From an uncultured Oscillospiraceae bacterium (GTDB lineage Bacteria > Bacillota > Clostridia > Oscillospirales > Oscillospiraceae): a stretch of 47,974 bases of DNA. The translations under genes and the position numbers were made by a program. The notes beneath the pieces were generated by a model. The model made no database searches. It was not told the origin of the DNA and saw only the letters and a program-made list of their open reading frames with translations. Below are positions 1-47,974 of this stretch, one piece after another. The stretch is from assembly GCA_934597345.1 (NCBI GenBank), contig CAKTRJ010000018.1, positions 1 to 47,974 on the forward strand, in the 5' to 3' direction. Each line of letters begins with the position of its first letter. Within the stretch, counting starts at the first letter, position 1.

Positions 1-272
1 CATGTGGCGATGCCCGTGTCCTTCTTTGTCAGAACGGCAAGGCGGCTCTCATAAAAAACATCTGCGGCGGAGTCCTCCCCGCCGCAGTTATAGCTATTAT
101 ATTCCCTTTGCTGCATATCTGCCGCCGCCTCGCGCCTGCGTGTACTGTGCAGCCGATTGCTCTTGCAATAATCGCAGGTGCCATGGTTACGGCAGTTGAA
201 GCACACCGCCTTCGCGCCGTGGTACGGCTTGCGGTGCTCTTGCCCGGATGCAATGGCTTTTTCCAAGCCCAT
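1..272 (-). CDS. small Cys-cluster protein of mobile elements, C-terminus off the edge
   Basis: This minus-strand frame starts at an ATG at 272 and stays open for 90 codons to the left edge, so the 3' end is missing. An AGGGGAG ribosome site lies 7 bases before the ATG, and an ATTATA (TATAAT on the minus strand) at 316-321 may be its -10. The N-terminal part carries HRKPYHGAKAV followed by a C-x2-C-x4-C-x2-C cluster (CFNC...CDYC), which looks like a small zinc-binding knuckle, then an Arg/Glu-rich stretch. I recall similar small proteins as hypotheticals in Firmicutes phages and integrative elements. It probably belongs to the same element as the integrase at 5918. Function unknown. Confidence 0.6.
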   Translation of the reverse strand, partial: MGLEKAIASGQEHRKPYHGAKAVCFNCRNHGTCDYCKSNRLHSTRRREAAADMQQREYNSYNCGGEDSAADVFYESRLAVLTKKDTGIAT

Positions 273-534
273 GTTATCACTCCCCTCGCTGCCCTAAACA
301 ATGATTTTCAAATATATTATAACACGTCCAGCAAACGGATGATATGAATATTTTGTGACCAGCATGGCACCTCAGGTACGGGACGCTGTGCGCCATTCTC
401 AGCATAACCATCAATGGGGCTAATGCTTGTACGGTTCTACGCCAAGCCTGTATGAACGAGAGTTTTTTATTGCGCCGTTTTGCAAGCCATGGTATCATAA
501 TATTAGATAGCCTGTGGGAAATGAGGAACATTTC

Positions 535-3162
535 ATGGATGCAGCGCACATTAACAGACTTAAAGAATATTTTGGGTTCATGCCCATCAATCCAACCACA
601 AACTTCTACGAGCATCCCTGCGCGGGGACGCTCTCAAATATTCCCAAAGCAGTCCAGACGGAGGAAATGGTTTTTCTCGCGCTTGAAAATGAGGAACCAT
701 ATGCTTCTCCCGTCCTGAAATATACCGCCAAGAGACTGAAAACCGATGAAGTATGTGACAAGGCTGTGTCCGCCAATGTATTGAACTTCCTTTATACCCC
801 CGAAGAATATAGAACTACGGCAAGGTGTTTCGATGCGGTGAGCCGGGATTCCGGCGAGGTCACAGGTGAGCGAGCCCTTCTTTCGGCTGTGCCTGAGAAC
901 GTGTTGAAAGGGGCTCTTGGAAGTGAAATGTGTGCGGCTGCCGTGGTTGCGAATTGGCGGTCTCTCAGTTTTGTTCCCAAAGAGTATATCAACCCAAAGA
1001 TGCTTATGGACGCTGCAGAGGCAATTCCTAAGGGATATTCGCTTTGCGATGTTACCTGGTACTTTCCACGCCAAAAGCTCACAAAGACGCTCTCAGTGGC
1101 AATTATGAGGCAAAGCGGCGAAGGATACGATTCATTACCGCCACGCTTCAAAAAGGATAAGGACGTGATTGACGCCGCCATATCCAGCTATCCGGATGTT
1201 GTGATGGAACTGGCAGATGAGCAGCTCACCGAGGAACGACTTCACCGAGCTCTTGAGCTGGACGATACTCTCCTCCGCCGGCTACCGGATGAGATTTTGG
1301 ACCGTTTTGGGATTGAACATCCTGCGAATGAGACTCAGGCGAAGAACGCGGCTTCCTCCCTGCCGGAAATCCGTGCCGTTGAGTCGGAACTGCCGGAGGT
1401 ACCCGGAACTGCCATGGCGACGACCGCCTCTGCCCTTCCCGTTCTCTATGACCTCACCGCCGGCGACAACGTTCCGAACGCCGGAAAGTTCTTTTACATC
1501 ACCGACCTGCACCTTGAATCCCAACTTGGCTTGACTGGCATGACTGTTGATGAAATCAAGGGCAAGGTGGCTCAAAAGGCAGATGAAATGTTGTCTGGAA
1601 TCAGCAAAGAGGACATGGCGGATGGAGTTCTGCTCGTCGGCGGCGATGTGGCGGACAGCGAGGAGGTTGCCAAAATCTTCTATGATGCGGTTTTCTTCCG
1701 CTTTCGCGGTCCTATCATTTTCGTTCTTGGCAATCACGAGCTGTGGGATGGCTGCACCTATGCGAATGGCGAATCTCGTCAAAAGCGGTCAATAGATGAA
1801 GTCGTAGGCGCTTACAAAGAATTTAATAAAACTACGTTCGGTTTTGAGGCGAAACTGTATTGTCTCGAAAATGAGGCTCTGGTCTGTTTCAAAAACTCTA
1901 TGTATCGGAACTCTGATGAGTTCGGTGTTGGACGCAAAACCGCAGGAATGCCTCGTGGCGGCCTCTGTGTTCTCACAGAGGAAATGCTTCTGAACACCAG
2001 CACCGACGACCTGCGGGAGTTCTTCGACGAATGCTCCATGATTGTTCTCGGTGGACTTGGCTTCTGTGGTCTCAATCCGCGCTACAACGCCGACACGGGT
2101 CTGTTCCAAAATAGAGTGTCCCGTGAGGAAGACATCGAGCGTTCCAAGCGATTCAGGGCCGCATATGACAGGGTTATGTCCTGTGCCAGTGACAAGCGTG
2201 TAGTTGTTCTCACCCACACACAGATTGAGGACTGGACGACAGACGCCCCTAATAAGGGCTGGGTCTATGTTAATGGACATACGCATCAGAATGGGCTGGT
2301 GAAGACAGAGGACGGCGTGGCCGTACTCTATGATAATCAGATGGGCTACAAGCCGAAGAAGTGGCATCTCAACCAGTTTTCACTGGAGAGGTATTACGAC
2401 CCATTCGAAGCATGGGCGGATGGCATCTATCAGATAACGCCACAGCAGTACATGGATTTCAATGCCGGTCGCGGTATCCAAATGGAATACTTCAGGCAAC
2501 AGGGAGACATCTACGCCCTGAAGCAAAAGGGCATCTATATGTTCATGCTGCAATATGGCCTTGGTCTATATTTGCTGCGCGGTGGGCAAAAGCTCAATGT
2601 ATTTCATGGGCTGGAATACTACGCTGCCAATTTGGAGAAATATGTCGAAAAGATTCAGGCAGCTTTCAGACCATACCGCAATGCGCTCGATAAGATTGCT
2701 GCAGAGGTGAAGCGGTTTGGCGGTTCCGGATATGTGCATGGCAGTATCGTAGATATAGACTTCTACAACCATATCTATCTTGACCCGTTCGACGGCTATC
2801 TCATGCCATACTTTGCCTTCGATGTGACTGGCCGCAGGGAGTTTCGTTCCGTACAAGAGCTGCTGGAGTCATCTCCGATTCCTGCGCTGGGCAGCGATGG
2901 AAAGCCGTTGTTGTCCGCCTACACGAAGCTGCTGGACGCCGGTGGTGTGTCTATCCTCGCACCGACTGTCAAAGAGGATGCTTTGGCCGTGGTGCCGATG
3001 GAGGTTCTGGACGAGAAGAACATCTATACACCGTCCCGTGTCATGAAGTCTATCCAGTATTTGTTGGACAAGGGTGTTGTGCGGGTATGGAATGATGCAG
3101 TTCTTTCGATGCCCGATAGGAATGCACTGACGGAGACTCAGCCTAAGTTGCCGGAGCATTGA
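535..3162 (+). CDS. large calcineurin-like metallophosphoesterase, element cargo
   Basis: A protein of 875 residues. The ATG at 535 is preferred over the upstream GTG at 514 because GAGG lies 8 bases before it. Residues about 1-300 are mainly helical and resemble repeat-type helical modules. The middle is a metallophosphoesterase with all metal motifs: TDLHLES (about 323), GGDVAD (about 368), GNHE (about 399), THTQ (about 560) and GHTHQNG (about 581). About 280 further C-terminal residues follow, with a conserved-looking VHGSIVDIDFYNHIYL segment near 740. Metallophosphoesterases hydrolyse phosphomono- or diesters, including nucleic acids; the substrate here is unknown. No signal peptide is seen, so it is probably cytosolic. 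The gene stands alone, ends in a strong terminator and is less GC-rich than host genes, which suggests cargo of the mobile element. Confidence 0.75.
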   Translation: MDAAHINRLKEYFGFMPINPTTNFYEHPCAGTLSNIPKAVQTEEMVFLALENEEPYASPVLKYTAKRLKTDEVCDKAVSANVLNFLYTPEEYRTTARCFDAVSRDSGEVTGERALLSAVPENVLKGALGSEMCAAAVVANWRSLSFVPKEYINPKMLMDAAEAIPKGYSLCDVTWYFPRQKLTKTLSVAIMRQSGEGYDSLPPRFKKDKDVIDAAISSYPDVVMELADEQLTEERLHRALELDDTLLRRLPDEILDRFGIEHPANETQAKNAASSLPEIRAVESELPEVPGTAMATTASALPVLYDLTAGDNVPNAGKFFYITDLHLESQLGLTGMTVDEIKGKVAQKADEMLSGISKEDMADGVLLVGGDVADSEEVAKIFYDAVFFRFRGPIIFVLGNHELWDGCTYANGESRQKRSIDEVVGAYKEFNKTTFGFEAKLYCLENEALVCFKNSMYRNSDEFGVGRKTAGMPRGGLCVLTEEMLLNTSTDDLREFFDECSMIVLGGLGFCGLNPRYNADTGLFQNRVSREEDIERSKRFRAAYDRVMSCASDKRVVVLTHTQIEDWTTDAPNKGWVYVNGHTHQNGLVKTEDGVAVLYDNQMGYKPKKWHLNQFSLERYYDPFEAWADGIYQITPQQYMDFNAGRGIQMEYFRQQGDIYALKQKGIYMFMLQYGLGLYLLRGGQKLNVFHGLEYYAANLEKYVEKIQAAFRPYRNALDKIAAEVKRFGGSGYVHGSIVDIDFYNHIYLDPFDGYLMPYFAFDVTGRREFRSVQELLESSPIPALGSDGKPLLSAYTKLLDAGGVSILAPTVKEDALAVVPMEVLDEKNIYTPSRVMKSIQYLLDKGVVRVWNDAVLSMPDRNALTETQPKLPEH

Positions 3163-3250
3163 AGGATAGCGAAAAAGGAAGGCCAAACGGTCTGCGCTTC
3201 CGCGCAGCTCTTGTGGTCTTTCTCGCATAACAAGCATGGTTGCCATCTAT

Positions 3251-3296
3251 GCGAGAGGCGATCCGCAATGCGGATCGCCTCTCGCTTCTTCTTTTA
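3251..3296 (+). terminator. intrinsic terminator of the metallophosphoesterase gene
   Basis: A perfect 16-bp inverted repeat (3251-3266 and 3270-3285) with an AAT loop is followed by TTCTTCTTTT. It lies 90 bases after the stop codon of the phosphoesterase gene. Confidence 0.85.
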
Positions 3297-4210
3297 TGTC
3301 ATAGGTCAGATAAAAGCCGTCCCGCTGCACACGCCCCCAGCACGCTCCTCTGAGTTGACAGTTCAGCAAAATGGAGTGCAAAATTTTCGCCTACAGGATT
3401 GACTCAATCATGTTCTGTGCCTCCAGTCGAATCTTTTGGGGAAAGATATGGGTGAAACCATGCGAACCTTCCCTGCTGCCATCTACCCGCGCTCTGCGCG
3501 GGATAAGTTGGTCGTTTTCCCAATTAGCTATTCACCTTACCATCTCACACATTCTCAATCTACTCATGTATCTTTAGCTATCACAAAACAGATGTAAATT
3601 GGGTGCTATTTTCTATCATGTTGCCTGCCGGAACAGAAGGCTCCATTCTACCTCAGGAGAACCGTTCGCCCTTAGCTATCATGAGACAAATCTTGATTTG
3701 CCCCCGTCCTTTTGATGGCGCTCACCAGAACGGGCATATTTCCTCGCCGCGAATGCCTTTTTTCATCAACCTATTTTGGCGTCTATTTTTGTTCTATTGT
3801 GGCGAGGATAGTTTCCGTGCTAAAACTTTGAGGGTAAAGTTTCCCTTCCACCGGAAGCGCTAAAATGCCCATATTTTCAATGTGTTGCTGTTTATTTGGT
3901 GCAACCTAAATACTACCCTGAAAATTCAAGGGGTGTTTTGGTTGGTGCGGGGCTGTACTCTTAAAGGGTAAAGTATCTCTGTTTTGCTGAGGTCGTGTTT
4001 CGGTCAGGCGCGTCCGCTGCGCACATCCCTTCGGAGAACCTTTTGGCTGGCACGGCAGTCCTCGTTCGAAGCGCTGCAGCTGTGCCGCGATCAGCAATGC
4101 GCTAACGAAAGGCTCAGGCAGGGGCGTGATGGACGTTGACCTCCCCGTGTGCCTGAGCCCACCTCCGTGGCATGGCGCTATGGAGCTCTGAAAGGGGTGC
4201 ATGGGAAAAA
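3297..4210. other. gene-free stretch between phosphoesterase and rep gene, possible origin region
   Basis: No frame here has a ribosome site and convincing protein features. The stretch holds a CCCGCG/CGCGGG hairpin (3487-3503), three copies of TTAGCTAT-type repeats (3524-3531, 3574-3583, 3672-3681, the last two being TTAGCTATCA), two AGGGTAAAGT direct repeats (near 3831 and 3965) and a large hairpin at 4111-4159. It sits next to a Rep_trans-family gene, so it may hold a replication or transfer origin. That is an inference from position; no nick-site motif was recognised. Confidence 0.35.
4111..4159. other. long stem-loop downstream of the rep gene
   Basis: GGCTCAGGCA (4111-4120) and TGCCTGAGCC (4150-4159) form a perfect 10-bp stem. 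A nested GGGG/CCCC pair extends it, around a roughly 20-base loop. No T-run follows on either strand, so it does not look like an ordinary terminator. It lies about 50 bases past the stop of the minus-strand rep gene and may be part of an origin or transfer site, or simply the end of the rep mRNA. Confidence 0.5.
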
Positions 4211-5251
4211 CTAAGCGCTGGGGTTCTCATCAAGCCTACATAGTTCTGCAGAGGTAAACGAACTGCACCCGAAGAAAACAAACTGAGGACCTGTATCCTC
4301 TCGCACCCAATGATAGGGCATCGCGGATTCCGCATTGGCTGTTTCTCGAAGAAGGCTAAAGACACGGTCCCATCCGATTGCTTGAGCAAGCCTCCGCGTA
4401 ATATTTTTGAAATTTTCGATGCGTTTCTCTGTTTTGTCGCCACGGGGCTCTGTCGGCCTTGTCAGACAGATTGGCTGCGCCTTAGAGATAATAGATTCCC
4501 AAAAAGGTGTCAACGGCCATCTTGAAGGGTTGCTATCTGTTATGCTCTCCTCTTTGAAAGCAAGGTATTTGCCCATGACTGAGGCGAAAAGCTCATCTAT
4601 CGGTAAGCCAAGCCTCAACGCATTATCTGCGTGCTGACTCCTCAGCTGAATCTCGGCTCGAACCCAATGCTTTCCATAGATTTTCTGTTCGGCCGCCTTA
4701 TCATAGAATTTAATAAATACGTCACCGCCGATAGCGCCAAAAGATACCGTCAACCCATCTTCGATTCTTTTGTTGGTACGTTCTTCTCTATTGATTTTCA
4801 AATGTGACGTGTACTTGCTCTCATCTCGTAACCTCTTGAGTTCCCTTATATCAAGAACGCCATTAAAATCGTCGTATGCGATATCGAGCCGTGTTACGTG
4901 AGCATCAGACGCAGTAGCGATTTTCCGAAGTGCTTCCCATCCGATAGGAGATTCCCGTTCGAATGTTTTGCAGCCCTCGCCCGAAAAATTTACCAAAACC
5001 CCTTCTTGGTCAAGCCCATGATGACAAATCGTAATTCCGCCAAAGGAGATGCCTGTTTTATACTCGTCTGAAGGGCCACTGCGGCTTTTGAGGAAGTTAA
5101 GGTGCCCCAATCCCATTTCTGTGCAAATCTCCTGGGGCGTTCGGCTTTCCTTTACAAATGAGGTGTAGTCGATATGTACACAATTTCTATTTTCATCCAT
5201 ACTCCAAGCTCCTATATATTTTTCAAATGTAATTTCTACTTGTATGCGCAA
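4211..5251 (-). CDS. Rep_trans-family replication initiation / MobT-like relaxase protein
   Basis: A protein of 346 residues resembling the replication initiation factor family (Rep_trans; Tn916 Orf20/MobT and rolling-circle plasmid Rep proteins). Features are an N-terminal beta-rich segment with the pair ISFGGITICHHG, then THVTRLDIAYDDFNG (about 135-150), typical of the family's metal-binding core, and FIKFYDKAAEQKIYGKHWVRAEIQLR (split here: FIKFYDKAAEQ at about 200 and KHWVRAEIQLR at about 215), with the Tyr and acidic residues expected in the nicking domain. These proteins nick one DNA strand at an origin to start rolling-circle replication or transfer of the element. Its neighbours are the excisionase and integrase. 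No coupling protein or other conjugation gene is seen, so the element may be mobilisable rather than self-transmissible. No canonical ribosome site is obvious before the ATG at 5251; GGAG occurs at 5206-5209 on the coding strand side, so an internal start is possible. Confidence 0.75.
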   Translation of the reverse strand: MRIQVEITFEKYIGAWSMDENRNCVHIDYTSFVKESRTPQEICTEMGLGHLNFLKSRSGPSDEYKTGISFGGITICHHGLDQEGVLVNFSGEGCKTFERESPIGWEALRKIATASDAHVTRLDIAYDDFNGVLDIRELKRLRDESKYTSHLKINREERTNKRIEDGLTVSFGAIGGDVFIKFYDKAAEQKIYGKHWVRAEIQLRSQHADNALRLGLPIDELFASVMGKYLAFKEESITDSNPSRWPLTPFWESIISKAQPICLTRPTEPRGDKTEKRIENFKNITRRLAQAIGWDRVFSLLRETANAESAMPYHWVREDTGPQFVFFGCSSFTSAELCRLDENPSA

Positions 5252-5276
5252 CCCCCCTGTTAGTAATGGGGGAGTG

Positions 5277-5299
5277 CCGGCGGATCTGCGATCCGCCGG
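5277..5299 (-). terminator. hairpin between excisionase and rep genes
   Basis: CCGGCGGATC and GATCCGCCGG form a perfect 10-bp stem with a TGC loop. It lies just after the excisionase stop on the minus strand. There is no T-run, so it may attenuate rather than end transcription into the rep gene, or stabilise the mRNA. Confidence 0.45.
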
Positions 5300-5320
5300 T
5301 GGCTGCGCGGGTAGTTAGCA

Positions 5321-5512
5321 TTATATTGTGGCCTTAATCGCGCCCCAACTTTCAATCCTTACCCACTCGTTGAATTCATCAATAGGTATAACAATCCTGC
5401 GCCTCAACCGCAGTGCAGGAATTTTGCCCTCCTTAATCATTTTATATAAGGTCGGGCGCGATACGCCCAACATTTCGGCGGCTTCAGATATCGACAATGC
5501 ACGTTTTTTCAT
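5321..5512 (-). CDS. excisionase-family helix-turn-helix DNA-binding protein
   Basis: A 63-residue protein starting at the ATG at 5512, where AGAAAGGA sits 8 bases upstream; longer starts at 5545 or 5617 lack this. It has the MerR-like HTH of the HTH_17/excisionase family: SISEAAEMLGVSRPTLYKMIKEG followed by PALRLRRRIVIPIDEFNEW (motifs split: AAEMLGVSRPTLYKMIKEG and LRRRIVIPIDEFNEWV). Such proteins bend DNA at attachment sites and steer the integrase towards excision. Its place next to the integrase gene, on the opposite strand, supports this role. A regulatory role at the divergent int promoter is also possible. Confidence 0.8.
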   Translation of the reverse strand: MKKRALSISEAAEMLGVSRPTLYKMIKEGKIPALRLRRRIVIPIDEFNEWVRIESWGAIKATI

Positions 5513-5917
5513 AGCAATAATCCTTTCTGTAAATTCTTTTTCCATTTCCAACGTACCACAAAAGCAGATAATGTCAATATGTTCGAGCCTGCAAAATTCG
5601 CAGAAAGCGCAAAACACCCATTTGACTATATTTAGGCGACGTGATATACTATATACAACAAGATATAGTATTTACTTGAGTGTTCAATAAAAGAACAGCA
5701 TCTTAATATGCTCTGAGAAGGAGGTGTTACATACCACGAATTTCGCCTGAACTGGCGCACAACTTAATCTTCATCCTTTTGCATATTTCGCGCATTTTGT
5801 TAAACACAAATCGTTGCCGTCGGACGATTTGCTCCAGTTAAGACGGATATTGCCCCATTGGGGCCTTGGCTTAATCGCCGGTATTTGATTACATTTCTGT
5901 TGAAAGGATGAAGAACA
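5513..5917. other. divergent intergenic region between excisionase and integrase
   Basis: No supported gene. It contains a 9-bp inverted repeat, ATACTATAT (5646-5654) and ATATAGTAT (5663-5671), in an AT-rich segment that probably includes promoters for xis and int. AAGGAGGTG at about 5718-5727 looks like a ribosome site but no ATG follows at a useful distance. The palindrome may be an operator for the excisionase or a missing repressor. Confidence 0.45.
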
Positions 5918-7102
5918 ATGACGAAGTGTAAGAAAAATATCGGCCTTAATGTTTACAGCCGAAAGGACGGACGCTATGAAGTCCGTGTTCTCGATACGCG
6001 GTACACCAGTGACGGCAAGAAAAAATACAAGAGCTTTTACGGTGATACAGCAGAAGAGGCATTGGAAAAAGCCTTCAAATTTCAATATGAAAGCAAAAAC
6101 GGCAGTTACCGTCAAAGAACAAAACAAACAGTCGCTGAATGGTTGGCACAATGGTGGACGGATTATATAAAAGACTTGAAAGCTGCCTTAACTGCCTCCA
6201 GCTATGAGGGGCTCATCAAAAATCACATTAACCCCTACATAGGTGGCATTCGATTGCAGGAACTTGCCCTGTCCGACGTCCAACGTCTGATTAGGGAGTT
6301 GCAGAAGTATAGAGACTCAAAAGGCAAAAGGCTGGCCGCCAAAACCATCAGAAATGCCATCTCTACTTTGAGTTCCGCTTTGACAGCCGCCGTCGATGAA
6401 GAACTGATAGAGAGGAATCCTTGCGAAAAAGCAAAGTTGCCAAATGTCGAGAAGCACGAAATCATTCCCTTGAATAGTGAGGAGCTTTCCGCGTTTCTTG
6501 AAGCACTTGAGGATGACCCTGAGTTTAAGAACGCTTATTTGTTCTGCATTTATACTGGTGTCCGCGAGGGCGAATGCCTTGGCCTCAGCTGGTCCAATGT
6601 TAATTTTGAAAAGAAAACGGTAACGATTGCGCAGCAGCTTCAGAAAATTCGCAGCGAGAACGGCGGAACATACGTCATCAAAAAATGTACGAAGACGAAA
6701 AAGCCCCGCACCATCTGTGTATCAAACAGTGTCATTGCCTGTCTGAAAAACGAAAAGATGAGGCAGGAGGAAAATGCAAGGCTGGCTGGCAAGTTGTGGA
6801 ACAATGAATGGGATTTGGTCTTTACCAACGACCTTGGACGGCATCTGATTATTGTGACTTTCTACAAGCATTTTAAGAGAATCGTTGCGAAGATCGGCCG
6901 CCCTGATGCTCGCCCCCACGATTTGCGGCACACCTTTGCCTCCTTGGCGATTGCTGATAACAGGGGGGACATCAAATCCGTACAAACGATTTTAGGGCAC
7001 TCTAATGCCATGACGACACTAAACACATATACTCACCCCGACGAAGATGCACAGCGTGAGTCCATGGGGAGGGTAGACGCGTACATAGATACGCTCAAAT
7101 AA
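5918..7102 (+). CDS. tyrosine recombinase (phage/ICE integrase)
   Basis: A 394-residue integrase starting at the ATG at 5918 after AAAGGATGAAGAACA. The order is an arm-binding N-terminal domain (about 8-55), a SAM-like core-binding domain (about 65-165), and the catalytic domain with TGVREGE (Arg I, about 212), HDLRHTFASL (His-x-x-Arg, about 335), LGHSNAMTT (about 365) and the nucleophile Tyr in TYTHPD (about 373). It catalyses integration and excision of the element. It ends about 110 bases from the 3' end of tRNA-Ser(GCU), with paired GGTCAAA repeats (about 7136-7156) between, which could be integrase arm sites. The usual recombinase/tRNA arrangement suggests the tRNA 3' end is the attachment site. 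Confidence 0.93.
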   Translation: MTKCKKNIGLNVYSRKDGRYEVRVLDTRYTSDGKKKYKSFYGDTAEEALEKAFKFQYESKNGSYRQRTKQTVAEWLAQWWTDYIKDLKAALTASSYEGLIKNHINPYIGGIRLQELALSDVQRLIRELQKYRDSKGKRLAAKTIRNAISTLSSALTAAVDEELIERNPCEKAKLPNVEKHEIIPLNSEELSAFLEALEDDPEFKNAYLFCIYTGVREGECLGLSWSNVNFEKKTVTIAQQLQKIRSENGGTYVIKKCTKTKKPRTICVSNSVIACLKNEKMRQEENARLAGKLWNNEWDLVFTNDLGRHLIIVTFYKHFKRIVAKIGRPDARPHDLRHTFASLAIADNRGDIKSVQTILGHSNAMTTLNTYTHPDEDAQRESMGRVDAYIDTLK

Positions 7103-7135
7103 GGCAAGAAAAAGCAGGGTTAACCCACGATTGTG

Positions 7136-7156
7136 GTCAAATTTTTGGTCAAACTT
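7136..7156. other. paired GGTCAAA repeats, possible integrase arm sites
   Basis: GGTCAAATTTTTGGTCAAAC carries two direct copies of GGTCAAA spaced by five bases, between the integrase stop and the tRNA-Ser 3' end. Arm-type sites of tyrosine integrases often lie here. The assignment is positional only. Confidence 0.4.
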
Positions 7157-7174
7157 CATTTTTGGGCATACAAA

Positions 7175-7205
7175 AAACCCTGTAACCGTTACAGTTACAG
7201 GGTTT
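7175..7205. terminator. bidirectional terminator between integrase and tRNA-Ser
   Basis: AAACCCTGTAAC (7175-7186) and GTTACAGGGTTT (7194-7205) form a 12-bp stem with a 7-base loop. T-rich tails on both sides allow termination of the plus-strand int mRNA and the minus-strand tRNA transcript. Confidence 0.8.
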
Positions 7206-7211
7206 CTTGTA

Positions 7212-7303
7212 TGGCGCGGAAGGAGGGATTTGAACCCTCGCGCCGCTTTTGACGGCCTACTCCCTTAGCAGGGGAGCCCCTTCGGCCACTTGGGTACTTC
7301 CGC
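7212..7303 (-). tRNA. tRNA-Ser(GCU)
   Basis: The acceptor stem GCGGAAG pairs with CTTCCGC, with discriminator G and encoded CCA. The anticodon loop is CTGCTAA (anticodon GCU), a long variable arm (class II) follows, and the T loop is TTCAAAT. The 3' half faces the integrase and is the probable attachment site of the mobile element. Confidence 0.95.
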
Positions 7304-7316
7304 ATATAGGATTTTC

Positions 7317-7404
7317 TGGCGGAGAGAGTGGGATTCGAACCCACGGATGCTTTCACATCGCCGGTTTTCAAGACCGGTGCTTTCGACCACTCAGCCATCT
7401 CTCC
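7317..7404 (-). tRNA. tRNA-Ser(UGA)
   Basis: The acceptor stem GGAGAGA pairs with TCTCTCC, with discriminator G and encoded CCA. The anticodon loop is CTTGAAA (anticodon UGA), a long variable arm is present, and the T loop is TTCGAAT. It lies 13 bases upstream of tRNA-Ser(GCU) and is probably co-transcribed with it. Confidence 0.95.
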
Positions 7405-7581
7405 GTATGCGAAAATCCGTAGCAAGAACCCAGACGCAGGTTATATCTTACCATGCCGCGGGCGTTTTGTCAACAAAAAGAAAGTGGCTCGATAAAAAAA
7501 TAAAAAAATCGAAAATTAGGGGTTGCAAAATGGAAAATGATGTGCTATTATAAATAAGCTGTCTGACAGACAAGTGAATAT

Positions 7582-7658
7582 CCGGGTGTGGCGAAGTTTG
7601 GTATCGCGCTTGAATGGGGTTCAAGAGGCCTTGAGTTCGAATCTCAACACTCGGACCA
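7582..7658 (+). tRNA. tRNA-Pro(GGG)
   Basis: The acceptor stem CCGGGTG pairs with CACTCGG, followed by A and an encoded CCA. The anticodon stem CTTGA/TCAAG holds the loop ATGGGGT (anticodon GGG). The D arm (GCG...CGC) and T arm (TTGAG TTCGAAT CTCAA) are intact. Confidence 0.93.
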
Positions 7659-7664
7659 AGTAAT

Positions 7665-7720
7665 GATAATCCGAACTACATTATCCAAGTGGGTAATGTG
7701 GTCGGATTTATCATTTCTAT
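7665..7720 (+). terminator. long hairpin downstream of tRNA-Pro
   Basis: Imperfect 22-base arms (7665-7686 and 7691-7712) around an AAGT loop are followed by ATTTCTATT. It begins 7 bases after the tRNA CCA and probably ends that transcript. Confidence 0.7.
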
Positions 7721-7739
7721 TGAAAATGCGCTTTAATGG

Positions 7740-7776
7740 GCAAGGGCGGGTTGATCATCCCGTCCTTGCTTTTTTG
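7740..7776 (+). terminator. second intrinsic terminator after tRNA-Pro
   Basis: GCAAGGGCGGG (7740-7750) pairs with CCCGTCCTTGC (7759-7769), with one G-T pair, followed by TTTTTTT-like sequence. This is a canonical intrinsic terminator, in tandem with the weaker hairpin before it. Confidence 0.85.
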
Positions 7777-7832
7777 CTCTCTATTTGATATTCTATCCTC
7801 GTAGGATAAATCGGGATTTGTGGAGGTGCCTT

Positions 7833-8147
7833 ATGCTATTAGCAATTCATCTTGTAATGATAATGGTGTTTGTTATCCTTGGAGTTATCTTTTTAAACGG
7901 AAAAGGTGCTTTTTTGATTGCCGGTTACAATACCACCTCAAAAGCCGAAAAACAAAAAACTGATGAAAAGAAGTTGTGTAGCTTCATGGGAAAAATGATG
8001 TTTATATTGGCCGGGTGTTGGCTCGTCATTGCTTCCAGCGAGATTTTCAAAGCGATGTGGTTGCTCTGGGTAGGTCTTTGTCTGTTTTTTGTCGTATGTG
8101 TCGGTGCGGTCATCTATATGAATTCCGGAAACCGATTCAAACGATAA
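7833..8147 (+). CDS. DUF3784 membrane protein
   Basis: A 104-residue protein from the ATG at 7833, which has GGAGG five bases upstream; an in-frame start at 7785 lacks a site. It begins with a membrane helix (about 3-24), then the characteristic GKGAFLIAGYNT segment and an EKKLCSFMGK stretch, and ends with two more helices (about 52-68 and 75-95). This pattern matches DUF3784, small Firmicutes membrane proteins of unknown function. It stands alone, between the tRNA terminators and a bidirectional terminator. Confidence 0.8.
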   Translation: MLLAIHLVMIMVFVILGVIFLNGKGAFLIAGYNTTSKAEKQKTDEKKLCSFMGKMMFILAGCWLVIASSEIFKAMWLLWVGLCLFFVVCVGAVIYMNSGNRFKR

Positions 8148-8173
8148 ATTCCAGTTTGTCGAGCCAATGATAA

Positions 8174-8209
8174 AAAGGCGGGAGTATCTATAACGATGCT
8201 CCCGCCTTT
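8174..8209. terminator. bidirectional terminator between DUF3784 and amidase genes
   Basis: AAAGGCGGGAG (8174-8184) pairs with CTCCCGCCTTT (8199-8209) across a 14-base loop. It lies between two converging genes and can serve both. Confidence 0.75.
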
Positions 8210-8216
8210 CACCGTT

Positions 8217-8876
8217 TTATGCCTTTGTCAGGTACGCGCCGTCAAAGCCCGCGGCTCTGATGGTCACCAGATATGCCTCGGCCCGCTCCCTGCTGCGGAA
8301 CGCGCCTACCTGCACCCGATACAGGGCGTCAGGGGCCTTGTAGGGCATTGAGAAGAACTCGCATACCGCCTTGGCCGTCTCCTCGGCAATGACCTCCATG
8401 TTGTCGATCAGCCACTGGGCCTCCTCCGGATTGTCGTGGAATCCGAACTCCGGCAGCACAGCGGGCATGTGGGGCGCCCGCAGCTCATACAGGCCCGCGC
8501 TTTCCACCAGACGCTCCGATGTGCCCGGCGACAGCGGGGCAATACGGTCCTGTATCAGCTTGCCGATGCGGCGGCTCTCCGCCGAGGGGTAGCAGTGTAC
8601 CCGCGTACCGGCCACCTTGCCGTTGAAGCCGTTGGTGTGCAGCGCGATGTGCAGGTCGGCGGGCCACGCGTTGCTGGCCTTCACCCGATCGTACATATTG
8701 CCGAACTGGGCGTTGACCACCTGAAAGCCGCAGCGCGTCAGCGCGGTCTCCAGATAGTCGGCACAGCGTCCCATCTGCTCCTTTTCGTTGGTGGGCTTCC
8801 CGTTCCAGAGGGCTTGCGCCGCATAGGCGTTGCTGGCCCGGTCCTCGGGGCTCAGATATACCTTCGGCATGCTCAT
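8217..8876 (-). CDS. N-acetylmuramoyl-L-alanine amidase (endolysin-like) with SPOR-like tail
   Basis: A 219-residue cell-wall amidase of the Amidase_3 type, cleaving the MurNAc-L-Ala bond of peptidoglycan. The N-terminus [14 protein letters not shown] replaces the usual DPGHGG motif, as in clostridial phage endolysins. [10 protein letters not shown] (about 75) carries a zinc-ligand His, and [10 protein letters not shown] (about 142) carries the catalytic Glu. The last 35 residues ([18 protein letters not shown]) are a SPOR-like peptidoglycan-binding repeat. There is no signal peptide, so release would depend on the holin upstream. Its ATG overlaps the holin stop (ATGA), showing tight translational coupling. 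It is the last gene of the phage-like module. Confidence 0.85.
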
Positions 8877-9070
8877 TCCTCCAGCTCAGGCAGGCCCGCC
8901 ACGCTGGTCAGCAGGCTCAGGATACCCGCCAGCACGCTGGCGCTGACCACCATCAGCCAGTTGACGTCGCCCAGCACGGCGCTGGTGCCGATGGTGGCGA
9001 TGGCCGTCTGCGCTACCGTCTTGATGGCGCGGATGCCGGCCGCCTTGCTCCAATTTTTCCAGTTTTTCAT
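8873..9070 (-). CDS. phage holin, r1t-like
   Basis: A 65-residue protein starting at [12 protein letters not shown], with GGAAGG... upstream, rather than at the longer in-frame ATG at 9133. It has an amphipathic start, one or two membrane segments (about 17-35 and 38-58; [20 protein letters not shown]) and an acidic end. It resembles the r1t holin family: inner-membrane pores that release endolysins. It overlaps the amidase gene by four bases. Confidence 0.8.
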
Positions 9071-9092
9071 GCGTCGCTTCCTTTCCGGACCT

Positions 9093-9344
9093 TCAGTCCT
9101 GTCCCATTCTATGCGGTTTTTCCAGATCGGCAATGCGGTGGTTGGCCACCTTCACCCGCTCATCCAGCAGAGATACCGCTTCCTCCAGCGCATAGGTGCG
9201 TTCCACCACCTGATTGTGCCGGTTTACCTTTTTTTCCAGCTGCTCCAGCCGGTAGGCCAGCAGCGCCGCGCTTTTCCGGTTGGCAAGGTAGCTGCCTGCC
9301 AACGTTCCTGCCAGCCCCAGCACGGCCACGATAATGGATTCCAA
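9093..9344 (-). CDS. small membrane protein with coiled coil, phage lysis-module type
   Basis: An 83-residue protein with one N-terminal membrane helix ([18 protein letters not shown], about 2-19) followed by a long heptad-like helix ([19 protein letters not shown], about 32-50, continuing to about 76). This resembles XhlA-like or accessory lysis proteins next to holins in Firmicutes phages and phage-like elements. AGGGGGAAGG lies before the ATG. It sits between the tail-fibre-like gene and the holin, with no room for separate promoters. Confidence 0.7.
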
Positions 9345-9356
9345 TGACCTTCCCCC

Positions 9357-10739
9357 TTACGATTCACCGATCGTCACGCTGGAAGCGAACGGGATCTGCA
9401 GCACCTCAACATATACGTCGGAGGTGGGTCTGGTTTTGGCGTAGATATCGCACTCCGGTGTGTAGTAGCCGCTGTACGCCCAGCCGCCCAGCTTCAGACC
9501 GGATTCCGTAAATACGTCCTCATAGCCAAGTGCGGGCTTGAGAATAACGGCAACTCCCATGCTTGCGGGAACAGCCGGGCCGACCTTGCACATAAATAGC
9601 CAGGGATAGTCAGTGCTGTAACTGGAGTTGTCGATCCAATACATAGCGTCGATCTTGATGGTAAACTTTACGGCCTTGAGCGTAACACCAAGCATAATGT
9701 CATCGAATTCGGCCTCGGTTCCGGTGTAGCCCGCGTCCCGGACGGCTTCATAGGCGGTCCGGCCCATCGGGCCGGTAGCGCCTCTGTCACCCTTATCCCC
9801 CTTGTCGCCTTTGTCGCCTTTTTCACCCTTCAAGGCCGCCAGCTGCTCCTCTGTGAAATCGGCGTAAGTAAATGGGTTGCCTTTGGGGCCCTGTGCACCG
9901 GTATCGCCCTTTGCACCGGGGTCACCTTGCGGACCCTGCGCTCCGGTGTCGCCCTTCGGGCCCTGAGGCCCCTGGGGGCCAGCCTCTCCCTGGGGGCCCT
10001 GTTCTCCCGGCGCGCCGGTATCGCCCTTTTCGCCTTTCGCGCCGGGTTCACCCGGTGCGCCCGGCGCACCGGCGTCACCCTTTGGCCCCTTCAGCGCGCC
10101 GATGTTGACCCACGCGGCTTTGTCCACATCCCACTGGTACACAACATTGTCGTCCGCCGTTCCCACGAACCAGGCGTCCCCGGCTTCACCTGCGGGATGC
10201 GCCGCCTGAAGGGCGGACAGCGCGGCATACAGTCCCTTGACGGTATAGCTGCTGCCGTCCTCGCCCTTGGGACCCTGCGGACCGGCAGGGCCGACATCGC
10301 CTTTTGCGCCGTCAAAGACGCCGGAAGCCTTGGCCTTCGTCAGCGCCTCTTCCAGAAGTGCCGTGTAAAAGGGACCGGTGGGCTCTGCCGCCGGGTCGCC
10401 TGAGGGATCGGCGCCGGGCTGGATCCAGCCGCAGTCCGCGTAAATGGTGGGGATCACGACCTGCCCGGTCTCATCCATGCCGTATACGCCGATCAGCAGC
10501 CGCTCTCCCGCATAGGCCAGACACTCCCAGGGGATCGTGCAGGTACCATCCTGCCAATCCGCCTGATCCACGCTGCGCTGGACGCCTCCGGCGCGGAACA
10601 CGGCGATCTTCCGCAGGGATATCCACTCGTCACCGGAGAACGCAAAGGTCACCGAAGCGCCCACCATGCCGCCGGTCAGCGTGGCCGCCTTTGTGACGGC
10701 GGCATCTGCCGCGCTGACCGCGATCCTGATATCGCTCAT
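9357..10739 (-). CDS. collagen-like phage tail-fibre/baseplate-like protein
   Basis: A 460-residue protein from the ATG at 10739, which has AAAGGAGG 9 bases upstream; a longer in-frame start at 10847 lacks one. Residues 1-130 look like a phage baseplate/tail N-terminal domain (TLTGGMVGASVTFAFSG, IPWECLAYAGERLLIGVYG, then ADPSGDPAAEPTGPFY). Collagen-type Gly-X-Y repeats follow at about 142-160, 216-284 and 303-322, with an FTYADFTEEQLAALKG insert typical of phage fibres. The C-terminal 120 residues have no repeats and may be the receptor-binding or trimerising head. Collagen repeats form extended trimeric stalks. It is the first gene of a four-gene module with lysis functions. Without structural phage genes nearby, its present role is unclear. 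Confidence 0.8.
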   Translation of the reverse strand: MSDIRIAVSAADAAVTKAATLTGGMVGASVTFAFSGDEWISLRKIAVFRAGGVQRSVDQADWQDGTCTIPWECLAYAGERLLIGVYGMDETGQVVIPTIYADCGWIQPGADPSGDPAAEPTGPFYTALLEEALTKAKASGVFDGAKGDVGPAGPQGPKGEDGSSYTVKGLYAALSALQAAHPAGEAGDAWFVGTADDNVVYQWDVDKAAWVNIGALKGPKGDAGAPGAPGEPGAKGEKGDTGAPGEQGPQGEAGPQGPQGPKGDTGAQGPQGDPGAKGDTGAQGPKGNPFTYADFTEEQLAALKGEKGDKGDKGDKGDRGATGPMGRTAYEAVRDAGYTGTEAEFDDIMLGVTLKAVKFTIKIDAMYWIDNSSYSTDYPWLFMCKVGPAVPASMGVAVILKPALGYEDVFTESGLKLGGWAYSGYYTPECDIYAKTRPTSDVYVEVLQIPFASSVTIGES

Positions 10740-10807
10740 GCAAATTACCTCCTTTTGTTTTGAAAGACTGCGCGTCTTTCTATCCTCGCCGCGGGAGGGG
10801 GCCGCTT

Positions 10808-10827
10808 GTTGCCCGCGGCAGGGCAAC
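10808..10827. promoter_or_regulatory. GTTGCCC-N6-GGGCAAC palindrome upstream of the tail-fibre module
   Basis: A 20-bp dyad lies about 70 bases upstream of the tail-fibre start. The same palindrome, with a different centre, occurs at 20009-20028 ahead of another pair of small genes. It could be a shared operator or an mRNA hairpin. Confidence 0.45.
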
Positions 10828-10895
10828 GATCTGCGCGAGAAATTCAACAGTTTTCCGTCTCATTGTGGATTTTTCTGCAAAATGCACCTTTTTCA

Positions 10896-10924
10896 TTGAC
10901 GGAAAGCACCCGTTTTGGTAAAAT
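10896..10924 (+). promoter_or_regulatory. sigma-A-type promoter of the dehydratase operon
   Basis: TTGACG (10896-10901), a 17-base spacer and TAAAAT (10919-10924). It lies 54 bases before the ATG at 10978 and diverges from the tail-fibre module. Confidence 0.8.
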
Positions 10925-10977
10925 TTACACAGAAAATACCGCCCGGTGGGGCGGTGGAGAGAGAAGGAGTGCCGTCA

Positions 10978-12179
10978 TGAAAGATCTCAAGCATCTGATC
11001 TATTTTGAGGACCTTTTGCAGCAGGCGCACAACGCTCTGGTGGAGCAGGCCACCAGTCAGGGCCAGGTGGCGCTGGGCTATAACTGCTACTACATCCCGG
11101 AAGTACTGCTGAATCTGCCGGGCTGTTTTTCCTCCCGGCTGCGGGCCCCCAACAGCGCCACGGCGGATGTGGCGTCCTACTACATGACCAACCGCAACTG
11201 TCCCTATGTCCGCTGTATTCTGGAGCGGGCCATCGAGGGCGGCTTCAACTATCTGGGCGCCCTGTTCGGGGCGGAGGGCTGCGCCGCCATGGAGCGGATG
11301 GAAGAGCATTTCTTCCTGCTGAAGCCTGTGGAGAACGAGCGCTTCTTCGTCACCATCATCGACCCGCCCATGAAGGGCGACCGCACCAGCCTTGACTACT
11401 ACAAGGCCCAGCTGAAGGAGAAGGTGCTGGACAAGCTCCACCAGGTCTACGGCATCGACACCTCCGAAAAAGCCCTGCGCGCGGCGGTGGAAAAGCACAA
11501 CGATCTGTGCCGCACCATCACCGAGATCGGTGATTTCCGCAAGCTGGACAACCCGCCCATCACCGGCTACGAATTCCATGTGATTCAGCTGGTCAGTCAG
11601 GTCTGTCCCCACGACCTGATCCTGCCCTATCTGAAGGAGACGCTGGAGGAGCTGCGTACCCGCCAGCCGGAGCCGAAATTCCCCTTCCGCGCCCGCGTGG
11701 TGCTGGCCGGCAGCGAGATCGACGATCCCGAGTTCACCAAGCTGCTGGAGATGTGCGGCGCCATGGTGGTGGCCGACCGGTACTGCTTCGGCAGCTTCCC
11801 CAGCCGGGAGGAGATCGAGATCCGGGACGGCGAGACCGCCTATGACGCCATCTGCCGCCACTACCTCCACTGGAACCAGTGCGCCCGGTTCATGGACGGC
11901 GGCAAGATCGACCAGCGTCACGACGAGCTGGAGCGTCTGGTGAAGGAGTACCACGCCGACGGCATCATCTACGAGAGCATGAAGTTCTGCGAGTTCTGGA
12001 GCTATGAAAAGGTGCTGGCCAGCCATATCCTCAGCGCCGAGCGGGGCATCCCCTGCTGCACCATCGAGAAGGAGTATACCCTCGGCTCGGTGGGCCAGCT
12101 GCGCACCCGGTTCCAGGCCTTTGTGGAAAGTCTGGAGATCAAGAAGATCGAAGCGGCCCGAAAGGGGGAGACGAAATGA
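10978..12179 (+). CDS. 2-hydroxyacyl-CoA dehydratase-family subunit (HgdB/BcrB-like)
   Basis: A 400-residue protein from the ATG at 10978 (AGAAGGAG upstream). The family comprises 2-hydroxyacyl-CoA dehydratases, benzoyl-CoA reductase subunits and double-cubane-cluster proteins. Here GYNCYYIPEVLL (about 38) matches the family's first cluster Cys. NCPYVRC (about 77), GAEGCAAMERM (about 99) and MKFCEFWSYEKV (about 335) supply further Cys at expected places, so a [4Fe-4S] cluster is likely. The next gene overlaps by four bases (ATGA), so the two are probably made together as a heterodimer. No ATPase activator (HgdC-like) is adjacent. The substrate cannot be told; 2-hydroxyacyl-CoA from amino-acid fermentation is one option. 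Confidence 0.8.
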
Positions 12180-13795
12180 AGAAGATCAAGAATCCGCTGA
12201 CCATCGCCTGCGCGGCCATCGACAAAAAGCTGGAGCGGTTCGACCCCAAGTGGCAGGCACGCCACGGCACCGGCGGCCTCCGCAGCCGCTATCAGGACAA
12301 GACCGGCATTGCCCGCTACCGGGAATGGCGCGGCGTGAAGGACACGCTGGTGGACTACGGCGCGTGGCTGAATAACCTGCTGGCCATGGGCAAGATGGTG
12401 GCCTCCGCTCCCATTCCTTGCCTGAAGGGCTTCTGGGAGTACCGCTGGATGGGCTCCTATCTGGGCACCTTCGCCTTTATCGACCGCCTTTTCGAGGGTT
12501 ATCGCGGCAAGGAGCTGCGCATCGCCCACATGAATATGCACTGCATTGTTGTGAGCCTTACCAGGAAGATCGCGCTGGTGCTGTCCAACGACAGGCGCTT
12601 CGGCGGCGGGCCCCTGTCCGACCGGATCGTGCCCATGGACGAGGTGCTGCCGCCCCTGTTCATGGCGGGTTTCCCCGGACTGATCCCCATCCCGCTGCAA
12701 ACTCTGCCGGAGTTCATCATCTGCGACATCGACCAGCACCTCCAGCCCCACTATATCGACGTGGCGGAGTCCTTCGGTCTGGCGGCGGACGTGTGCTCCC
12801 GCTGCTCGGCGGAGACCGGCGTGGCCATCGACGACGACTTCCCCATTTTCGGCAAGGCCATGCTGTCCACCAACATGCCCTGCAACGCCAGCGAGGCCAC
12901 CTCCATGTTCCAGCGCCGCCGCATCGGCCTGCCGGATTTCCCAGTAACGCTGGCCATGATCCATAACGAGCCCGGCGCGCATCCCTACTCCAAACAGGTG
13001 CTGAAGGACGCCATCGCCTTTATTGAGAAGGAATACGGCGTCAGGTACGACTGGGACGCCCTGTTTGACCGGGCCGCCCATATGAACGAGCAGAACACCA
13101 TCGAGCTGGAGAAGTGGGACATCTTCAAGACCCCCTACTCCGCCCTGTGCGGCATTGCCGAGACGCTGTACCGCCTGTACTCCTGGGCCAGCGTCAACGG
13201 CCAGGAGGATCAGTTTACCAGAAACGACCGTAAGGTGCTGAAGCTCATGCAGCAGGCCTATGAGCGGCGCTATGAGCCCTTCGGCGGCACCACCCGCCAC
13301 CGGGCCTTCCTGTGGGGCCCCTCCGCCGTGTACTATACCGACTTCCCCACATGGACCCAGAACTGCTGGGGCATCAACATCGTGCTGAACATGGACTCCA
13401 CCATGGGCCACAACATGATCTCCACCACCGACCCGGAGCAGGCCATGGACGATCTGGCCCTGTTCTCGGAAAAGGGCGTTATGCGCCACCACGCCGTGGG
13501 CGGCTGGGACAACGTGAACGCTGTGTGGGACTGGGCCAAGAACTTCCACTGCGACATGGTGCTGTTCAACGACAATGTGGCCTGCAAGGGCATGAACGGC
13601 GTTCACGCCATGATGGAGGAGCAGGCCCGTGATCTGGGCTTCCACTTCATCTTTGTGGAGCACGATCTGGAGGACTGCCGCACCATCTCCCGCCGGGATA
13701 TGCGCCGCTGCGTCAACGACTACATGTCCGTCATTCTGGGTGAAACGCCGCTGGACGCCACGCTGGTGGACTTTGACGACAGCGAGGCGTGGTAA
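12176..13795 (+). CDS. 2-hydroxyacyl-CoA dehydratase-family subunit, long form
   Basis: A 539-residue partner of the preceding gene, longer than the usual 400-480 residues of the family because of an N-terminal part of about 130 residues. Cys-bearing segments are CSRCSAETGV (about 203), NMPCNASEATSM (about 238) and NDNVACKGMNGVHAM (about 465), in keeping with cluster binding. The start overlaps the previous stop (ATGA). Protein-protein pairing and electron input from an activator encoded elsewhere are expected from the family. It could also be a relative with a different reaction, such as a double-cubane reductase; the sequence alone does not decide. Confidence 0.75.
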   Translation: MKKIKNPLTIACAAIDKKLERFDPKWQARHGTGGLRSRYQDKTGIARYREWRGVKDTLVDYGAWLNNLLAMGKMVASAPIPCLKGFWEYRWMGSYLGTFAFIDRLFEGYRGKELRIAHMNMHCIVVSLTRKIALVLSNDRRFGGGPLSDRIVPMDEVLPPLFMAGFPGLIPIPLQTLPEFIICDIDQHLQPHYIDVAESFGLAADVCSRCSAETGVAIDDDFPIFGKAMLSTNMPCNASEATSMFQRRRIGLPDFPVTLAMIHNEPGAHPYSKQVLKDAIAFIEKEYGVRYDWDALFDRAAHMNEQNTIELEKWDIFKTPYSALCGIAETLYRLYSWASVNGQEDQFTRNDRKVLKLMQQAYERRYEPFGGTTRHRAFLWGPSAVYYTDFPTWTQNCWGINIVLNMDSTMGHNMISTTDPEQAMDDLALFSEKGVMRHHAVGGWDNVNAVWDWAKNFHCDMVLFNDNVACKGMNGVHAMMEEQARDLGFHFIFVEHDLEDCRTISRRDMRRCVNDYMSVILGETPLDATLVDFDDSEAW

Positions 13796-13809
13796 GGAGG
13801 AAAACGCAC

Positions 13810-13992
13810 ATGAAAAAAGCATTGAAGATCATCGGCAAGGTGCTGTGGAAGCTGCTGATCGTGGGCCTGATCGGCTTCGTGGTCACATTCGCTATCTACA
13901 TGCTGAATCTGGAAAACAAGCTGATCTACCGCTTCGTCTATCCGCTGCTGCAAAAGCATTACGACAGCCAGAAGCGGGACCGAAAGATATAA
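13810..13992 (+). CDS. small single-pass membrane protein
   Basis: A 60-residue protein starting at 13810, with AAGGAGG directly after the dehydratase stop, 14 bases away. Residues 12-33 (LWKLLIVGLIGFVVTFAIYML) form one membrane helix preceded by lysines, and the tail is basic. No family is recognised. Third gene of the dehydratase operon; it might anchor or accompany the dehydratase, but that is a guess from position. Confidence 0.7.
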   Translation: MKKALKIIGKVLWKLLIVGLIGFVVTFAIYMLNLENKLIYRFVYPLLQKHYDSQKRDRKI

Positions 13993-14039
13993 AAATACAC
14001 GCACAAGGCTTTTGCTGCCGCGGAAAGTGAGAAAAGCTA

Positions 14040-14069
14040 TTGCCTTACCTACCGGATTGGTGGTATACT
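14040..14069 (+). promoter_or_regulatory. promoter with palindrome before the Rrf2 gene
   Basis: TTGCCT (14040-14045), an 18-base spacer and TATACT (14064-14069). The spacer holds TACCTACCGGATTGGTGGTA (14046-14065), which matches the cysK operator at 13 of 20 positions. This suggests autoregulation by the Rrf2 protein. Confidence 0.6.
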
Positions 14070-14100
14070 AAGATATATTTCATCCGGAGGAGGAGACCAT

Positions 14101-14526
14101 ATGATCTCAACAAAGGGACGCTATTCCATCCGCATTCTGCTGGATCTGGCCCAGCATTACAATGGCCGCTTCATCCCCATGAAAGACGTGGCCGCACGGC
14201 AGGATATTTCCCTGAAATACATCGAGCGTCTGACCCCGGCGCTGAAGGCGGCGGGGCTGATCGAAAGCGTACACGGCATCGGCGGCGGCTATCGGCTGAC
14301 CCGGCTGCCGGAGGAGTATACCCTGTGGGAGATCCTGTCGCTGGCAGAGGGCGATCTGGCCCCGGTGGCCTGCCTTCAGGAGCACGCCGAGCCGTGCCAG
14401 CGGGCGGCAGAGTGCCGCACTCTGCCGGTGTGGGAGGGCTACTACAAGCTGACCCGGGAGTACTTCTCCAAGATCACGCTGGCCGACCTGCTGGACGCGC
14501 CGACAGCGGACAATTATGTGATATAA
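14101..14526 (+). CDS. Rrf2-family transcriptional regulator (IscR/CymR-like)
   Basis: A 141-residue regulator with GGAGGAG six bases before the ATG. The N-terminal winged helix begins MISTKGRYSIRILLDLA and includes the recognition region VAARQDISLKYIERL (about 30-44) and GIGGGYRL. Cys91, Cys99 and Cys105 fall in the spacing known for the [2Fe-2S] ligands of IscR, so it may sense Fe-S clusters or redox state; CymR-type regulators of cysteine synthesis lack this set. It converges with cysK, and related palindromes lie at both promoters, so cysK and itself are the likely targets. It does not overlap other genes. Confidence 0.85.
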   Translation: MISTKGRYSIRILLDLAQHYNGRFIPMKDVAARQDISLKYIERLTPALKAAGLIESVHGIGGGYRLTRLPEEYTLWEILSLAEGDLAPVACLQEHAEPCQRAAECRTLPVWEGYYKLTREYFSKITLADLLDAPTADNYVI

Positions 14527-14529
14527 GCG

Positions 14530-14564
14530 AACAGCGCCGCAGGCTTAGCCCGCGGCGCTGTTCT
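14530..14564. terminator. terminator between the Rrf2 gene and cysK
   Basis: AACAGCGCCGC (14530-14540) pairs with GCGGCGCTGTT (14552-14562), followed by TTCT. It sits between two converging genes. Confidence 0.75.
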
Positions 14565-14607
14565 AATATTGAGGAGAGAAAGGAAGATAGCGCAGGAAAG
14601 TGTACGC

Positions 14608-15540
14608 TCAGTCAGCAAACAGGGGAGTGGAGAGGTAACGGTCGCCGGTATCCGGCAGAAGGACAACGATGTTCTTTCCGGCATTCTCCGGACGCTGGGC
14701 CAGCTGGATAGCGGCCCACACCGCCGCACCGGAAGAAATGCCCACCAGCACACCCTCAGCCTTGCCGATCTCCTTGCCGGTGGCAAAGGCGTCGTCGTTC
14801 TCCACGGGGATGATCTCGTCATAGACCTTGGTGTCCAGCACGTCAGGCACAAAGCCCGCGCCGATGCCCTGGATCTTATGAGAACCGGCCACACCGGTGG
14901 ACAGCACGGCGGAGGACTTGGGCTCCACAGCCACCACCTTGACGGCGGGGTTCTGGGCCTTCAGATACTGGCCCACACCGGTGATGGTACCGCCGGTGCC
15001 CACGCCTGCCACAAAGATGTCCACCTTGCCGTCGGTGTCGGCATAGATCTCGGGACCGGTGGTGGCGTAGTGGGCCTTGGGGTTGGCGGCGTTGACGAAC
15101 TGGCCAGGTACGAAGCTGTTGGGGATCTCCTTGGCCAGCTCATCGGCCTTGGCGATGGCGCCCTTCATGCCCTTGCTGCCCTCGGTCAGCACCAGCTCCG
15201 CGCCGTAGGCCTTCATCAACTGGCGGCGCTCCACGCTCATGGTCTCAGGCATGACGATGATGATGCGGTAGCCGCGGGCGGCGGCCACGGAGGCCAGGCC
15301 GATACCGGTGTTGCCGGAGGTGGGTTCGATAATGACGCTGCCCTCTTTCAGCAGGCCCTTGGCCTCGGCGTCGTCGATCATGGCCTTGGCGATACGATCC
15401 TTGACACTGCCGGCGGGATTGAAGTATTCCAGCTTCGCCAGGACCTTCGCCTTCAGATCATATTTCTTCTCGATATGGGTCAGCTCCAGCAGTGGGGTCT
15501 TACCGATCAACTGGTCAGCGGAAGTATAAATATTAGACAT
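14608..15540 (-). CDS. cysK: cysteine synthase A
   Basis: A 310-residue O-acetylserine sulfhydrylase, making cysteine from O-acetylserine and sulfide with PLP. The ATG at 15540 follows AAAGGAG; an upstream in-frame start at 15663 is not supported. Lys47 in NPAGSVKDR holds the PLP, TSGNTG (74-79) binds the substrate, [10 protein letters not shown] (about 178) binds the phosphate, and GISSGAA is near the end. The length is normal. An mRNA leader of about 155 bases separates the promoter from the start, with no riboswitch recognised. The convergent Rrf2 regulator and the palindrome over the start of transcription suggest repression when cysteine or sulfide is plentiful. Confidence 0.95.
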
Positions 15541-15681
15541 GATATTTTCTCCTTTTCTATATGTATCAGATGTTGTTTGTTGGTTATGACAGGCACAGAC
15601 AGGGACAACATCGGTGATCCATAGGAAACAAAAAGGTAATGTGGCGCATGACGCACACCTCACAGTTTTTGTAAAATTACT

Positions 15682-15732
15682 ACCAACCTGGTAGGTTGGT
15701 TATGTTATAGCACAGCAATACGGAATTGTCAA
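15682..15732 (-). promoter_or_regulatory. cysK promoter with overlapping operator
   Basis: On the minus strand TTGACA (15732-15727), a 17-base spacer and TATAAC (15709-15704) form a strong promoter. Immediately downstream ACCAACCT (15682-15689) and AGGTTGGT (15693-15700) form an 8-bp palindrome spanning the likely start of transcription, as expected for a repressor site. An Rrf2 protein is the obvious candidate. Confidence 0.8.
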
Positions 15733-15813
15733 GCATAAAATCAAAAAATTTCCGGAAAAATATGTCAGCGGGCAGCTATCCCAAATCTGGCGGCAACTCC
15801 CGCCGGGATGGGG

Positions 15814-15842
15814 TTGACAAAGGCAGAAGCGCCCCATATAAT
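15814..15842 (+). promoter_or_regulatory. full-consensus promoter of the hydrogenase gene
   Basis: TTGACA (15814-15819), a 17-base spacer and TATAAT (15837-15842): a perfect sigma-A consensus, which predicts strong constitutive transcription unless repressed. Confidence 0.88.
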
Positions 15843-15881
15843 ATAGAATTTGGAACAACACACGCATAGAAAGGAAACACC

Positions 15882-17420
15882 ATGAGAAACATTACCTGCA
15901 GCATTGCCGATACCCGTAAGCGCGTATTTGCCGAAGTGGCGAAGATGGCGTATGACGAGGATTACTCCCGGATGGAAAAGCTGCCGTATGAAATACTGCC
16001 CGGCGAAAAGGCCACCGTGCGCGAATCCATCTTTCTGGAGCGCGCCATCGTGGGCGAGCGCATCCGCCTTGCCATGGGCCTGCCGCTGCGCTCCGTGTCG
16101 GAGCACAGCCTACTGAGCACCGGCGTGGAGGAGAGCGCTATTGCGGAGAAGTACTATGATCCTCCCCTGATCAACATCATCAAGTACGCCTGCAACGCCT
16201 GCCCGCCCACCCACTACGAAGTCACCAATATGTGCCAGGGCTGTCTGGCCCACCACTGCTATCACGCCTGCCCCAAGAACGCCATCTCCTTCGTCAAGGG
16301 CAAGGCGGTCATTGATCAGGAAAAATGTATCAAGTGCGGCCGCTGCAAGCAGAGCTGCTCCTATCAGGCCATCATCAAGTTCGAGCGTCCCTGCACCGAG
16401 GCCTGCGGCATGAACGCCATCACCAGCGATGAGCTGGGCCGCGCCCAGATCGATCAGGACAAGTGCGTCAGCTGCGGCATGTGCCTGGTGAACTGCCCCT
16501 TCGGCGCTATTGTGGACAAGGGCCAGCTGTTCCAGCTGATTCACGCCATCAACAAGGGTCAGAAGGTCGTCGCCATCATTGCCCCGGCCTTCTGGGGCCA
16601 GTTCGGTGATAAGGTCACCGCCGGTCAGATCAAGGAGGCCATGAAGATGCTGGGCTTCGCCGCGCTGGAGGAGGTGGCCATCGGCGCTGACCTGTGCGCC
16701 ATTGAGGAAGCCGAGGAGTTCATGGAGAACGTGCCGGAGAAGCAGCCCTTTATGGCCACCTCCTGCTGCCCCGCCTGGGCCATGATGGCCAAGAAGGAGT
16801 TCCCCGGCATGGCTCCCTATATCTCCATGACCATGACCCCCATGGTGCTGACGGCCCGGCTGATGAAGCGCCGGGACCCCAACTGCCGCGTGGCTTTTAT
16901 CGGCCCCTGCGCCGCCAAGAAGCTGGAGGCCAGCCGCCGCAGCGTCCGCAGTGAGGTGGACTTCGTGCTGACCTTTGAGGAGCTGCGGGGCATGTTCGAG
17001 GCCAAGAACATCGACTTCAGCCAGATCCCCGACGTGGAGTCCCACTTCGAGGCCAGCGCTCCCGGCGTAGGCTTTGCCGCCAGCGGCGGCGTGGCCAAGG
17101 CGGTGGAGGACGTGATCCACCGGGAAAATCCCGACATGGAGGTCAAGACCGTGTATGCCGAAGGGCTGCGGGAGTGCCGCCAGATGCTGCGCATCGCCCG
17201 CACCGGTAAATACGACGGCTATCTGCTGGAGGGCATGGCCTGCCCCGGCGGCTGCATCGCAGGCGCAGGCACCGTCCGCCCACCGGAAAAGTCCAAGGCG
17301 TGGCTGGAGAAGTACAAGGCCGCCGCGCCGCTGAGCAATCCGCTGGAAACGGCGTATATCAACGATCTCTCCCTGCTGCATGAGGACAGCGAGGAATGGG
17401 AGCGGGTCAGCCACCACTGA
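15882..17420 (+). CDS. [FeFe] hydrogenase, group-B-like, monomeric
   Basis: A 512-residue iron hydrogenase with GAAAGGAA before the ATG. Residues 1-95 have no recognised domain. Residues about 105-215 hold ferredoxin-type clusters (CIKCGRCKQSC, CVSCGMCLVNCPFG and a preceding Cys-rich CNACPP...CQGC segment). The H-cluster domain has the three signatures TSCCPAW (about 293), FIGPCAAKK (about 338) and EGMACPGGC (about 450), with the AGAGT continuation seen in group B rather than the NGGGQ of group A. All four cluster Cys are present. It exchanges electrons between ferredoxin and protons or H2 in the cytosol. No maturation genes (hydE, hydF, hydG) are in the window. It is a single-gene unit with its own promoter and terminator. 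Confidence 0.88.
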   Translation: MRNITCSIADTRKRVFAEVAKMAYDEDYSRMEKLPYEILPGEKATVRESIFLERAIVGERIRLAMGLPLRSVSEHSLLSTGVEESAIAEKYYDPPLINIIKYACNACPPTHYEVTNMCQGCLAHHCYHACPKNAISFVKGKAVIDQEKCIKCGRCKQSCSYQAIIKFERPCTEACGMNAITSDELGRAQIDQDKCVSCGMCLVNCPFGAIVDKGQLFQLIHAINKGQKVVAIIAPAFWGQFGDKVTAGQIKEAMKMLGFAALEEVAIGADLCAIEEAEEFMENVPEKQPFMATSCCPAWAMMAKKEFPGMAPYISMTMTPMVLTARLMKRRDPNCRVAFIGPCAAKKLEASRRSVRSEVDFVLTFEELRGMFEAKNIDFSQIPDVESHFEASAPGVGFAASGGVAKAVEDVIHRENPDMEVKTVYAEGLRECRQMLRIARTGKYDGYLLEGMACPGGCIAGAGTVRPPEKSKAWLEKYKAAAPLSNPLETAYINDLSLLHEDSEEWERVSHH

Positions 17421-17437
17421 AAGAAAAAGCCAAAAAG

Positions 17438-17472
17438 GAAACGCACCGCAAAGCGGTGCGTTTCTCTTTTTT
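17438..17472. terminator. bidirectional terminator between hydrogenase and tmRNA
   Basis: GAAACGCACCGC (17438-17449) and GCGGTGCGTTTC (17453-17464) form a 12-bp stem with an AAA loop. T-runs follow on both strands, ending both the hydrogenase mRNA and the tmRNA precursor. Confidence 0.9.
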
Positions 17473-17821
17473 TGGTGGAGGCGAGGGGAGTCGAACCCCT
17501 GTCCGAAAGCGCTTTAACAGGACTTTCTCCGGGCGCAGTTACGATTTAGACATTCCCTCCTCGACGCGGCACGCAACAGACGCGGCGATTCAGTAGAGTC
17601 ATGATGCGTGGGCGGGGCAACTCTTACCCGCCTCACGGACGCCACCTAAACGACGCCTTCCCCGGCCGGTGGCCGCTCCGGTTCAGACGGTCACTGCGTT
17701 AAGCAGCGACGGCAACAGTATTCGTGTTGTCAGTTAATTTTAATTTGCCCGTTGTATGGTGGTCAGGCGCCACCGCCCGCTTATCCGGTCTCCACACCCC
17801 CGTCGAAACCAGTACGCCCCC
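17473..17821 (-). ncRNA. ssrA: transfer-messenger RNA (tmRNA)
   Basis: About 349 bases on the minus strand. The 5' end GGGGGCG, followed by TTTCGACGGGG, pairs with the 3' end CGCCTCC before an encoded ACCA. The T arm has the loop TTCGACT. The reading frame ending in TAA encodes a tag read as (A)GKLKLTDNTNTVAVAA, resembling Firmicutes tags such as GK...VALAA but with VAVAA at the end. tmRNA frees stalled ribosomes and tags the truncated product for proteolysis, working with SmpB encoded just upstream. Confidence 0.95.
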
Positions 17822-17886
17822 GTATAGCCCGCCCGAAGCCGGGCAGGGGAGGGGTCTGGGGAATTGAAACCGTGTTGGTTCTTGCT

Positions 17887-18420
17887 TTACCGCTCCGGCA
17901 GCTTGTCCGGCTCGGGATAGTCAACGCCCTTGGTGTCCACACGCACCTTGACCATACGTTGATCCTTCTTGGGCTTGTTGGTCATCATGTTGCGGGGCGC
18001 GGAGGCGATGGCATCCACCACGTCCATACCCTCGATGACCATACCGAAGGCGGCGTATTCGCCGTCCAGATGGGGCGCGTCCTTGTGCATGATGAAGAAC
18101 TGGCTGCCGGCGCTGTCGGGGATCATGGTGCGGGCCATGCTCAGTACACCGCAGGTGTGGCGCAGGTCATTGTTGAAGCCGTTGGACTTGAACTCGCCCT
18201 TGATGCAGTAGCCGGGGCCGCCCATGCCGTTGCCCAGCGGGCAGCCGCCCTGGATCATGAAACCGTAGATGCAGCGGTGGAAGATCAGGCCGTCATAGTA
18301 GCCGTTGTTGGCCAGAGAGATGAAGTTATACACGCTCTGGGGCGCGATGTCGGGGTACAGCTCCGCCTTGATGACGCCGCCGTCTTCCATTTCGATGGTG
18401 ACAATGGGGTTATTTTCCAT
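17887..18420 (-). CDS. cyclophilin-type peptidyl-prolyl isomerase
   Basis: A 177-residue cyclophilin from the ATG at 18420 (GGAGGAGCATCC upstream). Family motifs are YDGLIFHRCIYGFMIQGG (about 43-60), the GSQFFIMH segment (about 105) and HLDGEYAAFG (about 117), covering the catalytic Arg and the proline pocket. There is no signal peptide, so it acts in the cytosol on X-Pro bonds during folding. It lies between smpB (25 bases upstream) and the tmRNA gene and is probably co-transcribed with smpB. Confidence 0.93.
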   Translation of the reverse strand: MENNPIVTIEMEDGGVIKAELYPDIAPQSVYNFISLANNGYYDGLIFHRCIYGFMIQGGCPLGNGMGGPGYCIKGEFKSNGFNNDLRHTCGVLSMARTMIPDSAGSQFFIMHKDAPHLDGEYAAFGMVIEGMDVVDAIASAPRNMMTNKPKKDQRMVKVRVDTKGVDYPEPDKLPER

Positions 18421-18445
18421 AGGATGCTCCTCCTTTGTATACTTT

Positions 18446-18913
18446 TTAATAGCGTTCCTTGCGGGCGCGATCCATTTCGCGCTTGGCGTCCCGCTCGGCA
18501 ATGGATTGCCGCTTGTCGTAGTTTTTCTTGCCCTTGCACACGCCCAGCTCCACCTTCACAAGACCGTTCTTGAAATAGACGCTCAGGGGGATCAGGGCGT
18601 AGCCGTCCAGCTTCTGTGCCTCGTGCAGCTTGCGGATCTCCCGCTTGTGCATCAGAAGGCGCTTGGGCCGGTCGGGGTTGCGGTTGAAGATGTTGCCCTT
18701 GTCATAGGGCGAGATGTGCATGTTATACACCATCAGCTCGCCCTCCTTGGTGGTGGCGCAGTAGCTGTCTTTCAGGTTCAGCTGCCCGCCCCGGATGGAC
18801 TTGACCTCGGTGCCGGCCAGCTCGATGCCGGCCTCATAGCGATCCTCCACGAAATAGTCGTGAAACGCTTTGCGGTTCTGGGCCGCGGTCTTGGTGCCAC
18901 CGCTTTTCGCCAT
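18446..18913 (-). CDS. smpB: SsrA-binding protein SmpB
   Basis: A 155-residue protein of normal length, starting at 18913 after GGAGGG; a longer frame to 19030 is not needed. It has the SmpB core ([40 protein letters not shown]) and the basic C-terminal tail [17 protein letters not shown], which folds as a helix in the empty mRNA channel. It carries tmRNA to stalled ribosomes. Its promoter and the downstream cyclophilin and ssrA genes form a trans-translation cluster. Confidence 0.97.
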
Positions 18914-18946
18914 GGCAAGTCCCTCCTTTCCTCGGACTGGATAGAC

Positions 18947-18975
18947 AGTATAGCATATTTTGCGGGGAATTGCAA
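18947..18975 (-). promoter_or_regulatory. smpB promoter
   Basis: On the minus strand TTGCAA (18975-18970), a 17-base spacer and TATACT (18952-18947), about 34 bases before the smpB start. Confidence 0.75.
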
Positions 18976-19016
18976 GGAGAAAGGCGGGGATCCTGTCGAC
19001 GTTTTGACGAGACTGC

Positions 19017-19045
19017 TTGCGCACCGTCATAATATCTGCTATACT
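19017..19045 (+). promoter_or_regulatory. promoter of the NUDIX gene
   Basis: TTGCGC (19017-19022), a 17-base spacer and TATACT (19040-19045), divergent from the smpB promoter. Confidence 0.65.
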
Positions 19046-19077
19046 GGCCCCATCAAATGACGGGAGTGAACTTCTTT

Positions 19078-19611
19078 ATGGATATGACGGAAAAGACACT
19101 GACCACGCAGGAGATCTACAAGGGCCGCATTATCCGTGTGCGGCGGGACGAGGTGCTGTTGCCCAACGGCCATACCTCCGTGCGTGAGGTGGTGGAGCAC
19201 CCCGGCGGCGTGGGTATCCTGGCGCTGGAGGAGGACGGCACCGTGCTGCTGGTGCGGCAGTATCGCTATGCCTTTGGCCGCACGCTGCTGGAGATCCCGG
19301 CGGGCAAGCGGGAAAAGGGGGAGGAGCCCTTTGTCACCGCCCAGCGTGAGCTGCAGGAGGAAACCGGCGCTACCGCCGACCACTGGCTGCCCATGGGACA
19401 GCTGATCGCCTCGCCGGGCTGCTATGATGAGGTGCTGTACCTTTATCTGGCCCGTGGCCTTCACTACGGCGAGACCCATCCCGACGATGATGAGTTCCTG
19501 TCTCTGGAGCGGATGCCGCTGGCGGAGCTGGTGGAGCGCTGCATGTCCGGTGAGATCACCGACGCGAAAACGGTGTGCGCGGCGCTGAAGGCGAAAAATT
19601 TGTGCCTCTGA
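19078..19611 (+). CDS. NUDIX hydrolase, ADP-ribose pyrophosphatase type
   Basis: A 177-residue protein if started at the ATG at 19078 (GGGAGTG upstream); 19057 or 19084 are alternatives. The NUDIX box is complete: G-x5-E-x7-REL-x-EE-x-G in PAGKREKGEEPF...RELQEETGA (about 80-105). The N-terminal EVLLPNGHTSVREVVEHPGG and YRYAFGRTLLEIPAG stretches are typical of ADP-ribose pyrophosphatases (NudF type). It probably hydrolyses ADP-ribose to AMP and ribose 5-phosphate in the cytosol, with Mg2+ bound by the box glutamates. Confidence 0.9.
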   Translation: MDMTEKTLTTQEIYKGRIIRVRRDEVLLPNGHTSVREVVEHPGGVGILALEEDGTVLLVRQYRYAFGRTLLEIPAGKREKGEEPFVTAQRELQEETGATADHWLPMGQLIASPGCYDEVLYLYLARGLHYGETHPDDDEFLSLERMPLAELVERCMSGEITDAKTVCAALKAKNLCL

Positions 19612-19683
19612 CGGGAAAAGCCTTGTGTTTTTGCCTTTCATCCGTTACTATATAAAGTAATGAAGAGGGGAGGAATGGAACAT

Positions 19684-19944
19684 ATGAAGAAATTGGACAG
19701 CAGAACGCTGATCGAACTGATCCTGCTGGTGGTAGCGGTGATTTTCTGGGCGCTGCGTAAGGCAAACGTGCTGTACATCCCCGGCCTGGCCGCCATCGCA
19801 CTGGCCATCGCCATGGGCCTGCTGGGTATGGGCTACATCGCTCAGAAGCAGAAGTCCCGCAAGGCGGCGGGCGTACTGCTGCTGGCTTTTGCGCTGCTGC
19901 AGATCATCGTGGGCCTCATGGAGATCCGCAGTTTCGCCGCCTGA
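19684..19944 (+). CDS. small three-helix membrane protein
   Basis: An 86-residue protein. The ATG at 19684 has GGAGG 10 bases upstream; the ATG at 19675 is too close to it. Three membrane helices at about 9-24, 29-50 and 60-80, with a basic QKQKSRKA loop between the second and third. No family is recognised. It follows the NUDIX gene by 70 bases and ends in a strong terminator. Confidence 0.75.
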   Translation: MKKLDSRTLIELILLVVAVIFWALRKANVLYIPGLAAIALAIAMGLLGMGYIAQKQKSRKAAGVLLLAFALLQIIVGLMEIRSFAA

Positions 19945-19961
19945 GAACGCATAGACACCGG

Positions 19962-19989
19962 AAAGCCACGGCTGACGCCGTGGCTTTTT
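19962..19989 (+). terminator. intrinsic terminator
   Basis: AAAGCCACGGC (19962-19972) pairs with GCCGTGGCTTT (19977-19987) across a four-base loop, followed by TT. Confidence 0.85.
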
Positions 19990-20006
19990 CGCATGCCGGA
20001 GCGCTT

Positions 20007-20030
20007 GCGTTGCCCAAAATCGGGCAACGC
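20007..20030. promoter_or_regulatory. GCGTTGCCC-N6-GGGCAACGC palindrome upstream of the zinc-ribbon gene
   Basis: A 9-bp dyad 39 bases before the start at 20069. Its inner part is the same as the palindrome at 10808-10827 upstream of the tail-fibre module. It may be an operator or an mRNA hairpin. Confidence 0.45.
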
Positions 20031-20068
20031 GGGCAGCTTTTGCCGCCATACGGTAAGGAGGTGACGGC

Positions 20069-20233
20069 ATGGAGCCTTACGCGGGCGGCGCAGCCGCTGA
20101 ATGTACCCTGTGCGGCGGCGAGATCTATATGGACGAGCCGTACTACTTTATCAACGGGCAGCCCCTCTGCCGGGACTGCCTGAGCGACTACGCGGCGCGG
20201 TTTTTCGCGCCGTATCTGGTGAAAGGGGAGTGA
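20069..20233 (+). CDS. 54-residue double-CxxC zinc-ribbon-like protein
   Basis: A short gene with AAGGAGG nine bases before its ATG. The protein has CTLCGGEIYMDEPYYFING and then LCRDCL, that is two C-x2-C pairs about 22 residues apart, as in zinc ribbons, followed by an aromatic-rich helix. I recall similar small proteins in gut-clostridial genomes and prophage-like regions. It is tightly linked to the next gene (4 bases). No function can be given. Confidence 0.7.
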   Translation: MEPYAGGAAAECTLCGGEIYMDEPYYFINGQPLCRDCLSDYAARFFAPYLVKGE

Positions 20234-20236
20234 GCG

Positions 20237-20473
20237 ATGCCATCGGCATGGGAACGCTATATGAAGCGGGCGGCGGCGCAGCTGAGCCGCGCCTGCGCGG
20301 AGACTGCCACCAATATGTCCGGCGGTGAGACCGCCGTGCGGGAGATCCGGGAGCTGGCCGGGGCCATGAAGGATCTGACGGCGCTGCACGCGGCGCTGGA
20401 AGGGAAGGAGAGCGCCCCGCAGAACACCATACAGGTCTCCTTCGACCGGGACGGAGAACTGTGGCGGGAATAA
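20237..20473 (+). CDS. 78-residue helical protein of unknown function
   Basis: Starts 4 bases after the preceding stop, with GGGGAGTGAGCG upstream. It is predicted to be largely helical (SAWERYMKRAAAQLSRA, then GGETAVREIRELAGAMKDL) with a short polar beta-like end (NTIQVSFDRDGELW). It looks like small phage-type accessory proteins. It forms a two-gene unit with the zinc-ribbon gene and ends in a long terminator. Function unknown. Confidence 0.7.
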   Translation: MPSAWERYMKRAAAQLSRACAETATNMSGGETAVREIRELAGAMKDLTALHAALEGKESAPQNTIQVSFDRDGELWRE

Positions 20474-20508
20474 AAGAAAGGCGATGCCGTCGGCATCGCC
20501 TTTCTTTT
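20472..20508. terminator. bidirectional terminator, 17-bp perfect stem
   Basis: A perfect 17-bp inverted repeat (20472-20488 and 20492-20508) with a GTC loop, A-rich on the left and T-rich on the right. It serves the converging genes on both sides. Confidence 0.9.
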
Positions 20509-21382
20509 ATTCCTCTTCCTTCCGGCGGAACTTGTGCTCCAGCTCACGCAGCTTTTCGCGGCGCTCCTTCATGGCGGCGGCAGCGGCCTCCAGGCGGGCG
20601 GTGATTTCCTCCAGGGCCTCGCCGTTCTTCCGGCGGCGGGCCATCTCGTCCAGCAGGTCCTTCACCCGGCGGTTGGACTCCTTGAACTCCTGCCGGGCTT
20701 GCTTCAGCCGCTCCACCATGGCGCGGGGATGGGCCTGCAGCTCGGGATACGCCTGATGGATACGGCGCAGGAACAGGTTCCGGTCGCGCAGCAGCTCATG
20801 AATGCGGCGGCTGATCTCCTCGGTGCTGTCGCCCTCCTGTGCGTCGATCTCCTTGCGGACGATGTCCATCAGCACATGGGAGATGACGCAGTCCGTCAGC
20901 AGCAGCGCCGCGATAACGATGGCGGCGAAATGCAGCCAGAACAGGGGCAGCTTTTCAATGATGCGGAAGTACAGCGGGTCGATCCACAGCACGATCACCA
21001 CGCTGGCCAGGCCGAACAGCATCAGATTGCCGATCCACACGCGGCCGTTCAGGTTCATGGGTTTGCGGCTGTAATCCCACCAGCGGGCATGGAACGCCTT
21101 CTCCATATACCAGCTGATGAAATACTCCAGTCCGCCGCAGATAAAGAAGCCCGCCAGAAACACCTCGCCCGGCGTGCCGCCGCGGATGCCGATCAGGCCG
21201 CCCACCAGCACCGTCACCAGCACCACGCCGCTGCCGTAAATGGGACAGTAGGGGCCGATGAGGAACCCCCGGTTGATAAACCGGTGGTACTGGATGTATT
21301 TCAGCGTGACCTCCATCATCCAGCCCAGCACGGAGAACACGAAAAACAGCACGATCAGCTGGCACAGCAGCGTCCATGTCAT
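20507..21382 (-). CDS. CmpB-family putative ABC transporter permease-like membrane protein
   Basis: A 291-residue protein. The N-terminal half has about five membrane helices with the conserved blocks FFVFSVLGWMMEV (about 13-25), NRGFLIGPYCPIYG (about 37-50) and YMEKAFHARWWDYS (about 93-106), typical of the CmpB / DUF1113 family. The C-terminal half (about 190-291) is a charged coiled coil. Family annotation as ABC permease is tentative, and no ATPase is adjacent. It has a good promoter of its own upstream. Confidence 0.8.
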   Translation of the reverse strand: MTWTLLCQLIVLFFVFSVLGWMMEVTLKYIQYHRFINRGFLIGPYCPIYGSGVVLVTVLVGGLIGIRGGTPGEVFLAGFFICGGLEYFISWYMEKAFHARWWDYSRKPMNLNGRVWIGNLMLFGLASVVIVLWIDPLYFRIIEKLPLFWLHFAAIVIAALLLTDCVISHVLMDIVRKEIDAQEGDSTEEISRRIHELLRDRNLFLRRIHQAYPELQAHPRAMVERLKQARQEFKESNRRVKDLLDEMARRRKNGEALEEITARLEAAAAAMKERREKLRELEHKFRRKEEE

Positions 21383-21417
21383 AAGCGGTACCTCATTGCG
21401 TCAGTAGTAGTGCTTTC

Positions 21418-21447
21418 ATTATAGTGGAGGGCGGGATATTTTGTCAA
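21418..21447 (-). promoter_or_regulatory. promoter of the CmpB-family gene
   Basis: On the minus strand TTGACA (21447-21442), an 18-base spacer and TATAAT (21423-21418), about 36 bases before the start codon. Confidence 0.85.
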
Positions 21448-21535
21448 GAAATACAAAAAGGGTGTTGCATTTTTGTTAAAAGATGATATGATAATTGGAC
21501 TGATTTGAGGGGATACCTACCGTAGTTTCTCATGA

Positions 21536-21636
21536 TGTCATTGCGAGGAGGGCGTAAGCCTGACGCGGCAATCCGTACCTCAAAGCAAGGAACGGATTCC
21601 CACGCCAGTGACGTCGGTCACTGGCTCGGAATGACA
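21536..21636. repeat. 101-bp MITE-like repeat with 12-bp terminal inverted repeats
   Basis: TGTCATTGCGAG (21536-21547) and CTCGGAATGACA (21625-21636) are inverted repeats with one mismatch. Inside are further inverted pieces (CAGTGAC/GTCACTG). Such CGGAATGACA-ended units are dispersed in many bacterial genomes. It has no gene. Confidence 0.65.
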
Positions 21637-21646
21637 GGGACGGAGC

Positions 21647-21675
21647 GGCGGGGTGAGGGTACCACGCCCTACGGA
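21647..21675 (+). repeat. 29-bp repeat unit, copy 1
   Basis: It begins GGCGGGGTGAGGG and ends CGCCCTACGGA. It matches 45885-45913 at 27 of 29 positions in the same orientation. Confidence 0.7.
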
Positions 21676-21687
21676 GTTTTACCGTAC

Positions 21688-21894
21688 CCTTGCCTCTCCC
21701 TTTGGGAGAGGTGGCCGAGCACAGCAAGGACGGAGAGGGTCGACACGTTAAAAAAATATGCCGGTGGCATATTTTTAGTGTCGATCTCGGCGGCTATGCC
21801 GCCGTAGCATCCATCTGGGCTTTCACAGCACCATTACGGCAGCAAGCCCTCTCAGCCACCTGCGGTGACAGCTCTCCCAAAGGGAGAGCCAAGG
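21688..21894. repeat. composite 207-bp repeat with 23-bp terminal inverted repeats
   Basis: The ends 21688-21710 and 21872-21894 are 23-bp inverted repeats with one mismatch, each itself containing the palindrome CTCTCCCTTTGGGAGAG. The interior includes the 80-bp unit that recurs at 45.7 kb. No gene lies inside. Confidence 0.65.
21747..21826 (+). repeat. 80-bp dispersed repeat, copy 1
   Basis: It contains the hairpin TATGCC-GGT-GGCATA and the hairpin CGGCGGC-TAT-GCCGCCG. It is about 90% identical (72 of 80) to the reverse complement of 45696-45775. Confidence 0.85.
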
Positions 21895-21943
21895 GCCTGT
21901 ACCCCGCCGCTATCCCACACTATATACAAGGAGGAACCTCCCC

Positions 21944-23344
21944 ATGGCTCGTGCCAATCGCTACGAGATCGACATGTGCAGCGGTAAGCTGCTGCCGAAA
22001 ATATTGACCTTCGCCCTGCCGCTGATGTGCTCCAGCGTCTTGCAGCTGCTGTTCAATGCGGCGGACATCGTGGTGGTAGGCAAATTCGCCGGAGACAACT
22101 CTCTGGCCGCCGTGGGCTCCAACGCCGCCCTCATCAACCTGATGGTGAACCTGTTCGTGGGACTGTCCGTGGGCGCCAACATTCTGGCGGCCCGCTACAC
22201 CGGTGCGGGCAACCGTGAGGGCCTGCGCCAGACGGTACACACCTCCATGCTGCTGGCATTCCTCAGCGGTCTGCTGCTGGCGGTGGTGGGCGTTGTCACA
22301 GCCCGGCCGCTGCTGCACCTGATGCAGGTGCCGGACTCCATATTGCCGCTGGCGGCGCTGTACCTGCGGATTTACTTCCTGGGTATGCCCGCCGCCATGC
22401 TCTATAACTTCGGCGCGGCGCTGCTGCGCTCGGTGGGCGACACCCGGCGGCCCCTGTACTACCTGATCGCTGCCGGTATCGTCAATGTGGCGCTGAACCT
22501 GCTGCTGGTGATCGTGTTCCGGCTGGATGTGGCAGGCGTGGCCATCGCCACGGTGGTCAGCCAGTGCCTGTCGGCCTTTCTGGTGGTGCGCTGCCTGATG
22601 CATGAGGAGGGCGACATCCGCCTTGAGCTGCGGGAGCTGCGCATCACCTTTCCCCGCCTGTGGCAGATCCTGGAGATCGGCATCCCCTCCGGCATTCAGG
22701 GCGTGGCCTTCTCTCTGTCCAACGTGATCATTCAGGCGTCCATCAACGGCTTCGGCGAAACGGTGATCTCCGGCAACACCGCCGCCAGCAATATCGAGGG
22801 CTTCATCTATGTGGCCTGCAACGCCTTTTGTCAGGCCAATATGGCCTTCACCAGCCAGAACTACGGCGCGGGCAAGCTGGAACGGCTGAAGCCCATCGCG
22901 CTGTGCTCCGCCGCCTGCTCGGCCACGGTAGCGCTGGTGGGCGGTCTGCTGGGTTACTTCTTCGGCCCAGAGCTGCTGCATATCTACTCCAACAGTGACA
23001 CGGTGGTGGCCGCCGGTATGGTGCGCATCACCATCATGTTCCTGCCCTACGTCCTGTGCGGTCTGATGGACGTGATCGTCGGCTCCATCCGCGGCATTGG
23101 CTACTCCATCACCCCCATGATCGTCACGCTGTTGGGTGCCTGCGCCTTCCGCGTGGTGTGGATCGCCACCATCTTCCGTGTTCCCCAGTTCCATACACCG
23201 GAGACCATCTACTGGTCCTATCCCATCTCCTGGGCACTGACGTTCCTGGCCCATCTGGTGTGCTACTTCTTTATGCTGCGCAAGCTGTACCGCAAGGAAG
23301 GCTTCGTATCCAAGCATCATCACCTGACCCATGCCCATGAATAA
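21944..23344 (+). CDS. MATE-family multidrug/solute exporter
   Basis: A 466-residue protein with AAGGAGGAACCTCCCC before the ATG. It has about 12 membrane helices in two related halves, with PLMCSSVLQLLFNAADIVVVG (as PLMCSSVLQ and NAADIVVVGKF, about 25-45), a conserved pseudo-repeat near GIPSGIQG (about 245), and a His-rich end (HHHLTHAHE). MATE proteins export drugs or metabolites with Na+ or H+. The transported compound is not known. No regulator is adjacent, and a repeat block lies upstream. Confidence 0.9.
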   Translation: MARANRYEIDMCSGKLLPKILTFALPLMCSSVLQLLFNAADIVVVGKFAGDNSLAAVGSNAALINLMVNLFVGLSVGANILAARYTGAGNREGLRQTVHTSMLLAFLSGLLLAVVGVVTARPLLHLMQVPDSILPLAALYLRIYFLGMPAAMLYNFGAALLRSVGDTRRPLYYLIAAGIVNVALNLLLVIVFRLDVAGVAIATVVSQCLSAFLVVRCLMHEEGDIRLELRELRITFPRLWQILEIGIPSGIQGVAFSLSNVIIQASINGFGETVISGNTAASNIEGFIYVACNAFCQANMAFTSQNYGAGKLERLKPIALCSAACSATVALVGGLLGYFFGPELLHIYSNSDTVVAAGMVRITIMFLPYVLCGLMDVIVGSIRGIGYSITPMIVTLLGACAFRVVWIATIFRVPQFHTPETIYWSYPISWALTFLAHLVCYFFMLRKLYRKEGFVSKHHHLTHAHE

Positions 23345-23346
23345 CG

Positions 23347-23374
23347 AAAGAGACGGCTCATGCCGTCTCTTTTA
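23347..23374 (+). terminator. terminator after the MATE gene
   Basis: AAAGAGACGGC (23347-23357) pairs with GCCGTCTCTTT (23362-23372) with a TCAT loop and a T-rich tail. It faces the converging pduL gene. Confidence 0.85.
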
Positions 23375-23390
23375 TTATTCAAAAATCGGT

Positions 23391-23954
23391 TCAGCGGAAG
23401 ATCTCGCCCACGGTGGGGTTGTTGGCAGCCTGAGACTCATCGGTGTCGATGTGCATGGTGGTAGCGCCGCCCACGTTGACGCGAACGACCACGTCGTCGA
23501 AGATCAGCTTACGGCCCTCGCCGCCGCAGGCCACCTTGATGATCTCGCCGTTCTTGATGCCCATCTCGGCGGCGTCCTCCTCGGTGACGTGCAGGTGACG
23601 CTTGGCGATGATCACACCCTCGGTCAGATCCAGCTCGCCCTTGGGCCCGATCAGCTTACATGCGCCGGAGCCCTTCACGTCGCCGCTCTCGCGGATGGGA
23701 GCGTCAATGCCCAGGGTGCGGGCGTCGGTGGCGGAGATCTCCACCTGATCGGCCTTACGGGTGGGGCCCAGGATGGACACGTTGGCCATCTCCTTCTTGG
23801 GGCCGACGATGGTCAGGCGCTCATTGCTGGCGTACTGGCCGGGATAGGACAGGGGCTTGCGGATGGTCAGCTGATAGCCCTCGCCAAACAGCTTCTCCAC
23901 GGATTCCTGGGTCAGGTGGATATGACGGGCAGATGTTTCGATCATGAAAGACAT
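23391..23954 (-). CDS. pduL: phosphate propanoyltransferase (PduL-type phosphotransacylase)
   Basis: A 187-residue protein from the ATG at 23954 (AAGGAGGAAAA upstream); a longer frame to 24071 is not needed. It has the two zinc-site signatures ARHIHLT (about 9-15) and AKRHLHVTEEDA (about 116-127) and the ending GATTMHIDTDE. PduL converts acyl-CoA and phosphate to acyl phosphate and CoA. It lacks the N-terminal shell-targeting helix of microcompartment versions, so it probably works in the cytosol in acetate or propionate formation. No acetate kinase or compartment genes are nearby. Confidence 0.9.
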   Translation of the reverse strand: MSFMIETSARHIHLTQESVEKLFGEGYQLTIRKPLSYPGQYASNERLTIVGPKKEMANVSILGPTRKADQVEISATDARTLGIDAPIRESGDVKGSGACKLIGPKGELDLTEGVIIAKRHLHVTEEDAAEMGIKNGEIIKVACGGEGRKLIFDDVVVRVNVGGATTMHIDTDESQAANNPTVGEIFR

Positions 23955-24169
23955 GGTGATTTTCCTCCTTGCGCACGGCAAACCGTGCCATAATGTATTG
24001 AAATATTGTATCACACCGCTGTGGCGGTTGCAAGGGTGGATTTCGTTATTATCAACGCTTATTTCACCCATATAAAACGCATACTTTACTTATCTCAACG
24101 TTATGCCTATAATAAGCTGTTGTTTATTTGAGACACGTATTGTAAAATATAGAACAGGAGGCAGCAGAC

Positions 24170-25444
24170 ATGGCAAATTGTGCGATCGTAGGTATCAACT
24201 GGGGTGACGAGGGTAAGGGCCGCATGGTGGATTACCTGACTGAGCAGTATGATGTGGTGGTGCGGTATCAGGGCGGCGGCAACGCCGGTCATACCGTCAT
24301 CAACGACATGGGCAAGTTTGCCCTGCATCTGCTGCCCTCCGGCATCTTCCGCAAGGACGTGATGAACATTCTGGGCAACGGCGTGGCGCTGGACTGTGAG
24401 AACCTGGTGGCGGAGATCGAGACGCTCCGTGCCGCCGGTGTATCCATTTCCCCGGAAAACCTGATTGTCAGCGACCGGGCGTCCCTGCTGCTGCCCTGGC
24501 ACCGCGAGCTGGACGCGCTGGAGGAGGCCCGCCTGAAGGACAAGAAGTACGGCTCCACCAAGCAGGGCATCGCGCCGTTCTATTCCGATAAGTATCAGAA
24601 AAAGACCATTCAGGCCGGCGAGCTGCTGTATCCCGAGCACCTGAAGGCCCATCTGCAGGATCTGCTGGAGTGGAAGAACCTGATCCTGCGTGAGGTCTAC
24701 GGCGCGGAGGGCTACACCATGGAGCAGATGCTGGAGTGGCTGGATCGCTTCGGCGGTCAGGTTCGTCCCTATGTGGCCGACACGGGCCGCTATCTGCGCC
24801 AGGCCCAGGCCGAGGGCAAGTCCATTCTGTTTGAAGGCCAGCTGGGCGCATTGCGGGATCTGGACTACGGCATCTATCCCTACACCACCTCCTCCAATAC
24901 CATCGCGGCCTATGCCCCTGTGGGCGCGGGTCTGCCTACCGCCAAAATTGACGAGGTGGTGGGCGTGGTGAAGGCCTATTCCTCCTGCGTGGGCGAAGGC
25001 CCCTTCACCTGCGAGTGGTTCGGCGAGGACGCCGAGAAGCTCCGCGAGGCCGGTGCCGAGTACGGCGCCAAGACCGGCCGTCCCCGCCGCGTAGGCCCCA
25101 TTGATCTGGTGGCCACCCGCTACGGCGTAGAGACCCAGGGCGCCACCAACATCGCCTTGACCAAGCTGGATATCCTCAGCTACATGGCCGAGATCCCCGT
25201 CTGCGCCGCCTATGAGATCGACGGCCGGCTCACCCATGACTTCCCCTTCCCGGCGGTGCTGGAGCAGGCCAAGCCCGTGATGGAGTACCGTCCCGGCTGG
25301 CAGTGCGACATCTCCGGCGCGCGCACCTGGGAGGAACTGCCCCAGGCTGCCCGCGATTATGTGGAGTATGTGGAAAAGGCCATCGGCTGCCGCATCGGCT
25401 ACGTCTCCGTCGGCGCCGAGCGTGAGAGCCTGATCGTCCGGTAA
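24170..25444 (+). CDS. purA: adenylosuccinate synthase
   Basis: A 424-residue enzyme with AGGAGGCAGCAGAC before the ATG. The P-loop region NWGDEGKGRMVDYL (about 10-23) and GNAGHTV (about 37) bind GTP and IMP. Also seen are GSTKQGIAP (about 128), EGQLGALRDLDYG (about 222) and GRPRRVGPID (about 303). It converts IMP, aspartate and GTP to adenylosuccinate, the first step of the AMP branch, in the cytosol. purB follows after a 122-base gap with its own hairpins. The upstream region has possible -10 boxes (TATAAT near 24110, TAAAAT near 24146). Confidence 0.95.
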   Translation: MANCAIVGINWGDEGKGRMVDYLTEQYDVVVRYQGGGNAGHTVINDMGKFALHLLPSGIFRKDVMNILGNGVALDCENLVAEIETLRAAGVSISPENLIVSDRASLLLPWHRELDALEEARLKDKKYGSTKQGIAPFYSDKYQKKTIQAGELLYPEHLKAHLQDLLEWKNLILREVYGAEGYTMEQMLEWLDRFGGQVRPYVADTGRYLRQAQAEGKSILFEGQLGALRDLDYGIYPYTTSSNTIAAYAPVGAGLPTAKIDEVVGVVKAYSSCVGEGPFTCEWFGEDAEKLREAGAEYGAKTGRPRRVGPIDLVATRYGVETQGATNIALTKLDILSYMAEIPVCAAYEIDGRLTHDFPFPAVLEQAKPVMEYRPGWQCDISGARTWEELPQAARDYVEYVEKAIGCRIGYVSVGAERESLIVR

Positions 25445-25449
25445 AGATT

Positions 25450-25471
25450 ATTTCGCGCTCGGAAGCGCGAA
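25450..25471 (+). terminator. hairpin downstream of purA
   Basis: TTTCGCGC and GCGCGAAA pair around TCGGAA, followed by few Ts. A second hairpin (TGCCGCC/GGCGGCA, about 25494-25510) follows. These may partly end purA transcription before purB. Confidence 0.45.
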
Positions 25472-25566
25472 ACACTCCAAACCCATTCCAATCATGCCGC
25501 CTGCGGCGGCATACCGCAGCTTTTCATTTTTCTCTCTTCACTCTTCACTTCTCAGGAGGCCATCCT

Positions 25567-26985
25567 ATGTCCCATTCCACCTACCAGTCCCCGCTGGCGT
25601 CCCGCTACGCCTCGCAATACATGCTGCACCTGTTTTCTCCGGACAGCCGCTTCCAGACATGGCGGCGGCTGTGGACGGCGCTGGCCCGTGCCCAGCAGCA
25701 GCTGGGCCTGCCCATCACGGAGCAGCAGGTGGCGGAGCTGGAGGCCCATATCACCGACATCGACTATGACGTGGCCGCCCAGCGTGAGCGGGAGGTGCGC
25801 CATGATGTGATGGCCCACGTCTATACCTACGGCAAGGCCGCGCCCTCCGCGGCGGGCATCATCCATCTGGGCGCCACCAGCTGCTATGTCACTGATAACG
25901 CCGACCTGATCCTGTACCGGGACGGCCTGAAATACCTGCGGACGCAGCTGCTGGCGGCGCTGGCCAATCTGGCGGCGTTCGCAAAGCGCTACGCCGCCAC
26001 GCCCACCCTGGGCTATACCCACTATCAGCCCGCCCAGCCTGTCACGGTGGGCAAGCGGGCCACCCTGTGGATGCAGGACTTTCTCTCCGACGTGGAGGAG
26101 CTGGACACGCTGGTGTCCGGGATGAAGTTCCTTGGCTGCCGCGGCACCACCGGCACGGAGGCCAGCTTCATGGATCTCTTTGACGGCGATGAGGAGAAGA
26201 TCGATGAGATGAACCGCCGCATCGCCGCCGAGTTCGGCTTTGCCGAATGCTTCCCGGTATGCGGCCAGACCTATCCCCGGAAGGTAGACAGCCGCATCCT
26301 GAACTGCCTCAGCTCCATTGCCCAGAGTGCCTACCGCATGGCCAACGATATCCGGCTTTTGCAGCATGACCGGCAGGTGGAGGAGCCCTTTGAGGACAGC
26401 CAGATCGGCTCCTCGGCCATGGCCTACAAGCGCAACCCCATGCGCTGCGAGCGCATCTGCTCCCTGAGTCGTTATCTGATGGCCAACGCTATGAACGCGC
26501 CGCTGACCGCTTCTGTCCAGTGGATGGAGCGGACGCTGGACGATTCCGCCAACCGCCGTATCTCCATGCCGGAGGGGTTCCTTTGTGCCGACGCGGTGCT
26601 GCGCCTGTGCCAGAACGTGACGAACGGCCTTCACGTCAACGAGACCGTGGTGGATCGCACGCTGCGGGAGTACCTACCCTTCATGGCCACCGAGGATCTG
26701 ATGATGGAGGCGGTGAAGCGGGGCGGCGACCGCCAGCAGCTTCATGAGATCATCCGCCGCCACTCCATGGCCGCCACCGCCCGCATGAAGGAGGGCCAGC
26801 CCTGCGACCTGCTGGATCGTCTGGCGGGCGACCCCGCCTTCGGCATGACCCGTCAGGAACTGGACGCCTTGATGGAGCCCCGGCGATACATCGGCCGCTG
26901 CCCGCAGCAGGTAGAGCGCTTTCTGGAGCGCTGCGCGCCGCTGCTGGCGGAGGCCCAGTCCGCCGACGGCAATATCACCCTGTAA
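25567..26985 (+). CDS. purB: adenylosuccinate lyase
   Basis: A 472-residue enzyme of the fumarase/aspartase superfamily, with AGGAGG ahead of the ATG. Signature motifs are GATSCYVTDNADL (about 99), TLGYTHYQPAQPVT (about 150), and the loop SSAMAYKRNPMRCER (about 282-296) with the catalytic Ser. It splits adenylosuccinate to AMP and fumarate, and also SAICAR to AICAR and fumarate. The fumarate could be used by fumC in the converging gene group. It stands directly after purA. Confidence 0.95.
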   Translation: MSHSTYQSPLASRYASQYMLHLFSPDSRFQTWRRLWTALARAQQQLGLPITEQQVAELEAHITDIDYDVAAQREREVRHDVMAHVYTYGKAAPSAAGIIHLGATSCYVTDNADLILYRDGLKYLRTQLLAALANLAAFAKRYAATPTLGYTHYQPAQPVTVGKRATLWMQDFLSDVEELDTLVSGMKFLGCRGTTGTEASFMDLFDGDEEKIDEMNRRIAAEFGFAECFPVCGQTYPRKVDSRILNCLSSIAQSAYRMANDIRLLQHDRQVEEPFEDSQIGSSAMAYKRNPMRCERICSLSRYLMANAMNAPLTASVQWMERTLDDSANRRISMPEGFLCADAVLRLCQNVTNGLHVNETVVDRTLREYLPFMATEDLMMEAVKRGGDRQQLHEIIRRHSMAATARMKEGQPCDLLDRLAGDPAFGMTRQELDALMEPRRYIGRCPQQVERFLERCAPLLAEAQSADGNITL

Positions 26986-26987
26986 CG

Positions 26988-27021
26988 AAAGAACGCCATC
27001 TCAGCGAGATGGCGTTCTTTT

Positions 27022-27024
<3 letters not shown>
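26988..27024. terminator. bidirectional terminator between purB and fumC
   Basis: AAAGAACGCCATCTC (26988-27002) and GAGATGGCGTTCTTT (27006-27020) form a 15-bp perfect stem with an AGC loop and T-run. Confidence 0.9.
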
Positions 27025-28380
<1,356 letters not shown>

Positions 28381-28392
28381 GGTGCCCTCCCT

Positions 28393-29565
28393 TCAGATAC
28401 GCGCCACGCCGTCCTGACGGGCGGCCTGCGCCACGGCGGCGGCCACCGCGCCGCACAGCCGGGAATCAAAGGCGGCGGGCAGGATGTAGTCGGCGTTCAG
28501 CTCTTCGTCCGAGACCAGACCGGCGATGGCCCGTGCCGCCGCCAGCTTCATGCCCTCCGTCACGCGGCTGGCCCGCACGTCCAGTGCGCCCCGGAACAGG
28601 CCGGGGAAGCAGGACACGTTGTTCACCTGATTGGGATAATCGCTGCGCCCGCTGGCCACCACCAGCGCGCCGCCCTCGCGGGCCTCCTTCGGGGTGATCT
28701 CCGGCGTGGGATTGGCGCAGGCGAAAATGATGGCTTTGTCCGCCATGGTGCGCACCATCTCCGCCGTGACCAGACGGGGCGCGGAGAAGCCCAGAAATAC
28801 GTCGGCTCCGGCCAGCGCGTCCGCCAGCTTTCCGGCCATGCGGCGGGGGTTGGTGTGTTCGCATACCGCCGCCATGTAGGGATTCATGCCCTCCGTCACG
28901 CCGGGGCAGAGGATGCCCTGCTTGTCGCACAGGGTGATGTCGGTGTATCCGGCGCTCAGCAGCAGGCGGCACACGGAGAGCCCCGCCGCGCCCGCGCCGT
29001 TGATGACGATGCGGGCGGACTTGTCCTTTCCGGCCACCTTCAGGGCGTTGGTCAGACCCGCCAGCACGATCACCGCCGTGCCGTGCTGGTCGTCGTGGAA
29101 CACAGGAATGTCCACCGCCGCCTGTAAGCGCTGTTCGATGTCAAAGCACCGGGGCGCGGAGATATCCTCCAGATTGATGCCGCCGAAGCTGCCTGCCAGC
29201 AGGGCGATGGTGCGCACGATCTCGTCGGGATCCTTGGTGCGCAGGCACAGGGGAATGGCGTCCACGCCGCCGAAGGCCTTGAACAGCACGCACTTGCCCT
29301 CCATCACCGGCATACCGGCCTCCGGGCCGATGTCGCCCAGGCCCAGCACGGCGGTGCCGTCGGTGACCACCGCCACGGTGTTCCAGCGGCGGGTCAGCTC
29401 ATAGCTCTTGCTGACGTCCTTCTGGATCTCCAGACAGGGCTGCGCCACACCGGGGGTGTAGGCCAGCGACAGCGCGTCGCGGCTGTCCACCGCCGCACGG
29501 GGCGTGATCTCCAGCTTGCCCCGCAGGGCATAGTGGAGCTTTAAGGATTCTTCTGCGTAATTCAT
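28393..29565 (-). CDS. NAD(P)-dependent malic enzyme, short prokaryotic type
   Basis: A 390-residue enzyme converting malate to pyruvate and CO2 with NAD(P)+. N-terminal LAYTPGVAQPCLEI (about 34-47) contains the catalytic Tyr, and Lys in GKCVLFKAFGGVDA (about 90) is the second key residue. NLEDISAPRCFDIE (about 130) and PVFHDDQHGTA (about 153) bind the metal, and NGAGAAG (about 190) is the nucleotide fold. It lacks the C-terminal phosphotransacetylase-like domain of the long type. It sits between the CoA-transferase gene and fumC. No clear ribosome site is seen (GGCAGG at about -15). Confidence 0.92.
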   Translation of the reverse strand: MNYAEESLKLHYALRGKLEITPRAAVDSRDALSLAYTPGVAQPCLEIQKDVSKSYELTRRWNTVAVVTDGTAVLGLGDIGPEAGMPVMEGKCVLFKAFGGVDAIPLCLRTKDPDEIVRTIALLAGSFGGINLEDISAPRCFDIEQRLQAAVDIPVFHDDQHGTAVIVLAGLTNALKVAGKDKSARIVINGAGAAGLSVCRLLLSAGYTDITLCDKQGILCPGVTEGMNPYMAAVCEHTNPRRMAGKLADALAGADVFLGFSAPRLVTAEMVRTMADKAIIFACANPTPEITPKEAREGGALVVASGRSDYPNQVNNVSCFPGLFRGALDVRASRVTEGMKLAAARAIAGLVSDEELNADYILPAAFDSRLCGAVAAAVAQAARQDGVARI

Positions 29566-29584
29566 ATGTTTTACCTGCCGATCT

Positions 29585-29622
29585 TACCATCGATTAACAA
29601 GGGCCCTTGTCAATCGATGGTA
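29585..29622. promoter_or_regulatory. 38-bp near-perfect palindrome between the CoA-transferase and malic enzyme genes
   Basis: Left arm 29585-29603 (TACCATCGATTAACAAGGG) and right arm 29604-29622 are inverted repeats with a single mismatch. There is no loop and no T-run, so it is better read as an operator or symmetrical processing element than a terminator. Confidence 0.6.
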
Positions 29623-29642
29623 TCAGAATGATAGATGATGGT

Positions 29643-30935
29643 TTACCACAGCATCAGCTTGTCCGCCTGCCTGCGCAGCTCGCCGCGGAAATCCGGATGG
29701 GCGATGGCGATGAGCCGCTCCACCCGCTGGCGGATGGTGGTGCCCCGCAGATGAGCCACGCCGTATTCCGTGACGATGCAGTCCACCCAGTTGCGGGAGA
29801 TGGACACCACCGAACCCGGTGAGAGGATGGGCTGGATCTTGGAGACAGTCCCGTTTTTGGCGGTGGAGGTGATGACCACGATGCCCCGGCCGCCCGGCGA
29901 CATGTAAGCGCCCGCCGCGAAATCCGTCGCGCCGCCGGTGCCGGAATACTGGCGGCTGCCCAGCGACTCGGAGCAGATCTGACCCGTCAGGTCGATCTGC
30001 ACGGCGGTGTTGATGGATACCATGTTGTGGTTCTGGGCGATGATGTAGGGATCGTTCACATAGGACGAGGGCATCAGCTCAATGTCCGGATTGCGGTCGA
30101 TGAAATCGTAAAAGTCCTGATCGCCCCACACAAAGCTGCACACCGTCTTGCCGGGGTGGAAGTTCTTGCGGCTGTTGTTGACCACGCCCTTGGCCATCAG
30201 CCGTCCGGTGGCGCTGCACAAGATCTCTGTGTGGATGCCCAGGTCGTACTTGCCGCACAGGGCGTCGGCCGCGGCGTTGGACAGGTTGCCCAGCCCGATC
30301 TGGATGGTGTCGCCGTCACGCACCAGCGCGGCGGCATTTTCCGCCGCCTGCCGCTCTACGGCGGAGGGCTCCGGCTCGCCCACGGTGGAGATCTCGCAGT
30401 CCGCCTCGATGAGGCAGGTCACCTGACTGATATGTACCTTTTTGGCGCCGGGCAGCAGCGGGATGCGGCGGTTGATCTCGAAAATGCGCTTTTTGGCCGC
30501 CATGCAGGGCTCGTATTCGATCTGCATCACCGGCGACAGGTGGAGATAGCCCTCCGCGTCCATAGGCGGCACGGCGGCCATGAAAACATCCGGCTTCTGC
30601 CGCGCGATCTCGGCGGACAGCTGGTGCAGATGGGCGGGGATATAGCTGACGCGGCCGCCGGGGTGGTTGGCCCGGGCCTGTGCGTCATAGAAAAAGCTGT
30701 TGATGAAAAAGCTGCTGCGGCAGGCGTCGTCGGAGAAGAAGAGGTAGGTTTCCTTGGTGATGCCGGTCCAGACGGTCACATCGTGCACCTGCGGGGCGAT
30801 GGTGTGCAGTTGGCGGAACAGCGTGACCGGCTCGCAGGCGTAGGTGCCGCCCACGATCACATCGCCGCTCTCGATATGCGCCAGCACACCGCTGACGGTG
30901 GTTTTCTTTTCCTGATAGAGTGCGCGGTGATCCAT
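29643..30935 (-). CDS. acetyl-CoA hydrolase/transferase-family CoA-transferase
   Basis: A 430-residue protein from the ATG at 30935 (GGGAGGAAAAG upstream). It resembles Cat1/4-hydroxybutyrate/butyryl-CoA:acetate CoA-transferases. Notable are PPMDAEGYLHLSP (about 127), GLGNLSNAAADALCGKY (as GLGNLSNAAADALC, about 213) and the active-site block CSESLGSRQYSGTGGATDF (about 323-341), in which the Glu is the expected CoA-carrying residue. It moves CoA between organic acids, so acetate, succinate or butyrate are candidates. Clustering with malic enzyme and fumC suggests a C4-acid fermentation role. The acid specificity cannot be told. Confidence 0.85.
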   Translation of the reverse strand: MDHRALYQEKKTTVSGVLAHIESGDVIVGGTYACEPVTLFRQLHTIAPQVHDVTVWTGITKETYLFFSDDACRSSFFINSFFYDAQARANHPGGRVSYIPAHLHQLSAEIARQKPDVFMAAVPPMDAEGYLHLSPVMQIEYEPCMAAKKRIFEINRRIPLLPGAKKVHISQVTCLIEADCEISTVGEPEPSAVERQAAENAAALVRDGDTIQIGLGNLSNAAADALCGKYDLGIHTEILCSATGRLMAKGVVNNSRKNFHPGKTVCSFVWGDQDFYDFIDRNPDIELMPSSYVNDPYIIAQNHNMVSINTAVQIDLTGQICSESLGSRQYSGTGGATDFAAGAYMSPGGRGIVVITSTAKNGTVSKIQPILSPGSVVSISRNWVDCIVTEYGVAHLRGTTIRQRVERLIAIAHPDFRGELRRQADKLMLW

Positions 30936-31086
30936 ATATGCTTTTCCTCCCGGCGTTCTCGTTTTCTGCGTCATAGTATACCATACTGGTCAGAAAAAGA
31001 AAAATAAAAATTTTTGCTGGTATGCATGATGATACCGGTGGAAAGCTACAGGCGAGGCAGCCTTTCGGATGCCTCGCCCGTGTGTT

Positions 31087-31950
31087 TCAGTTCTGGGAAA
31101 TGCCGCCGTTGTACTGGCGCTTCAAAAAGGAGACAAATGCCCGGGCGGCTGTGTTGGCGGCGGGCAGCGTTTTGACCGCGATGCCCAGGCGGCGGGACAC
31201 CGGCTTGTCCAGCGGGATGGCCCGTACACGGCCCTCATAGCCGGACAGAGAGAAAGCGGACAGCACCGAAACGCCCAGACCGCCCGCTACCATGGACAGG
31301 ATAGCGCCGTCGTCCGACGCCGTCACCGTCAGGCGCGGCGCGTCCGGCGGAAGCAAAGGCTCGATATACTGCTCCGGGCTGGAGAGGAACGGCTCCTGCA
31401 AAAGCCGTTCCAGCGAGATAGTTTTCTCCGTCCACGGGAAGTCCGGCGGCACCACCGCGATCAGCGGCGCGTCCGTCAGCGGCGTCCAATGGAAGCCCTT
31501 GGCGCAGCGCTCGTCCACCAGAGCCAGCTGGATCTTGTCCTGCTCCAGCGCTTCGGCCAGCTCGTTGCCCTGCACCAGCACGTCCACCTTGATCTCCGGG
31601 TGCAGCCTGCGGAATTTGCCCAGCAGCTCCGGCAGACGGGCGCGGGCGATGCTGGCGAAGCAGCCGATCCGCAGACCGCGGCCGTACAGCTCACCCTGTA
31701 CCTCCGCCTCGCCCCGCAGGGCGTCGCAGGCGCTGATCACCTGGTTGATATAGGGCAGCAGATGCTCGCCCTCCTCCGATAAACGAACGCCGTGGCTGCC
31801 GCGGAGCAGCAGCGTACAGCCCAGCTCCGCCTCCAGCTTGTTGACCAGATGGGTCATGGCGGACTGGGTATATCCCAGCTGCGCGGCAGCCTTGCCGAAG
31901 CTGCCGCATTGTACGGCGGTCAGCACGGCCCGCAGCTTACTATCATCCAT
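31087..31950 (-). CDS. LysR-family transcriptional regulator
   Basis: A 287-residue regulator. The N-terminal HTH (MDDSKLRAVLTAVQCGSFGK, then AAAQLGYTQSAMTHLVNKLE, about 20-39) binds DNA, and residues about 90-287 form the inducer-binding domain. It is divergent from brnQ with 273 bases between, and tandem with the CoA-transferase gene downstream. Divergent layout and the direct repeats at 32035 and 32076 suggest control of brnQ, itself, or both. The inducer is unknown. Confidence 0.9.
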   Translation of the reverse strand: MDDSKLRAVLTAVQCGSFGKAAAQLGYTQSAMTHLVNKLEAELGCTLLLRGSHGVRLSEEGEHLLPYINQVISACDALRGEAEVQGELYGRGLRIGCFASIARARLPELLGKFRRLHPEIKVDVLVQGNELAEALEQDKIQLALVDERCAKGFHWTPLTDAPLIAVVPPDFPWTEKTISLERLLQEPFLSSPEQYIEPLLPPDAPRLTVTASDDGAILSMVAGGLGVSVLSAFSLSGYEGRVRAIPLDKPVSRRLGIAVKTLPAANTAARAFVSFLKRQYNGGISQN

Positions 31951-32034
31951 AGGGAACCTCGCTTTCTGCGATTTGTACAAAAATACTTTAATGTAATTAT
32001 AAATATAGCACAAGAGACCGGCATCTTCAATGAC

Positions 32035-32085
32035 AATTCTGTGAATTATCTGTCAATATTATGGTAAAATTTGTAAATTCTGTGA
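32035..32085. promoter_or_regulatory. paired AATTCTGTGA repeats in the lysR-brnQ divergent region
   Basis: AATTCTGTGA occurs at 32035-32044 and 32076-32085, 41 bp apart (about four helical turns). A TAAAAT at 32065-32070 lies between them as a possible -10 for brnQ, with no good -35. A minus-strand TTGAAG-17-TATATT could serve lysR. Repeats at this spacing with a weak promoter fit activator binding. Confidence 0.45.
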
Positions 32086-32223
32086 GTGCCATAAGTCTTT
32101 TTCATGACCCGATGAATTACGCTCAATTCTCAAGCCATGAAAAAAATGTTACTCTATATGAGCGAAATGCATGACACTGTGTTGATTTCGCGGAAGAGGA
32201 AAGCGTAGTGAGGAGAAAGGTAA

Positions 32224-33555
32224 ATGAATATGCAAAAGAAGAAAAGTACAGTTCGGGACGTGATCGTGATCGGTTTCGCGCTGTTTTCCATGTTTTTCGG
32301 CGCGGGAAACGTGGTGTTTCCCCCGTACCTGGGTCTGGAAGCCGGTCCTGAGTGGCTGACCGGCTTTGCCGCCTACTTTATCGCTGATATCGGTCTGGCG
32401 CTGCTGGGCATGTTCGCCCTGCTGCGCGTGGGCAGCAGTGAGGCCGTGCTGCACCGCGTGGGCCGTGTGCCCGCTGAGATCCTGATGTGCGCCATCATCC
32501 TGTGCATCGGCCCCATGGTGGCCATCCCCCGTACCTCCGCCAGCACCTATGAGATGGCCATCGCGCCCAACATCTCCGGTGTGTCTCCGGTGGTGTTCTC
32601 CGTGATCTTCTTCGCGGTGATCCTGGCGCTGTGCATCAAGGAGTCCGCCGTGGTGGACATCGTGGGCAAGATCCTGACTCCGCTGCTGCTGGTGGGCCTG
32701 TTCGCCATCATCATCAAGGGAGTCGTGACCCCGCTGGGTGACATTTCCGCCCTGCCTCAGATCAACAACGTGGCCGTCACCGGCATCAAGGCCGGCTATC
32801 AGACCATGGACGCGCTGGCCGCCCTGCCCTTCGGCATCATCGTGCTGCAGAGCGCCGCCAGCAAGGGCTACTCCGGCAAGAAGTCCACCCTCCGCATCGT
32901 AGGCGGCTCCGCGCTGCTGGCCGGTGTGCTGCTGCTGGCGGTGTATATGGGTCTTGCCTATCTGGGCGCCACCGTTTCCACCCAGTATACCGGCGCCGAG
33001 ATTGGCCGCGCTCAGCTGACCATGGCCATTGTCGAGGGCCTGATGGGCAAGGTGGGTATGGTGCTGTTCGGTGTGGTCGTGGGTCTGGCCTGCGTCACCA
33101 CCGCCGTGGCCCTGACCAGCTCCGCCGCCGCGTATTTCTCCGAGCTGTGCCGTGGCAAGGTGCCCTATAAGGTGTTTGTCATCGCCATCTGCGTCTTCAG
33201 CGCCGTGGTGTCCAACCTGGGTCTGGACCGCATCGTGGCGGTTGCCTCTCCCGTGCTGGACGTGGTGTATCCGCCCACGCTGGTGCTGATCTTCATCGCC
33301 CTGATCGTTCCCCATGCCCCTGACCGTGTCAGCCGCTGCGCCGTCATCGGCGCGCTGATCACCAGCGTGCTGTGCACCCTGCATACCTATGGCGTGTCCC
33401 TGACCTTTGTGGAGCATCTGCCTCTGTACGATCTGGGCCTGGCCTGGGTGGTCCCCGCCGTGGTGCTCGGCCTGATCGCCGCGCTGCCCGGTTTGCGCTC
33501 CCATTCCCGCTCCCGTTCGGGACAGACCTTCCACAGTCCCACCGAGGAGCATTGA
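32224..33555 (+). CDS. brnQ: branched-chain amino acid:cation symporter (LIVCS family)
   Basis: A 443-residue protein with GAGGAGAAAGG before its ATG. It has about 12 membrane helices, beginning with the family block ALFSMFFGAGNVVFPPYLG (about 19-37), and GPMVAIPRTSASTYE (about 99) is typical of BrnQ. It imports leucine, isoleucine and valine with Na+ or H+. The divergent LysR gene may regulate it. No T-box leader is seen. Confidence 0.92.
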   Translation: MNMQKKKSTVRDVIVIGFALFSMFFGAGNVVFPPYLGLEAGPEWLTGFAAYFIADIGLALLGMFALLRVGSSEAVLHRVGRVPAEILMCAIILCIGPMVAIPRTSASTYEMAIAPNISGVSPVVFSVIFFAVILALCIKESAVVDIVGKILTPLLLVGLFAIIIKGVVTPLGDISALPQINNVAVTGIKAGYQTMDALAALPFGIIVLQSAASKGYSGKKSTLRIVGGSALLAGVLLLAVYMGLAYLGATVSTQYTGAEIGRAQLTMAIVEGLMGKVGMVLFGVVVGLACVTTAVALTSSAAAYFSELCRGKVPYKVFVIAICVFSAVVSNLGLDRIVAVASPVLDVVYPPTLVLIFIALIVPHAPDRVSRCAVIGALITSVLCTLHTYGVSLTFVEHLPLYDLGLAWVVPAVVLGLIAALPGLRSHSRSRSGQTFHSPTEEH

Positions 33556-33581
33556 CAATAGCGGTAAAGCCGCCTCTCCTG

Positions 33582-33613
33582 AAACAGGGCCGCCTTCGGG
33601 CGGCTCTGTTTTT
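33582..33613 (+). terminator. terminator after brnQ
   Basis: AAACAGGGCCGCC (33582-33594) pairs with GGCGGCTCTGTTT (33599-33611), one G-T pair, with a TTCG loop and T-run. Confidence 0.88.
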
Positions 33614-33750
33614 ATCATTTATGAGAAAAGCAGAAACGTTATGGCTGCAAGCTGCGCCGCTTTTCAACGCTTTAACGTTAACACGGGAGATCCTGTACGG
33701 ATATCCTGAATTTATTTGCTGATTTTTTCTAGTTGAAAACGTTTTCTTTC

Positions 33751-33829
33751 TTTGAAATCTTGATTTTTGAGATCGATACGAGTATAATGCCCTGCGTGTA
33801 AAATCAATGGTATGATAAGTGATTTCAAA
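33751..33829 (+). promoter_or_regulatory. promoter between nested inverted repeats, possible invertible switch
   Basis: TTGATT (33760-33765), a 17-base spacer and TATAAT (33783-33788) face the surface-protein gene. They lie between TTTGAAATC (33751-33759) and GATTTCAAA (33821-33829). An inner pair TTGATTTT (33760-33767) and AAAATCAA (33800-33807) is also inverted. A minus-strand TTGATT-15-TATACT overlaps it, so the core could be read both ways. An orphan tyrosine recombinase lies 3.4 kb downstream. Promoter confidence is high; inversion is an inference. Confidence 0.55.
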
Positions 33830-33885
33830 ACCATGTTCCGTGCATGACCTTTGCCCCGGAACAGTAGTATCGGAGGTGGCGGCAA

Positions 33886-36800
33886 ATGCGTCTGCATAAT
33901 CTGTCACAAGACAAAACGTACATAAAAAAACATTGCGCTTCTAAGCACTGGCCCAAGGCGCTAATGCTTTTGTGTGCTGCTGCGGTGTTTTGCGCGACCT
34001 ATGCGCTGGCCCGGCCCGCCATCGCAATGGAGAGAACGTGTCAGATCCCGGAGCATACGCACACAGACGCTGGTGCTGCCGTTTGTGCTCAGTTTTCTGG
34101 ATGACGTGGTGCCGGATAACTACCGGCTGCCCGTCACCGCGTCGGTCTCCGGCGGAAGTACGACCGAGCCCAACATCTATAAGCCGGAATATAAAAAGTG
34201 GGAAATCGTAAAGTTTGTCAACTCCAACCGCCACAGGGAGTTCGCGCAGGATGGCGCGGAGGTCGTCGTCACGCCGAAAGAGGAGGGCGGCAACCCCTAT
34301 CTGGATGATCTTACCTATGTGGATTTCGCGTTTACCGTCAACGGCTGTACATATGAGGGCGCCGACCTGAATGACTGGCGTGATGCCTGTGAGGTCACGC
34401 TGACGGACACGCTGCCGAAATATACGAACAGGGACGGCGTGGAGAAAATCGCGGTCTTTGATGCGGACAAGAACCTCGGCTGGACGCTCAGTGATGACGG
34501 GACGTCGGTTTCCAAAACCTACACCGGCACGAGATCCGGCGATGTGCTGACGAAGATCTTCAACGACAAGCTGAGCCTGCGCTTCCCCGGACTCAAGTTT
34601 GAAGGGAAGGATAACGACCTGATCGCTGACCTTGACAACAGCGTTCATCTGACGGCTGTCCCCGGCAATGCGGCCGAAGGCGAGACCCATCCGACGGCAG
34701 ACGATTCGCTCCGCTTCCGTATGACCAGCGATCCCAGCACGTCGGGGCGTTTCTCCAAATGGGCGACCAAGGGCGACATCTATGATGAGGATTCCTACAA
34801 GACCAACCCCTATCCGTGGCGTGTTTCCCTGCACAACGATCAGAAGAAGATGACGCCGCTGCGGCACATTGTGATCCAGGATCGTGAGATCACGGAAAAT
34901 GGGGAAACCGTGCTCGAGGGTCTGGATAAGGCCTTGAAGTTTGTCAAGCTGGGATCCGATGGACACTCCGCATTGGCCAGCGGGCAGACGTATGCGGATA
35001 TCATTGATAGGATCGTGGCCTATTATACCGACGGGACAACGCAGGACTACGTGGTCACAGAGAACGATCTGGATGCCCATGGTCATTTCATCATCGTTTT
35101 CGACGAGAATAAGATCTGCAACGGCTACGAGATCATCTTCCGTGACGATTACGAGATGCAGCATGGCGAAGGGGTCGAGTTTCAGGTTTATACCGTCTAC
35201 CGTGATCCGGACCACACGCATGTTCCGGATGGGACGGAAAAGGTTCCCTATACCAATGAGGCGAGAAGCGTCAACAGCTACCAGAACGGCGATGACACGG
35301 TAGTTGTCTATCTGAAGCAGGAGGGCAGCTATGATATGCTGCCCAGCGTGGAAGAACTGTGGGTGGGAAAGAAGACACTCTTCAATGACGGCTCAAGCAC
35401 CTGGGACGGTATCGGCGGCAACACGGTCGGAAGCACCTACGCCTATGTGATCCAGCTGCACGGCTCACTGCTGGAACCGGAGGTAAAAGAATATCAGGAT
35501 ATCCGGGTCGTAGACCTTCTGCCCGACGGCGTACATTATGAGAAGGTCCATCTGGTCCAGCAGGATTTTTCTGTGGGTTCCATATTGGACGGCGGCAAAA
35601 ACTACCAGCCGGAGGTCATAGAAAACTATCACAATTCCGGGCGAACGGCTGTTATTTTTCACCTGAATGTGGAAAATCTGCGCAAGACGGTGAGAACACA
35701 GGCGGATATCTATTTCGGCGTGACCATTGATAAGGACGCGCATCCCGGTACGGTCCGGAATGACGTCTATGTGGTCGGGGACAATCTGGCGAATATCGGG
35801 GAAAGAACAGCCACACGCCGGATATCTACGATCTGAACAACAACGGCAGGACTGACGATATGATCGCCTGTGGCTTTTCCGATGCGACGATCATTGCCGC
35901 CCAGTCCATCTATGCGGAAAAGTTCATCGCGCCCGCCGCTTCCGACAACTGGAGCAAGCAGGGACTGCTGATCAGGACCGGCTCCGATTTTGATTACCTG
36001 CTGAAAGTTACCAACGAGACAAAGGCGGCGTGCACCGGCCTTGTCGTGTACGACACCCTGCCCCGCAGAGGTGACGAAAATATCTTCGGTACGCAGAGCA
36101 GGAATTCGGAGTTCGACGTCCATCTGCGCAGTGCCATCACCCCGCTGGCGGGCTATACCGTCTATTACACCACAAGTGCAGCGGTTTATGAAAAGCCCAT
36201 GGCCGATATGGTAGATGCCGATATCTGGACAGATTCCGTTTCCGACTATTCCGCGGTCACGGCGTTCAAGATCGTTGCCAAAGAGGGAACGGTGTTGAAC
36301 GGGGAGAGCACGTTTGAGGTCCGTATCCCGGCGCAGGCGCCATCTCAGTTGGACGACGCGTCCATGACGATCCTGCATAGAAAAGCCCCGCAGGATCAGA
36401 CCACGGGCACCGTGACCTGGCTGGAAGCTGTCAACTCCTTCGGCTTCCATACGGCCGAGTCGCCCTCGGTGAAGGAGTCCAACTCCGTCTGGGTGCGTAT
36501 TCCCTTTGCGGGTTTCTGTGTGAAAAAAGTGGACGATGCCAGCGGCAGCGCACTTTCCGGCGCGGAATTCACGCTGACCGATGCAACGGGGAATGTGATC
36601 GCCGCGGCGACCAGCGGCGAGGACGGCCTTGTGCAGTTCCGCGAGCTGACAGCGGGCACCTATACCCTGACGGAAACCAAGGTCCCGGACGGCTATATGG
36701 ACAGCCATCTTTCCGTGACCGTGACAATAACGCAAAACCTTGTCACGATGGAATACGGCATTTCCTTCGGGGATCTGTATACCGGCGCCGGTAGCACCGC

Positions 36801-36951
36801 CGACCCGCTGTGTATTCCGAACCGCACGATGTTCGTGCTTCCGGGTACCGGCGGCGCCGGTACCGCGCGATATATGACGGGCGGCGCATTGCTGATGGCC
36901 GCCGCATACCTGCTGTATATCCGGAATAAGCGCAGAAAGACGTCCGATTGA
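33886..36951 (+). pseudogene. LPXTG-anchored surface protein with Cna-B-like domain, two frame changes
   Basis: The gene starts at 33886 (GGAGGTGGCGGCAA upstream) with a signal peptide: basic start, hydrophobic MLLCAAAVFCATYALA, then CQIPEHTHTD, typical of Firmicutes surface proteins. That frame ends at 34104. The coding continues in the next frame from roughly 34060-34100 to 35836, and returns to the first frame at about 35800, where HTPDIYDLNNNGRTDD continues plausibly, to 36951. The middle part (about 600 residues) is beta-rich adhesin-like sequence with DLLPDGVHY. The C-terminal part has a SpaA/Cna-B-like domain (SGSALSGAEFTLTDATGN and AGTYTLTETKVPDGY), then VLPGTGG, a membrane helix and KRRK, a sortase anchor. 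A GGGG run at 35798-35801 may have lost one base. It may be a decayed gene or a sequence error. No sortase is nearby. Confidence 0.75.
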
Positions 36952-36984
36952 GAAGGTTCGTACAAAAAATATTTCGGGCAGAGC

Positions 36985-37018
36985 AAACCCCTCGTAACCG
37001 CAAGGTTGCGAGGGGTTT
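36985..37018 (+). terminator. terminator after the surface-protein gene
   Basis: 15-bp arms (36985-36999 and 37004-37018), one T-G pair, with a GCAA tetraloop, followed by CTTATG. A strong hairpin with a weak tail. Confidence 0.8.
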
Positions 37019-37222
37019 CTTATGCCCCTTACAGATATGGCACAGCAGCCCTTAAAATCAATACGTTCCAACAAATCAGTGCGAAAAACCAGGGAAATTA
37101 TCGTGCCGCTGCCATAAAATGGAAATGACACAATAATTTGTCGAACTATGTCGGATGACGGATGCGGAGGGTCTCCCGTAAAGGATACGCGCCGGGCATC
37201 ACGACGCAAGGAGGGTATTGAA

Positions 37223-38338
37223 ATGTCGAAGGGTGAAAATATTTTCAAGCGCAGGGACGGCCGCTGGGAGGCCCGGTATATCAAGGGCTATGAGCTGTCC
37301 GGCAGGATCAGATACGGATTCTGCTACGGAAAGACCTATCAGGAGGCAAAGGAAAAGGCGTCCCGCTGCAAAGCCGTGCTGAACAACGGCACGGCAGACG
37401 CCTCCGCACGCTCCCGCCATCGGCTGGTCTTTTACTGCGGCGAATGGCTCCGCGAAAAAAAGCCGATGATCAGAGAGGCCACCTATATCAAATACGACAC
37501 GATACTGAAGCGGCACATCCTGCCGCGGCTGGGCGGCTGCTTTCCCGCCGCTGTGACCACAGGGATGATCGATGCCTTTGCCAGAGCGCTTTTATACGAA
37601 GACGGGCTGGCGCCGAAAACCGTCCGGGATATCCTGACGGTCCTTCATGATATCCTGCGGTATCTGTCGGAGCACTGCGCGGGCACGCCGCCCGCCGCAA
37701 AGGTGAATTATCCCAAGACCGGCAGGACGGAGATCCGCGTGCTGTCCCGCGAGGAGCAGCAGAACTTCATATCCTATCTGCGCAAGGATATGGATGCGTG
37801 TAAATTCGGGATCCTGCTGGCGCTTTCCACCGGCGTCCGCATCGGAGAGCTGTGCGCACTGCGCTGGGAAAATATCTCACTGGCCGACAGAACGGTGTGC
37901 ATCACCGCCGCCATGCAGCGGTTGCGGGACACCACCGTGCCGGTGGGCACGAAAACGCGGGTGGTGATCGGACCGCCGAAAAGTGAGACCTCCGTCAGAA
38001 TAATCCCGCTGCCGGAGCATATCGTCGTTCTCTGCAAACAGGCGGCCCCGGCCTCGCCAGCCGCCTATGTGCTGACCGGCACGGAACACTATATGGAGCC
38101 GCGTGTGCTGCAATACCGCTTGAAAAAATATACGACTGCCTGCGGGTTGGAGGACGTTCATTTCCACACGCTCCGTCACACCTTTGCCACACGGGCCGTG
38201 GAGGTGGGCTTTGAGATCAAATCGCTGTCCGAGGTGCTGGGCCATGCCACCACCGCCATCACATTGGAACGCTATGTCCATTCCTCCTCTGAACTGAAAC
38301 GGATCAACATGGACAAGCTGACCGCCGCGGGCTTATAA
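37223..38338 (+). CDS. orphan tyrosine recombinase
   Basis: A 371-residue recombinase from the ATG at 37223 with AAGGAGG 9 bases upstream; a longer frame from 37148 has no ribosome site. The N-terminus (IFKRRDGRWEARYIKGY) resembles an arm-binding domain, then a core-binding domain. Catalytic residues are Arg in TGVRIGE (about 212), HTLRHTFATR (about 310), LGHATTAI (about 332) and Tyr in LERYVHSS (about 342). There is no excisionase and no tRNA, and no flanking repeats of an element are seen. It lies 270 bases after the surface gene, in the same direction, so a DNA-inversion role at that gene's promoter is plausible. A mobile-element remnant is the alternative. Confidence 0.88.
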   Translation: MSKGENIFKRRDGRWEARYIKGYELSGRIRYGFCYGKTYQEAKEKASRCKAVLNNGTADASARSRHRLVFYCGEWLREKKPMIREATYIKYDTILKRHILPRLGGCFPAAVTTGMIDAFARALLYEDGLAPKTVRDILTVLHDILRYLSEHCAGTPPAAKVNYPKTGRTEIRVLSREEQQNFISYLRKDMDACKFGILLALSTGVRIGELCALRWENISLADRTVCITAAMQRLRDTTVPVGTKTRVVIGPPKSETSVRIIPLPEHIVVLCKQAAPASPAAYVLTGTEHYMEPRVLQYRLKKYTTACGLEDVHFHTLRHTFATRAVEVGFEIKSLSEVLGHATTAITLERYVHSSSELKRINMDKLTAAGL

Positions 38339-38399
38339 GAGCGGCAGCCAGGCGTCGGGGGATTTTTCTCCGTCATTTCCCGCAAAACCGCTGACAAAG

Positions 38400-38422
38400 G
38401 CGGAAAACTGTGCTATACTGAA
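38400..38422 (+). promoter_or_regulatory. promoter of the DUF2284 gene
   Basis: A CTGACA box in CCGCTGACAAAGG, 17 bases upstream of TATACT (in GTGCTATACTG), lies about 35 bases before the start at 38455. Positions are approximate. Confidence 0.55.
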
Positions 38423-38454
38423 ACACACCATGACACAGAAAGGCGGCAGAGACC

Positions 38455-38988
38455 ATGTTTCAATATCATATCAGCGAGATGTCGGCCGAAACGACCGCCG
38501 CGGAATTCGTGGAAAGATTCGTCCATATTGAAAGATTCCTGCCCGCCTGTCAGCAATGCCACAACTACAACACCCGCTGGACATGTCCGCCCTTCGGATT
38601 TGACCCCATGACCATATGGAGCGCTTATACCGGGCTGCGGCTGTACGCACGCATCCTGCATGCCGACGCGCCGGGGCAGCCGCTGGACGACGCGCTGGAC
38701 GTGCTGAAGCATGAAAAGCGCCTGTACCGGGAGAAGCTGTCCCAATGGGAAAGCAGCGTACCGGGCAGCCAGATGCTGCTGGCGGGGACCTGCGACCAGT
38801 GCAAGGTGTGCGAAAAATCGCAGGGCAGGCCCTGCCACCATCCGGAGCGCCTGCGCTACTCCATCGAGGCGCTGGGCGGCGACGTGGAGGGCTGTTTGCA
38901 GCATTACTTCCACGTTCCCGTTCTGTGGGGCCGCGACGGGCTTGCGCCGGAATATCTGGTGCTGGTGGGCGGCCTTCTGATACGGTAA
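38455..38988 (+). CDS. DUF2284 putative metal-binding protein
   Basis: A 177-residue protein with several Cys clusters: CQQCHNYNTRWTCPPFG (about 33-49), GTCDQCKVCEKSQGRPCHHPE (as GTCDQCKVC at about 112 and PCHHPERLRYSIEALG at about 123) matching DUF2284, cytosolic proteins suggested to bind metal or Fe-S clusters. No enzyme activity is known to me. A Pro-rich CPPFGF motif is conserved in the family. It is followed by a small unknown gene 60 bases downstream. Confidence 0.85.
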   Translation: MFQYHISEMSAETTAAEFVERFVHIERFLPACQQCHNYNTRWTCPPFGFDPMTIWSAYTGLRLYARILHADAPGQPLDDALDVLKHEKRLYREKLSQWESSVPGSQMLLAGTCDQCKVCEKSQGRPCHHPERLRYSIEALGGDVEGCLQHYFHVPVLWGRDGLAPEYLVLVGGLLIR

Positions 38989-39049
38989 CGAAAAAATACG
39001 ATATCTGCCGGTCAACACGCCGGCGATCAGCAAAAGGGAGCAACAGAAA

Positions 39050-39268
39050 ATGGCAGAATACGAGATCATTGTGGAATCCATGACGCCCTGCGGCGGCAGC
39101 AAATACGCCAACCGGACAATCATCGAGGCGGAAGCGGAAAGCCCGGAGGCTTATGTGGAGCAGCACAAGCGCTTTCCCATCCGGGACATCAGCCGGACCG
39201 ACGGCGCCGTGGTCATCACCACCGGCAACGAGAGCGGCTATGTCGACCGCTATACCTTTACGGAATAA
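39050..39268 (+). CDS. 72-residue conserved-looking hypothetical protein
   Basis: An AGGGAGC ribosome site lies 9 bases before the ATG. The protein starts AEYEIIVESMTPCGG and ends with an alternating beta-like GAVVITTGNESGYVDRYTF. No family is recognised. I recall similar short proteins in Oscillospiraceae. It has no membrane segment. Confidence 0.65.
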   Translation: MAEYEIIVESMTPCGGSKYANRTIIEAEAESPEAYVEQHKRFPIRDISRTDGAVVITTGNESGYVDRYTFTE

Positions 39269-39285
39269 TACCGGCACTGACGCAA

Positions 39286-39315
39286 GAAAACAGGAAGGCA
39301 CGCCTTCCTGTTTTC
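39286..39315. terminator. bidirectional terminator
   Basis: GAAAACAGGAAGGC (39286-39299) and GCCTTCCTGTTTTC (39302-39315) form a 14-bp palindrome between converging genes; the tip pairs leave a small loop. Confidence 0.8.
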
Positions 39316-39334
39316 CTGTTATTTGCTCTGCCGC

Positions 39335-40510
39335 TCAGCGTCCGCGGACGGCGCTCTCCATGCGCTCCAGTCCCTCCTGCAGTACATGGGCCGGGCAGGC
39401 GATGCTCCAGCGCTCGAACCCCCGGCCCGCCGCGCCGAAATGATAGCCCTCGGTAAAGAAGCAGCGGGCCTGCTCTCCCATGAAACGCTCCTGCTCCTCC
39501 GGCGTCATCCCCAAAAAGCGGAAGTCCAGCCACGGCAGGTAGGTGGCCTCCAACGGCGTGACCCCCACCTCCGGCAAATGTGTCCGGCAGAAATCCGCCA
39601 GCAGGCGGAAGTTGCCGTCCAGCAGCGTCAGCAGCTGATCCAGCCACCCCTCGCACCGCTCCCACGCGGCGATGCAGGCCGCGTAGGACAGGATATCCCG
39701 GCCGGAATCGCCCCGGCAGGCATGGTACCGGCTGCGGCGCTCCTCGTCGGCCATCACAACGGCCGCACCCTTGATGGCGGCAATGTTGAAGGTTTTCGTG
39801 GCCGAGGTGCTGACCGCGCAGTTGCGGAGATACTTTTCTTCCAGCGAGGCCATGGAGGTAAAGGTATGGCCCGGCAGGATCAGATCCGCGTGGATCTCGT
39901 CGGAGATGATGAATACCCCGTGCCGCAGGCAGATATCCGCCACCTGCTCCAGCTCCCGGCGCTCCCACACCCGACCCACCGGATTGTGGGGATTGCAGAA
40001 GATCAGCATGGCGGTATCCTCGCGGCTGCACAGCTCCTCCAGCAGGGTGAAGTCGATGGTGTAGCGGCGATTGTCTCCCAGTACCATCGGGCAGTCCAGA
40101 CGGCGGCGGTTCAGCAACTCCGGCGCGTCCAGAAACGGCGGATAGGCCGGGGTCATGTCCACGATGCCGTCCCCCGGTCGGGTAAACGCCCGGATCATCT
40201 GGTGCATGGCGCCCAGTACACTGTCGGCGTCGATCACCCATTGGGCGGGGATGTCCACGCCATGGCGGCGGCGCATCCAGCGCTGGAAGGTGGTGATATA
40301 CGCCTCAGGCGTGCGGGTGTAGCCAAAGACCCGGCCGGTCATAAAGTCACAGATGCCCTCTGCCAGCTCCGGCGGCGGCAGAAGATCCATATCCGCCACG
40401 GAGAAGGGAACGATCCCCCGGGGTACATCCGGGCAGCGCTCCTTCATCAGCTCGTATTTTTCCGCGCCGGTATCCCACCGGTCCGGCAGCGTGGTAAAAT
40501 CATAGGTCAT
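39335..40510 (-). CDS. PatB/MalY-type C-S lyase, PLP aminotransferase fold
   Basis: A 391-residue protein with AGGAGGG before the ATG. Features of fold-type-I PLP enzymes: FCNPHNPVGRVW (about 165-180), ISDEIHADL (about 197) and the PLP lysine in STSATKTFNIAA (about 230). The start DRWDTGAEKY and VPFSVADMD is typical of the PatB/MalY subgroup, which cleaves C-S bonds of cystathionine or cysteine to pyruvate, ammonia and thiol. It is in a single-gene unit. It could also act as an aminotransferase. Confidence 0.88.
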   Translation of the reverse strand: MTYDFTTLPDRWDTGAEKYELMKERCPDVPRGIVPFSVADMDLLPPPELAEGICDFMTGRVFGYTRTPEAYITTFQRWMRRRHGVDIPAQWVIDADSVLGAMHQMIRAFTRPGDGIVDMTPAYPPFLDAPELLNRRRLDCPMVLGDNRRYTIDFTLLEELCSREDTAMLIFCNPHNPVGRVWERRELEQVADICLRHGVFIISDEIHADLILPGHTFTSMASLEEKYLRNCAVSTSATKTFNIAAIKGAAVVMADEERRSRYHACRGDSGRDILSYAACIAAWERCEGWLDQLLTLLDGNFRLLADFCRTHLPEVGVTPLEATYLPWLDFRFLGMTPEEQERFMGEQARCFFTEGYHFGAAGRGFERWSIACPAHVLQEGLERMESAVRGR

Positions 40511-40581
40511 GGCGTATCCCTCCTGTCTGATATACCTTTATTTTACCTTTTTCCATACCGCTGTCAAGCCGGAAAAGATGG

Positions 40582-40610
40582 TTGACATTTTCCGCTGTCC
40601 CGCCTATAAT
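40582..40610 (+). promoter_or_regulatory. full-consensus promoter of the ThrE-type exporter gene
   Basis: TTGACA (40582-40587), a 17-base spacer and TATAAT (40605-40610), 49 bases before the likely start codon. Confidence 0.88.
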
Positions 40611-40658
40611 GTGACGCGGATTTTTTGAATGACCAATTCACCGAACGAGGTAATATAT

Positions 40659-41885
40659 ATGATGGATTACTATCTGCTGGCCGATTTTGCTGCCCAGATC
40701 GGCTACCGGCTGGCCATGGCCGGGGCGGAGACCTTCCGTGTGGAGGACACTATCCGCAGGGTGCTCCACGCCTACGGGCTGGAGTGCGAGGTATTCGCCA
40801 TCCCTAACAGCCTGACCGTCAGCTTCGAGGCAGCCAACGGCAAGCCTCTCACCATCCTCAAGCGCATCGGCTATCACGGCAACGATCTGGAGGCGCTGGA
40901 GCAGCTGAACGCCCTCAGCCGCCGCATCTGCCGGGAAAAGCCGGATGTGGAGACCGCCGTTCTCTGGCTGAAGGAGACGGTGGCCCGGTGCCGCGTATAC
41001 CGGCTCAGCGTATCGCTGCTGGGCAGCTTTCTGGGCGGCGCGGGCTTCTGTCTGGTGTTCGGCGGTACGCTGCGGGACTGCCTGTGGGCCGGTATGATGG
41101 GTCTGATCATCGGGTGTGTCAACCGCTTCATGGACCGGCTGGAGGCTAACCCCTTCTTCAGCACCATCACCGCTTCGTTCCTGATGGCGCTGCCCGCCTA
41201 TCTGGCGGCGGGCTTCGGCTGGCTGGACAACCCTGACGCGGCCATTATCGGCGCGTTGATGATCCTTGTGCCGGGCCTGCTGATCACCAACTCCATGCGG
41301 GACATCATCTACGGCGACACCAACTCCGGCGTTATGCGCATCGTGCAGGTGTTTCTGTCGGCCTTTGCCATTGCGCTGGGTACGGCGGCGGCATGGCGTG
41401 TCACCGCTCCGGTCTACGGCATCGCTTCGGTGGTGGAGTCCACCTCGCTGGTGTGGCCCGCGTGGGCGCAGGCACTGGCGGTGTTTGTAGGGTGCTACGG
41501 CTTCTCCATTCTGTTCAATATCCACGGCAAGTGGATGGTGCTGTGCATCATCGGCGGCACGGCCACCTGGATGATCTATCTGCTGTGCGAGGAGCTGGGG
41601 CTGGACGTATACACCGTGAACCTGTACGCCACCATCTTTGCGGCGCTGTATTCCGAGGTGATGGCCCGCGTGCGCCGCTGCCCGGTGACGCCGTATCTGG
41701 TCATTGCCATTTTCCCGCTGCTGCCCGGTGCGGGCGTGTACTACACCATGAGCCTCGGCCTGCAGGGTGAGATGCTTGAAGCCCTGCGCAAGGGATTGGA
41801 GACAGCGGGCATCGCCGGGTCTCTGGCCGTGGGTATTCTGCTGGTATCCACCGTATTCCGGTTCATGACGGCGCGGCGGAAGTAG
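40659..41885 (+). CDS. threonine/serine exporter, ThrE-type (DUF1212)
   Basis: A 408-residue membrane protein if started at the ATG at 40659 (GAGGTAATAT upstream); an in-frame ATG at 40629 is possible. The N-terminal cytosolic domain (about 1-115, DUF1212-like) carries GAETFRVEDTI, ANSLTVS-like IPNSLTVSFE and GNDLEALEQLN. About ten membrane helices follow, including GALMILVPGLLITNSMRD. It appears to combine the two halves often encoded as separate genes. It exports Thr/Ser by proton exchange in characterised members; the substrate here is inferred. Confidence 0.87.
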   Translation: MMDYYLLADFAAQIGYRLAMAGAETFRVEDTIRRVLHAYGLECEVFAIPNSLTVSFEAANGKPLTILKRIGYHGNDLEALEQLNALSRRICREKPDVETAVLWLKETVARCRVYRLSVSLLGSFLGGAGFCLVFGGTLRDCLWAGMMGLIIGCVNRFMDRLEANPFFSTITASFLMALPAYLAAGFGWLDNPDAAIIGALMILVPGLLITNSMRDIIYGDTNSGVMRIVQVFLSAFAIALGTAAAWRVTAPVYGIASVVESTSLVWPAWAQALAVFVGCYGFSILFNIHGKWMVLCIIGGTATWMIYLLCEELGLDVYTVNLYATIFAALYSEVMARVRRCPVTPYLVIAIFPLLPGAGVYYTMSLGLQGEMLEALRKGLETAGIAGSLAVGILLVSTVFRFMTARRK

Positions 41886-41908
41886 CAGCGCACAATTGAA
41901 AGCATACC

Positions 41909-41938
41909 AAAAAATCAGTCCTGAGGGGCTGATTTTTT
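41909..41938 (+). terminator. terminator after the ThrE-type gene
   Basis: AAAAAATCAG (41909-41918) pairs with CTGATTTTTT (41929-41938) across a ten-base loop. Confidence 0.85.
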
Positions 41939-41975
41939 ATACTCTTCAAGGCTTTATTCATTTATGCACCATTCG

Positions 41976-42127
41976 TATGCATAATCCTCTATCGTTTTGC
42001 ATAATTATTAGCCAGTATGCTGAATTTCCATTGTCTATATGCATAAACATCAAATTATTAATGAATATCCTCTTGACATTTTATGGATGAAGTGTATAAT
42101 CATGCACATAAATTACATAAACATTCA
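41976..42127 (+). promoter_or_regulatory. argG promoter with ArgR-like boxes
   Basis: TTGACA (42073-42078), a 16-base spacer and TATAAT (42095-42100). AT-rich TGCATAA-type sites resembling ArgR boxes lie at 41976-41985 (GTATGCATAA), 41997-42010 (TTGCATAATTATTA), 42040-42053 (TGCATAAACATCAA) and after the -10 (ACATAAACATTCAA, 42115-42127). Several arginine-type boxes around the promoter suggest arginine repression. No argR gene is in the window. Confidence 0.65.
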
Positions 42128-42141
42128 AGGAGGAACATACC

Positions 42142-43362
<1,221 letters not shown>

Positions 43363-43440
43363 GAAATGAAATTTCCGTCATCATGAGGGCGGTAAGCCGC
43401 CCCCATGATGACAGATCCCCACCGAAAGGAACATACCACC

Positions 43441-44835
43441 ATGGCAAAGCTTTGGGCCGGACGGGCCGAAAAGGAAACGGCACAGATCGCGGATGACTTC
43501 AACTCGTCCCTGCACTTCGACTGCCGCATGTACCGGCAGGATATCACCGGCTCCATGGCCCACGCCGCCATGCTGGCCCACTGCGGCATCCTTACCGAGG
43601 ATGAGGCCCAGACGCTGATCTTCGGTCTGGCCGGGATCATGGCCGATCTGGACGAGGGAAAACTGCAATTTGACCCATCTGCCGAGGACATTCACATGTT
43701 CGTGGAGCAGGTACTGACGGAGAGGTTGGGCGATGTGGGCAAAAAGCTCCACACCGCCCGCTCACGAAACGATCAGGTAGCGCTGGATCTGCGGCTGTAT
43801 CTCCGACAGGAGACCGCAGGGATCCGTTCTCTGGTGCTGGAGCTGCTGGAGGCCGTCACCGGTAAGGCGGAGCAGTACAAGACCGCCATCATGCCCGGCT
43901 ATACCCACCTGCAGCGGGCGCAGCCCATCACCTTTGGCCACCACCTCATGGCCTACGCCATGATGCTCCAGCGGGACATCGGCCGTCTGGACGACGCGGC
44001 CAAGCGCATGGACGTGTCTCCCATCGGCTGCTGTGCACTGGCGGGCACCACGTTCCCCATTGACCGGGTGTACGAGGCACAGCAGCTGGGCTTCTCCCAA
44101 GTGGCGCTGAACAGTCTGGACGGCGTGTCCGACCGTGACTTCTGCGTGGAGTTTCTCTCCGCCTGCGCCGTACTGATGATGCACCTGAGCCGCTTCTCCG
44201 AGGAGCTGATCCTGTGGAGCAGCTGGGAGTTCCACTTCGTGGAGTTGGACGACGGCTTCACCACCGGCTCGTCCATCATGCCCCAGAAGAAGAATCCGGA
44301 CATGGCGGAGCTGTGCCGGGGCAAGACGGGCCGTGTCTACGGCGATCTGATGGCCCTGCTGACCACGCTGAAGGGACTGCCGCTGGCCTATAACAAGGAC
44401 ATGCAGGAGGACAAGGAGGCCGTGTTCGACGCGGTGGACACCGTGAAGATGTGCCTGCAGGTGTTCACTCCCATGGTCGCCACCATGAAGCCCTGTACCG
44501 ACACCATGTACAAGGCGGCCCAGAAAGGCTTCATCAACGCCACCGATCTGGCGGACTATATGACGAAGAAGGGCCTGCCCTTCCGCACCGCCTATAAGAT
44601 CTCCGGCCAGCTGGTGGCCTGGTGCATCCATCATGACACGGGGCTGGAGGCCCTGCCGCTGGAAACGCTGAAACAATACAGCGCCGTATTTGACGAGGAC
44701 GTATACGAGGCCATCGCGCTGGAAAACTGCGTGGCCCGACGCACCTCACTGGGCGGTCCCGCCTCTGTGGAGACACAGATCGCCGCCATAAAAACATACC
44801 TTTCCCAACAAAAGACTGAAGAAAAAGGAGAATAA
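43441..44835 (+). CDS. argH: argininosuccinate lyase
   Basis: A 464-residue enzyme from the ATG at 43441 (GAAAGGAACATACC upstream). Motifs MAKLWAGRAEKE, HTARSRNDQVALDLRL (about 102), PGYTHLQRAQPITFGHH (about 150) and the lyase signature GSSIMPQKKNPDMAE (about 276). It splits argininosuccinate to arginine and fumarate. It is followed 2 bases later by the binding-protein gene start, so the two may be co-transcribed. Confidence 0.95.
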   Translation: MAKLWAGRAEKETAQIADDFNSSLHFDCRMYRQDITGSMAHAAMLAHCGILTEDEAQTLIFGLAGIMADLDEGKLQFDPSAEDIHMFVEQVLTERLGDVGKKLHTARSRNDQVALDLRLYLRQETAGIRSLVLELLEAVTGKAEQYKTAIMPGYTHLQRAQPITFGHHLMAYAMMLQRDIGRLDDAAKRMDVSPIGCCALAGTTFPIDRVYEAQQLGFSQVALNSLDGVSDRDFCVEFLSACAVLMMHLSRFSEELILWSSWEFHFVELDDGFTTGSSIMPQKKNPDMAELCRGKTGRVYGDLMALLTTLKGLPLAYNKDMQEDKEAVFDAVDTVKMCLQVFTPMVATMKPCTDTMYKAAQKGFINATDLADYMTKKGLPFRTAYKISGQLVAWCIHHDTGLEALPLETLKQYSAVFDEDVYEAIALENCVARRTSLGGPASVETQIAAIKTYLSQQKTEEKGE

Positions 44836-44837
44836 CA

Positions 44838-45629
44838 ATGAAAAAGTTTACCAAGCTTACCGCTTTCGCTCTGGCGCTGGTAATGGCGCTGGGTCTGCTG
44901 GCTGGCTGCGGCAGCAATTCCGATAACAACAGCACCCCTGCCGGTGACGACGCTTCCGGCGATGCCGCCAAGACCAAGCTGGTGGTGGCCACCAGCCCCG
45001 ACTTCCCTCCCTTTGAGTCTCTGGAGGGCGGCGAGGTAGTGGGTATCGAGGTGGATATCCTCAACAAGATCGCTGAGAAGATGGGCATGGAGCTGGACAT
45101 CCAGCAGATGGATTTTGACTCCGTCATCCCCGGCGTCCAGGCCGGTAAGTTCGATGTGGGCATGTCCGGCATCACCGTTACCGACAAGAGAAAAGAGAAT
45201 GTGGACTTCTCCAGCGTGTACTTCATGGCCGCCCAGGCCATCGTGGTGACTGCCGACAGCGGCATCACCGGCAAGGCCGACCTGGAGGGCAAGAAGGTGT
45301 CCGTCCAGACCGGCACCACCGCCGAGGAGTACTGCATGGGCAACGGCTATGAGGTGCTGGCCTTCACCGCCAACAACGATGCCGCCGCGGCGCTGACCTC
45401 CGGCAAGGTGGACGCCTGGGTCGTGGATAACGAGGTGGCCCTGGCCATGGCGCCGGAGCTGGGCCTGACCGTGCTGGACGAGGCCATGACCTCTGAGCCT
45501 TACGCCTTTGCCTTCCAGAAGGGCAGCGAGCTGGTTGCCCCCTTCAATGAGGCGCTGGACGCCTTGCTGGCCGACGGCACTGTCGAGCAGATCTTCCAGC
45601 AGTACGGCGTGACCTACATCGCACCCTGA
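44838..45629 (+). CDS. polar amino acid ABC transporter substrate-binding lipoprotein
   Basis: A 263-residue lipoprotein. The signal peptide ends at LLAGC with the lipidated Cys24, and an acidic low-complexity linker follows (SNSDNNSTPAGDDASG). The mature part is a family 3 binding protein (LVVATSPDFPPFESL, about 46; GIEVDILNKIAEKMG, about 66; KFDVGMSGITVTDKR, about 101). It captures a polar amino acid outside the membrane for the permease. Its position in an arg cluster makes arginine or a related compound a reasonable but unproven guess. AAAGGAG lies 8 bases before the ATG. Confidence 0.9.
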   Translation: MKKFTKLTAFALALVMALGLLAGCGSNSDNNSTPAGDDASGDAAKTKLVVATSPDFPPFESLEGGEVVGIEVDILNKIAEKMGMELDIQQMDFDSVIPGVQAGKFDVGMSGITVTDKRKENVDFSSVYFMAAQAIVVTADSGITGKADLEGKKVSVQTGTTAEEYCMGNGYEVLAFTANNDAAAALTSGKVDAWVVDNEVALAMAPELGLTVLDEAMTSEPYAFAFQKGSELVAPFNEALDALLADGTVEQIFQQYGVTYIAP

Positions 45630-45695
45630 CGATAAGAAGTATTCAAGAGTGTTCCGCGCCTCCGGGCGCGGGTCACTTTTGGCCACAGGCATGCT

Positions 45696-45775
45696 GTGCA
45701 AGCCCAAATGGATGCTACGGCGGCATAGCCGCCGAGATCGGGGCTAAAAACATGCCACCGGCATGTTTTCTTAAC
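45696..45775 (-). repeat. 80-bp dispersed repeat, copy 2 (inverted)
   Basis: Its reverse complement matches 21747-21826 at 72 of 80 positions with no gaps. The hairpin stem differs at one pair, T-A in one copy and C-G in the other, so pairing is preserved. Confidence 0.85.
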
Positions 45776-45823
45776 GCCCCGACCCCGCCCTACGATGAAC
45801 GCAATTACCGACGATAGAACTTC

Positions 45824-45852
45824 GTAGGGGCGACCGCAAGGGTCGCCCCTAC
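45824..45852. repeat. GTAGGGGCGACC hairpin repeat
   Basis: GTAGGGGCGACC (45824-45835) and GGTCGCCCCTAC (45841-45852) form a 12-bp stem with a GCAAG loop. This resembles short dispersed palindromic repeats common in gut Clostridia. Confidence 0.65.
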
Positions 45853-45884
45853 GGGTGGTCGCAAGAACTGCCCGCGTGATCGGC

Positions 45885-45913
45885 GGCGGGGTGAGGGCAC
45901 CCCGCCCTACGGA
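45885..45913 (+). repeat. 29-bp repeat unit, copy 2
   Basis: It begins GGCGGGGTGAGGG and ends CGCCCTACGGA; it matches 21647-21675 at 27 of 29 positions. Confidence 0.7.
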
Positions 45914-46019
45914 ATCGTTACAAGAACCCTCAAAACCAACGCTTAAATACCCCTGATTCCCTGCAAATTGTCCCACGCCGCTCCGGGCGGCATGATATGA
46001 TACCTAAGGAGCCGCCGCT

Positions 46020-46760
46020 ATGAATATTTTTACCAATTGGTTTACCGCTATCGGCCAATTCTTCACCGACTGGGGCGCCAAGCTGGCCTCCACATTTCTG
46101 GAGGACGACCGCTACATGATGCTGGTGGACGGTCTGCGCAATACCGCCATCATTACGCTGGGCGCTTTGTGCATCGGCATTGTCATCGGCGCGCTGGTGG
46201 CCATCATCAAATACTGCGGCGAGGGAAGCCGCGCCATGAAGCCCCTGTGTGCGCTGTGCGACATCTACACCACCGTCATCCGCGGCATCCCCGTGGTGGT
46301 GCTGCTGCTGATTTTCTACTTCGTCATTATGAAGTCTGCCAGCGGCGTCAGCGGAGGCATTGCCGTGGGCATCGTCACCTTCGGCATCAACTCCGGCGCG
46401 TATATGGCCGAGCTGATGCGCAGCGGCATCGGCGCGGTGGACGCGGGCCAGATGGAGGCGGGCCGGTCCCTGGGCATGTCCCGGATCCAGACCACCATCC
46501 ATGTGATCCTGCCCCAGGCCATGAAGAACATCCTGCCCGCCATCGGCAACGAGATGATCGCCCTGCTGAAGGAGACCGCCGTGGCCGGCTATGTGGCCGT
46601 GCAGGATCTGACGAGAGCGGGCAACCTGATCCGTAACAACACCTTCGACGCATTCAATCCCCTGATGGTGGTAGCGCTGACGTACCTCATCATCGTGGTA
46701 GCGCTGACGTGGCTGCTGGGCCGGTTTGAAAAGCGGCTGCACAAGGGCGACCGGCATTGA
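46020..46760 (+). CDS. polar amino acid ABC transporter permease (His/Glu/Arg family)
   Basis: A 246-residue membrane protein with AAGGAGC before the ATG. It has about five membrane helices (for example about 40-65, 92-107, 115-130) and the EAA-type loop EAGRSLGMSRIQTTIHVILPQA (as EAGRSLGMSR and IHVILPQAMKNILPAIGNE, about 140-175), which contacts the ATPase. It partners the binding protein upstream. No ATP-binding protein gene is adjacent; argF follows 33 bases later. The ATPase must come from elsewhere or is missing. Confidence 0.9.
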   Translation: MNIFTNWFTAIGQFFTDWGAKLASTFLEDDRYMMLVDGLRNTAIITLGALCIGIVIGALVAIIKYCGEGSRAMKPLCALCDIYTTVIRGIPVVVLLLIFYFVIMKSASGVSGGIAVGIVTFGINSGAYMAELMRSGIGAVDAGQMEAGRSLGMSRIQTTIHVILPQAMKNILPAIGNEMIALLKETAVAGYVAVQDLTRAGNLIRNNTFDAFNPLMVVALTYLIIVVALTWLLGRFEKRLHKGDRH

Positions 46761-46793
46761 CGCCCTATCTTATTATTTGGAAGGAGCACTCCC

Positions 46794-47786
46794 ATGACCA
46801 GTCTGAAAAACAAGGATTTCCTGAAGCTGCTGGACTTCACCCCCGAGGAGATCAGCTATCTGCTGGAGTTGGCGGCTGACCTGAAGGCCAAGAAAAAGGC
46901 CGGTATCCCCCACGCCCTGTGCCAGGGCAAGAACATCGCCCTGATCTTTGAAAAGACCAGCACCCGTACCCGCTGCGCCTTCGAGGTGGCGGGCCACGAT
47001 CTGGGCATGGGCGTCACCTACCTTGACCCCACCGGCTCCCAGATCGGCAAGAAGGAGAGCATCGCTGACACCGCCCGCGTTCTCAGCCGCATGTTTGACG
47101 GCATCGAGTACCGGGGCTTCGGCCAGAGCATCGTGGAGGAACTGGCCCAGTATGCCGACGTTCCCGTGTGGAACGGCCTGACCAACGAGTTCCATCCCAC
47201 CCAGATCCTGGCGGACTTCCTGACCATTCAGGAGCACTGCGGCGGTCTGAAGGGCAAGAAGCTGGTGTACATGGGCGACGCCCGCTACAACATGGGCAAC
47301 TCCCTGATGGTGGGCTGCGCCAAGATGGGCATGCACTTTGTGGCCTGCGCGCCGGAGAAGTACTTCCCCGATCCCGAGCTGATCGGCACCTGCCAGGCCA
47401 TCGCCATGGAGACCGGCGCGACGCTGGCCTTCATCACCGATCCCGCCAAGGCCGTGCAGAACGCCGATGTGATCTATACCGATGTGTGGGTCTCCATGGG
47501 CGAGCCTGTGGAGGTCTGGAAGGAGCGTATCACCGATCTGGCCCCCTATCAGGTCAACGCTCAGCTGATGGCGCAGGCCGGTGACAAGGCCGTGTTCATG
47601 CACTGCCTGCCCGCCTTCCACGACCACAAGACCATCGTGGGCAAGGAGATGGGCGAGGCCTTCGGCCGTGACGCCATGGAGGTCACCGACGAGGTGTTTG
47701 AAGGTCCCCAGTCCATCGTCTTTGACGAGGCGGAAAACCGCATGCACACCATCAAGGCGGTCATGGCCGCCACGCTGGCCGGTTAA
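46794..47786 (+). CDS. argF: ornithine carbamoyltransferase
   Basis: A 330-residue enzyme with GGAAGGAGC before the ATG. Carbamoyl phosphate motif [12 protein letters not shown] (about 54-65), [12 protein letters not shown] (about 138), [13 protein letters not shown] (about 162) and MHCLPAFHD (about 266) are all present, and the ornithine-binding SMGE region is seen (about 232). It makes citrulline, the substrate of argG upstream. The length is normal. Confidence 0.95.
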
Positions 47787-47822
47787 CGGCCCTGAATCTG
47801 CTATCTTCTTTCATTTCCTTTT

Positions 47823-47860
47823 GTCCAAAGCCGCGGTGCTGACGTGCCGCGGCTTTGGAC
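47823..47860 (+). terminator. hairpin after argF
   Basis: A 14-bp inverted repeat (GTCCAAAGCCGCGG and CCGCGGCTTTGGAC) with a ten-base loop. The following tail is not T-rich, so efficiency is uncertain. Confidence 0.6.
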
Positions 47861-47942
47861 TGTTCTCCGCCGCTTCCCGCAAAAAAAGAACACCCCATTC
47901 CGCTACTCCTGATAGGGGTACCTTGAAGCGTGTCCTCGGATT

Positions 47943-47974
47943 AGGCAGGCAGTGCAATTGTACTGTCTGCCTTT
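47943..47974 (+). terminator. hairpin at the right edge
   Basis: AGGCAGGCAGT and ACTGTCTGCCT pair around GCAATTGT and TTT follows up to the edge. It looks like a terminator, but the gene it serves cannot be identified in the window. Confidence 0.4.

What the first reader, a model, noticed from the sequence alone, without database searches (positions are those of the whole stretch)
33751..38338. Possible phase-variable surface antigen: invertible promoter next to an orphan recombinase
The sequence shows a good promoter (TTGATT-17-TATAAT, 33760-33788) lying between nested inverted repeats (TTTGAAATC/GATTTCAAA, and inside them TTGATTTT/AAAATCAA), upstream of an LPXTG surface-protein gene. An orphan tyrosine recombinase gene lies 270 bases after it. 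Known families: tyrosine recombinases such as RecV in Clostridioides difficile flip promoters of surface genes. Here the left arms are adjacent while the right arms are separated by 13 bases, and each is only 8-9 bp. I infer a possible ON/OFF switch. A divergent regulated promoter is the main alternative.
Basis: partly seen in the sequence, partly recalled or inferred. Interest (0 to 1): 0.75.

Follow-up and report, generated by a model that had tools for sequence, protein, structure and literature searches.

The report
Stranded relative of a DNA-flipping switch
The supposed flipping promoter looks like an ordinary promoter in front of a broken surface-protein gene, but the recombinase beside it belongs to a family of bacterial switches in which the enzyme's own gene sits inside the DNA segment that flips, and this copy lacks the recognisable ends of that segment.

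Summary
The letters are there: promoter TTGATT-17-TATAAT, 9-bp arms at 33751/33821, LPXTG C-terminus, tyrosine recombinase. The arms are chance-level: 102 of 500 shuffles of the intergenic region reach 9 bp. The surface gene is broken into three frames. The recombinase (37223-38338) is intact, and its relatives define a real switch: its gene lies inside a ~1.4-1.5 kb segment bounded by inverted repeats with core TCGCARAG-N7-CTYTGCGA, with an outward promoter just inside one end. Arms bracket the gene at 28 of 34 loci examined. 16 of 24 have an outward promoter scoring >=10 (shuffle mean 1.8). Two locus pairs hold the segment in opposite orientations, breaking at the repeats. Neighbours include exopolysaccharide-like, surface-protein and secretion-like genes. 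The window copy has neither arms nor a core site. Best reading: a family member that lost its sites, probably locked, beside a decayed surface gene with a fixed promoter. The proposed 33760-33820 switch is not supported. Trans action on distant sites cannot be excluded.

The parts
33751..33829 (.).
   Evidence: Present; chance-level; unlike the recombinase family's sites
33760..33788 (+). Sigma-70 type promoter TTGATT-17-TATAAT, read here as a fixed promoter of the surface gene (inference)
   Evidence: GGAGG and ATG at 33886 downstream
33886..34104 (+). First piece of the broken surface gene (72 aa to a stop)
   Evidence: N-terminus shared with P0121 and P0123
34058..35833 (+). Second piece, other frame (ORF listed as 33974-35836)
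   Evidence: tblastn of P0121, 98%
35791..36948 (+). Third piece, another frame: SpaA domain and LPXTG anchor (ORF listed as 35860-36951)
   Evidence: Pfam PF17802 and PF00746; tblastn of P0124, 94%
36981..37021 (+). Hairpin after the surface gene, terminator-like
   Evidence: -29.9 kcal/mol, z -8.0
37223..38338 (+). 371-aa tyrosine recombinase, intact frame; motif words with R, K, HxxR, H and Y start at residues 203, 252, 315 and 339
   Evidence: PF00589 2.3e-24; motif positions (catalytic role of these residues recalled); 5778 hits among 7999 scored candidates
36900..37203 (.). Where relatives carry the left arm and outward promoter (arm at about -260): no arm found; best leftward promoter-like match only 9 (TTTCCA-17-GATAAT)
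38339..38454 (.). Where relatives carry the right arm (about +1220): not found; a promoter-like CTGACA-17-TATACT precedes a DUF2284 gene

Best explanation
Relatives of this recombinase sit in self-contained invertible promoter cassettes. The recombinase gene lies inside a ~1.4-1.5 kb segment bounded by inverted core sites (8-bp half-sites, 7-bp spacer). A promoter just inside the end upstream of the gene reads outward. Flipping the segment would point that promoter at, or away from, a neighbouring exopolysaccharide-like, surface-protein or secretion-like operon. Shown by comparison: the anatomy, the site motif, the promoter position, and inversion with breakpoints at the repeats. Inferred: that this recombinase catalyses the flip and that flipping turns the neighbour on and off. 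The window's gene is an intact member by descent that now lacks the arms and core sites. It sits after a strong hairpin at the 3' end of a surface gene broken in two places. Inferred: this is a decayed or locked switch, the promoter at 33760-33788 is fixed, and nothing between 33751 and 33829 flips.
For: Arms bracket the recombinase gene at 28 of 34 loci, 27 with a score >=17, and in 3 of 4 named records. Relaxed core pattern: 36 strand-hits in 459,411 bp of the 34 loci, all 36 in the cassette-end intervals, 0 in the window (the pattern was drawn partly from these loci). Outward promoter >=10 (consensus matches plus 1 for an extended -10) in 16 of 24 versus shuffle mean 1.8, maximum 6; -10 end 50-62 nt from the outer edge in 13 of those 16; 0 of 24 at the other end. 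L058 versus L059: 1515 bp repeat-to-repeat aligned in reverse at 82%, one outer flank of 1278 bp direct at 79%. L071 versus L099: both flanks collinear (6764 bp at 94.8%, 1086 bp at 91.5%), 1230 bp repeat-to-repeat inverted at 92.4%. The window gene groups among repeat-bearing relatives. In the window the best arm score is 10, reached by 90 of 180 mismatched flank pairs. The second break of the surface gene is shared with P0121, P0123 and P0125.
Against: 6 of 34 relatives also lack the standard arms (L003, L069, L073, L085, L086, L098), so lacking them may be tolerated or functional. L098 has a 17-bp repeat with its left arm at -699, and L003 a core-like site at -407. The window's weak outward promoter (score 9) is not distinctive: 8 of 24 arm-bearing relatives also score under 10, six of them exactly 9. 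The recombinase frame is intact, which a long-dead switch need not keep. The window's own genome is not held, so sites elsewhere cannot be excluded. One search's null is inflated because core sites are shared between loci, and it clips the flanks of L066, L068 and L071, which score only 10-11 there. Other locus pairs with matching flanks show the same orientation (L082/L083; L072/L097). No read data were available for any locus.
Confidence: 0.68

Rival explanations
1. The recombinase is still active in trans: it has no site of its own here but flips promoter segments elsewhere in the genome, as RecV and Mpi do for several loci (passage of PMC5903667).
For: Intact frame and motif words. Core half-sites are similar across cassettes. 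6 of 34 relatives lack standard arms. One genome can hold several copies, e.g. four in G648.
Against: 27 of 34 relatives carry arms of score >=17 around their own gene. No genome of the window is held to show distant sites.
Confidence: 0.17
2. One reading: the recombinase flips the promoter segment 33751-33829.
For: Good promoter between repeats, LPXTG C-terminus, recombinase nearby.
Against: Repeats at chance level; unlike the family's sites; target gene broken; relatives' segments contain the recombinase gene itself.
Confidence: 0.04
3. The window's lineage uses a diverged site that lies here but is not recognised by motif or repeat search.
For: WIN, P0001 and P0002 form their own supported group; a 9-bp repeat GGAAATGAC at 37121/38372 flanks the gene.
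Against: About one such 9-mer pair is expected by chance in these flanks (own estimate), and two other pairs there score 10-10.5. Relatives only 36-42% identical still keep recognisable arms (L090, L091).
Confidence: 0.06
4. The recombinase is the integrase of a small mobile element carrying the surface gene.
For: PHROGs best match is phrog_1, integrase; best PDB hits are chains named Int protein.
Against: No tRNA gene at the locus. Among direct repeats of >=25 nt none well matched brackets it (one 74% pair, 36896/43076). No transfer genes were noticed beside the relatives, by eye only. The empty site could not be looked at.
Confidence: 0.05

Closest known systems
Inverton group 139 with invertase group 35 in hCom2 gut bacteria (PMC11892184; passages and section 8 read)
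   Same: Clostridia-dominated invertons (32 of 33) statistically linked to one tyrosine recombinase group; probably overlaps this family
   Different: The passages read do not give the site motif, a recombinase gene inside the segment, or the outward promoter; supplements could not be read, so identity is untested
Hin invertible segment of Salmonella (one passage of PMC5903667; otherwise recalled)
   Same: Recombinase gene inside the flipping segment; outward promoter (recalled)
   Different: Hin is a serine recombinase (recalled); this is a tyrosine recombinase with different sites and varied neighbours
Providencia stuartii fimbrial segment, 844 bp enclosing a recombinase gene (PMC5903667, passage)
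   Same: Invertible segment enclosing a recombinase gene near a surface-structure locus
   Different: Different phylum, shorter segment, 14-bp imperfect repeats; not compared by sequence
RecV switches of Clostridioides difficile (abstract starts in the listing; passages of PMC5903667)
   Same: Tyrosine recombinase, surface and motility targets, Clostridia
   Different: RecV acts on several separate switches; here the gene lies inside its own segment

Membership tests
Self-inverting tyrosine-recombinase promoter cassette (as defined here) | Recombinase of the family | tested here: met
   58-65% identity to the four G648 copies; groups among repeat-bearing relatives
Self-inverting tyrosine-recombinase promoter cassette (as defined here) | Inverted arms at about -260 and +1220 around the gene | tested here: not met
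   Best score 10 in the window, as in 90 of 180 mismatched pairs; 28 of 34 relatives have arms
Self-inverting tyrosine-recombinase promoter cassette (as defined here) | Core TCGCARAG-N7-CTYTGCGA | tested here: not met
   0 matches in the window; the four best half-site scores in 33550-38800 lie inside coding sequence
Self-inverting tyrosine-recombinase promoter cassette (as defined here) | Outward promoter upstream of the recombinase | tested here: inconclusive
   Best 9 (TTTCCA-17-GATAAT); 16 of 24 relatives score >=10, but six of the other eight also score 9
RecV-type invertible promoter | Promoter between inverted repeats above chance | tested here: not met
   102 of 500 shuffles reach 9 bp
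RecV-type invertible promoter | Both orientations seen in DNA | not testable with these tools
   No reads and no held genome for the window
Phase-variable surface antigen | Intact surface gene | tested here: not met
   Three frames; the second break is shared by P0121, P0123 and P0125, which speaks against a sequencing error there
Mobile-element integrase | Element ends or attachment site | tested here: inconclusive
   No tRNA at the locus; empty site not found, two genus searches with the neighbouring gene gave nothing

The most novel reading that the evidence does not exclude
Site-less members such as the window's are dedicated drivers: they have shed their own flipping segment and act in trans on many self-contained cassettes that share the TCGCARAG core, so that one enzyme could coordinate surface, exopolysaccharide and secretion switches across a genome.
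Probability: 0.12. Interest if true: 0.7.

Novelty: new variant of a known kind. Interest (0 to 1): 0.45.

Why it matters
The cassette looks like a portable ON/OFF module (enzyme, sites and promoter in about 1.5 kb) found beside exopolysaccharide-like, surface and WXG100-like secretion genes of Clostridia, several of them from gut samples. Its site and promoter rules would let one predict which surface operons of these little-studied bacteria switch, and in which state an assembly caught them. The window shows that a nearby recombinase plus short repeats is not enough to call a switch.

Tried and rejected
A larger invertible segment joining the surface-gene upstream region to either flank of the recombinase: best score 9.5. 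The recombinase in viral contigs: none. The surface protein P0124 in 350 genomes of one family: no match at 1e-40, which shows little. The empty site by way of the DUF2284 neighbour: nothing in 10 and 32 genomes. Recombinase in the genus of G302: 1 of 20 at 1e-60, 37% identity, fetched later as L089; genus of G380: 2 of 32 at 1e-90. Defence families: none. Two paper searches that demanded all terms returned none.

Rows dropped before the 34-locus count: L005 and L007 (contig ends or fragments cut the gene), and the hits that were fragments or under 36% identity; short loci covering places fetched at full length later were not counted twice. The four named records are counted apart: Enterococcus gilvus (L103) scored 12 and did not conform, and the second integrase gene in the R. 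albus stretch (L100) had no arms (score 10). The 24-cassette promoter count leaves out the four arm-bearing loci added later (L004, L096, L097, L099).

Full report
Observation. The repeats do not stand out: 102 of 500 dinucleotide shuffles of 33556-33885 hold a perfect inverted repeat of at least 9 bp (18 of 500 for the shorter 33700-33885), and 64 of 289 tiles of 330 nt across the window do too.

The surface gene is broken. Three frames carry it: 33886-34104, 34058-35833 and 35791-36948. Database proteins P0121 and P0123 (725 aa) match the first and second pieces, carry extra residues between them, and end where the second piece ends; P0125 (726 aa) does likewise. P0124 (959 aa) covers the second and third pieces in one frame and begins just after the first break. 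Breaks with counterparts in other records argue against sequencing error, most clearly for the second. A strong hairpin (36981-37021, -29.9 kcal/mol) separates this gene from the recombinase.

The recombinase family. The 371-aa recombinase has an intact frame and many relatives: 5778 of 7999 scored candidates pass (candidates were capped, 120 listed). In whole genomes it is patchy: 9 of 350, 4 of 61 and 2 of 32 at 1e-90, 1 of 20 at 1e-60 and 4 of 299 at 1e-100, the centres G648 and G002 counted in. I examined 34 loci with a full or nearly full gene: L003, L004, L057-L074, L082-L091 and L096-L099. In 28 of 34 the gene is bracketed by inverted repeats, usually at about -200 to -340 and +1150 to +1260 from its start; 27 of these score 17 or more, and L074 has 12 bp. 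Not met: L003, L069, L073, L085, L086 and L098 (L098 has a 17-bp repeat with one arm far off, at -699). L086 is 89% identical to its paralog L087 from -186 rightward and loses similarity before the place of L087's left arm, beside what looks by eye like a transposase gene. 19 of the 34 loci served to find the motif, 16 with arms; of the other 15, 12 have arms.

The core site is TCGCARAG, a 7-bp spacer, and the inverted half, with variants such as TCGTAGAG. A relaxed core pattern gives 36 strand-hits in 459,411 bp of these loci, all in the cassette-end intervals, and none in the window (the pattern came partly from the same loci).

The promoter. Between the left arm and the gene, 16 of 24 cassettes have a sigma-70-like promoter of score 10 or more reading outward, away from the recombinase. 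200 shuffles give a mean of 1.8 and a maximum of 6. In 13 of the 16 the -10 box ends 50-62 nt from the outer edge of the arm. None of 24 has one at the other end. Of the eight others, six score 9, one 8 and one none.

The flip. In genome G648, loci L058 and L059 share 1278 bp of one outer flank in direct orientation (79%), while the 1515 bp between the repeats align in reverse (82%). L071 (genome G001) and L099 (genome G1023) are the same locus in two genomes: left flank 6764 bp at 94.8%, right flank 1086 bp at 91.5%, and the 1230 bp from repeat to repeat inverted at 92.4%. Other pairs with matching flanks: L082/L083 and L072/L097 show the same orientation; L065/L071 suggests opposite orientations on a weak 449-bp match (67.7%). 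This is comparative evidence of site-specific inversion; it does not show which enzyme did it or how often.

Neighbours and named examples. Beside these genes stand exopolysaccharide-like genes (L058, L059, L061, L067, L071), large surface-like proteins (L057, L063, L064, L066, L068, L087, and L098, which lacks standard arms), and WXG100-like and FHA/kinase-like genes (L090, L091) (named by eye, not scanned; the output was cut). Named records with arms and an outward promoter: Ruminococcus albus 7 pRUMAL02 (20-bp arms), Vescimonas fastidiosa MM35 pMM35_02 (29-bp arms, a dockerin protein on the promoter side) and an uncultured phage record MT837341 (24-bp arms). Enterococcus gilvus pCR1A, upstream of WxL proteins, scored only 12.

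The window copy. The tree places WIN with P0001 and P0002 (100/100) among repeat-bearing relatives; deeper forks are less sure. DNA similarity to relatives lies within 37204-38338. The best arm score is 10, as in 90 of 180 mismatched flank pairs; there is no core site; the best outward promoter scores 9, which alone decides nothing. The simplest reading is loss of both cassette ends. A trans-acting role is the main rival and cannot be tested without the genome.

Literature. PMC11892184 (passages and section 8 read) reports inverton group 139, 32 of 33 from Clostridia, as most significantly linked to invertase group 35, a tyrosine recombinase group; this probably overlaps the family here, but the motif is in supplements I could not read. 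PMC5903667 (passages read) notes a Providencia segment enclosing a recombinase and names Hin as a recombinase within its segment. In the listings (20 of 26 papers shown), 48, 52 and 65 I saw no title or abstract start that describes this cassette, and searches returned no paper; that is no proof that it is unpublished, since most subscription papers are not held.

Verdict. The finding's specific switch is not supported. The family behind its recombinase is a real switch by comparative evidence, a new variant of a known kind, and the window holds a copy without recognisable sites.

Noticed in passing
window 5918-7102 with 7212-7658: A second integrase gene (394 aa) next to two tRNA-Ser genes and a tRNA-Pro gene, as for a tRNA-integrated element.
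   Followed up: no
window 21645-21675 and 45883-45913: A 31-nt direct repeat, 94% identical, 24 kb apart.
   Followed up: no
window 33886-36951 versus P0121, P0123, P0124: Alleles of the surface protein are near-identical except in sharp patches, as if by recombination between alleles (by eye).
   Followed up: partly
L058 5220-6083, L059 9530-10393, L070 1748-2557: Some cassettes have a second gene of 269-287 aa beside them that looks recombinase-like by eye, with a similar C-terminus (not scanned).
   Followed up: no
L090, L091: Cassettes with distant recombinases (36-42% identity) stand in front of WXG100-like and FHA/kinase-like genes, suggesting phase-variable secretion (named by eye).
   Followed up: no
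L082, L083: More than two core-like sites at one cassette, so more than two arrangements may be possible.
   Followed up: no
L003 1-11115: Recombinase between two divergent large surface genes with nearly the same N-terminus, and a single core-like site at -407.
   Followed up: partly
L086 versus L087: 89%-identical paralogous cassettes in one genome; L086 appears to have lost its left arm beside a transposase-like gene.
   Followed up: partly
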